Below are positions 1 through 64,000 of a DNA stretch of 64,000 nt, piece after piece; the stretch's first letter is position 1, and every line of letters starts with the position of its first letter. The notes under the pieces were generated by a model. It saw only the letters and a program-made list of their open reading frames with translations. It was not told the DNA's origin and did not search any database. A program made the position numbers and the translations under genes. The DNA is from Trissonchulus latispiculum (lineage: Eukaryota; Nematoda; Enoplea; Enoplida; Ironidae), in the NCBI GenBank assembly GCA_030248195.1, contig JASAND010022385.1, positions 62,001 through 126,000 of the forward strand, in the 5' to 3' direction.

Positions 1-264
1 AGGGGCTGTATCCGTTTCTACCATTTACCGAAGGGTCATTAGATTTTTCTACGCCCCCTTAGTGGTTACGCTGTTTCATGCTTATGTTTCCAAACCAAAA
101 TATGTAAGAAACAGTCGTTTTCCAATAAACAACCGATTATCTACCATAGCAAAAGCAATCCAATCTCATTTTCTAGTATGATGGGCATTCTTTTGTACCC
201 TATCATCCATTAATAATCAGTCTGTATTAGACTAATTCATTTGATCTAAATTATACCTGCTTAC

Positions 265-527
265 ATTGTAAGCATCATTATGGTGACAAGATAAGTCCTC
301 CTGAGAGGCATCAGCCCAAGGGACTGCCTGCTTCCATTTTTTCCGTCGTCTCAGCTTTAACGCATTCTTGGGAGGCTCCTTAATGGGACAAAGTTCCTTA
401 GAAGGCACAAGACGTCCGTAGAAGACTTGCTGAAACAGGATATGGGTACGCGGAGGACAGCGCATACTAATTCTACTTCCGTCGCAGGCAAGGTCACGGT
501 TCAGCAATAAGGAATCCATAATATGGT
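265..527 (-). CDS. Internal exon of a SUEL-type (EVA-1-like) galactose-binding lectin protein
   Basis: The minus-strand reading frame contains LACDGSRISMRCP, then VFYGR and a downstream CP. This is the signature of the SUEL/Gal_lectin fold (A-C-x-G-x2-L-x-L-x-C-P ... x-Y-G-R ... C-P) found in EVA-1, latrophilin and rhamnose-binding lectins. Seen: a good splice acceptor (tttttgtctgtttcag) puts the exon start at 527, phase 1. A donor GTAAGC follows at 264, so the exon is 263 nt and ends in phase 0. The lectin part is followed by a basic stretch (LKLRRRKKWK) and a Cys/His pair. In EVA-1 such domains are extracellular and contribute to Slit/Robo guidance; that role is inferred from the family only. 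The rest of the gene lies outside the window or in sequence I could not assign. The open frame continues upstream of the acceptor to 627, but that part reads as intron. Confidence 0.6.
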
Positions 528-657
528 CTGAAACAGACAAAAATTTACGTAAAAGGAACTGAAACCGCAATCCTAGACCGGATCGAATCGGAATCGAATA
601 AATAACCGCCTCACAGTACGCAAACATTACGTATAGGTGTGTACGTACATATATGTA

Positions 658-1768
658 TAGTCAAGCGGGGAAAAACCCATTTTAATATGCGGGAAAAAAC
701 CCACCTCCAGTGTGGGCTTACCGGTATGAGCTATCTAGGATTTTAATAGCCTATCTTGAAGAGCATCCAAAATAACCCTGGAGGGTGTATTATTATCGCT
801 CCCGCTGCTTCCCTGCAAATTTTATGGGACTTTGAAATTTTCGAAAATTTTGGTCCGTCCAAGAGCCGAAATTTGACAAACTTTGCCGGGCCACCCTGAA
901 CTACTGAAAAGACCTAGACCAAAACGGATAATATGTACATGTAGGGTAAGTGTTGCGCTTCACGATGATATATGCCACACCGCTCTGACCCCACCGGTGC
1001 GATCTGGGGGTGACTTAGAGTTGGCGGGGAAAAACCCATGGGCGGGGAAAAAACCCATTTTTCAAAATTGAATATTTTTGTAACCATTAGCAGGAAACCT
1101 TAAATAAACACGTCACATGCGTGTGCTTAATAGAGTCTATTAATTAAATTAGTATAGGTTTTACATAGCTTCTTTGCATTATGTGTGGTCCAGGTCCAGG
1201 TGGCCAAAATCTGGAATGGTGCCATCTCAAGCCAAATTTCTCAATTTCGTCAAAAATAGCGAATTTTTCACTAAAATGGGTCCCGTTTGGCTTTAAATGA
1301 AATAAAAAACGTTTTCTATGTGACAGGATGCCTAAAATGCAAAAATTAAGCAAATTTCAAAAATTTCCAAAATTTGCCTATGTTTACATGTTAAACATAC
1401 AAAATTTTCAAAATTCAATTTTTCCTGAAATGTTTCAAAAATGTTGGTATTTTTCGATGTAGACTACTAAAAACAACCCGCTCTTTCGAATGGCACCGTC
1501 AAAATTGTTCTGGCATGCTTCCAGCAAAAAATCCGGGTGGGTTTTTTTCCCGCCAATGGGTTTTTCCCGCATTGGGTTTTTTCCCGACACGGAAAACTTT
1601 AATTTCTCCATAACGACAGGGCCTAGAGAGACAAACTATATATACCTCATTCGAAAGCTTAGGGCAAACTCTAATTAAATATAGTATCAAACTCGTGCTA
1701 GCCCAAACCAGTCGAAAGTTCTGGATCTGGACCAAGAAAGAAAAAGTGCGTTTTTTCCCGCTTGACTA
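658..1768. mobile_element. Inverted-repeat element with iterated GCGGGAAAAAACCC words, copy 1
   Basis: Termini are TAGTCAAGCGGGGAAAA at the left and the inverse ending CCCGCTTGACTA at the right. TATGTA flanks both sides (652-657 and 1769-1774), a possible 6-bp target duplication or a simple TA duplication extended by chance. The word GCGGGAAAAAACCCA occurs singly or in pairs near 667, 691, 1023 and 1042. It occurs inverted near 1535, 1555, 1574 and 1750. No coding frame is seen. A second copy at 13,568-15,113 shares the interior. Confidence 0.75.
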
Positions 1769-1837
1769 TATGTATTATTCACATACGTATATATAGGTAC
1801 AACATATTTCTGTATGCATTAGTATATACTGCCTAGC

Positions 1838-2085
1838 TTAGCTTATTTTTTGGCGATTTTTTATGTGGGGATCGATGGGGGGCTCACACGAAATGGGGGA
1901 CATATTTTTGGAAATTTTTTCAAATGTTTTACATTTTTACGTGTGAAAACTGCGAAAAATCGCTAAAAATAACTAATTTTAAGTGTTTTAAGCCAATATA
2001 TGCAGCAAAATTTCATTCAAAATTGAAACTAAACGAAATGTAAAAAAATATTTGCCAGCCCTCCAAAAACACTTTTCAGCTTAGT
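1838..2085. repeat. Decayed G-run-rich repeat
   Basis: Opens with CTTAGCTTATTTTTTGGCG and a G-rich block, and closes near GCCAGCCCTCC...CAGCTTAG. The block around GATCGATGGGGGGCTCAC resembles sequence near 6,640-6,670. It looks like a degenerate relative of the CTGG-ended family; no target duplication was found. Confidence 0.3.
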
Positions 2086-2140
2086 TATACCAGAGCAAGG
2101 CTAACTAGACCAATCTAGGTACCCCTAGATTATTATCATT

Positions 2141-3370
2141 ATTTTCAATATAATTGTACGTAATAGTAATCCACGTACATAGTCGCAGTAAAGTAGTGCA
2201 TTTAGTGATGTACTACATCCCTAGAAAATTTCAGTGGTGTACGCACTACATCGCTAGTCAAGTTGTATATTGGAGGCGAAATGCCTCAAATGTACAACTT
2301 TACTAACAAATTTCAGTAATGTAGTACATCGCTGAGTGTTTATCAGGGATGTAGTATATATATCACTAAATCGTTGTCAGTAAATCAGTACATTTATATT
2401 TGTTTCCTGTTTTATGCTATACAGGGAGAAAATTTACAGACTGAAGACATATATATATATATATATATATGGCTACGTATTGACAAGATCTAATTCGAGA
2501 AATTTAAACAATAGAAAGAACTGATTATATACTGTTACTGTAGAATAATTTTGAAAACTAAGTTTGCCGATTTATTGCGGTTTTTCTTTTTTATGATAAT
2601 TTTAATATTAAAATAGTAGTTATTCAAATTAAAAACAAGAAAACTGAGTTTTGCTTAAGCAATGCAAATAGTTAACTTTGTCAAACATTCTTAACTAAAA
2701 CTTAAACTTATTTAAACTTAAAGTTAATTTAAAGTAAACAGTAAACTTTTGTTTCTTTTCTTCTTTCTAGTATTAAAATGATAAATTTAACAATTACGTG
2801 CGATATGTTTTAGCTAAGCTGGCGGATGGTAAACAGTTCATAATTTTTTCATTTTAATTTTAAAATTGGAAGAGGGCTGGGAAGTGGGAACCTGCAACAA
2901 ATCTAAAATACGTTTCAGGTCACCGCAAAATACTTTGTTTAAAACCGTTAAGTCTTATTAGTAAGTTGAAAACATTAAAAATTTATAGTATTTATCAAAC
3001 AGAAATAGGGTACTGTTTAAACCAAACTTAAGTTTTCAATATTATCCTACAGTAATCTGTTCCTTCTATTCTTTAAATTTCTCGAATTAGATCATGTCAA
3101 TAGCCTTAGGTCTTCAGTCTGTAAATTTTCTCAATCTACAGCTTTTAGTGATTACTACATCACTAACAATCACTCAGTCCTGTACTACATCACTGAAATT
3201 TGTCAGCAAAGTTGTACATTTGAGACCTTTGAAGTCCGATGTACAACTTGACTAGTAATGTAGTACATCACTGAAATTTTCTAGGAATGTAGTACATCAC
3301 TAAATGCACTACTTTACTGCGACATATATAAGATATATGTGGATTACTATTACGTAATTATATTGAAAAT
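2141..3370. mobile_element. Long foldback element with iterated ATGTAGTACATCACT
   Basis: The two ends are long inverted repeats. The left starts ATTTTCAATATAATTGTACG and the right ends with its inverse near 3370. The arms run about 430 bp or more each, roughly 2141-2570 against 2940-3370. They carry repeated variants of ATGTAGTACATCACTGA, a word that is itself nearly palindromic. The centre is AT-rich without a reading frame and includes a short TA run (2449-2470). No clear target duplication. Confidence 0.7.
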
Positions 3371-3417
3371 GTGAGATCAAAGCTGTAACGAGAATTCACA
3401 TCGCTGGGGTCGATAAA

Positions 3418-3790
3418 AGACGGGTCTTATCTCGATTACCCGCCCACCACTCAAAATCCTCAAAACCTGACCAAATGAGCTAAAATTTGGTATGGGTAGT
3501 TTTTGACCACGCTGAGTTCAAACATCGCAAAATTTTTCGATTTCGCGAAATTCGATTTTTTTCTATTTCTAAGGGAGGACCAAAGGAAACCGAAAAATTT
3601 TTGTCTTCGATTTTGCTGAAAAGATGTATATAGGGGTTTTCGGGATCGTAGAACACGATCCGAAGTCAGTTTTTCGATTCAGCTTTTCGTTAGCTCAGTA
3701 TAAACTTACACCTTAATCTTAAATTTTAGCTCATTTGGTCAAGTTTTACGGAATTTGAGTGGTGGGGGGTAATCGAGAAAAGCACTCGTG
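3418..3790. mobile_element. Short inverted-repeat element (TCTCGATTACC ends)
   Basis: The left end reads TCTTATCTCGATTACC, then CCACCACTCAAAATCC and ACCAAATGAGCTAAAATTT. The right end repeats these inverted (GCTCATTTGGTCAAG ... GAGTGGTGGGGGGTAATCGA). A related copy lies at about 5,480-5,930. Noncoding. Confidence 0.6.
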
Positions 3791-4395
3791 CCGACTGAAA
3801 ATATACATATAACCGGCCTGCGACCTTTCCCTATCTTTTTAGGATTTTTGCATTAATCCTCAGTTGAACTTGATATAACCAAAGTGCGCATGCATAGGGG
3901 ACTAGGTAAATTCTTTTCCTTACTCTTATTATATGAGCATATACAAAACATATATACGTGATCTAAGCGAGAACGAGAATGTGCATAAACGTAGCTATAT
4001 GTGAGAAGAAATTTGAATCTTTCCTTTTCTCTTCCAATTATATGTAAAGCAAACATTGGATTCTGACCACAGATTATCATTCCCTCTGTGACAAACGCCC
4101 TGCTAAATACACAGATAACTTAACTATAGATAGAATTTCCCTCAGGCACCACACACAATCCACAATCCCAAGGCCATAATGACTCTATGTAAAACAAGAG
4201 GAGAGTTGGATGGAACCTTTAATCCCTCTAGCAGTTTGCATTTTATAATATATGACATGTAGTACTAAGCTCGCACAAAAATACACGTATACATAATTTC
4301 AATCCTATACAAAGGTGCGTACGTACATAAATAATATATGCACAATGAATATCAACCGCACGAGGTCCTGGTAATCTTCAATCAATCAATTAACT

Positions 4396-4439
<44 letters not shown>

Positions 4440-4993
4440 AGCGTTTTAAAGTTAGTTTTGGATTCAGTATATATATTTACTCCTTTCTCCAACATACAGT
4501 TTTCGACGTCTTCTCACACTTCCATTGTACCATTGCAGCTGACTTCCACTACTTCACTAAGTTACCATTGCGGATGTTTTAGACCAGACCGGGGGTCAAA
4601 TATACATAATACGCCCTTTCTACACTTAGCTAATACATAAGTGTACAGCTACTTACGTACATACGTATATACATATTGCATCAATTGCTTGAAATTTTAA
4701 ACCTCTTCACCACACTTTTTACTTGTCCCTGACTCCCAATTGTCAAATTTCAGCTATATGTCATTTGTCTCTAAATTATATTTTGCTGCAACACAGCAGG
4801 GCACCTTTCTAATCCTTAGTATTTTTAATGAGTTGTCTTCGTTAATCCAAATGGCCAGAATGTCAGTAAGTATGCATATATAAACACTCAATTCTGGCAT
4901 TCTTTTAAAATGCTAAGATAAAATTGAACGAAAAAGAATTAAACAGCTGACACTGGAGTTCTTCAAACTAAGGCTACACAGCTGTAACCTGAG

Positions 4994-5038
<45 letters not shown>

Positions 5039-5479
5039 GCTGCTTAAAAACCCTCAAATTAAAATTGACTGACAGCCAAAAGGAAAGACGAATTTATATA
5101 GCAGCTCTGTACTTTTATGCAGCACCGTAGAATTTTAAGACCTCAACAATCGAACACAGGTGAAATAAAATTAAAACTTTGTTGCTGGTAAAGCATTATA
5201 TATGGCTATAATTGTGTGTAATAAAAATTAACTATATATACACTTCGAGTGAGATAAAATGCATATGTACATAGCCCGTGATCAGGCGTGTAGCCACGAA
5301 GGCAGAAGGCGGAGGGAGGCATGTCGTCCAAATTACTTACTTACTTGTAATTACGTACTTACTCCAAATCGAAAGAAATTGAATTTTGGACTTGTCTCGT
5401 GTACAAACTTGACAAAGACTTGCCTTGACAAACTGCACCAGTTTGTACAAACTTTACCAAATGAGTTAAAAAATACGTA
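3791..5479. other. AT-rich stretch with microsatellites, no gene recognised
   Basis: Contains two pure TA runs (about 4397-4434 and 4997-5033). The short frames here are low-complexity or without recognisable motifs. I see no splice-supported exon. Confidence 0.5.
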
Positions 5480-5930
5480 GGCATCGAAATGATTTTAATT
5501 ACGTAGCAAAATTTAATTTTTTACTGGCAAGGTTGCATGGGAGACTGAAAAAATTGCCTGCATCAGATTTTGCCGTAAACTGGTACTTAGGTATTTTTTG
5601 GGATCGGAAAATACAAATCTTAAATCAGTTTTTCGATCCAGCTTTTCTTTAGTTCGTATTAAGCTTACAGTAACAAAAACAGAATCCAGAAAAGGATTTC
5701 AGATTCGTGTTACGATTCCCGAAATCCCCTGTATACAGTTTTACGGCAAAATCGAAGACAAAAATAGTTCGGTTTCCCTTAGTCCTTCCAGATTGAAAAA
5801 ACTTAATTTCGCGATATTTGAACATCGCCGAAAACATAACCACACCAAATTTTAGCTCAAATGGTCAAGTTTTAAGAATTTGAGGTTTGGTGGCAGACTG
5901 TATAATCGAGACAAGACCCGAAAATTTTGA
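5480..5930. repeat. Related copy of the 3.4-3.8 kb inverted-repeat element
   Basis: Shares GGGATCGGAAAA / CAGTTTTTCGATCCAGCTTTTC and the right end GCTCAAATGGTCAAGTTTTA ... ATAATCGAGACAAGACC with the element at 3,418-3,790, but is diverged and lacks a clean left terminus. The 85-residue frame inside it is not conserved in the other copy and is unlikely to be a gene. Confidence 0.5.
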
Positions 5931-6381
5931 CAATCCTTTGCGTATCAAAAAATAGATTTTCGGGATGTTAAAAAATAACGCAGTGTAGTAAACAACTACA
6001 TAATAAGAAATACTCACATCAAATTTTAGTTCACTAGTGAAGTTTCAAAATTGTAAGGTGCTGGTGTGGGTTCGCGTATTTTGGGTTGACATTTATTTAA
6101 TTTTGCAGCAATAACATTTTTAGCCATGCAAATACTTATATATTTCAAAACAGTCCGGTGTAAAAATTTGAGTTTTTCAGAAATTAGCTGTAATCTGCGG
6201 GAATCTTTACTAGGGCCACTCTACACGGACAACCTTACAGTCATTCTCGAATTGCCTCACCAAGACCTACAAGTCTGCTCCTGAGAGTAATTGTAGATTG
6301 CTTAATACTGGGCTTTTTCTAGGCGAAAAGGAGGGAGTTGAGGGGGGAAGCTCACCTCCGCCAACTAGTGGTAGGATCTAA

Positions 6382-6728
6382 CTGGCTTATTTTTTACTGG
6401 GGGGGAAGTTGGGGGCCCCACACTCGGCAACCTCCCCCCATAAGCCAAAAAATTGCCAGATTTCACCATTTTTCCCCTAAATTTTCAAAAATTTTTCCGG
6501 CTTCGCCGGAATTTCAACGAAATTTTCGCTATTTCAGCCTAAAAAACACGTAAAATTAGTCATTTTTTAGCGATTTTTGGCAATTTTTAAACAAAAAACG
6601 TAACAATTTGCAAAATTATTGTTTCCAAAAATATGCCCAACCCCAGTTTTGGTGAGCCCCCCCCATCGATGGGGGGGGGGGGCAACTTTGAGCCCCCCCC
6701 CATAAATTTTGGCCTAAAAATAAGCCAG
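6382..6728. mobile_element. CTGG-ended G-run element with 5-bp target duplication TCTAA
   Basis: Ends are CTGGCTTATTTTT and the inverse AAAAATAAGCCAG. TCTAA occurs immediately outside both ends (6377-6381 and 6729-6733). The interior has long G and C runs just inside the ends, an AT-rich core and the palindromic TTCCGGCTTCGCCGGAA. Noncoding, 347 bp. Confidence 0.8.
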
Positions 6729-6844
6729 TCTAAAGCAGTCTAAAATTACCAAAATGCAGTAAAAATAGCCTGTTTTCTACAGGTACTGCATTAACTATGC
6801 AAAAATTGCTCAAAAATTAATAAGTGAGTACCAAAATAGGCGAT

Positions 6845-7250
6845 TTTAGAATCAGATCAAGGAAGTCCCTACTTCAACAGCATATTGCTGATGACTGACA
6901 CACTGACATTACCTTAGAGCTTAACCCGCACATTGTTGGAAAGCTAAGGATGTGCTGTTTCAGTGCTATAGGTCATTTTGCTGTAGCTTTTCGCTACAAA
7001 CTTTTATTTTGAAAAGTTTGCCAAAAATTGCAGTTTTGCTCGATTTTAGCTCAAGTTTGATAAGTAAAACTTTGTAGGTGAGAGCTACAGCAAAATATAT
7101 ACCTTACAGAAATAGAAAGAGCACATCCTCAGCTTTCCAAGATGTGCGGCTTAAGCTCTGAGGTTGTGTCAATCGTCAGCAACATGCTGTTGAAGTTGAC
7201 CAATTTTGCTTAGTGGGGACTTCCTTGATATGATCCGAGTTTATGCCAGA
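6845..7250. mobile_element. Foldback element around 6.85-7.25 kb
   Basis: The left segment (ATCAAGGAAGTCCC ... TTCAACAGCAT ... CTTAGAGCTTAA ... TTGGAAAGCT) is matched inverted at the right (AGCTTTCCAAG ... CTTAAGCTCTGAGG ... ATGCTGTTGAAG ... GGGACTTCCTTGAT). Arms are about 150 bp. No reading frame. Confidence 0.6.
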
Positions 7251-7686
7251 AAATTCCGGCAAAGCCGGAAATTGGTCAGTTTCGAGACAACGATCAAAAA
7301 ATTAATACGAATCCAATTTCACATAGAAAAAGCTTGCAGGTAGGAGAAAGTCCCTCTACGAAAATTGACAAACAAGTACGTATACGTACTATAATCTGAG
7401 GTTGTATATACATATGTATACGTAACGTATGTACTGAAAGAACGATTATAATACACATAATATACGTATATACAATCATTTATACATATAAAAGTAGGAA
7501 TTTAACGCTCTGGCACACTCCATTACAATGGTTCCCTGTAGCGAGGGGACAGACATAATCCTCACCTTACACCACATGTGAACAATGAACACATACTGAG
7601 TATGTATGGACTACACATGTATATTTGTGCACAAGCAAAAATAATACGTGGTCGGGTCCTGGCCCTAAACAAATAATTACAGCTAC
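7251..7686. other. No gene recognised
   Basis: AT-rich, with TACGTATA-type simple sequence. Nothing supportable beyond short chance frames. Confidence 0.4.
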
Positions 7687-8430
7687 GATATATATATATA
7701 TATATATATATATCTACAGTTTTTGCGCCACAAACTGCGTAAATGCGCAATTTTTTTCTGAAATACGCAAAAAATTTTGGGTCGTTGCGCCACAGTACGC
7801 AAAATTTTTTGAGCTAAAATGTGCTTTAAAAATGCGATTTGGAGTCAAAAATTTTAAAATTCTCCTAATTTTTGCTGGGGGCTGCCGCCAGACTGCTACC
7901 AGACCCCCGCCTTGTGTGTACATTTGCTTAATTGAGTTTACTCCAAAACTTTATGGTTGTTCGTTGTTGATTGATGTTGATGCTAAAGCGTTGTATTGTA
8001 TCTGCTATGTTTTGTTTTCCACTTATTGAGAAGTGCCTTTGCAAAATTGTATCAAAGCATTTTATACAACACATCAAGTGCAGGAACCGTACGTTGATTA
8101 AAAAATGAAAATTGTAGATGTAATCTGTTCAGCTCTACGAAACTTACCCCTCGCACGTCGCCGCACAATTTTCTTAGAACACACGAAAATGGACGGTTTC
8201 TGAATCAACTATTTATTAATTTCTTGAAAAGTTTTGAAATAAACTCTTCTCTGGCGTGGCAAAATTAAGCATTTAAAATGCTTTAAAACGTTAAATAAAG
8301 TATAAAATAACGCAAAAATCGTTTTTTGAGCGAAAAAGGGCGTGGCACAATTTTTTTCCAAATTACGCAAAAAATTTTGTGGCATTGCGCCACGGACCGC
8401 AAAAAGTTGGGACGAAAAAACACAGATCTA
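7687..8430. repeat. TA run followed by GCGCCACAAACTGCG-type dispersed repeat
   Basis: A TA microsatellite (7687-7713) precedes TTGCGCCACAAACTGCG ... CGTTGCGCCACAGTACGC. A third block near 8,330-8,415 repeats GGCATTGCGCCACGG. The 7.73-7.99 kb part is homologous to 37,258-37,490, including the GCTGGGGGCTCC/GCC ... CAGACCCCCGC segment. A dispersed, noncoding element. Confidence 0.5.
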
Positions 8431-8657
8431 CAGGAAATGTAAGGATGATCGATCACACGTTGGTCGATAAGACTTCAACAATGTAAACAGTTGCAACTGT
8501 CAACAGAGATAGAGCGAAGAAAACTAAGCTTTTCGCAAAATGTTTTTCAGTGTGCATTTGCCAGAAAATTTCCCACTACTATGGTTTAGTACAAAACAAC
8601 GTGGATGATCTTTTCTGGATGTCACGTTTTGATTTTCCCCACATATTTCCCCCATAT

Positions 8658-8999
8658 TTAATAATAAGAACCATAACCGATACCGTTGGCATTGCGTCTT
8701 CGCATATTGATACGGCGTGTGGTCGTAGGCAGATCTACAGATTTTAGTTTCTTCATTTTCTTTTTCTCAATCCGCTTCAGCTTGAACAAATCAGCTGACA
8801 TGGCCGGTTCAAACGAATTCTTCAAACGTAAACTGTGACCATAGCCTTCGGCCATCGTCGTATTGAGAAAAGCCACAACAGAGTCCGCATCAGAATCATC
8901 AGACGACATGATGCCGGTATCATTCTGAACCCAGGAAGAACCGAGAACTGACTGCAGATGCATGGACAACAGCATTAAATGGGCACTCCACTGCATCAC
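8658..8999 (-). CDS. Possible terminal exon of an unknown basic protein
   Basis: A minus-strand frame ends FKLKRIEKKKMKKLKSVD ... RRINMRRRNAN ... GYGSYY-stop, after an acidic stretch (SSDDSDADS). A plausible acceptor (aactttgtttcag) lies upstream near 9,070 and the annotated first codon is GTG, so a spliced upstream part would be needed. I do not recognise the family. It could be the 3' exon of a host gene or a chance frame; base composition is less skewed than the flanking repeats. Confidence 0.3.
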   Translation of the reverse strand: MMQWSAHLMLLSMHLQSVLGSSWVQNDTGIMSSDDSDADSVVAFLNTTMAEGYGHSLRLKNSFEPAMSADLFKLKRIEKKKMKKLKSVDLPTTTRRINMRRRNANGIGYGSYY

Positions 9000-9104
9000 T
9001 TCATGTAGCCAGCACAGAAATAGACGCCTGTGGAATCAATTGTATTCACATTGCTTCTACTGAATATGCCTGAAACAAAGTTTAGAATGAAATATATTTA
9101 AGTG

Positions 9105-9640
9105 GGCTGGGCTTTCTCTCGGCGAAGAAAGTGGGGGGGAACCCAAAAGTTGGGGGGGACGGAATCCAAAGTGGTTGAAATTGGCAAAAATGTAGTAAAA
9201 ATTGCATGTTTTCTATCCTGCTATATATAACTATAAGTATGCTTAAAAGTGCTCAACAATTGAGTTTGAGTACCAAAATAGACGACGTTTGGCCAAAAAA
9301 TTATCTTTGACCAAAACGTCTTTCATTTTGAAGAACCGAGAAAATTTTTAAAAAAAATATTGCTCATTTTCCGGCAAAATGACAATTTCCTATGAAAAAT
9401 CGGTAGCATTTCAAGCTTTTACTCCATGAACACTGGGTTTATTTTAGGCAAAAATAAGTGGGGGGGGGGGGAGGTCGAAAAGTGGGGGGGGGATAAAATG
9501 GGCCAAAAATGCTAAAAATGTTGCATAAATAGCCTGTTTTCCACATACACTGCTATAACTATGCTTAAAAGTGCTCAAAAATGAAGTTTTAGCACCAAAA
9601 AAGGCGATTTTTGGCCAAAAATTTTGTGTTAAGTGTTTTT
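9105..9640. repeat. Degenerate CTGGG-ended G-run elements, two partial copies
   Basis: CTGGGCTTTCTCTCGGCG followed by GTGGGGGGGA (9,107 on) and CTGGGTTTATTTTAGGCAAA followed by a G run (9,433 on) match the left ends of the CTGG family. Both share the GCAGTAAAAATAGCCTGTTTTC-like core with copies at 6.4 and 21.4 kb. Right ends and target duplications are not clean. Confidence 0.5.
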
Positions 9641-10255
9641 GAGAGCATACAAATGGTAGAAATTTGTAACTATATACATGCTGTCATAAGAATTCTGTGT
9701 AAGCACAGAGTGCAACTATCTAAGCGATTTCTGTAGAGGAGAGGAAAATAATGTTTTGCTGGTCATGTTTTTCTTGGTCAAAAAGCAGCAATTTTCCAAA
9801 ATTTTGACTTTGAAAAATCGCCAAAAATCCTCCACTCAACAGAATTGTGCCAGAAGGGTTAATGTGAACTCTCTGATATGTCCCTAACATGTGCAACAAA
9901 GTTGTAGCGTTGTTCTTTCATACTGCGAAAAATTTTTCTGCCACAAACTTTTAAGCCTAACTTTTTCATTTTTCTATGTTTTACACATGTCAAGGTCACA
10001 TTTGAAGAGCTCTACAGAACGATAGAACCAATATTACGCAAAACGCTCTCGTCTGTTTTGAGGATCCATTGGGACTACAAAATAAGTGTAAATGAGCAAA
10101 ATCGAAGATGGTAGAAGAATCGGCCAAAAAGCGACACCCCCTTAAGTTTTTTCTACCTTCGAATCGCGACGAGGGGACTAAAAATGCTAAACCACGGTAA
10201 AAATAGACCTTTTATACGTATGAACTGGAATAAACTGAAAAATGGCCCCTTTCTC

Positions 10256-10257
<2 letters not shown>
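9641..10257. other. No gene recognised
   Basis: Moderately AT-rich sequence without a supported frame; probably decayed repeat. Confidence 0.4.

Positions 10258-10334
<77 letters not shown>
10258..10334. repeat. TA microsatellite
   Basis: About 77 bp of uninterrupted TA. The apparent Tyr-Ile repeat proteins across it are artefacts. Confidence 0.95.
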
Positions 10335-10336
<2 letters not shown>

Positions 10337-10523
10337 AGTAACAAAAATGCTCCGCACAAAGGAGGATAATATGTGTGTGTTGGCTGCATCGTATATATAT
10401 CCTTTAAATATATATAATAAATATAAATAGGTATATATATCCTTTAAATTCCGGTTGAAGAAGTAAAGACAAAAGTTTCATGGGCACGTGACGTTATTTG
10501 GCCCAGCAAATATTGGTGGATGG

Positions 10524-11045
10524 TTCCATGTCAAAAGTTGCTCAGCTCACTTAGGGCTTTCATTTGATACCAAATTTGACCACTTTTGAAAACTTTCATT
10601 TTTGACCGAAAATCGCCTAAGTCCCCACCCCACCCCACCACAGCACTCTACAGTCACTTTGAGCATGCAGTTCTATGACAAAAGTTGCTCAGCTCGCTTA
10701 GTGCTTTCATTTGGTACCAAATTTGACCACTTTTGAAAACTTTCATTTTTGACCGAAAATGGCCTAAGTCCCCACCCCACCCCACCCCACCACAGCACTC
10801 TACAGCCACTTTGAGCATGCAGTTCTATGACAAAAGTTGCTCAGCTCGCTTAGGGCTTTCATTTCGTACCAAATTTGACCACTTTTGAAAACTTTCATTT
10901 TTGACCGAAAATCGCCTAAGTCCCCACCCCACCCCACCACAGCACTCTACAGCCACTTTGAGCATGCAGTTCTATGACAAAAGTTGCTCAGCTCGCTTAG
11001 GGCTTTCATTTGGTACCAAATTTGACCACTTTTGAAAAATTTTAT
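10524..11045. repeat. Tandem array, four copies of a 147-152 bp unit
   Basis: CAAAAGTTGCTCAGCT begins at 10,532, 10,679, 10,831 and 10,978. Each unit continues CTTTCATTTGRTACCAAATT, a CCCCACCCC tract of variable length (the source of the 147/152 difference) and TTTGAGCATGCAG. The last copy is truncated. Copies are nearly identical, so expansion was recent. Noncoding. Confidence 0.9.
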
Positions 11046-11059
11046 TTTCGACCACTTGA

Positions 11060-11520
11060 CCCCCCACCCGACTGACCCTTCAAACGGCAAAGTGGAACCA
11101 GCCCAGCAAAATAGGTACGTCGGACGGCAAAACGGATACCGGGAATGAGCTGGGCACACCAGAAAACCCCTATAGACAAAGTTTTGAGAGGCCAGGTAGA
11201 GCCTACTATGGACCTCCAGGAAGCGGTTTCGGACATGACCCTCCAGAAGGCAAAGTGGAACGAGCACAGTAAGATGGATGAGTCCTACGGCAAAAACGAC
11301 ACCGGGAATAAGCTGGGCGCACCAGAAAACCCCTATAGACAAACTTTTGAGAGGCCAGGTAAAGCCTACTATGGACCTCCAGGAAGCGGTTTCCGACTTG
11401 ACCCTCCCGACGGCAAAGTGGAACCAGCCCAGCAAGATGTGTGGGTCTGACGGTAAAACTGACTGCGGGAATCGATTCTCCGTGCCAGAAAACCATTGTA
11501 TGGAAGATTTGAGCGTTCAA
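11060..11520. repeat. Tandem array, about 2.7 copies of a 163-bp unit
   Basis: GGGAAT preceded by ACC or TGC recurs at 11,141, 11,304 and 11,467 (163-bp period). The shared unit contains GAGCTGGGCACACCAGAAAA, GTTTTGAGAGGCCAGGT and GACCTCCAGGAAGCGG. Because 163 is not a multiple of 3, the frames on both strands change in each copy, so they are not coding. Confidence 0.85.
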
Positions 11521-11699
11521 AGTTAAATAGATAGCGAGAAATTTCAATTTTTCATTTTTCGAATTTTCGCCATCTTTGACGGGCCACTGTGGTCGCTAGG
11601 GAAGTGATAGAGAAACGCAACCTGGACCGTTAGTTAGTTCAATATGTGTAATTTCTGAATATAAAAAGAAATCAGCTCCAGCTCGTAACGTTCGACCTG

Positions 11700-12425
11700 A
11701 GCGACGACCACAAAAATGGTCACTTTTCGCTATGAGCCGAATTTGCGGCGCCACTGCGGCGCTGTGGCGCAGCTGCGGCGCAAAAAAAGTTGTGATTCTT
11801 AAATTCTTTAGAGGGTACTACTAGACCCCATAGCCCTTTAGGTTGGCCCACCGCTGCAGATCACGTGAAAGCGGCGAACATTATGTACAATACAACCATC
11901 AAATAGGAGAAACCGGAAAAAAAACATCGCCGCCATAACCGGTCCGGGGCGCAACTTTTTAACGGTAAGTGATACGGGGCTGAAACTTCACAGACATACT
12001 AAACTCGATGTGCTCTACAATTTGCGCATGAAATCTGCGCAGGATCTGCGCAGGATTTTGCGCAGCGTCTGCGCAGCTTATTTTACACTGTCTCCAGCCA
12101 CTTTTCACACATATTATAGGGGTCGCTGCCGCGACCCCTATGATAATGAAAAATGAATTTTTTTCAATTTCTGTAGTCAGAAGCAATTCAAGACCCCACT
12201 TCCCAATATTCAACCAAGTTGGTTAAGCAATTAATTTTTCTATCTGTGGGGATATATAGATTATGTAATTTATGTAGATTATACGTTAATTACAAGTTAT
12301 TATAGGGGGGCGCGATAGCGCTCCCCCTATAATATGGGTGTACAAGGCTCAGCGCGACCCATAGCGACCCGTTCGAGCACCGTGCCAGCTAAATACTCAA
12401 CCTTGGTTCTCAGAGAATACTCACT
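11700..12425. repeat. GC-hairpin-rich dispersed repeat
   Basis: Contains GGCGCCACTGCGGCGCTGTG-like alternations and two strong hairpins: ATTATAGGGGTCGC/GCGACCCCTAT near 12,115-12,150 and ATTATAGGGGGGCGC/GCGCTCCCCCTATAAT at 12,299-12,333. The stretch 12,340-12,410 (GGCTCAGCGCG ... CCGTGCCAGCTAAATACTCA) recurs inverted at 19,259-19,330. A transposon fragment of unknown class. Confidence 0.5.
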
Positions 12426-13060
12426 ATTCTAGCCAAACAGCGTCATCGAATGGGCATCTAGCCATCTCCGGGATGCCCAGGGACCAGTTTCATAAAAGTT
12501 GTCGAGTCCGCGAGTCGTCGAGTAGCCTTTTACTCGCACTACATTATTTCTTTGGAATTAAAAATTAAACAGCAGTCACTGAAGGTTAATTTCTGGTTGA
12601 TGTAATTAGTAGGACAATGTAAAATAGTCCCACGGTAGAAATATTAAGGTTTTAAAATTTTCTAAAAATTTGTCGATTAAAGTTTTTACATTGAAAAGTT
12701 CTCGAGTAAAATTTGACTAGAGAACTCGACTCGAAAACTAGCAGCTATTTTTCAACAGTACTCGCGTTTCAGGATCACAAGTCACCGACATTTCTAGCGT
12801 AAATCAGCTACTCGACTCGACGACTCGACAAAGTTTTATGAAACTGGCCCCAGGCTGCGGGGCGGACATGGAGGATCTCCCTCACCACCTCCTCCACTTC
12901 CCCAGCCATACTACAGCCGGCAGGCGACATTTGGGGTCACCGCCACGGTTGGATATCGTGTCCTGGGGCCCTCCAAGGGTGCTAGCCTTCTTGCGGGATG
13001 TGGGGCGTATTTGACGTCTCAGCCACATTGAGAAGACTCACGATGGCCCAGGAACAAGAA
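12426..13060 (+). pseudogene. 3' tail of a LINE reverse-transcriptase ORF, interrupted by an inserted element
   Basis: Across the insertion the frame reads AKQRHRMGI ... SPGCPGCGADMEDLPHHLL and then a GxPPRxLDI/W-PPRVLAFLRDVGR motif. This is the C-terminal zinc-knuckle and tail typical of R1/I/Tx1-type LINE ORF2. It matches the better-preserved tail at about 23,000-23,217 (YRHRIGQATSPDCPRCGEAEE). Removing 12,481-12,850 and one CAG restores the knuckle, so the insertion is younger than the LINE. No start or catalytic domain remains. Confidence 0.65.
12481..12850. mobile_element. Inverted-repeat element (GGRCCAGTTTCATAAA ends) in a LINE
   Basis: Ends GGACCAGTTTCATAAAAGTT and inverse AAAGTTTTATGAAACTGGCCC, with CGAGTCG-type subterminal repeats. 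The flanks repeat CAG (12,478-12,480 and 12,851-12,853; up to CCCAG is shared). The uninterrupted LINE frame supports removal at this point. The terminus and short duplication resemble PIF/Harbinger-type MITEs; the class is inferred. Confidence 0.75.
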
Positions 13061-13567
13061 GTAGAAGAAGACTGTTACGTAATTATTGGGAGAATTTTTA
13101 AAGTTTCTTTTATAAAGCTTTAACATTTTTGCTTAAGGTTTACTGAGAACCTTAAAAATAAAACAGGACAATAAAAATGCTCCGATTGGAGCATGAAAAA
13201 TGCAATATGGGTGACACTGGGTTTTAAGCGGACAGAGGACTAGGTTTTATATAAAACGTGGGGCAGGTTGTAAATGCCAGGAGGACTAGGTTAAAAGCTC
13301 ACTAATATGGACCAGCTTCGCTGAACAACCCATATTCGCGGGTACGCAATACGCATGCTCCACTCCACATTTGGACCATTATTGTCTTCAGTTCTAAATT
13401 CGTCAGCTTTCCAGGCGAGCTTGCTGACTTTGAACTATTAGGCTTTATATATATACTTCAATCGTTTTATATGGAGCTGCGAGAGCAGAATTTGTGACAC
13501 CAATTTTTACTGCATATACGTATGTTGTATTAAGTGTTGCATTACATGTGTAAGTGTTGTCTATATA

Positions 13568-15113
13568 TAGTCAAGCGGGAAAAAAACCCACTCGCCAATG
13601 CGGGAAAAAACCCACCCCCAGCTGGCATTTTTTTAGTGGGGGGGGGGTGGGGGGCCCCCCCCACTTTTCGGTTCCCCCCTCCACTTTTCGGAGCCCCCCC
13701 CACTTTCGCCCCCCCCCCACTTTTCGGCAAGCCCCCACCCACTTTTTTGGGGGTCGTCCAAGTGTCAAAAAATTAGGTTTTTGAGGTCAAATTTTCAAAA
13801 ATTTTCTCAATTTTTAGCTAATTTATGGACTTATAAGCTCATTTTAAGCTTAAAAACAGCGATTTTTTTGCGTTTTTACCTTAAAAATGCTAATTTTTCG
13901 CTAAAAATTTCGGTATATTTTACATTTGGCTCGCCCCCCACTTTTCGGAAGCCCCCCCCACTTCCCCCTCCCTAGGGGGGGGATGGCGAAGCCCCACCAC
14001 TTTCAAAACCCTAAAAAATGCCAGCCCAGTGTGGGCTTACCGGTATGAGCTATCTAGGATTTTAATAGCCTATCTTGAAGAGCATCCAAAATAACCCTTA
14101 ACCCTAGAGGGTGTATTATTGTCGCTCCCACTGCTTCCCAGCAAATTTTTTGGGACTTTGAAATTTTCGAAAATTTTGGTCCGTCCAAGTACCGAAATTT
14201 GGCAAACTTTGCCTGGCCACCCTGAACTACTGGAAAGACTTAGACCAAAGCGGATTGTATGTATGTGTAGGGCATCTGTTGCGCATCATGATGATATATG
14301 CCACACTGCTCTAACCCCTCCGGTGCGACCTGGGGGTGACCTAGAGTTGGCGGGAAAAAACCCGCATGCGGGAAAAACCCACTTTTCAAAATTGAAAATT
14401 TTTCTAAGCATTAGCAGGAAAGGTCAAACGAATACATACATTTGTTTAATAGAGCCTATAGATTAAATTGGTATAGGTTTTACCTGGGTTCTGTTATGGG
14501 TTATGGGTTATCTGTTATGGGAGGTCCAGGGGGTCAAAATCGGACATGGTGCCATTTCAAGCCAAAATTTCAATTTGTCCAAAAATGCCTATTTTTGCCT
14601 TAAAATGGGTCTAGTTTGGCTCTAAATACAAGAAAAACACGTTTTCTATACGATAGGATGCTTAAACTGCCGAAAATAAACAATTTTTAAAAAATTTCCA
14701 AAATTTGCCTATGTTTATGTGTTAAACATACCAAATTTTCAAAAGTCACTATGACCTCAATTTTTCAACAAAAGCTAATATATTTTGATGCAGTTGTACT
14801 AAAAACAACCCGCTCTTTCATTTGGAACGGTTAGAAATGCTCCTGGCAACTTGCCAAAAAATTTTCGGGGTGGGTTTTTTTCCCGCATATGGGTTTTTTC
14901 CCGCATTGGGTTTTTTCCCGCCAGTTTGGGACAATTTTTCTCACTAACGGCTCACCCTAGAGAGGTGTTCGTAAGAATGTTCGTAAGGTGAGGAGCTCAT
15001 AAGAAAGCTTACGACTAGGCCTAGCAGCCTGTATAGTCAGTATTTCAATATCTCAAACCAGTAAAAAGTTCTGGCCAAAAATCTGAAAAGTGGGGTTTTT
15101 TCCCGCTTGACTA
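13568..15113. mobile_element. GCGGGAAAAAACCC element, copy 2, carrying a nested insertion
   Basis: Same ends as the copy at 658-1768 and about 80% similar inside (GTGTGGGCTTACCGGTATGA, AGGATTTTAATAGCCTATCT, and others). It is interrupted at 13,622-14,024 by a CTGG-ended element. Flanks are TATATA/TATGCA, so only TA/TAT is shared as a possible duplication. Confidence 0.75.
13622..14024. mobile_element. CTGG-ended G-run element, TSD CCCAG, with empty site in this window
   Basis: Ends CTGGCATTTTTTTAG and inverse CTAAAAAATGCCAG. CCCAG occurs directly outside both ends (13,617-13,621; 14,025-14,029). The homologous uninterrupted sequence at about 705-716 (CACCTCCAGTGTGGGC) is the empty site. Long G and C runs lie at both ends. 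Noncoding, 403 bp. Confidence 0.88.
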
Positions 15114-15181
15114 TATGCATTAATTTAATTAATTAAATCAAGTTGGATATTATGTAATTATTAAGTATTACGAACACAACT

Positions 15182-15890
15182 ACAAATATAGAATTACGAA
15201 GGCCCTATCCTTTAGCCGAGAACAGTTGCTGTCAGTGAAGGCCTCATCAGATCCTGAAAACGAGGAAAAGACACTATGCCTTGTCTTACCTTACCATCCC
15301 GATCTAGATGGCGTCAGGGAATATCTTGCAGCGACATGAACATTTCTTGACTAGACTGAATACTAAGATCAAACTATTTTGGAGGCCACCGCCGTCTCGT
15401 CAGGGCCAAGCTTCCCACGCCTGGCACTGATACAACAAACCGAGCTTACGAGCCCGGTGGCACCTCCAAATGTAGCCAAAACTGTGATCTTTGTCCCACC
15501 ATCAAGGAGGTGAGCTCATTCAAGAGCTATGTCACTGGTCTGGAATACCCAATCAGGGGAAATTTTGACTGTAAAAGTACTGGAATAGTGTATTTGGCGG
15601 AGATAGATGGGTGTTCGTCACAGTACGTGGGGGAAAGTGGAAATTCCCTCTCCCAAAGATTTCATGGCCACAGGCACGATATCCGCAAAATGGATGCTAG
15701 CAAACCTTTATCTTGTGATTTCAGAAACCACAACCATCTGTAAATGATCTAAGAGTGACAGTAATACACTTTGCCGAAGAAGAAACTTGCAGAAAGAAGA
15801 AAGAAAAACAATGGATCAGCCAACTTTTCACTGACTACCCTTTTGGAATCAATTGGGAACATATTCTTCGTTTCAACAAGTCCCCGCCCC
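15182..15890 (+). pseudogene. Penelope-like element fragment with GIY-YIG endonuclease domain
   Basis: A frame from about 15,410 to 15,743 reads a Cys motif (CSQNCDLCP), then FDCKSTGIVYLAEIDGC, QYVGESGNSLSQRFHGHRHD and a distal H-N-H. These are the GIY-YIG core (GIVYLA ... YVGES), the conserved R and the downstream H of Penelope endonucleases. After a stop or frameshift near 15,743 the next frame continues EKQWISQLFTDYPFGINWE, the usual C-terminal W-I-x2-L-x-T-x2-P-x-G-x-N motif. Upstream, LTYHPDLDGV and EHFLTRLNTKIKLF are scattered over frames. A dead 3' remnant without the RT core. Confidence 0.7.
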
Positions 15891-16107
15891 CGGGTCTGGA
15901 TTTACTAGCATCCATTCTGTCGAAGACCGTCCTGAGCCCCATAGAGCCCCCCCAAACATTTGTGTCACAGTTCCGACCCGCCCCCCTGGTATCCCGAATC
16001 AGAACTTTGCCCCCAAATCGTCCCGAGGCACCTGGAGCTTCCCGGACATCTGTATCGCGGTCCCTCCCTGTCTCCCAGTTAATAACTTTAACTTTGTCCC
16101 CGACCTT

Positions 16108-16484
16108 CTGGCTTTTTCCTAGGCAAAAATTTCTGGGGGGGTCCCCCCCAGGTCTGGGGGGGCTGGATTTCTGGGGGGGGAAGAAAAATTTTTCAAAAAA
16201 TGCCTATAAATAGCTATTTTTTGCTGCTGAGCTAAAAAGTTAACTATTTTTAACTTAAATTTAAGCTTAAAATAGCTCAAAAATGCATAAAAATAGGTAA
16301 AAATCCGGCGAAGCCGGAAAAATTTTTCAAAATTTACCCTCAAAACCCTATTTTTCCGGACATTGTAGAGTTCTGGGGGGGGAAGGCCCGAATCCTGGGG
16401 GGGCGATTCTGGGGGGGGGACCCAAGTCTGGGGGGGGGGGACGAATTTCTGGGGGCCCCCACCCCCCCTGTAGGAAAAAGCCAG
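16108..16484. mobile_element. CTGG-ended G-run element, TSD ACCTT
   Basis: Ends CTGGCTTTTTCCTAGGC and inverse TGTAGGAAAAAGCCAG, with ACCTT at 16,103-16,107 and 16,485-16,489. Interior blocks of TCTGGGGGGG and a CCGGCGAAGCCGG palindrome. Proline- and glycine-rich frames across it are artefacts of the G/C runs. Confidence 0.88.
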
Positions 16485-16902
16485 ACCTTCCCATTTCCTG
16501 AAATTTTGCAGCGCAGAAGGGACAGGATCCACCTGACGAAGGGTCGTCTGAGAACCCGAAACCGGTAGTGGAAGAAAGGTGAACATTGTTTTGGGTGTTC
16601 ACTGTTCACGTTTTGGACTTTGATATTTTACAACTACAAATATAGTTGCAGACCCAGAGCTATGCTCACAAATTGGTAAACTGTTACTGGTAAACAGCCA
16701 CCAGCATCAGTCCGGGTAGTTTCCGCGAATACGGGTTGCTCAGCGAAGCTGGTCCATATTAGTGCGCTTTTAACCTAGTCCTCCTGGCATTTACAACCTG
16801 CCCCTCCCATACTAACGTTTTAAAACCTAGTCCTCTGTCCGCTTAAACCCAGTGTCACCCATATTGCGTTTTTCATGCTCCATCGGAGCATTTCTATTCT
16901 TG

Positions 16903-17890
16903 TCTAATATATCCACGTAATATAACGCACCGCAACAGGAACACAAAACTACGTAGTTAATAAAAATTCATACCTAGTTCAATGTCTGAAACTTCGAAAC
17001 ATGTGTATATATAATGGACAGAAAATAAATAGGTTGTAGAGGTCTATATGTACGTAACTTTAATCAAACAGAAAACCACAGTATTGTGCATCAAAGACCA
17101 AACTTATAAGTGTATCTAAACTAAAAAGTCGTTTAAAAGTTGCGCAAACAGGGATATGAGTGCTAAACTGCACACTAAACATTCTGGCACAGACGATTTG
17201 ACACCAGCTAAGGCTTCACTTCACACTGAAGAGGGTGCCCCTATCTAACTGTTGCTTCGTCAAAAATAGGACTGACATTAATTCAAAATACTACGTGCGC
17301 TCAACATCTGTTAGACAAAAATGAAATAATAACCACTATATCAAAATTTAATTGGAATTACAGCATAGGCGATTATCAACCAGGCAGTTAATTATAGATG
17401 TCAGCCTTGAAACAAGGTACCCCTTCTTGGCGGGTGGTCGTTTACGCATTTAAAAAGAGCACGGCAAGTTGGAACGTTAAATAACTTGACGAGATAAATC
17501 AAAACAAACGCAGCTTGCAAAAATAATATACGTGAGTGAGTGTGCATAGTGGCAAATGCTTCAGGCAAAAACGACTAAGCAGTTTGTGCTTCTCTTTCCT
17601 ATCTCGCCTATTGACTTAATCAAGAATTAACTATGAGTTTCCAAAACGTTTGCTCACACAGACATCCATAACTTCTTCTTTCATTTGGTGTGGCACTGAA
17701 ACAGAGTTTTAGCGAAAAGAAGTTTTAGCACCACCGCAAAGCCCTCATTTCTTTAAGCAGGCTTGGAATTTTGACTGCAACGAAAAAATAAGCAAGGGAA
17801 TGAGTAAATAAATATACGTGGATTTGTATAAATTATTCTTATTATTGGTATAAATTCTTATTTATTTCCATTTTAGTATGCATAGACAGA
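16903..17890. other. No gene recognised
   Basis: AT-rich, relatively repeat-poor; no frame with a recognisable motif and no convincing exon. Confidence 0.4.
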
Positions 17891-17904
17891 GTATATATAT
17901 ATGT

Positions 17905-18190
17905 AGATACGGACGGGGCGGGGCCGCCGCCCCCGAAATGGTTTTGCCCCCCCCCTGAAAAAACTTGGCCAGAAGTAAACTTTTAAGCCCGCGCGAAGCG
18001 CGGGCGTTTGAATTTATCATAAACACAAAGAAATTGTACAGAAATGACCCAAAAATTAGTGCATTTGTATTGTTGCAAATTTTTCGCGCCGTCGGCGCGG
18101 CTTCATTATTAGCGTATACTATAATTGGACCTTTACTAGTTTGCTTTACTTTACTCCGCTTTGCCAGCTTCGTAGTTTTTTATTAATTGC
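17905..18190. repeat. GC-hairpin repeat fragment
   Basis: Contains GGGCGGGGCCGCCGCCCCCG and the strong hairpin GCCCGCGCGAAGCGCGGGC near 17,988-18,006, then CGCGCCGTCGGCGCGG near 18,088. These look like element fragments; the short frame here is not supported. Confidence 0.4.
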
Positions 18191-18205
18191 ATTATGCCAA
18201 ACATG

Positions 18206-19720
18206 ATTGCCTTAAGGTGGTGCTTCCTTTTGGAGACATCAACTTCGAACCCTTATTATTTATAAATTTATGGGAGTTAAGAAGCCATTTTATATATATC
18301 AAAACGCAGTTTAACATTTGCTCTTTCTAATAAATACAAAGAAACTAATTTTAGTTCTCGGAAATTATTTTACTGCATTTTCGAAATAATTTAATTTTCC
18401 AGATTTTTTGCAGACTAAAGAATACAAGAATAAAAATGCTCCGATGGAGCATGAAAAATGCAATATGGGTGACACTGGGTTTTAAACGGACAAAGGACTA
18501 GGTTTTAAAACGTTAATATGGGAGGAGCAGGTTGTAAATGCCAGGAGGACTAGGTTAAAAGCGCACTAATATGGACCAGCTTCGCTGAACAACCTACCCT
18601 TTAGTCTTGTCCTAAACTATCTCGATGCCGAATTTCAAATGCTAGTGACAAAATGAATAACTTGTTATCGACGGTGCTGTGTTTTGGGACAGCACATGCA
18701 GCACAGTGGAAGCTAAAGAGTGCACCAAGTAACATGGCTACAGTTCTCCCTTACTACAGACACAATTATCACCAAGTTTCAATTGTTTAGCCGTTTACAG
18801 TAAGTCTACGGACAGCGTGCTATCGTTGCTGGAACTTTGGGCCGGCCGCCTGAACGATCCCGGACAGATATCAAAAATCGCCGTCGTTATGACACGCTGT
18901 CCCAAAGTTTCCCTTCCGCTACCCTGAGCCCTGTAGCCGTGACACAAAATTGGCCTTTTTTGGCCATCTTAGCGGTCAGGCCACCTTTGGCCGGCCGGGC
19001 CGGGCAGCGGAAAATTGTCCAAAAGGTACGTTAACACAAATACTACTCTCAGAAAAACCAAACTTCACCGGCTGGAAATGCCCACATCGTTCAGTTTGTG
19101 ATTTAGACTAAAACGGCTTCCCCAAGCGTGACTTACACGGAAAAAAGTAACAGACGAAACTAACTTGTCCGAAAGCGAAAATTTTGACCAAAACTTTTTT
19201 GCCACTTGTTGTACTCGTCGTGCTGATTCCAACGATACCAAATTTGTCTACTTTGGTTGAGTATTTAGCTGGCACGGTGCTCGAACTGGTCTCTAAGGGC
19301 CGCGCTGAGCCTTTTACACCCTTTTTACATCGCTTTCGCGCCCCTCATAATTTTAGAAAAAGAAATAAAAAATAGCAAAATTTTAACAAATTTTGAAAAT
19401 ATCGCCCCTTATAATATATGTTTTCGTGAGGCTTCGGCCAAATCATTCGATTTATACTATCACATAGCTGGGGACCCATTTAATTATTATGAAACCGCTC
19501 GTCGTTATAAGGAAATTAGCTTAAATGTATGCGCCACCTGAATCTTGCCTGCTTTTCCCAACTTTGGCAAGTGACCACTTTAGCTAAGACGCCTAAGACA
19601 ATAAAAACAAGCCTTTGTTTTCAAAAATTGTTCAAAATACAGAAAAGTTTGCATTTTAGGCCAGTTTTTGAGTTTTCTGAGGTCCACATTTTGGTGGGCA
19701 GATTCTAGGGGTTGACCACC
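18206..19720. repeat. Diverged, interrupted copy of the AAGGTGGTG-ended element
   Basis: Starts CCTTAAGGTGGTGCTTCC and follows the 39,243 element (GAGTTAAGAAGCCATTTT, CAGATTTTTTGCAGRCTRAAG, ATAGCTGGGGACCC, CTTTGGCAAG). It is interrupted near 18,424-18,600 by an arm of the ACAAG...GCATGAAAAA family and by GC-rich sequence at 18,810-19,030 and 19,250-19,400. No coding. Confidence 0.55.
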
Positions 19721-19769
19721 AAATTTCCGAAATTTACCCCCCGTGGCGGATCCTGGAGAGCCGTCGTGT

Positions 19770-20110
19770 CTGGGACCCTGGGCTTATTATACTGGGGGGG
19801 GGTGGAGGCCCCCCCGCATAAACACCCCCCCAAAAAAATCGCTCCTCCCCAAGAAAGGGGTGGCCCTTTTGGCATATACATAACAACTGTTACACTGAAA
19901 CAATCGCTCAGAAGGCCTAATTTTCAAAACTTTTCTGGATTCGCTGGGGAGTTTTAGTCGATTTTTGCCTATTTATGCACTAAATACGTTTATTTTTGGT
20001 AATTATGTTTAAAATAAAAATAAACACTACAGCATGTTTTTAGAAAAAATTTGAAAAATTTTCGCCCCCCCAAGGAGCCCCCCAACAAAAATTCCCTAGA
20101 ATACGCACAG
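19770..20110. repeat. Degenerate CTGGG-ended G-run copy
   Basis: TCTGGGACCCTGGGCTTATTAT is followed by GGGGGGGGTGGAGG and C runs, with an AT core and more C runs near 20,065. The right terminus is not resolved. Confidence 0.4.
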
Positions 20111-20153
20111 GGGCTCCTCTCTTTTAGATTTGGGCCCCTCCCTCCCTTTGACG

Positions 20154-20550
20154 CAGGGTTGGGTTTTTTTCCGGAAAAAAATTATTGCGGAAAAAAACTA
20201 GTTTTTTTCCGTTTTTTTTCCGGTTTTTTTCCAGTATTTTTCCGTTTTTTTCCGATATCACCAAAGGTTTCAAACTGTTTCTGGAGTGCCAAAATTGAGC
20301 GAATTTTAACGAATTTAAGCTTTTAAACGTATTTTCATGCGGTAAACTATAAATACTGGCGATTTTAAAGAATTTCTCGATTTTTTGGGAAAAATTTAAA
20401 AATTTTTCTAAATTTTCCAATTTTACTGCAAATTTTTCAAAAATTTTTCAACTTATCGGAAAAAAACTCGCGAGTATTTTTCCGAAGCCTGCGGAAAAAA
20501 ACGGAAAAAAACCGTTTTTTTCCGGTACTTTTTTCCGGTGCCCATCCCTG
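20154..20550. mobile_element. hAT-like MITE with TTTTTTCCGG arrays, 8-bp TSD CTTTGACG
   Basis: Ends CAGGGTTGGGTTTTTTTCCG and inverse CCGGTGCCCATCCCTG; CTTTGACG flanks both sides exactly (20,146-20,153; 20,551-20,558). The CAGGGWTGGG terminus with an 8-bp duplication is characteristic of hAT. Subterminal arrays of TTTTTTCCG/CGGAAAAAA lie at both ends. Noncoding, 397 bp. Confidence 0.88.
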
Positions 20551-20877
20551 CTTTGACGTCGAGGGCCCCTTCCCTTCGTCGCAGTTTTTCATCTGATATT
20601 TATAAATTTATTGAAACTTAAGAAGAATTTTATAAACTTATCTAGAATTTTTCTAAAACTTATCTCTTGTTTACAGATACAAAGAGGGTCAGTAGATTTG
20701 CGAAATTCTTGAGATTGCTAAAGGAGGGATTCTTAGAGAGGAATTTTAAGAAAAAAGTTACGAAATTCTATTTTCCTGGATCCGCCACTGCGTCCCACAA
20801 CCAAAATTTCTGGTGAAACTATCACATCTTGTCCTATGCACATTGTTTTAAGAAATGTTTTAAAAAGATCGGCGAAT

Positions 20878-21200
20878 TTTCTGGGTTTTTTTACCGGGGG
20901 GGAGGGTGGGGGGCGCCCCCCCCACTTTTTTGGGCTTCCCCCGCCACTCATTATAAGGTGCCCAGAAAATGCCAAATTATAAGGATTTTTGGTCAAAATT
21001 TTCAAAAATTTTCTGGCTTCGCCGGAATGTTTTGGTCAAAAATCGTCTATTTTGGTACTCACACTCAATTTTTGAGCACTTTTAAACATAGTTATAGCAG
21101 TATATGTAGAAAACAGGATATTTTTAGTGCATTTTTAGCGATTTTAGACCACTTTAGATCCCCCGACTTTTGGGTTCCCCCCCACTAGTGGGGGGGGGGC
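20878..21200. repeat. CTGGG-ended G-run copy, right end unresolved
   Basis: TTCTGGGTTTTTTTACCGG then G/C runs, the TTTCTGGCTTCGCCGG palindrome and the GTAGAAAACAGG core shared with the copies at 6.4, 9.2 and 21.4 kb, ending in C/G runs near 21,200. Confidence 0.5.
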
Positions 21201-21344
21201 TCCCCTCACTTCTAAAAATAGTAAAATTTTTGCTAAAATTTGAGAAACTGTTTGGAAAATGAAGGTGAAATTTGCTAAAAATATTGGATATCCCAAAAAA
21301 AGGTCGCCGGATGTTTGGGTCGGGCCGCCCTTCAAAACACGTGG

Positions 21345-22062
21345 CGCCGCTACTGCCCCCAAATGGAGAGGTCGACCTTCCTCCCTAAAAAGTTTTTCCT
21401 ATCCATCCCAAATCTGCCTTCGGCCGACCCCCGCCTAATCTGGGTGTTCTTTAGTGGGGGGGGGGGGGCGCCCCGGCGCCCCCCACCTTTCCGGGTTTCC
21501 CCCCACTCGTTCCCCCTCCACTTTTTTGGGCTTCCCCCCACTCCACTATAGGGTGCCCAGAAAATGCCAAATTTTAAGGATTTCTGGTCAAAAATGGCGT
21601 ATTTTGGTACTCAAACTTGATTTTGAGCACTTTTAAGCATAGTTATAGCGGTATATGTAGAAAACAGGCTATTTTTACTGCACTTTTGCCATTTTTAGGT
21701 CACTTAGGATTCCCTCACCTTTGGTCTTCCCCCTACTAGTGGAGGGGGCTCCAACCCACTTTTTTCGCCTAGAGAAAACCCAGCTAAAAATTTTCAAACC
21801 CTTTCCAAATTTTTCTATAATGTTTAGCAAAACTTTCAAAAATTTTCAAAAAATCACCAAAACGTAGCGAGAAATTCGCTTAATTACTTGAAAATCTCTA
21901 AAAATAGCTGAAAATTGATAAGTTTTCAGTATTTTAACGAAAAACCGATTTTTGAAAACGAAAAAACCCTCCCCTCGAAAATTTTGCTTATCCCTGCCCC
22001 TAAATCGAATTTTTTAGACCCCCCCTTTGTTGCCAGACCACCCTCCCTACTTTTTTCAAACC
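21345..22062. repeat. Type-B C/G-run element interrupted by a CTGG element
   Basis: AAATGGAGAGGTCGACC ... CCTTCGGCCGACC ... (insertion) ... CTAAAAATTTTCAAACCC ... AAAACCGATTTTTG. It matches 24,755-25,130 and, inverted, 23,265-23,565. Confidence 0.55.
21440..21783. mobile_element. CTGGG-ended G-run element nested in a type-B repeat
   Basis: Ends CTGGGTGTTCTTTAG and inverse CTAGAGAAAACCCAG. Flanks are CTAAT (21,435-21,439) and CTAAA (21,784-21,788), a 5-bp duplication with one mismatch. The uninterrupted type-B copy near 24,838 reads CCCTAAAAAT, supporting the junction. Confidence 0.75.
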
Positions 22063-22072
22063 CCCACCCCCA

Positions 22073-23217
22073 TTGGTGAGACAGGCGAAAAAAGGGGAGG
22101 TGGTCACTGAAAGGAAAGCCCTGTCAGCCTACCTGAAATCGACTGTCCTGGAAGAGGGAAACCCGAGAAGAATTGCTGCTGATGGCAATTGTAGGAAAAG
22201 ACTGAAATCGGTGACATCATGGCGGGAATTTGCCAAAGAAAATCGACACGTCAGGGATCTGGCCGGAATGGAACGAGAACCAATACTACGGCAGCCACCC
22301 AAACCGCCCTGGGCACAACCGCCAGAAGTAGACATCTGTCTGGAGTGGAACGGCCAAGTCAGCACCATAGGCGGTCGAGTAGAAGCCTATACTGACGGGT
22401 CTGCCAAATCTGGGACTGACGACGGAGGAGCTGGAGCCTTCATCATACTCCCAGATGGGACCACTGAGCGAATCTGCAAACCAGCCGGAAAACTTTGCTC
22501 TAGCTATCGGGCTGAGCTAAAGGCAATAAGAATGGTCCTGGAATGGTATATATCTGCAGAAGTGGAGCTGTGAAACAGACCGTCCGACCATGATCATTCT
22601 GACCGACTCCCGGTCTGCGCTACAGAGGCTGGGAAAGGGACCAGGAGCGGCCATAGGAGAAATGGAAGCGCAAATCTGGAATCTCCTGTTTGAAGCCGAC
22701 GGAAGAATATCCTTCCAGTGGGTACCAGGACACACCGGAGTTCCTGGAAATGAGAAAGCGGACGAAATAGCTAAGCAAGGATCAGCCCTTGCCCAGCTAG
22801 ACGAACCGGTGAACCTTCCCACCATGCAAAAGTATATATGCATATCGGAAGACGGCAGAAGACTGGAGAACCAGTATTGACCATCCACTTGTGCGGAGAA
22901 TAAATCCATCACTACAACCAATCAGCGACGAAAAGGAGACCGGATTGTCCAAAAAACAGAGGGTAATTCTGGCCTAACTGTCCTCAGGAGGCCACTGCAG
23001 CCACCTACAGGCACCGCATAGGTCAGGCTACAAGTCCTGACTGTCCCCGATGCGGAGAAGCAGAGGAAGACCTGGAGCACCTCCTGCTTGATTGCCCTGC
23101 ATTAGCGACGTATAGACTGCATACCCTGGGACATACCCCCTACCTGGATATCCTGGTGACGGACCCCAAACTGGTAATTGGGTTCCTGGAGGTGGCGGGG
23201 CTAATAACACAACCCTG
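22073..23217 (+). pseudogene. LINE ORF2 fragment: RNase H domain plus terminal zinc knuckle
   Basis: The frame from 22,073 contains VEAYTDGSAKSG, GGAGAFI and SSYRAELKAI (first Asp and the Glu of RNase H). It stops at 22,573, and a shifted frame from 22,590 continues IILTDSRSALQRL, VPGHTGVPGNEKADEIAKQ (second and third Asp). After further breaks near 22,880 the frame resumes YRHRIGQATSPDCPRCGEAE and LEHLLLDCPA, the CCHC-type knuckle and tail seen in I/R1-type LINEs. RT and endonuclease are missing upstream. Related tail at 12,426-13,060. Confidence 0.75.
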
Positions 23218-23264
23218 ACTCATATGCCGACGCGATGAGCCTGCAGCCAGAGAGAGAGAGAGAG

Positions 23265-23565
23265 GGGGGAGGTGGTCGGGAAATGTCGATTTGGGGAGAG
23301 GGGTAAGAAAAATTTTCGAGCGGGGGGGGTCGGCGAAAATTCGGGTTTTCGTTAAAAAACTGAACAATTTTCTCAATTTGCAGGTATTTTTAGCAATTTT
23401 TCGCAAATTTTTTTGAAAACTTTCTAATTTTTGGCTAAAAATTTGCAAAAATTCTGGCAGGGGGTTGAAATTTTTTAGGGGAGGGGGGCGGCCGAGGACC
23501 GATTTGGGGGAGGGGTAGAAAAAATTTGTAGGGGGAGGGTTGGCGACCCCCCCTCCATTTGGCAC
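23265..23565. repeat. Type-B C/G-run element, inverted copy
   Basis: GTCGGCGAAAATTCGGG, GGCCGAGGACCGATTTGGGG and GGTTGGCGACCCCCCCTCCA are the inverse of the copy at 24,755-25,130. Confidence 0.55.
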
Positions 23566-23642
23566 CCATGCCCACGGCCCACCCCCACCAGTGGCGGATC
23601 CAGGATTTTGAAAATGGGGGGCGCTGACAAATTTATCCGGGG

Positions 23643-24055
23643 CTGGCTTTTTCCTACGGGGGGGGGGGTGGGGGCGGCCCACCCAGAATTTCGTTCCCCC
23701 CCAGACTTGGGTCGCCCCCCCCAGGATTCGGGCCTTTCCCCCCCAGACTTGGGTCGCCCCCCCCCAGAATTCGGGCCTTCCCCCCCAGAACTTTTAAGTG
23801 CCCGGAAAAATAGGGTTTTGAGGGTAAATTTTGAAAAATTTTTCCGGCTTCGCCGGATTTTTAGACATTTTTAAGCATTTTTTAGCTATTTTAAGCTTAA
23901 ATTTAGGTTAAAAATAGTTAATATTTTAGCTCAGTGAAAAAAATAGCTATTTTTTAAGCATTTTTCGAAAAATTTTCTCCCCCCCCCCAGATCTGGGGGG
24001 ACCGCCCCCCAGACTTCCCCCCCCCCCCAGAAATTTTTGCCCAGGAAAAAGCCAG
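23643..24055. mobile_element. CTGG-ended G-run element, TSD CGGGG
   Basis: Ends CTGGCTTTTTCCTACGG and inverse CCAGGAAAAAGCCAG with CGGGG outside both ends (23,638-23,642; 24,056-24,060). The interior is like the 16,108 copy in inverted orientation (CCCCCCAGACTTGGGTCG, TTCCGGCTTCGCCGGA). Confidence 0.85.
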
Positions 24056-24199
24056 CGGGGGGGTAAAAGTATCCAGGAACGAAAAGTTTTTACAGGAAAA
24101 TTAATATTGTGTACAGAAAGGTTATATATATATATAGTTCATTTGCCAAATTGTAAAAAAACTATATATATGCCGTGAGTGAAGTAAAGCATGGAGAAT

Positions 24200-24500
24200 T
24201 AGACAAGCACATGGGGGGTCCGGGGGGCGGAGCCCCCCAGAAGTTGAACAATTATATATATATATTTGAAATTAAAAAATCCGTTATGCAAACTTTGAAA
24301 AAGATTAAATATATAAATTAATAAATAAAATGAAAATGTATTACAAACTTACGTAGTGAAACACAGTATATAATATACAAGGAGCGGTGGCATATATATA
24401 AAGAGGACAAGTGACAATGTCAACAGAGGTAATGTGCAAAGCGGGGGGGTCTGGAGGCGGAACCCCCCAGAAGTTGAAGAATTTTTTGAAATCGTGGAAA
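24200..24500. repeat. Two direct copies of a GGGGTCYGG...GGAACCCCCC hairpin unit
   Basis: GGGGGGTCCGGGGGGCGGAG CCCCCCAGAAGTTGAA at about 24,213 and GGGGGGGTCTGGAGGCGGAA CCCCCCAGAAGTTGAA at about 24,443 (space inserted). The duplicate is about 230 bp downstream in the same orientation. Confidence 0.5.
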
Positions 24501-24726
24501 CTTCAGCAATTCAAATGTTTAAAAAGATTAGTTAGGATGAGTTATTGAGTTGTATAGTCGATCAATGGAAAACCAAAAAGGGAATGCTTTTCAGAATTTT
24601 TCACTTCCACGATTCATTCTAGAGCACTTTCAGAAGCTGCCAATTATCAATGCTTGCATTGCCCATTTATATACGTAGAGAGCAAAATAAAATTTGTGTA
24701 TAAATGCCCGCATAGCTGGTTATAGG

Positions 24727-25130
24727 TGTGTTGGGGGGGGGAGCCCTCCCCCAAATGGAGGGGTCGCCGACCCTCCCCCCTAAAAATTTTTTCTACCCCT
24801 CCCCCAAATCGGCCTTCGGCCAACCACCCCCCCCCCCCTAAAAATATCCAACCCCCCACCTGAATTTTTGCAACTTTTCAGCCAAAAATTAGAAAATTTT
24901 CAAAACATTAGCGAAAAATTGCTAAAATTCGCTTAATTACCTTAAAAATCGCTGAAAATTGAGAAATTTTTTCAGTTTTTTAACGAAAAACCGATTTTTT
25001 GCCGCCCCCCTCGAAAATTTTTCTTACCCCTACCCACCAAATCTACTTTTTCCGACCCCTCCCCCTTTTTTGCCAGACCCCTCCTCCCTACCTTTTTCAA
25101 ACCCCCCACCCCCGCTTTTCCCGCCAGCCA
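24727..25130. repeat. Type-B C/G-run element
   Basis: AAATGGAGGGGTCGCCGACC, CCTTCGGCCAACC, AT-rich core with AACGAAAAACCGATTTTTT, then CCAGACCCCTCCTCCC. Direct relative of 21,345-22,062. Confidence 0.55.
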
Positions 25131-26118
25131 CACCTATGACGCTGGTAGTCATAACTCATAAAATAAACTGAAGGCGTTGTTGACGTTACTTGCAAAACAG
25201 GAAAGGAAACAGAATAGAAGACACTTTAAGAGACAGAAGTTCTGTCACTGAACTACGTAATAAAGTAGCACAGAAGTAACATCTAAGTGCGCCGCAGGGG
25301 AAAATTTTTAAAAATTTGTGAAATTTATTAAAATTCTGCTTAATTTTCACTCAAAACATGCTTATAAACAGCTGAAAAACTTTTCTAAGGGGGGGCCGGA
25401 ATGTCAAAGGAGGGGGACCAAATAGCAATGGCGGGCCCGGGCCCCGGTCCCCCCCCCCCGGATCCGCCCACCACCCACTCCCCAACTTTTTTGCCAGCCA
25501 CAATACTAGTTGTTACCAAGTTGCGCAATGAGAAAAGCACAAACCAGTATTAATAGCTAACTAAATAAAAATTCTTGAATGGCAATTTGTATGCTATAAA
25601 AATTAAAGATAAGACTCGCGGTGACCGCAGCCGACAAACTCCTACAACATGTTCAACTCAATGCTGACGGAATTAAGGGGTTCCATTTTAAATATTTTTT
25701 CGACCATCTTTGATTCTGCTTATTCTCAAACACCTATTTTGTAGTCTACATGGTATATCTAACAGATAGTAATTTCATCTTAAAGTTGATATCTGCATGT
25801 GTGTAATATGAAACGAAAAAGTGGTAATATTTTGGTGCGCCAGAGAAACCTCGATAATGACAATACGGTGGAGGAGGGAGGAGATCTGTAAAAAGCGGAA
25901 TTTTAATTTAGGCCGTTTAAATCTTTAAATTAATTTAGGGGGTCAGCATTTTTCATGAAATATTTTGAAAACGGTAATGCCTAATTGAAAATTCTAATTC
26001 TTCTAGATCATAGCAATCAATCGATCATATTAATAGAAAGTTCTCATTGGAGAAATATTTCTGTTCTTGGATCATAGTCTACAAATGCGCCAAATCCAAG
26101 TTATCCGCTTCTAAATAG
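25131..26118. other. No gene recognised
   Basis: Contains another degenerate G/C-run patch (25,385-25,500); otherwise nothing supportable. Confidence 0.4.
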
Positions 26119-26189
26119 TTGCTGTGGTCAAGTTTAGGGATTTTCGTCCAGAAATGCGTCTGGACGCAAGGTATCTTCTGGGCGCCAAT

Positions 26190-26900
26190 TTTAGCCTCTC
26201 TATTCAGAATAAATTCAGAAATTCTGGTTCTCAAGAAACTGCTAAACTTCGCACTGGCACCTGTAAAAGTGCCTAAAAATGAAATAAGAGATGGCCTGCT
26301 GGCGATGAGCTACGGTGGAAGATGAAGGAAGCCATCAGAAAAATGAAAGAATCTGAGCCTAACATTACAGTGTAGCAAAGAAAGGCCATGAAAACGTTGG
26401 CAACAGACAACAAGAATCATAGACTTGCTCGCAAACAAAAAAATACCATAATGGTACTCAACCAAATCGAGTACACCGATAAAGGGGCAAACTCAGTAGC
26501 TTACGCATCTAAAGTGGAACTACTACCAAAGGGTCCAACCCCAACTGTAGAGAAACAACCGCGATCAATGGTCAGAAGGAGTTGTCTAAATCTGAGATTA
26601 CTGCCTCTGGATACGAAGCCACCGCATCTGGGGACGATGTTATTAGGCATCTCAACCCATGTTGAAAGAATCAGAGAATCTTGATTGGGTTAAAAACATT
26701 GACTTCGGTGTTACCAAAATGGTTTTGATTTTGAACACTTTTGATTTTGAACACTTTTGATAACATCGGCCCCTGTACGGTCACCGAAGATCCACAAGCC
26801 GGAAATACTCATGCGCCCAGTAGTCAGCTGCATTAAGTTGTGCAACTTATCCACTGGTGAAGTTCATGTTCAAGATCATCAACCCATTGTAGGTTAACAA
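26190..26900 (+). pseudogene. Penelope-like element, N-terminal part of the RT ORF
   Basis: Frames carry KLLNFALAPVKVPKNEI (the conserved L-N-F-a-x-x-P pre-RT motif), then MKTLATDNKNHRLA ... NTIMVLNQIEYTDK (degraded ADKGNxxVVM region). After shifts comes APVRSPKIHKPEILMRPVVS, matching the Penelope x-Y-G-x-P-K-x-H-K-P ... R-P-I-V-S motif. At least three frame breaks make it dead. It may belong to the same insertion as the RT-C fragment at 28.65 kb, separated by a foldback element. Confidence 0.6.
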
Positions 26901-27083
26901 CGCCTCGAAGGCTCGGAACTGAGTCAGAAGCTAACCGGCGCAAACCCGTCGAAAAAGATTCGACGTAAAGAGTCTGTTCCCGAGCGTTCCTCCAGCATTA
27001 GTTCTAGACATACTAAAACAAAAACTGGTGAGCAACATCAGTTTCCCACAGAGGGCAAATTTCCGCATAGAGAGTATAATGGA

Positions 27084-27530
27084 ACAAGTAGGAAAAATGC
27101 CCCTTGCAGTCGCATGAAAAAGTTAATATGAGCTATGATGGTTAACATTTAAATGTGTCAAGGACAAGATTTAAAATGTTTAATATGAGCCAACATCTAA
27201 ATAAGTAGAGGACAAGATGTAAACGGCTAATATGAGCCGCTACGTTTCTCTTGGGCTCATATTGACGCTCATTTAGCTTTTGCTTACTTTTAATCCAACA
27301 CTGAAATGCTTTGGATGAATAACGACGCATAAACATTAATTTTGCCAAGCTGTACTTAAACATTTTCTTCTCCACCGCTACATCCAAGGTACACATTTAA
27401 GGCCACCATATAAGTCAACAAAACGAAACCGAAGTCAATCTAATGAAGAAACGAAAATGTGGAACTTACACATGTTGTGAAATCTTGAGAAATCACATTT
27501 GAAGTTATCATCGCAATCATCACATTAATT

Positions 27531-27586
<56 letters not shown>

Positions 27587-27854
27587 CCAAGCCAATCAAA
27601 TCGTTCATAAACACTGATGCTTATATGCCAACCGTAAACTGTATCGTATATATGTTTGCCATTTTAGTCGCGTCAATATGAGCCCAAGAGAAACGTAGCG
27701 GCTCATATTAGCCGTTTACATCTTGTCCTCTACTTATTTAGATGTTGGCTCATATTAAACATTTTAAATCTTGTCCTTGACACATTTAAATGTTAACCAT
27801 CATAGCTCATATTAACTTTTTCATGCGACTGCAAGGAGCATTTTTCCTACTTGT
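27084..27854. mobile_element. Foldback element with about 190-bp inverted arms and a TA-run centre
   Basis: Left arm 27,084-27,275 and right arm 27,665-27,854 are nearly perfect inverse copies: ACAAGTAGGAAAAATGCYCC, TGCAGTCGCATGAAAAAGTT, AATATGAGC words spaced by GGACAAGATTTAAAA/GGACAAGATGTAAAC. The centre includes a TA microsatellite (27,534-27,584). The terminus resembles that of the 13,167/16,902/18,424 arms. Confidence 0.85.
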
Positions 27855-27918
27855 CCTCCGTCTAGTTTTTGGGAACGCTGCCATAACTGTAGCAGCAGTA
27901 ATCACAAATTCCACCTGT

Positions 27919-28210
27919 GAATTCCCCATGCCCAATAAGCTTTGCATGCAAAATTTCAGCCTTCCAACTATCTCCAGTAGCTTGAACCAGGAACTGGTTC
28001 AATTTTGAACCAGTTGAACCAGATCTGGCCAGACGTGGGTCGGATCACCAAAGTAACACCACCAGTGAATTCCCCATGCCCAATAACCTTTGTATGCAAA
28101 ATTTCAGCCTTCCAACTATCTCCAGTTGCTTGAACCAGGAACTGGTTCAACTTTGAACCAGTTGAACCAGATCTGGCCAGCCATGGGTTGGATCACCAAA
28201 GACCAATCAC
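27919..28210. repeat. Tandem duplication of a 148-bp unit
   Basis: GAATTCCCCATGCCCAATAA starts at 27,919 and again at 28,067. Each unit has the palindrome-rich TTGAACCAGGAACTGGTTCAA-type core (first 20 bases TTGAACCAGGAACTGGTTCA) and GAACCAGATCTGGCCAG. Confidence 0.85.
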
Positions 28211-28649
28211 CATCATGTATATACAAAAATCGAACCAGATCGAAATTCGGAAAAAACATAAACTTGCTAAGTACCATTGCCTAGATATTCAAAAAATAGT
28301 ATAGAAAAATAATTTTTCCTATGGGCCGTTCGAAAAATCGAGTTAACACAAAATTGACAAAAATCATGCTGAATACAGAAAAAAACCCACTTTCAAACCC
28401 GTAAGAGAAAGTAGATTTTTTCAAAGTTCATTTTTTCCGGGCAAGTTTGGTATCATTCGAAAGCTCTTGGCCTGGCGATTTCAAAAATGTAAATATTAGC
28501 GCTTAATTCCTTCCCGTTGATTAGTTATGCCTAATTAGCACTTTTCAAAATCCGCAAAGTGCCTTTTTAGCTCATATTATGGGGGGCTCTCCGAGCTCCC
28601 CCATGATTAATCTCATTGTGCTTGAAAACATCTACTTCACCTTCAGTCG

Positions 28650-28870
28650 TGAATGGTTTAAACAGACAAGCGGACTTCCACTGTGGTCCCCGCTGTCCCA
28701 TGCACTCTATAGCCTTAATACATGGTGAATTGGCTGTGGCTGCGCTATGTAGATGATATCCTCTGTGTGTGGAAATATGGTCTGAAAAACTGGGAAATTT
28801 GAAAGATCACCTAAATAGGCAAGATCCAGCAATCAAGCTGACAATTGAACTTATAACCCGGATATAGGTA
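28650..28870 (+). pseudogene. Penelope-like RT fragment with the YVDD motif
   Basis: Scattered frames give TSGLPLWSPLSHALYSLNT (RT motif B), WLRYVDDILCVWKYGLK (catalytic YVDD, motif C) and LNRQDPAIKLTIEL. This is the order and spacing of Penelope-type RT. The sequence is broken between B and C. Confidence 0.6.
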
Positions 28871-29830
28871 GTGGCCATAATTGAGTCGAAATTGCGTGAT
28901 GAAGTGGCCTACTTGGAGTTTTATCGTCATGATAATTATTTACTTTACCGTAAGGATAGGTCTAGGCATGGAGGAGGTGTTTGCTTCCTTGTATATTCTG
29001 ATCCACCGGTGAGAGTTCCTACTTTAAACTCTAATTTTAAATTTAAACATACATTGAAGTAGGGTAGGAACCTGGGGAGGCTTGTCCCAAGAAACTTCTG
29101 AAGGGCTTGTACCTTGAACCAAAATTATCGAGGGGGGATTGTACCATAAGCATAGATTAACGCTAGTAGTTATATAAGTTCACAATTTTTAAAGAATTTG
29201 ACGAAAAATTGTTAAGTTTTAGAACAAATGTCTGAATGGTGAAAATTTTTGGTGTTTTTTGGAAAAATTAAGACATTGTGAAAAAACCCGGCGAAGCCAG
29301 AAATGTTTTAGAATATTGGTGCGAAACGAAAACCTATTTTCGGGCTATTTCTGCTTATCCCGTGCCTAATTCTTCCGTACCCCTTGCCCCTGACTGCGGT
29401 ACGGCTTATACTTTGTCCGGATTTGGGGGACATTTTACCCCTCATACCCCTCTTCTTAATCTATGAATCTGAAGGTTTATGGCTTGAACTGAAGATTAGA
29501 AGAAAAACAATTAAACTGTGCCTTTTAATCGTCCTCAAAATAATGCTCAACATTATCTGCTAGTTTAGACGACTTGTCAATAATCAATTTTCGTTTTACC
29601 ACATTTGTTATGGGTGACTTTAATTTACCCTCAGTAAGTTGGGATACGCTACAGTCAAATATTGCCGTCTTCTCACATTTTGCGATAATGTCAACTTATG
29701 GTTTAAAACAAGTAGTTTCTGCACCAACTAGTTTTTATTTACCGCATATTTTAGATTTAGTTTTTCCAGCTGACACTAATTCTCTATCATTGGGTAGCCA
29801 AGATGTTAAAGGGGTCCACTTGGCGGTCCC
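28871..29830 (+). pseudogene. CR1-like LINE endonuclease fragments
   Basis: YRKDRSRHGGGVCFLV (28,940-28,995) matches the CR1/jockey apurinic-endonuclease motif F-R-x-D-R-x-x-x-G-G-G-V. At 29,571-29,800, TTFVMGDFNLPSVSWD and the later HILDLVF correspond to GDFNxPxxxW and the distal D of the same fold. About 500 bp of unrelated sequence separates them, so an insertion or rearrangement split the endonuclease. Confidence 0.6.
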
Positions 29831-29989
29831 TTATTGCTCCCTGAGATTTTATGCTGTATGGATATCTTTAACTTCTCTACAACTAGTAACTTTGATGGAT
29901 TTACTGAAGAGGATCAAATGCTGACGAAACATCTTATCAACCTGATCTCAGCGAAAAAGCCAAGTATACTGTTCACCACTGGCGAAATG

Positions 29990-32848
29990 AGAATTGCTAT
30001 ATGGAGTGAATAGTATCTCCTCTCTTGACAGGCAACATCTACTTATACGTGACTTAGAGGAACTACGTATAGACATTGCCTGCCTGACGGAATCCAGAAT
30101 TCCAAACATCGGCTCGGTCAGAGTAATCGCTGGCAATAATTGTTGCACAATATACCACAGTGGACACGCTACCAATAGAACGGAAGGTGTGGAAATTGCT
30201 GTATCAGACGCTGCTGCTAAGGCTTTCCTCGGTGTGGAATCCATCAGTGAAAGAATAATGGTTGCCCGTTTTTGTGGTCAAATCCAAGATGTATCTGTGG
30301 TGGCCTGCTATGCACCGGCCGATGTACAAAACAGAAACCCGTTCTATCACCACCTCACTAATGTCGTCCAAAATTGTCTCCGGTCCGACATGCTAATAGT
30401 CTTTCAACGCTGAAGTTAGCACAAGCCGCTCTGGATGGGAGCACACCATCGGCAGATTTGGAAGTGGAAGTATGAACGACAACGGATTACGTCTTGTGAG
30501 CTTTGCCTCCGACTTCCAATTGAAGGTCATGAACGGTTTCTTCCAGCACAAACTCAGCTACCGTTTAACCTGGTACGGCAATGCCGGAAATTCCAGTAAA
30601 CAACTGGATTTCATATTAGTCCGTCAAAGATGGGCGTCGTCGGTACAAGATGTGCGGGTACATCGCGGAACCAGCTTACCCAGCGATCATGAACTGGTTT
30701 TGAGACGAATTAGACTGCGACTGAAAGCCTCACAGCAACGATACACTGGTCAAAAAAGGCTAAACATTGGCTTGCTTGATAACAACACCGTGCAGGACCA
30801 GTTTTCCATCAAGCTTTCTAACCTATTCAATGCATTGAGCACTGCGGAGGACCTGAATGACGCTGAAACCGCTTTGGCGGAAACAGCGAAGGAAGTTCTT
30901 GGATTTCAAGGTCCAAGACCACGACCTGTTCCTTTGAGTGAGTCAACCATCCCTGTATCTAACCAGAAACGTAAAGCCAGCAGCACCAGGAGGAAAAGAG
31001 AGCTAACAAAGCGACTGCGTGGAGGCATGAAAGCAGACAAAGAAAGCATGTGGAAGACCACAGCAGAGAACATTGAACGTGCAGCTTCGCATGGTAACTC
31101 CAGGAAACTTTCTCGTTGCGGAGAGAGGCGACTGGTCGTTGATCGATAGTCAGCGAATCCATCCTTGATGACAATGGACATTCGCTCCAAACCAGAAAAA
31201 TTGAAACACTGGACAAATTTATGTTCCCAACTGTTAAACCGGCCCGCGCTCGAAACTGTGGACAATGATTTGGATGCCTTAGTAGATAATATCCAGCAGA
31301 TTGACGGCATCTCAACAACACCGCCTACCCAAGAAGAAATTGCCAAAGGCTATCAAGGCACTAAAACGGGGCAAGGCAGCTGGCCCTGATGGACTTCCTG
31401 CAGAGATCTACAAAACAGCTGCACACGTGATAGCGCCAAAGTTAACAGAACTTCTGCAGCTAGTTTGGCGTTCTCAGCAAACTCCTAAGAAATGGCAAGA
31501 AGCTATCTTGATTTCTGTTTTCAAAAAAGGTGATAGACGACTATGCAAAAGCTACCGAGGAATCTCGCTGCTTCCTGTTGCTGGTAAAATCTTGTCGATC
31601 GTCATTTTGGAGAGATTGAGTACCACACTAGACTCTTCAACAAGAGAGACTGAAGCCGGTTTCCGTAAAGGACTGGGCACTATTGATCAGATATTTTTTC
31701 ACTACGACAAGTGCTTGAGCGTCGTCACCGGTACAACCAGTCCACAATAGCCGCTTTCCTTGACTTCTCCGCTGCCTTCGACAGCGTCGGCAGTCCGGTA
31801 CTGTGGAAGCTTCTAGCGGCCTGTGGCGACCCAACCCTGTACGTAAACCTGATCAAAAACATCCATAACGAGTCATCAACTAGAATTCGGGTGTACGGCG
31901 AACTAAGTGAGCCTATCGCTGATAGGTGTTAGACGTTAGACAAGGGGCGTTAGACAGGGCGCCGTGTTGTCCCCTCTTCTGTTGCTACGAGCTGTGGATA
32001 GAGTGATGTCCAAGAGTATACAGCCTGATCATGGTATTAGTATCAGCGACAGGGATCTAATTGCGGACTTGGAGTATGCGGATGACATTGCAGTGAGGCG
32101 GCCAATCAGGAAAATATGCAGCGACTTATCAACAAAGTCATCGTGCATAGTGAGTCCATAGGACTTAAATTGAACGCGGCGAAGTGCAAGTACAAATATT
32201 CGGCAGCTCACACTCGTGACCTGATGGTAGACCATCACCCCATCGACAAAGTTGAAGCCTTTCCATACCTCGGAAGCCTGATTTCTGTAGATGGAGTTCC
32301 CTCTGCTGAAATCGACTGTAGAATCGGGAAAGCGCTAAATGTATTCAACCAGCTTAATAAACATCTATGGCGCCGTCATGAAATTTCTGTACGAACAAAG
32401 ATGCGCATTTTCAACAGCATGGTAATGTCGGTACTGCTGTATGGGCTCGAAACAACGCCTTTGCGGAGAGCGGACGTCGGCAAGCTCGAAACTTTTCAGA
32501 ACGGCTGCCTGCGCCGAATACTCTGACTCAGACGGGCAGACCGGATTAACAATGCCGAACTGAGACAGCGGGCCGGGCACACCAGCACCATGGAATCGCA
32601 TCTGCGGAAGAAAAGACTGCAGTGGCTCGGTCACGTTGCTCGAATGGATCATAGGCGCCTTCCTAAATTATCCTTTTCTCTCTCCCTCCATCGACCTGGC
32701 GGAAAAGACGGGGCCGACCGCTACAAACGTGGGAGGAAAATGTTTACGACGACCTGAAGAGCTCATTGGCACTATACTCCCTTGGCAACTTTAACTGGAA
32801 GGACACAGTTAAAACACTCGCGGCGGACCTAATTTAGTGGAAGGAGAT
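29990..32848 (+). pseudogene. RTE-like non-LTR retrotransposon, endonuclease plus RT, frameshifted
   Basis: Order is intact. The endonuclease shows CLTESRIP, VVACYAPADV, LTWYGN, QLDFILVRQRW and SDHELV (29,994-30,700). The RT shows AAGPDGLPAEIYK, SYRGISLLPVAGKILS, AAFLDFSAAFDSVG, QGAVLSP and LEYADDIAV (31,370-32,100). The C-terminal tail shows LYGLETTPL and LQWLGHVARMDHRRLPK (to about 32,690). Frame changes or stops occur near 30,413, 31,149, 31,385, 31,750, 31,930, 32,100 and 32,525. The sequence closes with GATGATGATGAACAAGTATA AGTAAGTA (space inserted), a typical short-repeat LINE tail. Recent by similarity to a canonical protein, but not functional as read. Confidence 0.8.
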
Positions 32849-32909
32849 CACGTCTGATGCTATCGCTAACCGAAGGCCACCGATGTCTTCGTGGCGAAGA
32901 TGATGATGA

Positions 32910-33342
32910 ACAAGTATAAGTAAGTACTGGGTTAGGTAGGTTAGTTTTTAAGTGTGTATTTTTCAACAGATTTCGGGGTAATTTACTTCTATATTTTGAG
33001 TCTTTGCTCTTCATCGGCGGTTTAACTCCATTCGGTAAAATTCTCTTAGGATTTCTCCGGCGAGGTTCACAAAAGTCGACTGGAACCACATCTCCAGGTG
33101 TAGAATTTAGAATTCTAGTGAAGTAATTTGTTTTCAATAAAGATTGCAGAAGGTTCGTGAATGAGTGTAGCACTGTCTGATTATCTCCCCTACCTAACCG
33201 CTAACCAACTGAAAATAGACGACACAGCCCTAATTTTTACAAGTCAGAAGTTTACTTTTAAACCAAGGTACAGAATTCAAACGATTTTAGATACAACGCA
33301 ATGTTGTTGTAAATTCAGACAAATTTCACGAAAGCAATAGAA

Positions 33343-33345
<3 letters not shown>
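32910..33345. other. Unassigned sequence between LINE tail and A tract
   Basis: GGGTTAGGTAGGTTAGTT at 32,929 has an imperfect inverse near 33,190 (CCTACCTAACCGCTAACC), suggesting a small inverted-repeat element. The 114-residue minus frame here is not recognised. Confidence 0.35.
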
Positions 33346-33426
<81 letters not shown>

Positions 33427-33442
33427 AAAAAAAAAAAAAAAT
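33346..33442. repeat. A tract of about 97 nt
   Basis: Nearly uninterrupted A with single T interruptions near 33,425 and 33,443. Could be a retroposed 3' tail or an assembly-inflated homopolymer; no transcript body could be defined. Confidence 0.9.
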
Positions 33443-34075
33443 AAGGGGGGCAAGCACCAATTGTAATTTATAAAAAAAATGGACAAAACAAAAGTTTACA
33501 CAAACCTTACAGACAAAAGAGGGAAACAGCCCCCCGAACAACGTACGGTTGGCGCCCAAAAAGGGCAGAGAGAGAAATGGTGCCAGATCCCGCCAAACTT
33601 GAAGAATCCAATCAGAATTCCGGTGGTCTACTTCAATTTCCAGTAATCATTGACAACTTTGAATTTACTCATTTTGATGCAAGGTCGGGCATTTCAAATT
33701 TGACACATGGTGTAGTTTCTGACATGCTTGCAAACCTTGCGTTTAACGAGTTTGCTTATCCGCGATATCTGCTTGGAAATATTTTACAAAGCAGTTTTGG
33801 GTTTTTTGCACGATACTTGAGATAAAACAGTTGATGAAACTCTCAGCTTACGTATGACACGCAAGCTGCGCATAAGAATATTTGTACAGAGGTATTTAAG
33901 CTTCCTGGCTTTTGTGTTTGCAGAGGTGGTTCGAAGTCTAGAATGGAAGCAACCGTTGTCTTACTGCTTTTAATGCTATGGTCTAGTAATCTTTCAGGTT
34001 GAATTACATATACATTGCTAGAAACTTGGATCAGCTAAGAGGCTTGGGTGCTTTTTGCATTACTTTGGTTAATCA

Positions 34076-34234
34076 ATGGATTTTGTAACTCCTCGTCGTA
34101 GACGGAATGCATTGCGTTATGAAACTATTCTAGGTAAACCATTTGGTTCTCCTTTGCCCAAGCCGTCCACCGCAACAATTAAAAGCATTCAAATTGCCTT
34201 GCAATCTCGGCAAGAATCGGCGAGAAAGCTTGTT
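34076..34234 (+). CDS. Probable first coding exon of the SLC1-like carrier gene
   Basis: ATG at 34,076 opens MDFVTPRRRRNALRYETILG and runs 53 codons to ARKLV. There a strong donor (GTT|gtaagt) follows in phase 0. The next supportable exon on this strand starts in phase 0 at 50,467 with RSTRRKIAERLLLFL, which needs an upstream cytoplasmic N-terminus. Joining gives a basic, Ser/Thr-rich N-terminal tail before transmembrane segment 1, normal for the SLC1 family. The link spans a 16.2-kb intron filled with mobile DNA and is inferred from phase, strand and family architecture only. It could instead be the first exon of a different gene. Confidence 0.45.
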
Positions 34235-34375
34235 GTAAGTTGTAACCGTTCATCAGATTTTCTACCGCATTTTTATATTTTCCTGTAATCACAATTTCTG
34301 GCTACCACCAAAAGATTATAATAGGAAGAGTGAGACACTCAGCTCTTCCTAATAGAATGAGCTTGAGAGATGCTC

Positions 34376-35830
34376 GAAACATTACGGCCGAAATCTGGGG
34401 GGCGGGGGGTTTCTCAGCGTGTAAACATACAACGCTGACAATTTTCAAAAACAGGCGTTTTTGCCCGATAAAATTCTATAACTTGGGCTAGCAAAATCGT
34501 ACAGCAATAATTTTTATATCACTATGGGCTAAAATCAGTCGGATTCAAATTTTAATTTCTATTTCTTTAAAGCAGGATTAAACGGATTAAACGAATTAAA
34601 ATTAACTCGTTTAATCCGACCATTTTAATCCGCGGATTAAACGAGTTGATTTTAATCCATTTAATCCGCCATTAAAGAAACAACGATTAAAAATTTTAAT
34701 CCGCTAACTTTTAATCCGTTTAATCCGCGTAGCTGCACGAGGATTAAAAGTTAGTTGAAAATGCAGGCGGAGGATTAAACGGATTAAAATTAATCTTTAA
34801 AGAAATAGCGATTAAGCAGGTCGGAATAAAATTAACTCGTTGAGTTTTTAATCCGAAGTGTGAATAAACAAACAGGATTAGATTAAAATTTTAATCCCAG
34901 GGGCATTAAAGAAATAGGATTAAATTTAATCCGTTTAACTCGTTTAACTCACAGGATTAAAAATTAATCCGTTTAATCCGAGGTGCTATTTCCTTAATGC
35001 GGATTAATATTAATCTAATCCGTTCAATCTTTAAAGAAATAGGGCCTATGTTGCGTAGAACGAGGTCTTTTTAACGGTATACAAATTATGTAGTTTGCTT
35101 CAGGCAATCTTTACAAAACCGGCTATAAAATATTCTTTCGAAAATTCTGGAAATTTCACCATTTCTTCAAAATGCCTTACGTTGTTGCCGGTTTTCTAAA
35201 AGATTGCCTTTTTAACTACATAATTTTTATACCGTTAAAAAGTTCTCGTACTACGCAACATAATGATATGAAAATTATTGCTGTACGAGTTTATCGCGAT
35301 AAGCTTGCAATATGCTCGAAATATTAAAGCTGAAATCTCGGGTGGAGCTGCTTAGCGGGTAAACATACAACGCTGACGTTTTTCAAAAACGGGCGTTTTC
35401 TCCTAATGAAATATTATAGCTTGACCTAGCAATCATTTTTATATAATTATGTTGCGCAGAATGAGATCTTTTGAACGGTATAAAAATTTTATAGTTCGGT
35501 TCTGGCAGTCTCTTACAAAACCAGCAATAACACATCCTGTCCACGAAAATTCTGGGAGTTTCTTTCTTTCTTGTTTCATTTCTTCAAAATGCCTTACGTT
35601 GTTTGCAAGAGATTGCGGGAACCTACCTACATAATTTTTATACCGTTAAAAAGATCTCGTTCTACGCAACGCAGTGATCTAAAAATTATTGCTGTATAAT
35701 TTTGCTAGTCCCAGTTATAGTACTTAATCTGGCAAAAACGCCCGGTTTTGAAAAATGTCAGCGTTGTATGTTTGTTTACACGCTGAGAAGCCGCCCTTGA
35801 GATTTCGACCTTAATGTTTCGAGCATATTG
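34376..35830. repeat. Inverted-repeat element(s) in the left arm of the giant structure
   Basis: AACATACAACGCTGAC with the adjoining CAAAAACRGGCGTTTT occurs at about 34,425, again at about 35,360, and inverted at about 35,740. AGATCTCGTTCTACGCAAC-type and TTTTATACCGTTAAAAAG blocks are likewise paired. Between 34,556 and 35,048 an AT-rich insert with TTAATCCGTTTAATCCG words is bounded by CTATTTCTTTAAAG and its inverse. Confidence 0.6.
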
Positions 35831-36059
35831 CAACGTGATGTTTTTCATTGCCGAGAATTGCATTGCCGAGAATGCACGTTGCCGAGAAAGGCATTGCCGA
35901 GAATTGCATTGCCGAGAAAGACTAACATCGATTTTTTGCATTGCCGAGAAAGACTAACACCCATTTTTTGCATTGCCGAGAAAGCCAAAAAATCATAAAT
36001 TGCATTGTCGAGAAAGGCATTCCCGAGAATCGCATTGCAGAGAAAGTGTCTTTTATGAA

Positions 36060-37255
36060 ACCTGCTTTGTTTATGCTGCACATGCATCACCTCATTAAGG
36101 CTAGATGGCAATTTTGATGATTATTCTGCAAAGTTTTAAGGCCAGAATTTGCCGATTATTCATTTCAAATTCATTTATTGTTAGTGTTACTGCTCAGATA
36201 TATTTAATTTGATTTAACATTTATTTAAATATTCAGTTACAGTATTTGTAGTATATAAATCATACTTGGGCAATGAACTTGGCTCTAGCCTGCACAGCCT
36301 TCGAGCTCACTGCGCGGGGGGGGTCAAATTTTTAATGTTTCACGATTTGTGTCGACTGTGTTTTTTACAAAGCTCTGTTTTTGTCACGCATCTTTCAAGC
36401 CCCTTTGTCGGAAAGATTTGCTAACTTTTAAGCAATCCTCCAAGATTTTGATAAATCTCGTAAAAAAGTGCTAATGTTTATTCTCTGGACTTAAGACATT
36501 ACGTTTTCAAAATTTAATTTAATTAAACAAGTTATACTTAGTTTTCAAAAGTCGAAGCTATGACAAGTATATAATTTTAACAGTTTAGAAAGCGGTGGGG
36601 GCCTGATACAACCCTTAAGGCACTCGGGAAAATCCTTAGTGGAAACACTCAAATGTTTGGCTCCGGCATACAGTTGTTATGGCTGTCGTGCATTTTGCGG
36701 GGACAGAAACCCCTGCAATGCGTTAATTGCCACTGAACTGTGCAATTGTCAGAACGCAGAAATTGCCAAAGGACGGTTTGTAGTTATTAATTTGTATTTA
36801 GCTTTCATATTTTTCAGGGGGTGGGTTACGAAGGGTATGGTCGTACGACATCGTCGGAGAGATTTACTTTTTCTCCTAAGATAACACGAAACAATTTTCG
36901 AACATTGACTTCTCGAAGTGTAGGAACGCTAAACAAAAGCGACCAATTCAGGCTTCAGAAGAAACGTCCTCCATAGGGCTATTTTTCTAAAATCGTTTAA
37001 TGATCAAATAAGCTCAAGACTTGAGCAAAATGTGAATTTAGTCTGATTTTCATCAAAATTTCTAAGTTTGGTCGCTTATTTCTCTCGAAGATAAAGACAA
37101 AACTCGAAACCAGGAAAACTAGCCCACGGCAATTGTCCCAAAAATGCGTATGCAAAAGCGATTTCTAATTGCTTGCATGAGTTGAAAGAAATCCGTGTTC
37201 AAAACAATCTGGTTACTAATTTCGACATTTGCTATTTTGTTTGCTGCGCTTAGCT
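36060..37255. other. Left-arm sequence of the giant inverted repeat, no gene
   Basis: 36,100-36,640 has no counterpart in the right arm. 36,690-37,190 is matched inverted at about 47,590-48,030. The frames in the two arms are not conserved as protein. Confidence 0.5.
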
Positions 37256-37257
37256 GG

Positions 37258-38125
37258 GTTTTTTGCACCACAAACTGCGAAATCGCGCAATTTTTTCTGA
37301 ACGATGCAAAAAATTTTGGACCGTTGCGCCACAGTACGTAGAAATTTCTCGGCCAAAATGTGCTTGCAAAAATTCGATCTGGAACCAAAATCTTGAAAAT
37401 TTTTTAAATTTTTTAGCTGGGGGCTCCCGGCCCAGACCCCCGCTGTTTATATGTATACTTTGTTGTTGATATTGTTGTTCTTTATTCTGGATTGGAGAAA
37501 TTGGAGAAAAGTTGGGCTCATTTGGCAAACCAGAGCTCATTAGACGTTAGTTACCCTCCATCCGTATAGACCCACAACAACCAATTTTTTACACTTTGAT
37601 TGAATCGCACAGAAAAAAATACAATGGTCTAGGGATTACTTCATATGTATCATCATACATGTATACCATATGTCAGAACTATTTCTAGAAAATTTTGGTA
37701 CCGTACCTTGCACACAGCGATCTGGGAGAGGCAAACTTTGTGTACGTGTCGTGTCGAGCTTTGCACCTACAACACCGACTTCTGATGGAGGACGCAACGC
37801 TGCATGGAATTCTTTCAAACTTTAAACTATTTTACACTAGACGTACTATTACGTATGTGGCCAAAGACTAGCTACATAGCTTTTCCAACATCGAACTTTT
37901 AGTGAAATTCGTGGCCCACCCCCCTTAATGGGGAACAAGAACAAAGAACAGCAACATCAACAACAAAGAACCGCAATGAGAACACAGTATACATATAAAC
38001 TGCCGGGATCAGGGGCCGGAGCTCCCAGCTAAAAAATTAGAAAATTTTCAAGATTTTGGTTTCAGATCGCATTTTTAAGCACATTTTGGTCGACAAATTT
38101 CTGGGCGCTGCTTTCGTGTGTCGCT
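37258..38125. mobile_element. Inverted-repeat element of the GCGCCAC family
   Basis: 37,335-37,490 (GGCCAAAATGTGCTTGC ... TTAGCTGGGGGCTCC ... TTGTTGTTGATATTG) is repeated inverted at about 37,938-38,105. The left end (TTTTGCACCACAAACTGCG, GTTGCGCCACAGTACG) is homologous to 7,724-7,990. Noncoding. Confidence 0.6.
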
Positions 38126-39240
38126 TTTTTCAACTTATTGTTCTAGAAGGGCCTAGTAACAGCGGCACACAAAGTGGCCATTACGTTGCTGCTCTCCGCA
38201 GACCGTTTAAAAACACGGACAAGAAGCGGAGAAGCGAAGGTCAAGGACAGAAACATGACCCCCAAGCCAGTCAGACGTACGGTTATTTCAGTTGCACCCA
38301 GGTCAGCAATGGTCGTCTGGCCAACCACCACTGACCCCCGCATGTCAAGCACAACTAAGATGGCTGAAAACTACCGTAGCTTGCTCGACAGCTTGGGATA
38401 CTAAAAAAACATGGCTGCAGAAAGGGATTCGGAAGGGTATGGCGAGCACTCAGATAGGATAGAGATGAAAAGTCCGTATTTCTAAGAGTACATGTGAATG
38501 GTTTTTTTTACATTAAACAATTAAGCATTAAACATCCCACAGTATTAATTTTATCCTTTTAAGATTCCTGCTAAAATGTCCGCTAAGGTACTGAAAAAAT
38601 TGATTGGAAGTCAGAGATAGACACAGAGGGACCTTTTTCACCCGCCATGTCATCTCTGTCCCAGTCAAATTGTCAAACAAACAAAAAACAAAAGGCAACT
38701 TAGCTTTGATGCCGCGCTAGTTTGTTAGGTTGTCCGTTGTGCACCAGCTTCCCTCTCATTATACTCCTTCTTATCCGACAGCCGCTACGAGGCTGTTAGT
38801 TATAGGGTAAGCAAACTGCTCAACCACTTGGCATTTCTGCTTCACAACCTCAACATGCCGGTTTTTGATGTTGTGTACCAATTTGTGATCCACTATGTTC
38901 CTTATGATCCGGCAGCCGCTATGAGGCTGTTAATTATTAAATGGCTCCACAAATAGACATTCTTTTTTTCACTACAAGCAAAAGAGTTATCAAAAGCTAG
39001 TTTTTGCTTTTTAAACAAATCAAACAACGCAGAACACAACCACTCAAAAACCGAAACAAACATACGTAACCCTCTACATAAATTACGCATTGCGAAACTG
39101 CGTGGTTCCCTCATTTTTTCATTTACTCTACTTTTTATTAAATTTATTTGCTGAATTTATTAAATATCCAAAAACAAACTTATCTTGTTCTAAAAAATCA
39201 ACCACTCGTCATCACGTAGCAGAACAGATCCTTTTTCAAC
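38126..39240. other. No gene recognised
   Basis: The overlapping frames at 38,056-38,404 are in competing phases and show no known motif. CCGGCAGCCGCTATGAGGCT-like words occur twice (about 38,778 and 38,910). Otherwise plain. Confidence 0.4.
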
Positions 39241-39242
39241 TT

Positions 39243-41010
39243 AAGGTGGTGATTCCCTTTGGTCACATAAAGTTTGCACCATTATAACTCATTCATTACT
39301 TGGAGTTAAGAAGCCATTTTTATATCAAAATGTAGCTTGACATTTTCTCTTTTTAATGAGTACAATGAATCTAAGTTTGGCTTTCCAAAATGTTTTTCCT
39401 GTATTTTAGAAGAAGTATAATTTTTCAGATTTTTTGCAGGCTGAAGTAGATTTTTCGCAAGACATCGGTTAGAGCATTCGATACCTCTATCAAATAGCTG
39501 GGGACCCTTTTTTTAGTTATTGTGATATCGCTCTTCGTTATGGAGAAATAAACTAAAATGTCTGCGCAACCTGGATTTTGCCTACTTTTCACTACTTTGG
39601 CAAGCCACTACTTCAGTTAGAAAGCAGCTATCGGGGCAACTAAAAAAGGGTCCCGGGGTATTTTTGTGTAGAACACATCTGCTAAGTGGCAACTCTCTAG
39701 CTTGCATACTAAATTCTGCACAATCGCTGGAAAAAATTTGGTCGTGTTTTTGCAAAAACTACATTTTTATACCGCCGGAGGCGGTATACTTGTAATGGGT
39801 TGACCCATCTCAATTCATATGTTTTGCATGTAGATTGAATGGCGCGGAGGATTTCCGTCCTATCTTCAACACATGTCCCTGTTACGCAGGTTTTTTGTCC
39901 AACAATTTTTCTAAGAGTTTGCAATTTTTAGAGCATCATTGCAGTCGATTTAGTTCATTTTCAATGCCCTGTAAATTGTTTTGCAAACGATCACTCTCTG
40001 CCTTTTCTCATACTACCGAAAATCGGGCGTTATTTGCCTGTCACTTGGTTGGCAGGGTTTAACAGATCAATAAATAGCTAAAACTGTTGTTACAATTTTC
40101 GTGTGCTAAGACTGAGTTTGAGCTTGCACTGTATTTATTTCATTAGTGTTTGTTTGGATTTAGAATTTAGATAAAATAAATTGTTTAAAATAAACATATA
40201 TAGATAAATGATAATTTTCTCTCTCGCAGTTTACTCAATAAAAACGTGACAGTCAGAGTAGTGTAGTGGCTAGGGTGTCCGCTTGGCGCTGGTCCGGACA
40301 CAGATCGAATCCTTTTTCCGGTAGATTTTAGTTTCACAATTAGCAATGGCAAATGGCAATAAAATACTCCCATTCTTTTGTCTCAGAGACGGCAAATGTC
40401 GGGGAGTTGAAACTTTAGTCAAAAGCTGACGTCACCGTACACTAAGATCATACTATGAACAGTATATATGATGAAAACAAGCAAAACGTTGAACACATAA
40501 GTTCCAAACTCTACGGCGGTATTATTCCCCTTTTAAGGGGTTACTTGTTTGTGATAGCAGCCTAAGGGATAGCAATTGTACGATGGTCATGCCTCCGATA
40601 ATTGGCCTCTGTGAGACCTTTAAATTGACACCCTTAGTTAAATTTTACGGCTTTCGTTGCTCAAGAAGTAGTGGATTATTTGATTTCTGCAGAAAGGACA
40701 AGTTTTTGACGCCAAAATAAGAAAATTGGCTATATCTCACGATAGGGAAAAGCTAGAAATTTCCTTCCAAAAGCAAAATTGTAGAGTTTAACGAGTTCTT
40801 TCGAATGGATATAGTCATAGCCATGCAGCTGCTGCCAAACTTTCAGAAATTGGCAAAAACCGCCCTGAACGCAAATGTTGAACTTTTGAAGCGCGATTGC
40901 GCAGAGGGTGTTAGAACGCTAAAACAACTTATTTTGGAAAGTTTCGTTGAATTTCATCCTGGTTTACGCCATCAATCAACAATATGTGACCAAAAGGAAT
41001 CACCACCTTA
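39243..41010. mobile_element. AAGGTGGTGATTCC-ended element hosting the two-gene transposon at its right edge
   Basis: Left end TTAAGGTGGTGATTCCCTTT GGTCACATA (space inserted) and right end the inverse, GTGACCAAAAGGAATCACCACCTTA in two parts, GTGACCAAAAGGAATC and ACCACCTTA. After removing the two-gene transposon the right flank reads CCACCTTAAGCAC, so both ends carry TTAA/TTA, compatible with a TTAA or TA duplication. About 1.77 kb, noncoding. A diverged copy is at 18,206-19,720. It contains the tRNA-like segment at 40,252-40,330 and a GCCGGAGGC hairpin near 39,775. Confidence 0.6.
40252..40330 (+). repeat. tRNA-like SINE head
   Basis: GTAGTGTAGTGGCTAGGGTG resembles an A box and, about 35 nt further on, ACAGATCGAATCC resembles a B box (GRTTCRANTCC). 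The cloverleaf looks incomplete, so I call it a tRNA-derived SINE head rather than a tRNA gene. It lies inside the AAGGTGGTG element. Confidence 0.4.
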
Positions 41011-41448
41011 GGAACTGTCTCAAATTATCCTTCCGGAAAATGCGCATTTTTCAATCGTATATGCGTTTCTGGAAACGTATATGTAGATTGTTTTATACGT
41101 ATTTTGCCACTGTCTGAATCGCATTATGCGTTTTGAATTCGTTTACCTTATCTTTCAACGAATCTCTATGTAGTAAACAACCTATTCAGTATGTCAGACA
41201 AAAATGCCTTCAGTTTCTTTCAAGGCTTTAGTTAAAAACTGAGCCTGCTTAAACTTCTCCAGCCAAGCCTATCTGCTAAAAAAGGCTCCTTCATATATCA
41301 AATAGCACCATTTGATCCACATGTTGTATGTTTTATAATTGAATGGTTCAAAGTATGAATACAGTAAATGCAGAAACAAAAACAACAGATCAATTGTAAA
41401 CAAAAAAGTAGTAAGTCAGTTTAAATTGGCAGTATGCTGTCACAGTTT

Positions 41449-44400
41449 CTAATGGTTAACATTCAGTTGGCGTTTAGGTTTAGAATTATGTAAGCGACTT
41501 CTGCAGGCGGTATTGAGCCAGCTTTTGACTTGTTTGTCCATTTTTTGCGGACTTGAGGAGGGGCACACTGATGGAAATTGCCTCTTCAACTCCCTGAGAA
41601 TAGCACCAAGTCGCCGTCTGCAAAGGGGTGGCTTTTGATGAAAAAACGACATGTATTTTCGGGGACTTCCAGTAGCACTGCTTTCAGACAATTCTTCATT
41701 GGAAAATAATAGTGGTAGCAGTTTTAACGTCAATATTTTTGGTTTCTGAAGATCAGAGTGTTTTCCTGACAAAACAATCCCCTTTAATAAATGTTTATCA
41801 AAATATGATGCGCTGATATAGTAATCAGTATGCAGTGCGCCGGCATGTCCACCAATTAGATAGTAGTCGTTGGGATCTGATGGCCTTGGGGCGGATGGGA
41901 CCAATTGGTAGCATTCTGGACCGCAGACATGGATTCCCCTGGTTTTAACTTGGGCATTCGACGAAACAATCTTATTGGGATCAAGACAGAACTCCGACAC
42001 ACCCTCTTGTGAGCCAGCTTCTGGTTCCGCCTCAAGAGTACGCGGGGTTGTTTGCACGCAGTGAAGTTCATCCAAACCTGAAACAATTATATTATTATGT
42101 ATATTAGCGACCGTTAATCGAAGCAATCGTTTCAAATCACTATGTACATTTTTAAGAAAATTAACTCTACAAGCTTACATGCAGCTTACTTACATAAATG
42201 TTATATAAGTTTCTGGTTTTTGTCATTTTTTGTAATTTAATTCAAACAATTGGGAATAATGCATAGAACAATATTTTGCTGAAAATCTGTAGTTTTGGTG
42301 TGATACCATAAAACTATTTTGCAGTAAGCATTTTTGCAGCCTCTAGACAGTACAAAGTGAAATGCATGTCTTTATTACGTGTATCTGCTACAACATTGAA
42401 TTACTTCGCTTGATAGCATAATAAAATTAACGAAAATTCGACGCTAAGATCCCTTGAACTCTGGTAGTTGTGTCCCAAAGTACTGAAAGTGCACAGAAAC
42501 GCAAATGTATTTTACTGACTTGTATTTCTTTCTAATTCCGGATCGCCCACTTGATTGGCTTGATTATCTGAGCAGTCAGCGGAACCGACCATCTCAGGAG
42601 AGTAGGACTCACCCCACTCTCTAACCGAGTCTGTTTCACGAAGAGCGTCGGCTATTAATGCTGCAGTAGTCAAATCACTTTGTTGAGGAACACCCTCTTC
42701 AGCGGTTGAGGAACATGCAAGATCTGACGTGTTTCTGTCTATCGAAGCCTCAAGTCGAACTGATCTGAAATAACCTTTAATCTGTACATCGCAACATAGA
42801 TAATATAGATTCTTTAATTATGCTTAATGCAATAATACACAACAATTAACCCCTTCACAGTAGAGTTGTTCCCGGGCCTTGAATCGGGCCTCGGACTCCA
42901 AGCCGGGCCCGGGCCGGGCCTGCACCGGGTAGGCCTGGGCCCGGTTGTTGGATCGGCAGACGCGGTCGACCGCGGGGCCCGGCCAGGTCCGATCGGACCC
43001 GATGAGGCCCGGTCAAATTTTTGTTGTGTAAATTTCATAATTTTTCCAAATTCACTGCATTAGTAAGTTAAATTTAGGCTTTCATGAGTTGCTTAAGTTG
43101 TGATAAATAGCATTAACTATGAAATAATAATAATAATAATAGTAATTATATCGTCTTCAATGACTGAACATTAATAATATTAATAATAATGTCAAGTCAA
43201 ATGGTAAACTGAAACTTGCTTTCTGTAGATGACAGCTTGTGTTGCTTGCACACCAGTTTCGATTTTCGCCATGCTTGACTTTATATCATATAACTGAGAA
43301 TTGGTATCAGCTTTGAAGGATACCAGATCGGATCTCAAAGATGTGGCAAAGGAACGAAATTCACTTTTAAGTGCTGCAAGTTCAGCCAGCACTGTTCGAT
43401 CAGGCAAGCACTGATTCGTAGTAATCCGGGGTTGCTGCGAACTAGCTTTCTGTGCCTCACGTGACAGTAGATAGCAGGCTCCACAATTTCCAATCTGAAA
43501 CAAAATCAAATAATTTTACATATTTATTTAATTATTTTTTTAATTTTAGTTACCATTTGATTTAATTTTGTTTTGTGTGAGTGATTCTTAGTAACAGCTA
43601 TGGATCCTGAGTTTGCGAATTGGAGTGCTACTGGATACGAATCAGATTCGTCAGATTTAGACTGGATATTCCAAGATGAATCGGGAGATGAAGCAGACAG
43701 GCCCGTGAAACGAAGGCGTCAACCTGGTCCAAAGCTGAAGCACGAAACTTACCCCGAACTGAAATGTATTGTGTCCCGTTTGTTAGAGCAAAACGCAGCA
43801 GGGGCTCATGAACGAAGGCAGGATTCTACTATGTACTCCTCTGGAACTTCCTTGAATGAACTTGCTGAAGCTGTAAACGTTGAACTCAGGAAACTGTACC
43901 CTAATGACCCTAAGGCAAGGGTAAGTAAGCACACGTTAAGGAGGCTTGGCTTACCTCCTTCTAAAACAAGGAGATCTTCATCTTATTACAAATCTATTAT
44001 TCCGTTCAAATTACCGCACAGACGAAACGATTTGATTGTCAAAGCCCACGACGATTTCCATTTCACCGCTAGTCAGATCAATTCGCTGCTCGATATGAGT
44101 GCTTATTTCTGCGAAGATATCTTGGTTCTATCTGCTGATAATAAGAACAAGATAAACATCGGCACACCAGCTGTCAGCCATTACGTTAAGCCTAGAGGAA
44201 TGCATTTGGTTGACTTTGCCCCGAACGATCCTGATCATACCTTTCCAGTCAGAGGTAGCAAATTACCATTAACTAATAACTGATTTTTCCGCACCAGTTA
44301 GCAGCAATCCTATACATATAATAGCCAATAGTTTTAGCAAGAGTACATATGATAACACTGTGTCAGCAGACCCCAGTCAAATCAGGCCAAGTCAACTGAA

Positions 44401-47255
44401 ATCAAGACCCCCCACAAATCAATCAGACCCCAGTCAACGTCCCCCGCAAATCCACTAGGGTCTGATTTGTGGAGGGGGTAATAGACTGGTAATGGTTTTC
44501 CATCTGATAACAGAAAGCATGCCTGCTGTCACATTCTTATCATTGTGTACTCTTGGTAGACTCAGGTAAACTCGGAAGCCCGGGCCCGCTGCTAGACCCG
44601 GCTCAGCAAGTTCTAGACTCGCAAACAAAGTCCGGCAGGCACGATGAGCCCGGTAGGCCCGGTGGGCCCGGAAGCCCGGCAGGCGCGGTGGGCCCATCCC
44701 AAAATCTTCTGGGCCCGAACCTAAACCGGGCCGGACCGGCCCAGGGCCAGGAGCCCGCTATACGGCCCGGGTACAACCCTAACTCTTGGTTCTAGTATAG
44801 ATGTACATAGCTCTAATGTATGAAATTAAGTATTATCAAGAGTACATATTACATAAGAATATGACAAGCGTCATGCTCTATGTATTATCAGCTTGCTACA
44901 TCCTCTGCACGCTATGGGCTTATCCCCCCCATAAATCAGAATCAGACCCCCCCTTATTAAAGCAAATTCGAACGCTATGCTTGCACGCTAAAGCTCAAAA
45001 AGACAACTAGTCAGTTACATAGTTCAAAGTGCGTCTGCTGCGTGCAAACATAGCGGGCGACTTTCTTTGACAAATTATGGGGGGTCAGCCGATAGCGCGC
45101 ATCGGATGTAGCAGCCTTATAATACATAGCGATGCCTGCTGTCATACTCTTATGTATTATGTACTGGTGTTATATACCCTATATTATTTTCAGCAGGTCC
45201 TTGACATTTTATAATTGTTTAGACGCTAAAATTAATCCGATGGGTTACATGATAATGCAGACTAAAATCCAGCGTAGCAGATCCGCAGAAAAAAGATCGA
45301 GGAATAAGCTTGTTGGTTGCTCTAGAAAATCCCGATCTTGCTCGCCATTGAAGGTTCGGACACGGCATCAAGAAGTATTTGCGGATACTCATGGCAGAGA
45401 CCGATTTAAACATGGAAAAAGTGGCGATTTGTTTTTGTTTCTATCTGCTCAAAGGTATTACAAGTCAACATCGAATAGGCACGTCAACCAGCTGCTGGAG
45501 TTTCTCCCTCCCATTTTGAAAATGTACGGATACCGATCCCTTCTCATACTATGTGATGGAGGGCCAGACTGGACTGTGAAATCATTAGCTAATATGTTTA
45601 TGTGGGGCAAACTGTGGTTTAGACTAAATCTAGATTGCCTTATCCTAGCCTGTTATGCTCCGGGCCATTCAAAGTTTAATCCAATTGAAAGAAGATGGGG
45701 ACCACTGACAAAAAGATTGGCAAACGTCATTATTCCGGCAACTTTGCCGGGTGATTCTATTGAACCTTGGAGTCAACCTATCTCAACTGAAGAAAAAGAA
45801 GAAAAAACAAAGAAAGTTTTCGACAACGCTCTGGAAACGTGTTCAAAGTATCTGCAGAAAGATAAATACGATGGATTTGCAACGAAAACTCGCTGCATCA
45901 AAGCTTTAAATCCAGATCACGTGGATACTTTTAGTGATAGCTTTTACGATGAGGTGACACGGATTCTAAAAAGTCAGAAATTTTCGAAGCACGAAAGTCC
46001 ATTGATTGATGAACTCAAATTTTATATGCGGCACTGCAAAAGAATGAAGTACAAGTTCGAAATTTCGCGTTGCCAAAACATCAGCTGTCCGTGTAATTCT
46101 GGCCATCGGTTACACCTATCGCCATTCATGGAGTTCCTTTGGCAGGTCGGTGGTACTCCTAACCCACAAATGTACGATGTCAACAACAAAGGTCACTATA
46201 AAACATTTTTGGAAACCCTGCGGTGGCCCTCTAAAAAAGGGCTGATGAATGACAGTACTATGTGTCAGCTTGGTTGCGATTACGAGTTTCTCTCCAATGC
46301 CGACAAGATAAGGCACAATAATCTAATCCATAACTCTCGAGGAGAAAATTAGGTTGCTTTTGTAACTGAGATATGCTTCTATTTTTTGAATTTTGTTGTG
46401 TGTGACAGTCTGTCTCGTAGTGTCGCGTATAAAAATTAGTGATAAAATAATTTTTAAATAGTAGGTAATAACGTTGATACTTAATACCTGATTATTACGA
46501 AAGAGTGCAGGCTCTAGGTAAGATTTAGCCTACCAAGAGTACATAATGATAAGAGTGTTACAGCAGGCAGACTCGCTGATTTGGTTGTAAAGCCGGTCTG
46601 AACAAAAGTTAACACAAATTAGAACAAAATAAAAGAATTTAGCAATTTTTGAGGTTAACTATGTTTATTTAAAGCCTCATCTTTGATTAATTTGTTATTC
46701 CATTCGTTGGTTGGTGGTTAACAACCATTAGCGTGATGAACAGTGCTTACAAGACAACCGCATGACTGCCGCGGACATTTGTCACACTCTGATCATTATG
46801 TTGTCTTGCTTCTATTTCGTTGTGCTGCAAAGTTAACTTATTCTGAGTTTGAACCATCTTGCAATATTACGACAACTGGTTGAAAGTGCCATTCTGACCT
46901 GAAGCTTCACCTAGTCAATGCGAAACTACAATTAGAAAATGACACACTGTTTTGTTCGTTGCTTCTTAGTCACTGCAACTGCAATGTAATGTTTAATACT
47001 TACATTTGTTCCCGAGCGCTTTAGCGATTCGAATCGGCCAACAAGTTGGTCTGCAATCTTTTCCGCCTGATGCTTTTCTGAGCTGGAGTAGCGCCCATAA
47101 ATGTGAACAGTATACTGTCTTCCTTCGTAATTAGTGGTTGCATGAAGGGCAGAGTCTGCAGTTTGGCAAATGTCATCGCTGCTGACAGTGTCAACCCAAA
47201 TTTTGTCATCATCTCCATCACAAACATACACAACAACAGCCCACTGCTTAGCCAT
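41449..47255 (-). CDS. BEN-domain, coiled-coil accessory protein of the transposon (four exons, 466 aa)
   Basis: Exons on the minus strand: 47,255-47,004 (starts ATG, MAKQWAVV; donor GTAAGT, phase 0), 43,494-43,220, 42,764-42,520 and 42,077-41,449 (stop). Phases 0, 2 and 1 close exactly. Exon 2 leaves through a GC donor (AA|gcaagt), and only this choice keeps the frame into exon 3. The N-terminal 84 residues are unknown. Exon 2 into 3 is a heptad-rich coiled coil (LAALKSEFRSF ... SSMAKIETG). The C-terminal part (about residues 370-450: KHLLKGIVLSG, TLKLLPLLFSNEEL, LRELKRQFPS, SWLNTACRSRL) fits the BEN domain, a DNA- or protein-binding module. Probably binds transposon DNA or partners the transposase; role inferred. 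Annotation as four unconnected frames would miss the gene. Confidence 0.78.
42864..43020. repeat. GGGCCC-array fragment, hAT-like left end
   Basis: TAGAGTTGTTCCCGGGCC is followed by repeated GGGCC/GGCCCGG words. The start matches the end of the element at 44,557-44,781 (TAGGGTTGTACCCGGGCC in inverse). No right end or duplication found; it lies in BEN intron 2. Confidence 0.5.
43600..46352 (+). CDS. DDE-type transposase (two exons, 594 aa)
   Basis: Exon 1 is 43,600-44,254 (MDPEF start) and exon 2 is 45,223-46,352. Donor AGAG|gtagca and acceptor attgtttag|AC join in phase 1 without a stop. An acidic start and a basic RRRQPG segment precede a helix-turn-helix-like region (about residues 84-115; LNELAEAV ... 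VSKHTLRRLG). Candidate catalytic residues are D180 (VLSADNKNKINIG), D330 (LILCDGGPDW) and E374 (HSKFNPIERRWG). The motif surroundings recall the IS630/ISAzo13 side of the DDE fold (inference). Then a Cys-rich patch (CQNISCPCNSGH) and a C2H2 finger, C-x3-C-x12-H-x4-H, ending near IHN. Frame intact over 594 codons, suggesting recent activity. It sits inside the antisense BEN gene's intron 1. Confidence 0.8.
44337..44556. mobile_element. CCAAGAGTACATAAT-type MITE in the transposase intron, copy 1
   Basis: GCAAGAGTACATATGATAA at left and inverse TTATCATTGTGTACTCTTGG at right. Flanks TTTTA/TTCTA (after removing the adjoining hAT) suggest a 5-bp duplication with one change. Internal inverse pairs include GACCCCAGTCAA-type words. 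Family master copy at 55,694. Confidence 0.6.
44557..44781. mobile_element. hAT-like MITE with GGGCCC arrays, 8-bp TSD ACTCTTGG
   Basis: Starts TAGACTCAGG, ends CCCGGGTACAACCCTA. ACTCTTGG is repeated exactly at 44,549-44,556 and 44,782-44,789. The duplicated target is the terminus of the neighbouring MITE. Interior is GGGCCCG/CCCGG words, 225 bp. Confidence 0.75.
44837..45167. mobile_element. CCAAGAGTACATAAT-type MITE in the transposase intron, copy 2
   Basis: CAAGAGTACATATTACATAAG at left (20 shown: CAAGAGTACATATTACATAA) and inverse ...CTTATGTATTATGTACTGG at right. A CATCCTCTGCACGC/ATCGGATGTAGCAG-type inner pairing and the GACCCCCC ... CTATGCTTGCACGCTA core are shared with the 55,694 copy. 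Confidence 0.6.
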
Positions 47256-48352
47256 GACTAGGCAAGCAGAATTCAATAGCAACCATTAACTTCAACTGCC
47301 AGCCACAAAGTTTCAATAAAAACGCTTCAAAAACAGCAAACAAGACAGACAAAGCAACGTTTTTATAAGACTTAAGCTGGGCACCAAGTTGGTAGTAAAA
47401 ACATTTCTTCAAAACGCATTTTGAACTGAATCAAAACGCATAATGCGACTTATAAACGTATAACTTGCAAAGATAAATGCGTTCTCAAATAATCGCATTA
47501 AACGATTATAATTTGAGACAGTTCCTTAAGCACATAGGAAGATTAGCGACACACGAAAGAACAGGCGAGCCGGCTGCGCTTTCATGCGTCGCTTTTTTCA
47601 ACTTAGCACAAGCACAATTAGAAAACGGTTTTACGCATTTTTGGGACAATGGCCGTGGGCTATTTTTTATGGTTTCGAGTTTTGTATTTCTCTTCGAGAG
47701 AAATAAACCTACAAACTTAAAAATTTAGATGAAAATCAGACTAAATTCACATTTTGCTCAAAATCTTGAGCTTACTTGATCATTAAACGATTTTAGAAAA
47801 ATAGCCCTATGGAGGACGTTTCTTCTGAACCCTGAAATGGTCGCTTTTCTTTAGTGTTCCTACACTTAGAGAACTCTATGTTCAAAAATTGTTTGGTGTT
47901 ATCTTAGGAGAAAAAGTAAAGCCAACCCCTTCGTAGCCCCCCCCTCCCTTGAATATAGGTAAAAGCTAAATACAAATTAATAACTACAAGCTGTCCTTCG
48001 GCAATTTCTGCGTTCTGACAATTGCACAGTCAGTTCTTGAGCCATCTTAGCAGAAAAAGCAAAAAATTCTCCAAAAATAAATAAGAGACATATTAATTTA
48101 ATTTTGCATGCAACCCTCTTATTGCTGCTTTTCTGCGCAAAAGAAAAGCGCTTTAATAAACATGCACACATTTCTCAACTGTTCTGAACATGTCTTGCAT
48201 GCAACCTTATAAGAGAGCCGCATAAATAAAACAGGCTTCATAAAATGCACTTTCTCGCCAATGCAATTCTCAGCAATGACAGTCTCGGCAATGCAAACTA
48301 TGGCTTTTAGTCTTTCTCGTCAATGCAAGTAATGAGCATTCACCGTTCTTAG

Positions 48353-50164
48353 TAGTGATGTGGATCGGATCGGATCGGCAGCCAAAATCACCTACCGATC
48401 CGATCCGCCAATTGCCCGGCGATCCGATCCGATCCGATCCGATCCACCCCCGGATCGGACCGATCCGATCCGATCCGACCATAATTTTAAATTTCAATGT
48501 AGGCACTTCAATTGCGATATATACCTTACCATTTCCTAGTATATGACAATACTCTTGATCAAACGTCTCATCTCATTCGAAAGGTCTTGAAGAGCTGAAC
48601 AACATGCGTAACCCATCTAGATCTCAGAAATGCGCCCTGTTCACGAAAGTTTCCCTATCTATAAACAGAGAATTCCGAGAAATTGGTACATTTTCAAGTA
48701 TTGGTTCTAACTCATCAATAGCTTTCAAATAATACCATACCTACAATTCAATTGCAGATGCAAAACATGCAGCAGGAGCACTTTAGAAACACTTTCAGAG
48801 TCTTTGTTTGAAAATTTAAAAATATTCGATTTTTGCCGAATAAGTTTTATAGGGATGTTTGAAGTTAGCCAAAACCATATGCAATCGAAAGAGCTTGTCA
48901 AACTGTATAACGTTACCCTTGGGCCAATTTTGTATCTTTAACATTCCGAGAGATAAACGAGATTTAAGATTATTGAAGTAAAAAATCAGGGATTTCCAAA
49001 TTTTCAGATTTTTGTCAATTGCTGCAGCATGTAACTACAACATTCGACAACGGGATACCCCAATTAAAACCGTCCAAAAGTACATATTTTGTGTAAAAAT
49101 GAGCATGTTTACGCCAGTCTAGCTAAAGTTGTTACCGATTTTCTTCCGATTTTTCAAAAACTGCAATCACTTTGTTTTAAACAAGGATTTCTCTGAATTG
49201 CCTCAATCAAACAGCAATATTTCACACAACCATTTTTCGCAGTATTGCCGAGGGTCATTTTTCTTGGTTTTTGTAGAAGTCTAAAGAAGTTTAAAGTGTC
49301 TATTTTTTCCTTATTTTAGGGGAGTAAAAATTTCCTAAAGGGAGTAAAAATTTCCTAAGGGGAGTAAAGATTTCCTAGGAAATTACTACTGGGGGAGTAA
49401 AAATTTACTAGGAACTCTTTACTGGGGAGTAATAATTTCCTAGGAATTTATTACTGGGGAGTAAAAATTTACGGGAGCACTAATTTCCGTGTACACCGGT
49501 TATTCTAAATTTCAGTTAATCCGATTTTAAAAAGAATACATTGTTGGAGTTTGCTCTAAAGGCGAGTTTGCAATAAACGACCGATTGAATGCACAATTTT
49601 GGTCGTACAATAGCATGCACAAAAATGCGTCGGGTGGATTTTGCAGACTTCCGCCTCCATTTCCGAGCCAACGCTCTTTGGCGAAAAATTTTCATTCCAA
49701 TTTCAGAGAATGGAGAACTTTTAATCGTACCAGAATAAGCACACTCTCAGCGGCACTGAATTAAAAAGCGGAGCGGCCTGTCCAAAAACTAATTAACTGA
49801 AAATATTAGAGATCAATCAATACCATTTAACGGTTTTTATGTGTACACATCTAACATTTATTTACCCAGAGAAAGAAATAAGAAAACTCAATAACTGAAT
49901 ATTCGACATTTGAACAAAATTCAGATGAAAGATTTTGAAAATTTTTTCGAAGAAAATTGGCAATGTAATGTAAAAATTGGCAATGTAATGGAAAAATTGG
50001 CACAAATTTCCAAATTTTGCCTGATTTGCCGGATCGGCGATCCGGGAAAATTAAGCCGATCCGATCCGGGCGATCCGATCCGAAAATTTGTCGATCCGAT
50101 CCGATCCGATCCGACCCCGGATCGGCCGATCCGATCCGATCCGCCGATCCGATCCACATCACTA
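48353..50164. mobile_element. hAT-like nonautonomous element with GATCC arrays, 8-bp TSD GTTCTTAG
   Basis: Ends TAGTGATGTGGATCGG and inverse CGATCCACATCACTA. GTTCTTAG is repeated exactly at 48,345-48,352 and 50,165-50,172. Each end carries about 130 bp of overlapping GATCC/GGATC repeats (48,364-48,480; 50,025-50,155). The 1.5-kb interior is AT-rich with no transposase frame and includes repeats of GGGAGTAAAAATTTCCTA (49,320-49,460). It interrupts the right arm of the giant inverted repeat. Confidence 0.88.
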
Positions 50165-50466
50165 GTTCTTAGCAATGCAATGCATTCTCGGCAATGCCTT
50201 TCTCGGCAATGTGCATTCTTGGCAATGCAATTCTCGGCATTGAATGTTACCCGAGCTGAGTGAGTGTCGTACAACTCTTCCTATTATAAACTCTTGCTAC
50301 CGCTAATTTGTTTATACACGGCGTTTGCTTTCATGGATTAATTAATAAATAGTTAATTCTGATAACTCCCAAAATAATTTAAGTAGTTAGAATAGAGTGT
50401 TGTAGTAATAATAGTAGTAGTAATAGTGATAGAAAGACATTAAACAGTCCTTTTCCTCTATTTCAG

Positions 50467-53086
50467 AGATCTACTCGTCGTAAAATTGCGGAACGTCTCT
50501 TACTATTCCTGACTGTTGTTGCAATGATTTGCGGAGTATTGCTTGGTTTAGTGCTAAACTCTACCTTAACGGACAGTCCTTGGCTGAGAAAGGATTCCCT
50601 TGAAAGAAAACTGTTTATGAAACACCATCCTGGACGTCTTTATCTCAAGCTTCTGAAGACGATGGTGTTTCCAATGGTTTTGGGTAAAAATTTTACAATT
50701 TTATAAAGTAAAACATTTTGAAAACTGAGTTTAGCTATAAAACGTTATTTCTCTTCTCTTGATTTTCTAATGTACCTTTACTATACCGCAATACCGCGCA
50801 ATATGCCCACTATACCTTTACATTTGTTAGATATTATGTAACTATTTAGGTTTTGTCCTGTTTTTGCAGGATCCAACATTTCAAATATGGTGTCGCTTTC
50901 CACGGAAGCTGCAAAAATAACAGGACTGTGGACATTTGCTTATTTTTGTGTTGCCATTGTTGTTGCGGAATGCATTGCTATAGTCACAACAGTCTGCATT
51001 AATCCAGGTCATAATTGGTCCTCTGAAAACGTTAACTCCAACGTAGCCAACGGAAGCAGTTGGCGTTCAGTAGACACGGCTTTGAATGTTCTGCGTTTCA
51101 TTGTGCCAGAAAATATAGTGAAAGCTACCTTTTCCATGGATAAAAGGGCGCAAGATGAAGACATTCATGCGAATGTAAGACTCTATTATGAATTTTAGAG
51201 ACAGATCGAGTGAACAACGGGAGACGAACCTGTAGCGTTGTGCTACCATTAAAACTGTGATAGGGAGCACAGCGCTACAAACCTCTGTGCATCTACCAGT
51301 GTTCGGCTATGGCATTGCAGCACGTTTGGAGGGCATCTCACGTCATTTGGTGGAAAAGTAGTTATGTTCTTCTTTTTGTACCTAAAGCATGTGCTGTTTG
51401 CTACTCTTTGAGCTAACTCCGGGTTATGAAATATCCAAGGCCAACTGAGTTTTGTTAAAGGGAAAATCAGGTTTCGACCGTCGACCAACTATGATATTTC
51501 TTCGGGAAACTTGGTTTAGTTGCTCTTTAAACCAGGGTCTGCTTCTTGGAAAGTGCTTTGTATCTCAGGGACATAACCAGGATGTCTAATGAAGCAAACA
51601 AATACCTTTAGTTTAGGTGTCCGTTTCTAACGAATAGCATAACACATGATGGAAGTAATGATTTTTCGGTACTGATCGGAGCGTTAGGAGTTTGCAAACA
51701 TTTGAGAATCAGTTTAGGCAGTTTAGCGTAGCGTTTTCGTGCTGAATAATGCAGAATGAACGAGCTAATCTTATACATTGTCTGCTATCGTTCGAAAAAG
51801 TAACTTACTATATTAACCAAAACAACTTTGCGTTACATTGATACAATTTTCAGAACCATGCTCGGCGATAACTCAGATCAGATACCTTTGTGCAAAGTGT
51901 AGAAAAGGAAAACAATGTAATGCTAATTTACGTTGTTTTTGTTATTTTTCAGATTGACGATAATCTGGATAAACTGTCTCATAATTTTACAAATCTTTCT
52001 GGATCAGACCTTGTGACAGGTGCTAATCTACTTCAGCAAGATTTAACAAGTGACTATTACAACAGTACCGACGTAATGGGCTTGATCTTTGCCTCAATTA
52101 TGTTTGGTATCGGTTTACGACACCTGGGAGAGGAAGTAGCCCTTCTGTCTAGCGTCTTTTTCGGACTTCGAAGAGTCCTCGTAAAGCTGGTGAGTTCATT
52201 CATCGTCTGGCTGGCTCCCGTGGGAATCTTTTTCCTGGTGACAGAGCAGGTCGCTGAAATGGACAATATTCCAGAAAAGTTGAACAACTTCCTATGGCTT
52301 TGTACCACTGAAATCATTGCTGCCTCAATACACGGCCTAGGCATCCTTTCTTTAGTGCTGTATTTAACCACTAAGCGTAGTCCCACACGGTTCATATCCA
52401 ATATGGGCCATGCTCTGTTGACAGCTGCAGGCACTGCTTCAAGCATGGCGACCCTACCAATAACCTTGGAATGTTTGGAAGATCGAAATCAAATCAACCC
52501 TAATGTGGCTCGTTTTGTGATGCCCTTAGGCTGCAGTTTGAATATGCAAGGAACCGCAATGCATTTATGCACTTTAGCTTTGTTCTTTGCACAGCGTGAC
52601 AACCTAAGCATTAAATTTGTTGATGTTCTGTTGGTGATGGCAACCGCATTCTTGGCCCAAATTGCGACTCCTACGATGCCAAGTGGTAGTCTACTCACAG
52701 CTCCCATGGTCCTGGAATCTATTGGCATCCTTGAAGGACAAAACCACATGTTTACCCTATGGTCTGTTGATTGGTTCCTTGATAGAATTCGTACGGTGTT
52801 AAATGTGCATGGAACTGCGGTTGGTGTGGCTGTGGTGGAGAGACTTTGCGGATCGAAATTGGCGTCCACTGACGAACTACCGGACATGTACACACGTATG
52901 ACCACAGAGACTTCTGTAGAGAACGATGTAATGGCCGTAATTTCGCCGCGAGGACCGTCTTCGTTCTGGAAATCTTTGGTACCCAAGCGAAGGGGATTCT
53001 GGGATCCCTGGAATCCAGCTTGGCTTCATAGAACCATTAAGACTCATACTGCTGGAAAGTTTAGATTCAGACGTCAAATGTTTTGA
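50467..53086 (+). CDS. SLC1-family (excitatory amino acid transporter-like) carrier, three exons
   Basis: Exons 50,467-50,683, 50,870-51,174 and 51,953-53,086 with consensus splice sites; phases 0, 1 and 0 close. With the exon at 34,076 the product is 604 residues. Family marks: first membrane helix LLLFLTVVAMICGVLLG, KLLKTMVFPMVLGSNISNMV, a glycosylatable extracellular loop (NVANGSS, NFTN), hairpin 1 SSMATLPITLECLE, NMQGTAM and VDWFLDRIRTVLNVHGTAVG. R507, T508 and N511 of the substrate pocket are kept. Two sodium-site acids are changed: the NMDGT Asp is Gln (Q426) and the NVxGD Asp is Thr (T515). A plasma-membrane Na+/dicarboxylate or amino-acid carrier by family, but ion coupling is probably altered. 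The start is supplied by the inferred upstream exon. Confidence 0.85.
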
Positions 53087-53382
53087 GCAATTATTGTGCA
53101 ACAAAGTTAGGTTTGCTGTAGGATTAGTCATAGTCGTATCAAAGTCCAAATTACTAATATTGCAAAATAAACCACCAATAGCGGGATCATTAATCATAGA
53201 TCAAATTTGCATTTGCTTGAACGAGCTTCCTCATACGCTTCCGGCTTCCGCTTTCAGACAGACCAAAACACCAAAACATTTTTCCGAAATCTCAACGCAT
53301 TTACTTATTAAATATTTAATGAACTATGTAAATCTGATGCCAAAAATAAACGAATTATGCAAATGAAAGTAAACATCACTAA

Positions 53383-53423
53383 TTATATATTATATTATAT
53401 TATATTATATTATATTATATTAT
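53383..53423. repeat. TATAT/ATATT pentanucleotide microsatellite
   Basis: Eight or so perfect TATAT pentamers downstream of the SLC1 stop; an AATAAA at about 53,345 could be its poly(A) signal. Confidence 0.85.
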
Positions 53424-53812
53424 GATTACTATTACACTGAGCCAATGTGTCGGTTATGAGATGAACTAATATCAAAGTTTGGTCTGAGTTTATGATTGTA
53501 GCACTTGTTAGCGCCAGGTCAAGAGTCCAACTCCTACTTTACTGTTCAAAAGGGGTGAGATGAAGTACAAATTAATGGATAGTGGATAGTTGTGATTTAC
53601 AAAAGCATATTCTTTAGTTATTTTCCTTTTTTATAAACAATGTCAGAACGATGGCGTTGTAACTTGTAAACACTAAAACTGGAGTGAAAATAATTGAAAT
53701 CAATCAATTTGTGATTTCAATCAACAAGAAAGGTCAGTGATTTGGCATGCCATGGCTTAATTTTTTGCCGCAGCCACAATTTTTTATTCGTCAAGTTTCT
53801 CATTTCTACTTG
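53424..53812. other. Intergenic, no gene recognised
   Basis: Short GTAGCACTTGTTAGCGCC ... AGTCCAACTCCTAC (about 53,497-53,540) faintly resembles a SINE head but is not convincing. Confidence 0.35.
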
Positions 53813-53815
53813 TTA

Positions 53816-54539
53816 AGGCCGGTTCACACGATCAAATTCTCATCAAATAAATTTGATCAAATTTTTTGACAGCAACATATTTGATCAAATTGACTGTATA
53901 CACTGTCAAAATTGCATCAAATACTTTGACCAAATTTTGATCAAATTGGGCGCCAGTTTGAATTTGCGCGCGTAGAAAATGCTCAGTCAAAAGAGCAAAC
54001 TATAGCGTTTTTCTTGTTACCTCAATGTGATTCTGAACCCAAACCTAAACGCCTTTGGGTCAGAGGTTGGTAAAAAGATCTAAAACAATTGACAGTTTCA
54101 AAAACTTTTCATTCGCGATTTTTAAATAAAAATATTTCATCAATTTATTTGAACATATTTTGGCAAAATTTAAAATTATTTATTCATTTAAATCAAATTC
54201 ATGTTATGTTATTATAGTCCTGTGAATTTGCACAAATGCACATTGTGTTGAAAAACTGTAGAGAAACTGCATTTCTGAAGAAATGAAAAGCCTATGCTTC
54301 AAATTGAATTACGGTCACGTTATACACGTGGTAAATGTCATTGGACAAGTCGTCAAATATTTGATGGTTTTTGCGCACTGACCAAACCAATTTGATAGTT
54401 TGACAGCAATTTGATGGCAAATTTGACGAAATTTGATGGAATTTGCTGCCCGCTCAAACCATCAAATTTGGTCAAATTGCAAGTTTGGTCAAATTTGATC
54501 AAATTTATTTGACGGGAATTTGATCGTGTGAACCGGCCT
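53816..54539. mobile_element. Inverted-repeat MITE with TTA duplication (PIF/Harbinger-like)
   Basis: Ends AGGCCGGTTCACACGATCAA and inverse TTGATCGTGTGAACCGGCCT, flanked by TTA on both sides (53,813-53,815; 54,540-54,542). Subterminal TTTGATCAAATT words fill both arms. 724 bp, noncoding. TTA is also the duplication of the two-gene transposon, but the termini differ. Confidence 0.85.
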
Positions 54540-54542
54540 TTA

Positions 54543-55215
54543 AGTTATTAGCTGCTTGATAGGCACGTATGTAATCAACATCTTAGATGTTTTTGAGAGC
54601 ACAAGAAGGAAACTCAGTTATCCAAATGTTCCAGCTTCCTACACGATTACCTGTCAGATTTCCTGTGCTAACTTGATGTCTCAAATTAAATATTTATACC
54701 AGTAATTCTTAATGGTGCCAGCATTCGCGGCAACGGAAAAAGTTTCTTATTCACACCTAAGAATTTTTGCTTTGCTGGCGTCTTTGTGACAAGGTCATTA
54801 CATGCTCCAACGCAAGCTTACAAATGTTTACATTACTGACAATAAATAATCAAAGAACAGCTTTGTGACTTTCTCACGCTAATGCCTGATTTAAGCCCTG
54901 ATTCAAGACCTAAATCCTTTTTGGAGGGGCTGTGATTTTAAAGTTAACATTGAAGGATAATGTATGGTTTATGTAACCACGGTTTATCTCTATATCTCAC
55001 AATTTGTCTGATGTTGCCATAATGTAGAAACATTATCTGCTTAACAGCTATTTTGATGAGCTTAGCTTAAGGGCAATCCTTCATGATCTGTCTGTGACCC
55101 TCTTTGTGTCACGGATTATCGTTAATCTCCTTTATTACTCATTTTCGCCCTTGTATCAACACATAAAGTGTAAGCATTAGGGCAACTTTGATTACACTAA
55201 TGCTCTATTTGCACC
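54543..55215. other. Upstream region of the S12-like gene
   Basis: No repeat ends or coding motifs recognised. The promoter of the following gene should lie here; no clear TATA box identified. Confidence 0.4.
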
Positions 55216-58200
55216 ATGACAAATTCCCTTGTTGCAACGTTTGCAATTTTGTCTGTCTGTCACTTAGCCGGTGGTCAGTCAACAACATTGAAACCATCGT
55301 TTGAAGTAAAAAATGACAAGAACCCTTTCGACTCGTCCTTTATCACCTACATTGACTCCTACATTCAACAGTTGATGATATGTCAAAAGATCCCTGGCGT
55401 TGTAATCTCTGCAGTAAAATTGGATGAAAACTCGAAACCTCAAATCTTTACAAAGGGATACGGTAAAACTGTACCAGATGTTCCAGACAGTTCCGATGTC
55501 TCTGATAAATCTACAGTCTGTCTTGGACAGGTAAAACTATATAATGTTTATTTGCGTATAAATCATATAACTTTTAAATTTTTCATAATAGTTATTTTCA
55601 TATAATATTGTTAATTATTGTTATCGTTATCATTGCTTTTTCAAAGACAGTCAATCAAACCTGATAAGCTGATCAGCTGTCGAGTAAGTAAGACCAAGAG
55701 TACATAATATAAGAGTGTGGCAGCAGGCAAGCTCTCTGTTATCAGCTGTAGGTACATGCTATGTTCGCTAACGGCTGACCCCCCCACAAATGTCTATGTG
55801 CTCTTCAAAGAAATTCGCACGCTATCTTTATGTGTTAAAGCTAGAAAACACAACTACTCAGTTGGTTCAATGTGCGTCTGCTTCGAACATTAACAAGTAA
55901 AGATAGCGTGCGAATTTCTTTGAAGAGCACATACACGTTTGTGGGGGGGGGGTCAGCCGTTAGCGAACATAGCATGTACCTACAGCTGATAACAGAGAGC
56001 TTGACTGCTGTCATACTCTTATGTATTATGTACTCTTGGTAAGACCAAGAGTACGTAAGACGGAGTAGAACATTTAGTTCAAATCCGAAAAACATGGGTT
56101 TTGATTTGAGCCATCCAAAGGGCGAATGATTTAGCTGTGTGCTTTCTTCCTGATTTAGTGGGCACGATTTAATGTAAAGCTGGCTCTTTAGTTTGCTGAT
56201 GTTTAGTCGTTACCGCCATAGGAGCTTAAGCATAACGAGAGCGACACTTGTTATACTCCTTCCTACGTATCTAGCTATATACTAAATGTATACTTTTGAT
56301 ATTACTTTTAGTTAGTGTTGTTTCAGTAAACAATTTTAGTTTTAAGTATCAGTTTCCGTTTCAGTTAGTTGTTCAAGATGATTTCAGTTTCAATTTCAGG
56401 TCTCCTGCCAAAATAGTTTCAGTTTCAGTTCTAAGTTTCAGGCGGAGTTTTAGTTTCAGTTAGCTTTAGTTTCAGTTCTTTCAAAAAACTGCAGTTTCTA
56501 GCCTTCAAAAATAAGATAATGCATAAATTTATGATTGTTCCACAGCAGAATATTAAGAAAAAAGTTTTTCAAAACCTTCAAACTTTAGGTTTTGATTTGA
56601 GAAAAAGATTGAAACTAACTTCAGTCCAAGTTTCAGGTCTTTACTCAATCAAGTTTCAGTTTCAGTGTCAGACGGCTGCATTAAATAGTTTCAATTTCAG
56701 TTTCAGGTCTCCTCCCAAAATAGTTTAGTTAAGTTTCAGTTTCTGAAACTGAAACTGAAACTGAAACTTGTACAACCCCATCGGTATTTTTAAACTTTTG
56801 TAAAAACCCAACAACAACAACAACAACAAAGGGGGAACCAGCAAAAGCTACTTTCAATCTTCAGTGGTTTCCTCTACTACACAATACATTTATGATGTTT
56901 TTATTTTAGGTTACAGAAACTTTCACAGCAATCCTCGCTGGGAAGTTAATTGATTCCAAATCGATGACATCGTTCGATGAGAAGCTGTCGGAAATATTCG
57001 GTCTGTCAGATCCCTTTGACAGGGCGGAACTTAAAGACATAACTGTGGCCGACATTTTGGGTCAGACCTCTGGTGTGAGTTCATATGACAAAATCTTGCT
57101 CACTCTTGGATCAAATCTAAAGGACAGGTCCGATCTGCTCAAGCTTTTGCCTCAGCTAGACAGCTTGGAGGCACCAATACGGTATCGGCAAGAGTATACC
57201 AGAAATGCGGCTGTTTATACCCTGGCTGGGTTGGTTGTGGAGCGGAAAACGGGTAAAAAGTGGGAAACGTTTCTTACCGACTCCCTACTTAACCCACTGG
57301 GAATGACCAACACAAAGGCTACAAATCAGTTAACTGATCTGTCTACCTTAGCACGACCGGGAATTTGGGCGGATAAGAAATATTACCCTTGGACTAATTC
57401 CGCCATTAACGCTGTCAATCCGTTTCAGCCAGCGGCTGGGTTGTGCTCTACTGCTCAGGACATGGCAAACTGGCTCATTTTTCTCCTCAAGAATGGACTG
57501 TCCGCGAAAGGTGAACAAATTTTACAGTCAATTACTCTTCATGAACTGCTGAAACCGAAGTTGGAATTTTCCAGAAAAGAAAGCTACAATGGAAATCTTT
57601 ACGTGGAAGGATCATGCCTGGGCTGGAAGTTTGGCCGATTCAGGGATCAAATAATTTATATCTCTGAAGGGGACTATTTCGGTCATAGTTCCATACTTTG
57701 GCACATTCCTGACTCCAAGCTAGCCATCTTTATGGCAAGAACCGGATCGAAGTATCTTACAGAGGCGGAAGAAGATCAGCTTAGTCTATATATGGCTGAA
57801 CAGGTTGCTTCGAAGATATTGGGCGAAAACCCAATCTGGGATATTGGACACGCTTGTGCAGTCGCAGCATCAGTAGAGCAAAAATGCAAGTGTGAGAACA
57901 CGAAGGTGCAGAACGCAGAACAATATGTTGGAACCTATACTAATGATATGATTGGTGATCTAAAGATATACCAGAAAGCCAGCGACAAGGAATCACTTGG
58001 AATTTCGCACGACGAAATCGTGGGTACTTTGTGCCCATGGAAGGACGAAAACGGGTCTTTTTGGGTGGAATTTGACAATATTTACAATCTATTGCTGTCT
58101 GATAAGTGTCCGAAAACTTGTGAACATCCTGATAGTTGTCTTCCAAGTCCTATAACGTTTCACGGCAACTTAACTGAAGAATTCTATTACGCTTTCGATG

Positions 58201-58349
58201 ATGTATCTAAAGTGGCCGCCTTGTCCTTCAAACTACCATCGGGTCCTGGAACTCCGGAACCTAAAAAACAGGATGACGCTGCAACGTCTATTAAAGTGTT
58301 GCCTTTAACTGTTATTGCTATGATAATTTGCTTTGTTGTACTTAAATAG
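55216..58349 (+). CDS. Secreted beta-lactamase/S12 serine-hydrolase-like pseudoenzyme, two exons
   Basis: Exons 55,216-55,530 and 56,910-58,349 (GT-AG, phase 0) give 584 residues. The ATG lies in a good context (CACCATG) and is followed by a signal peptide (MTNSLVATFAILSVCHLAGG). Family marks: VTETFTAILAGKLID, the ILGQTSGV block of S12 proteins and VYTLAGLVVERKTG. Catalytic motifs are lost. The S-x-x-K position reads QVTE (Q105, E108), the Y-S-N position aligns to RNA, and the C-terminal H/K-T-G block reads GHSSILWH. The C-terminal KVLPLTVIAMIICFVVLK after a polar spacer suggests a GPI-anchor signal. Probably a cell-surface binding protein; function unknown. The intron contains a MITE and a GTTTCA-word repeat. 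Confidence 0.82.
55694..56039. mobile_element. CCAAGAGTACATAATA MITE, best-preserved copy
   Basis: Long inverted repeats of about 150 bp with ends CCAAGAGTACATAATATAAG and inverse TATTATGTACTCTTGG. TAAGA flanks both sides (55,689-55,693; 56,040-56,044). Contains CGCTAACGGCTGACCCCCCC and its inverse. Other copies lie at 44,337 and 44,837, and a half copy at 46,533. Lies in the S12-like gene's intron. Confidence 0.85.
56310..56785. repeat. GTTTCAGTTTCAG-word repeat, possibly hAT-like
   Basis: TAGTGTTGTTTCAGT at left and CTGAAACTTGTACAACCCCA at right, with arrays of AGTTTCAGTTTC in between and GAAACTGAAACTGAAACT near the right end. The TAGNGTTGT terminus resembles the hAT-like elements here, but no 8-bp duplication was found. 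Confidence 0.5.
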
Positions 58350-58738
58350 ATACATTGCCTGGACTTTCGGGTTTCCAGTTAGGTGCAGAATATAATTTGT
58401 GCATCTTTTGTCTGTGGGTACTCAACAATAATGTTTTGAAGAAAATCAGGAAGCCATAATTTTGTATAACTCGGCGTTTTCAGTTCCAGTCTTCCAACCC
58501 AGCCTCTATTCCCTTCTTTTCGTCTTTTCAAGCTTCATCCGCCAAACGGTCAAACATCAGACTAAATTCTAGAAAAGTTGATTTGCGTTTCCCCCTACTA
58601 ATTTTCCTTTTACAGGAAAACGAAAACGATAATATAAAGACTCACATTTTTGAGTTGACTTGCTCATGTGGGTCGCATGATTTTAATCATATAAAAGATT
58701 CCTTGTTTTGTGTTTAATTAAGTAGAGTCTGTAGTTAA
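58350..58738. other. 3' flank of the S12-like gene
   Basis: No frame supported; probable UTR and intergenic sequence. Confidence 0.4.
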
Positions 58739-58746
58739 GTCTGGCT

Positions 58747-59058
58747 TAAAGTTTGAGGCCGGCCGGCCGCTCGCCAACGACTTGCGGTCGCCGGCCGGCC
58801 GGGATGCAAATCAACAGTCAGAAATTTACAATTTAGAGCAACTAAAGCTTAAAATGAACCCCAAATCTAGCTAAATTGCAAATTTTCTATGATATGCTAT
58901 ATTATCTTTTAATATGACATCTGAAACCCAATATCTTAGCAGTAATAATAGCTGCACTGCTAACTGATCCAGGCCGGTAGTTGGCTGGCCGGTCCACTGG
59001 ACGGCTTACGTGCTCAACGGCCGCCGGACGGACGGGCAACCGGCCGGCTCAAACACTA
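58747..59058. mobile_element. hAT-like MITE with CCGGCC arrays, 8-bp TSD GTCTGGCT
   Basis: Starts TAAAGTTTGAGGCCGGCCGG and ends with the near-inverse CCGGCTCAAACACTA. GTCTGGCT occurs exactly at 58,739-58,746 and 59,059-59,066. GGCCGGCC words at both ends, AT-rich middle, 312 bp. Confidence 0.85.
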
Positions 59059-59066
59059 GTCTGGCT

Positions 59067-60395
59067 TAGTTAAGAAACAGCCATATTTTAGTTTCAAATA
59101 AAAATAATTTCATTTAAAGTAACTGGTCACCAAGTATCTGCATATGTTAATGTGTATAGAATTCGTAAAATTATTCTCACTGATTTTGAAAAAGCTGGAA
59201 AGCTTTTAATGGTCAAATTAAAGCTTGTGAAATATCTTCAGCATGGCAACATTGAGCTAGACACCAGTATAGAAATTAGCAGGTGTAATTTTAAGGAGAG
59301 AAGAATTTCATTGAATTAATGTTTCCTTCTGGATTCAAAATAAGCCCGAGAATTCTAGAAGAGTCCGATGCGATGGTCCTTGTCGTTTCGCATTAGTAGA
59401 TGAGTAGACGAAAATATCAAACTTCTATTAGGTTTATGAGCTTTGCGCTAGAAAGGGTTTTCTTACGTGCTTCTACCTAACAACCGAATCAATATGTTTA
59501 GATCTGTACTCAAAGTCCATACGTGTATGTCTATACAGTCTTTTATATTAGCTAGGGTTTTTTGACATCCTAACCCTTTTGCCCATGTCTTCCCCTCTCT
59601 GTACGATTGCAATCATTTTCTCTTCCCGTTAGATTCCCATTTCAACGCCATTTGATAAGTTCCATACTTGTAGTCAGTCAGTAGTTCCCTCGGCTGCCTT
59701 ATATAAGAGTTTTGGAGACTTATTATTGATTTTTCTTCTCTTTCTGCTAAAGGCTTCTTTTCTAGGCCCCATTTCCCCCCTCAGCTCGCAGTAGTTCACC
59801 TCCTCCTATGTTCAGATCTCTGTGCTCTGTCTAGCTCAAGCTTTCCTTCTATTTTCCTGCACGAAATCTAGCATTATATTTTGTAATTCTGTTCTTGTTA
59901 GCAGTAGTACCACAGCTGAGCCTAATTTTATGTTACCGTTACATTGGTTTATAGTCCCAGGTGCCCGTGCCAGAAGAATCTACGTATACTACAGCATACT
60001 AGATTACAGGATATACCATACCAACTCTAGTGCACGACACTTTTACAGCAGGTACAACTAAAAATGAATAAACCTGAAAAGTTCAACCTTCTTCAAAAAA
60101 CTGAGTTCAATTTCTGTAATCTTAGCTAGGTAATGGTGCGTTCAGGCACGAATGATAAAGAAACGTATTGTTCCCTGGATTTAGTTCTTCAGTATATCGG
60201 GAAAGGACAAAAGCAAGGGAACCTGTTTATCATATCAGTGGTGTTGGAGAAAGTACAGCGCTGTAATGAGGGTCACCTTTCAAGTCAAGTTTCATGTCAA
60301 GAGGTTCGACCCGGTCCTGACCCGATGTTTTTGTATTTGCCAGAATGTTTGACTTTTGACTGACTGCGAAAGATAAAAAAATTTTAATAAAATGA
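59067..60395. other. Intergenic, no gene recognised
   Basis: Several short frames, none with a motif or splice support. Confidence 0.4.
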
Positions 60396-60700
60396 GTTAT
60401 AGGCTTTGCCAGCCGACCGGCCTGCTGCTGTAGTGTCCCATACCGGCCGGTCGTTTCCCGTTCCAACTTTTTAGCTGCTGTCCAAACTACAAGGAAAATT
60501 ATGAACTATTTGATTGTTTTCAAAGCCAGTACAAAGGCGATAGACCAAGAAGGCCAAAACCTTTGGATAGGCCAAAAACTTGTCACCAGCCGTCCGGCCG
60601 ACCCGTATTACAGGTCGGCCTATCACTGGCTCATCGGCCGGCCAGGCGCCCGGCGAACTGTGGCCGGCCACCCGGTCTGGACGGGCAGGGCTGGTAAGTT
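60396..60700. repeat. GGCCGG-word repeat fragment
   Basis: GCCAGCCGACCGGCC at left and GGCCGGCCACCCGGTC ... GGGCAGGGCTGG at right. Same composition as the 58,747 element; near-matching flanks AGTTATA/AGTTATC are suggestive only. The 178-residue frame from 60,501 runs through it and is discounted. Confidence 0.45.
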
Positions 60701-62549
60701 ATCTTCTAATGCAAACCGAGCTGCTATAATGTTTATACTCTTTCAACAAGTTCACAGATTAGCTAGCAGTATGACGCATGACGGCAGTCTTCAACTGTCG
60801 ATCACATTTAAAGCTCTATTGCCAATAGGTACTTATATTTTAACCAGCAGAGGTAGCAAACTAATTAAATCTTGCCTCGCTTGTCAAAAACAGCTAGAAC
60901 GCTACCATGGAAATCCTGTGCTTACATTAAGGCGATTTATACTTTTAAATAAGCAGATTTTTTATTTGAAAGCACTGCTTTGGAAAAGCACTCTGTTTCA
61001 GTTTAAAAGTGGTAAGCAGACAGTTGTTGCGTATTAAACGATTGAACTAATGACGCACTGAAAAGAGAAACGACTCAAAAGCTTTTGGTTACTGGTAGAT
61101 CTCTCCATTGTATGATGTTGCGTCGTTGCGATCTGAACACGAATCAGGAATCCGTTTTACAATTCAATGCTAAGCTAACGAAAAGCGGAATCGAAGAACA
61201 GGTTTCGGGTTCCTCCTCCTCCCATAAAATCTCTATGTGCAAACTTTCAGCAAACTCGGGGATAAAACATTTTGATCCCCTTTGTTCCCTGCCAACTTGA
61301 AAATTTAAAAATTCTAAACCTTTTGAATTCAACAGAGTCTAGCATTCAACATTTCAAAGTCAAAACAAATTCAAATATTAGGGCTGGAGAGAATGGCGAA
61401 AGAAATCCGAATATTTTTTGTTTGAAAAGTTGAACAACAACAAAACTTATAAACAAGTAATGGTTCACTTGCTTCCTTCATGAGTTTCTGATGCAGAAAA
61501 TCTAACTTATTAGTCTAGTGGTCAATTTGCAAACTTAAGCGATTCGATTGGAAAGGCCGAGGCCCATCTTAGACGGTCTGACAGGTAGAATGAATGGCGA
61601 ATTCTAATGCCGACTGCTCACAAATAGAATCCTTTGAGTGAATCCTTCCCAAACAAGGAACTTTTAAGAACGAAGCGAAAACTACCGTAATGCCCTTTTC
61701 TCTCCAAGCGGAGAGGAAGTTTCTGTATTAAGTTAATTTGGAACAGCCTTCCACTAAACTGGAAGGAGTACAAATAAATTATCGTCGGCTTATTAACAGG
61801 AGGGAGAATATTCTCGCCTTGTAGTAGATGTAGCGGTGGTTTGAACTGCTGCACTCTGCCCGGAAAAGCAGCTCGCTGAAGATCGGAAAGTGTAGCTCTG
61901 ATACTGTTAAAACCGTTTCAGTACTAATCTCTGCAGCTGCAAATTCGTTACTAAATCATTTACCGTTCGAAGAATTTAGTTGGAACCGTTTCCATTCGGC
62001 CTCAAGCTTTAGCGGATTTGTGCTGCACGCAACGAGGTTTTCAAAAACTGCTGGTAACATTACTTTAGTATCCAGAAATAAGCTGTTGGAGGCAGCCAAT
62101 ATATCTTTGAGCGGATGAGTATCAGTGATTAGATTCGCAATAACAACGAATCATGTAAATGCTAATTTTTCAGTGAAGCAGAAACACAAATTTAACCCTT
62201 CGTCCTACATTAGTCCCTGCACAACACCCAATTAGCTTTCTTTAAATTTCATTTATTACTTCTTTTTTATGGTTAATTAAGTGAATCTTATCCTTTCTTT
62301 TAATTGATCATTATCCCTCATGTCAACGGTTCATAGGGAAATTTCCTATTTTAGCTATTGTTCTATTCCACCCAAACGCAGTAAAGGTAGACTTAGTAGA
62401 TACGTACGTCACTAGATCGGTCTGTTAGCAACTGATAAGGAGTCATTCATAACGTAGGTAGGTCTTGACTAAGGCTCTCTTCATGGTTGGTTACCAGAGA
62501 CTGACAAAGTCCTGAATATTGGAGAAACGATTATTTTCATAACTATTCG
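60701..62549. other. Intergenic/upstream of the PC2-like gene
   Basis: No repeats with clear ends and no coding motif recognised; should contain the promoter and any 5' noncoding exon of the convertase. Confidence 0.4.
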
Positions 62550-63377
62550 ATGTTGGTATATAATGTACGATATGTGGGTGCTGCGTGCTGCGGACTGCTA
62601 GCTGTGCTGAACTGTGCTCTTGCAGCCACTGTATATACTCATGACTTCCTGGTTCATACCAGCGGAAAGGAGGCGGCTCATCGGATAGCCAAGAGACATG
62701 GAATGGCCATCGTCAAGCCGGTAAGCGATTAGCTTTACTTTGTCTCCATTTGTAAACTGTATCAGTTCAATGAATAAATGCACTAAAATTTATTTGTTTA
62801 GTTAAGATGAAATGGGAAACGAAATAAATATTTGAATAAAATAAATTTAAAAAATAGAAGATTGGATTTTAAATTAACTGGCATGTCTTGTCATAAACTG
62901 AAATTCAGACAATTAATTTACTTCGGAAGAAAGTTTCATTGCTTTGATTTTTGTAATTTATTGTTTGCAGCTGGCTGGAGACGAGACTGCATGGCATATG
63001 CGTCATTTAGGGGTTCCTCAGGCTAGGACCAAACGAAGCATATACCACGAGAAGAAGCTTAGAGCTGACAGAGATGTATGTGGATTTATTCATTAATTGT
63101 GTAAACTTAAAACTTAAAATTCGGACTTTTTAGTTATTTGTTGAGTAATGAACCTGATGATGTACCTGATTTTTTGATGTTGACTTAACCTTAAGCTTAA
63201 GAAATAAAGAAATTATACATTGATACATGCTACCTTCAGGTTCACCACGCTGAACAACAACTAGGCTTCAAGCGAAAGAAGCGTGGTTACAGACCTCTTC
63301 AGGAAAAACTTCAACAGCTGGAATTTACAGCTCTTCAATCACCGAGTGATCCTCTGTATCCCTATCAGTGGTATTTG
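62550..63377 (+). CDS. PCSK2-like: Proprotein convertase 2-like serine protease, first three coding exons (partial)
   Basis: Exons 62,550-62,720, 62,971-63,075 and 63,240-63,377, all phase 0 with consensus splice sites (donors GTAAGC, GTATGT, GTAAGT). The 138 codons read signal peptide (GLLAVLNCALA), VYTHDFLVHTSG ... AAHRIAKRHGM (prodomain start), WHMRHLG ... TKRSIYHEKKLRAD (secondary prodomain site), then QQLGFKRKKRGYR, the RKKR autocleavage site, and DPLYPYQWYL at the start of the subtilisin-like catalytic domain. This arrangement is that of PC2, the neuroendocrine convertase of secretory granules. Catalytic Asp/His/Ser exons lie beyond the window. Furin is less likely because of the GFxRKKRGYR and DPLYPYQWYL wording. 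Confidence 0.88.
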
Positions 63378-64000
63378 GTAAGTCATTAGAAAATAAGTAC
63401 CCTCAAATGTTATAGTCGTATACTCTCTCGTATTAGAACTTTTGGTGCAAAACCGTGCTTTCAATGCTAAGCTGCAGCTGTAGGCTAATGTGACGGGAAT
63501 GGAGGGATACAGATCCCCAGCTCAACAAAAATCGTCCTGCATAATGGAAAAAGGTATGCTCCCAGCGATTTTCACCAAAAGGTTCTGTGTCTATTTTTAG
63601 CAAATTTTGGCAATTTTTTCACACTATTTCTGACATATCCCTATTTGTTTCCAAGTTTTTGGCCATATATGTTCACAACTTACAAATTTTGCAAAGTTTG
63701 TGGTGGTGGTGGACCCCCTTAAAATTTTTGAATTTTGCAGGGTCTTCTCACCAGGGTCGGAGTAGAGCACATCCGAAATTCGGCCCCGTGTTAATTTTTG
63801 ATATATGTACCAAAAGATGGGTTTTTCTAAACTAAGCTTTGAGTAAATTAATTTCAAGTGGTAAAAATGAAAATACTGCTTACTGCTTAGGCCTTGGAGG
63901 TTTGATTGAAGTGCGAGATTACTTTGCAGCAGGATAGGTCAATCAATAATCAATAGCTCTTTATTACAATTAGCAAACCGTCATTACAACTGTCTCAAAA
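63378..64000 (+). other. Intron 3 of the PC2-like gene (start)
   Basis: No further exon seen before the window ends; a short AT-rich repeat fragment (about 63,590-63,760) is present. Confidence 0.5.

Follow-up and report, generated by a model that had tools for sequence, protein, structure and literature searches.

A two-gene DNA transposon, probably of the Zator superfamily, with a co-inherited BEN-domain gene in the nematode Trissonchulus latispiculum

Among transposon superfamilies, Zator appears to have received little study. PIF/Harbinger elements duplicate a TWA target and encode a Myb/SANT-like second DNA-binding protein, and a second protein of this sort commonly serves transposition in two-gene transposons. 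The BEN proteins of animals are repressors and boundary factors, and those of hosts are often repressors and chromatin factors. ISAzo13 is the prokaryotic counterpart of the Zator superfamily (PMC10045372, PMC5718144), and 3-bp target duplications are a feature of both (PMC10045372). In Kolobok, a single transposase superfamily has several lineages with extra proteins such as KolX, nucleases and RecQ (PMC9587614). In Tn3-family transposases, the specificity domain DBD1 reads the transposon end and is similar in fold to BEN domains, for which chromatin silencing is named as a role (PMC9579193). The window described here, a stretch of 64,000 nucleotides on contig C15167 of the T. latispiculum assembly (G000; 733.8 Mb, 21,732 contigs), contains a 6,515-bp element at 41,011-47,525, which has a DD43E ISAzo13-type transposase, GG...CC ends, 3-bp TWA duplications, and a co-inherited gene for a BEN-domain protein.

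An earlier note on this DNA had claimed exact 18-bp inverted ends with TTA on both flanks, and this is what is found. The left terminal inverted repeat, GGAACTGTCTCAAATTAT (41011..41028, plus strand), and the right one (47508..47525, minus strand) agree exactly over 18 bp, or over 19 nt if the flanking A/T is counted, and TTA stands at 41008..41010 and again at 47526..47528. The same or nearly the same left end is present at loci L017-L022, L024 and L025. Both flanks can be read at eleven element sites (the window, L017, L018, L019, L021, L024, L025, L057, L058, L059 and L060), and ten of these show the 3-bp duplication expected of Zator and ISAzo13, L058 being without one. All ten are perfect TTA or TAA duplications (TWA), the type that PIF/Harbinger also makes. 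The subterminal regions (41011..41210 and 47326..47525) are rich in ATGCG/CGCAT: the outer 2 x 200 bp hold 10 such words, where dinucleotide shuffles predict 0.96 and 0 of 300 shuffles reach 10; the rate in the interior of the element is 0.33 per 400 bp. With GCATAATGC occurring twice (either strand) in the same outer 2 x 200 bp, the subterminal words that the earlier note had reported are borne out. Over the outer 2 x 200 bp, L024 has 8 words (1.02 expected), L057 has 5 (1.55) and L060 has 5 (0.66), and L025 has 8 over 2 x 191 bp (1.25). The array is not universal, since L058 has a single word (0.75 expected) and L059 is weak, with 2 (0.32). These words are good candidate binding sites, whether for the BEN protein or for the transposase.

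The ends recur elsewhere in the genome, with nine matches to the left 120 bp and eight to the right 119 bp. The genome holds another full copy, L017, which is 6,522 bp long, 99.4% identical and flanked by TAA/TAA; its exon matches for both genes are free of stops. Internally deleted copies of the same family are found at L018 (952 bp) and L019 (3,400 bp), both between TTA/TTA, and L025, which belongs to a related family and is 382 bp long, lies between the same kind of ends. That a near-identical copy, deleted copies and L025 all sit between such ends shows that the element is more than a chance arrangement. L020 and L021 are one insertion site on two contigs, with the same left flank; L021 is flanked by TTA/TTA, while L020 stops at a contig end. 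Both have frame damage and lack the equivalent of window 42,192-43,214, so that exon 3 of the BEN gene is missing. Their transposase intron holds an insert of about 962 bp (L021 3511-4472), which is a nested element, with a repeated CTGCTGTC word beside it in L021. L022 and L023 have one element end each, and L026, picked for a weak right-end match, yielded no element.

No uninterrupted (empty) site for the window copy was found among own-genome matches to its joined flanks. The 120 bp to the left of the element (40891-41010) are a high-copy repeat, and 38 of the 41 joined-flank matches listed start in this repeat and end at query positions 121-130, which is the insertion point; the element thus lies at or beside the edge of another repeat. 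Within the element, MITE-like inverted repeats occupy the transposase intron and the region past its stop (44511-44562 / 46527-46578, 44834-45172), and a related word, AAGAGTACATAATG, forms an inverted pair in L057. GC-rich low-complexity blocks of the GGGCCCGG type lie in the introns of both genes (42870-43010, 44560-44790) and resemble in style the GGCCAACGG-rich insert of L020/L021. Elsewhere in the window (30472-31750, 22073-22573, 51890-53086 and 56964-58349) there are pieces resembling retroelements, whose reverse transcriptase (22.3 bits) and RNase H (24.6 bits) matches stay below cut-off, as well as one open reading frame for a sodium:dicarboxylate symporter (205.6 bits) and one of beta-lactamase-like type (69.6 bits). 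The peptide SKIKFFxSGQIWYQMKALS, common to window 10947-11435 (minus strand) and the flank of L059, marks a dispersed repeat.

The transposase gene lies on the plus strand. Exon 1 (43600..44254) holds D180, and exon 2 (45223..46352) holds D330, E374, a Cys-rich part and a C-terminal C2H2-like finger. Modelled splicing joins them into an open frame of 594 residues, in agreement with the intact 594-codon gene proposed earlier. When it is aligned to 11 relatives from the database, D330 and E374 never vary and D180 hardly does (P0007 is truncated there), and the spacing is DD43E. The family profile aligns with ISAzo13 through D, D and E of the core (hhalign, 98.2%, E 3e-14), and an NCBIfam scan returns ISAzo13 for 10 of 12 family members; IS630 also matches 6 of the 12 and IS256 3 of the 12, both more weakly. 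These scores carry the suggestion of the earlier note that the DDE enzyme is nearer to IS630/ISAzo13 than to PIF/Harbinger. P0002 (31.3 bits) and P0004 (28.7) pass the PF07592 cut-off of 26.9, and the window transposase itself lies below curated cut-offs (18.8 against 26.9, 24.2 against 200). The profile has no match among PDB sequences. The 3-bp TTA/TAA duplications seen here differ from the TA duplication of Tc1/mariner (IS630).

The match to ISAzo13, taken with the 3-bp duplication, places the transposase with Zator/ISAzo13 and not with PIF/Harbinger. The proposal that the transposon might be undescribed therefore fails at the superfamily level, as both features fit known Zator elements. 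Like these, the window element combines an ISAzo13/TP36-type DDE transposase with a 3-bp duplication (PMC10045372, PMC7386202, PMC5718144); it also has a BEN second gene, which goes unmentioned in the excerpts of those three papers. It shares with prokaryotic ISAzo13, from which the match stretches of four plasmid transposases were taken, the catalytic core, aligned through D, D and E, and the 3-bp duplications (PMC10045372), but its transposase gene has introns and Cys-rich and C2H2-like C-terminal parts, and is accompanied by the BEN partner.

The partner gene runs on the minus strand around the transposase. Exon 1 (47004..47255) encodes a conserved N-terminal domain that matches no Pfam family significantly; exon 2 (43220..43494) carries a CGACYL motif, a coiled-coil-like stretch and a GC donor; exon 3 (42520..42764) is a poorly conserved linker; and exon 4 (41449..42077) contains the BEN domain and the stop. 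The transposase is thus nested, antisense, inside BEN intron 1, with BEN exon 1 downstream of it and exons 2-4 upstream. Splicing of the four exons, as modelled, gives exactly 466 residues, the length of the intact gene that had been proposed on this strand. In this model the intron that follows exon 2 has to be of GC-AG type. L024 supports it with a standard GT donor at the corresponding site; the same donor disfavours an alternative junction giving a 473-residue product. The PF10523 domain (41503..41733, minus strand; residues 135-211 of ORF 41449-42135) scores 24.7 bits against the Pfam cut-off of 23.2, which L024 also passes (23.3). Scores fall below it in L058 (21.8), L038 (20.2), L057 (17.5), L040 (14.8), L047 (14.0), L046 (13.6) and L055 (13.5), and the Pfam scan gives no BEN row for the 411-residue partner of L060. 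An AlphaFold2 model made from one sequence is too poor to use (pLDDT 38.7). The exon 1 domain spans about 85 residues (AVVxY..D..WVD.....H....G..Y.VH) and is common to the BEN partners; its best Pfam match is weak, sub-threshold and unlikely. Searches for relatives of the BEN protein covered predicted proteins with exact 5-residue words in common, of which the top 7,994 by number of shared words received a score; no relative came up among them, either with a single-sequence query (E up to 10) or with a five-family alignment (E up to 1). Of 14 pattern matches in viral contigs, none was confirmed as a relative.

The pairing of the two genes extends well beyond the window. L024 (contig C6634), a sister element of 5,971 bp with the same ends and TAA/TAA flanks, has both genes open; its DNA is 68-85% alike in the main matching blocks and its transposase is 63-68% identical, as are BEN exons 1, 2 and 4 at 51-69% and exon 3 at about 40%. 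L057, L058 and L060 stand for three more distant families, with transposases 45-53% identical to that of the window; they too have the nested layout, and both of their genes are open, the BEN exons included. Five families, when aligned, show strong conservation of the N-terminal domain, of a CG-C-L motif and of the BEN region (GSPRK, LCRRR, SPxKM), but not of exon 3. With flanks of up to 1.5 kb, BEN homology is found at 28 of 30 transposase loci (24 of 26 distinct places). The stretches cut with these flanks at L039 and L052 contain none, but their close copies L038 and L055 do, and at the place of L052 a BEN match lies about 2.4 kb off, beyond the cut stretch. Three layouts are seen: nested antisense; same strand, with the partner upstream (L038, L040, L046, L055); and opposite strand, with the partner downstream (L047 and a deep clade). 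Genome-wide, 86 transposase matches resolve into at least 54 places and 90 BEN matches into at least 57, these being lower bounds from the best candidates scored, with near-identical copies counted apart. A BEN match stands within 6 kb at 40 of the 54 transposase places, against about 0.06 BEN places expected by chance, and a transposase match within 6 kb at 40 of the 57 BEN places, leaving 17 without. The BEN protein was rightly taken for a true gene of the element.

The two genes are also constrained and co-inherited. Synonymous differences that separate the window element from L024 come close to saturation, and pN is 0.237 in the transposase and 0.272 in the BEN gene, falling to 0.127 in BEN residues 301-466 and rising to 0.523 (ratio 0.53) in the weakly constrained exon 3. 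Close pairs have few changes, and their dN/dS scatters from 0 to 0.87; between families, synonymous sites are saturated. When 17 loci are reduced to 10 nested-layout families by dropping near-identical ones, pairwise distances in the transposase core and in the BEN N-terminal domain are correlated (r=0.78, permutation P=0.0002). The BEN gene is not an accidental passenger of the element.

Within 6 kb, 14 of the 54 transposase places have no BEN match, and six of these (C13790, C16354, C17806, C18870, C21339 and C3637) look like members of the deep clade, to which they are assigned by mostly 30-35% identity. In a quick tree, P0007, P0008 (crinoid) and P0011 fall together with this clade and are separate from that of the window, with supports of 0.86-0.94. 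At all three deep-clade places fetched (L059, L061 and L062), a coiled-coil-like open reading frame lies just downstream of the transposase on the opposite strand; the inverted ends of L059 measure about 235 bp, and its flanks are TAA/TAA. Pfam scans make no BEN call in these partners. A profile alignment of the C-terminus with the BEN region is weak (probability 13.8%, E 0.002), and we consider the L059-type partners only weakly BEN-like. We advance tentatively, as less likely than its contrary, the broader idea that animal Zator is ancestrally two-component, with a BEN-fold partner in every clade sampled here, including the deep one, as an obligate end-recognition or assembly factor.

Several other accounts of the locus can be weighed against this evidence. 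Two unrelated insertions, or a chance gene pair between fortuitous inverted repeats, would draw on nothing beyond the nested repeats in the introns, and the idea is refuted by the 99.4% full copy elsewhere, the deleted copies that share its ends and the sister elements with the same gene order. A PIF/Harbinger element with an unusual partner would explain the TTA/TAA duplications, the GG ends and the second DNA-binding protein, and such elements may work in a similar way. It is nevertheless very improbable, as the transposase belongs by its ISAzo13 match to another superfamily, the partner is a BEN and not a Myb/SANT-like protein, and no Harbinger-type family appears in scans of Pfam (exon ORFs, E up to 10) or NCBIfam (E up to 1). 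We also disfavour, as improbable though less so, a captured host gene that hitch-hikes with no role in transposition. The 17 BEN places without a transposase nearby would suit it, as would L018 and L019, which lack parts of the BEN gene yet sit at their own duplicated sites; but these two may be post-insertion deletions or trans-mobilised, and two of the 17 lone places are copies of the window family (C13914, the internally deleted L018, and C21483, the truncated L022). Moreover, the ten compared families keep both genes, with correlated pairwise distances, protein-level changes are few relative to the saturated synonymous sites, and repeated independent capture is unlikely.

The main rival is that the BEN protein is a regulator and not a transposition co-factor, silencing or insulating the element via its ends or countering host chromatin. 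Its conserved association with the transposase fits this equally well, and a BEN gene lying antisense around the transposase would suit mutual control. Host BEN proteins, too, are often repressors or chromatin factors (for chromatin silencing, PMC9579193). Against it stands the common use of second DNA-binding proteins for transposition in other two-gene transposons, and we regard the regulator as a serious but minority possibility.

The reading we favour, with somewhat better than even confidence, is that the element is a Zator member whose DDE enzyme inserts it at TWA, and whose BEN protein binds the ATGCG arrays as an end-binding, synapsis or regulatory factor. The transposase would cut at the element ends and insert the element at TWA in a cut-and-paste mode. 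The BEN protein, made up of the N-terminal domain, the coiled-coil-like stretch, the variable linker and the C-terminal BEN domain, would oligomerise and recognise the subterminal arrays, and might in this way take part in the assembly or control of the transposition complex. We liken this putative role to the one that a second DNA-binding protein plays in other two-gene transposons. The window element is apparently recent and probably autonomous, and its second protein probably contributes to the jumping of these elements or to their self-control.

To our knowledge, no other transposon encodes a BEN protein as a factor of its own. In the open-access literature searched (Bao et al. 2009 and Repbase being outside its scope), we found no report of a Zator element with a BEN partner, no text mentioning "Zator" and "BEN domain" together and, among papers on BEN domains and transposases, no title on a transposon-encoded BEN protein. 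Kolobok shows the same pattern of extra proteins, but its transposase is different and "BEN" is absent from the main text of PMC9587614. In Tn3-family TnpA, a BEN-like fold likewise reads the transposon end (PMC9579193), but DBD1 lies within the transposase of an unrelated element, whereas the BEN protein described here is separate. So far as this literature goes, three things remain new: the partnership with a BEN protein, the fact that families conserve it, and the antisense nesting of the two genes.

A conserved BEN partner gives Zator a two-component mechanism that can be tested, and a laboratory test is feasible, given two full-length copies that are 99.4% identical and whose two genes show no stops. 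A mobile source of BEN proteins would bear on the origin of the repressors and boundary factors of animals. If Zator is indeed ancestrally two-component, such transposons would be a plausible source of host BEN genes.
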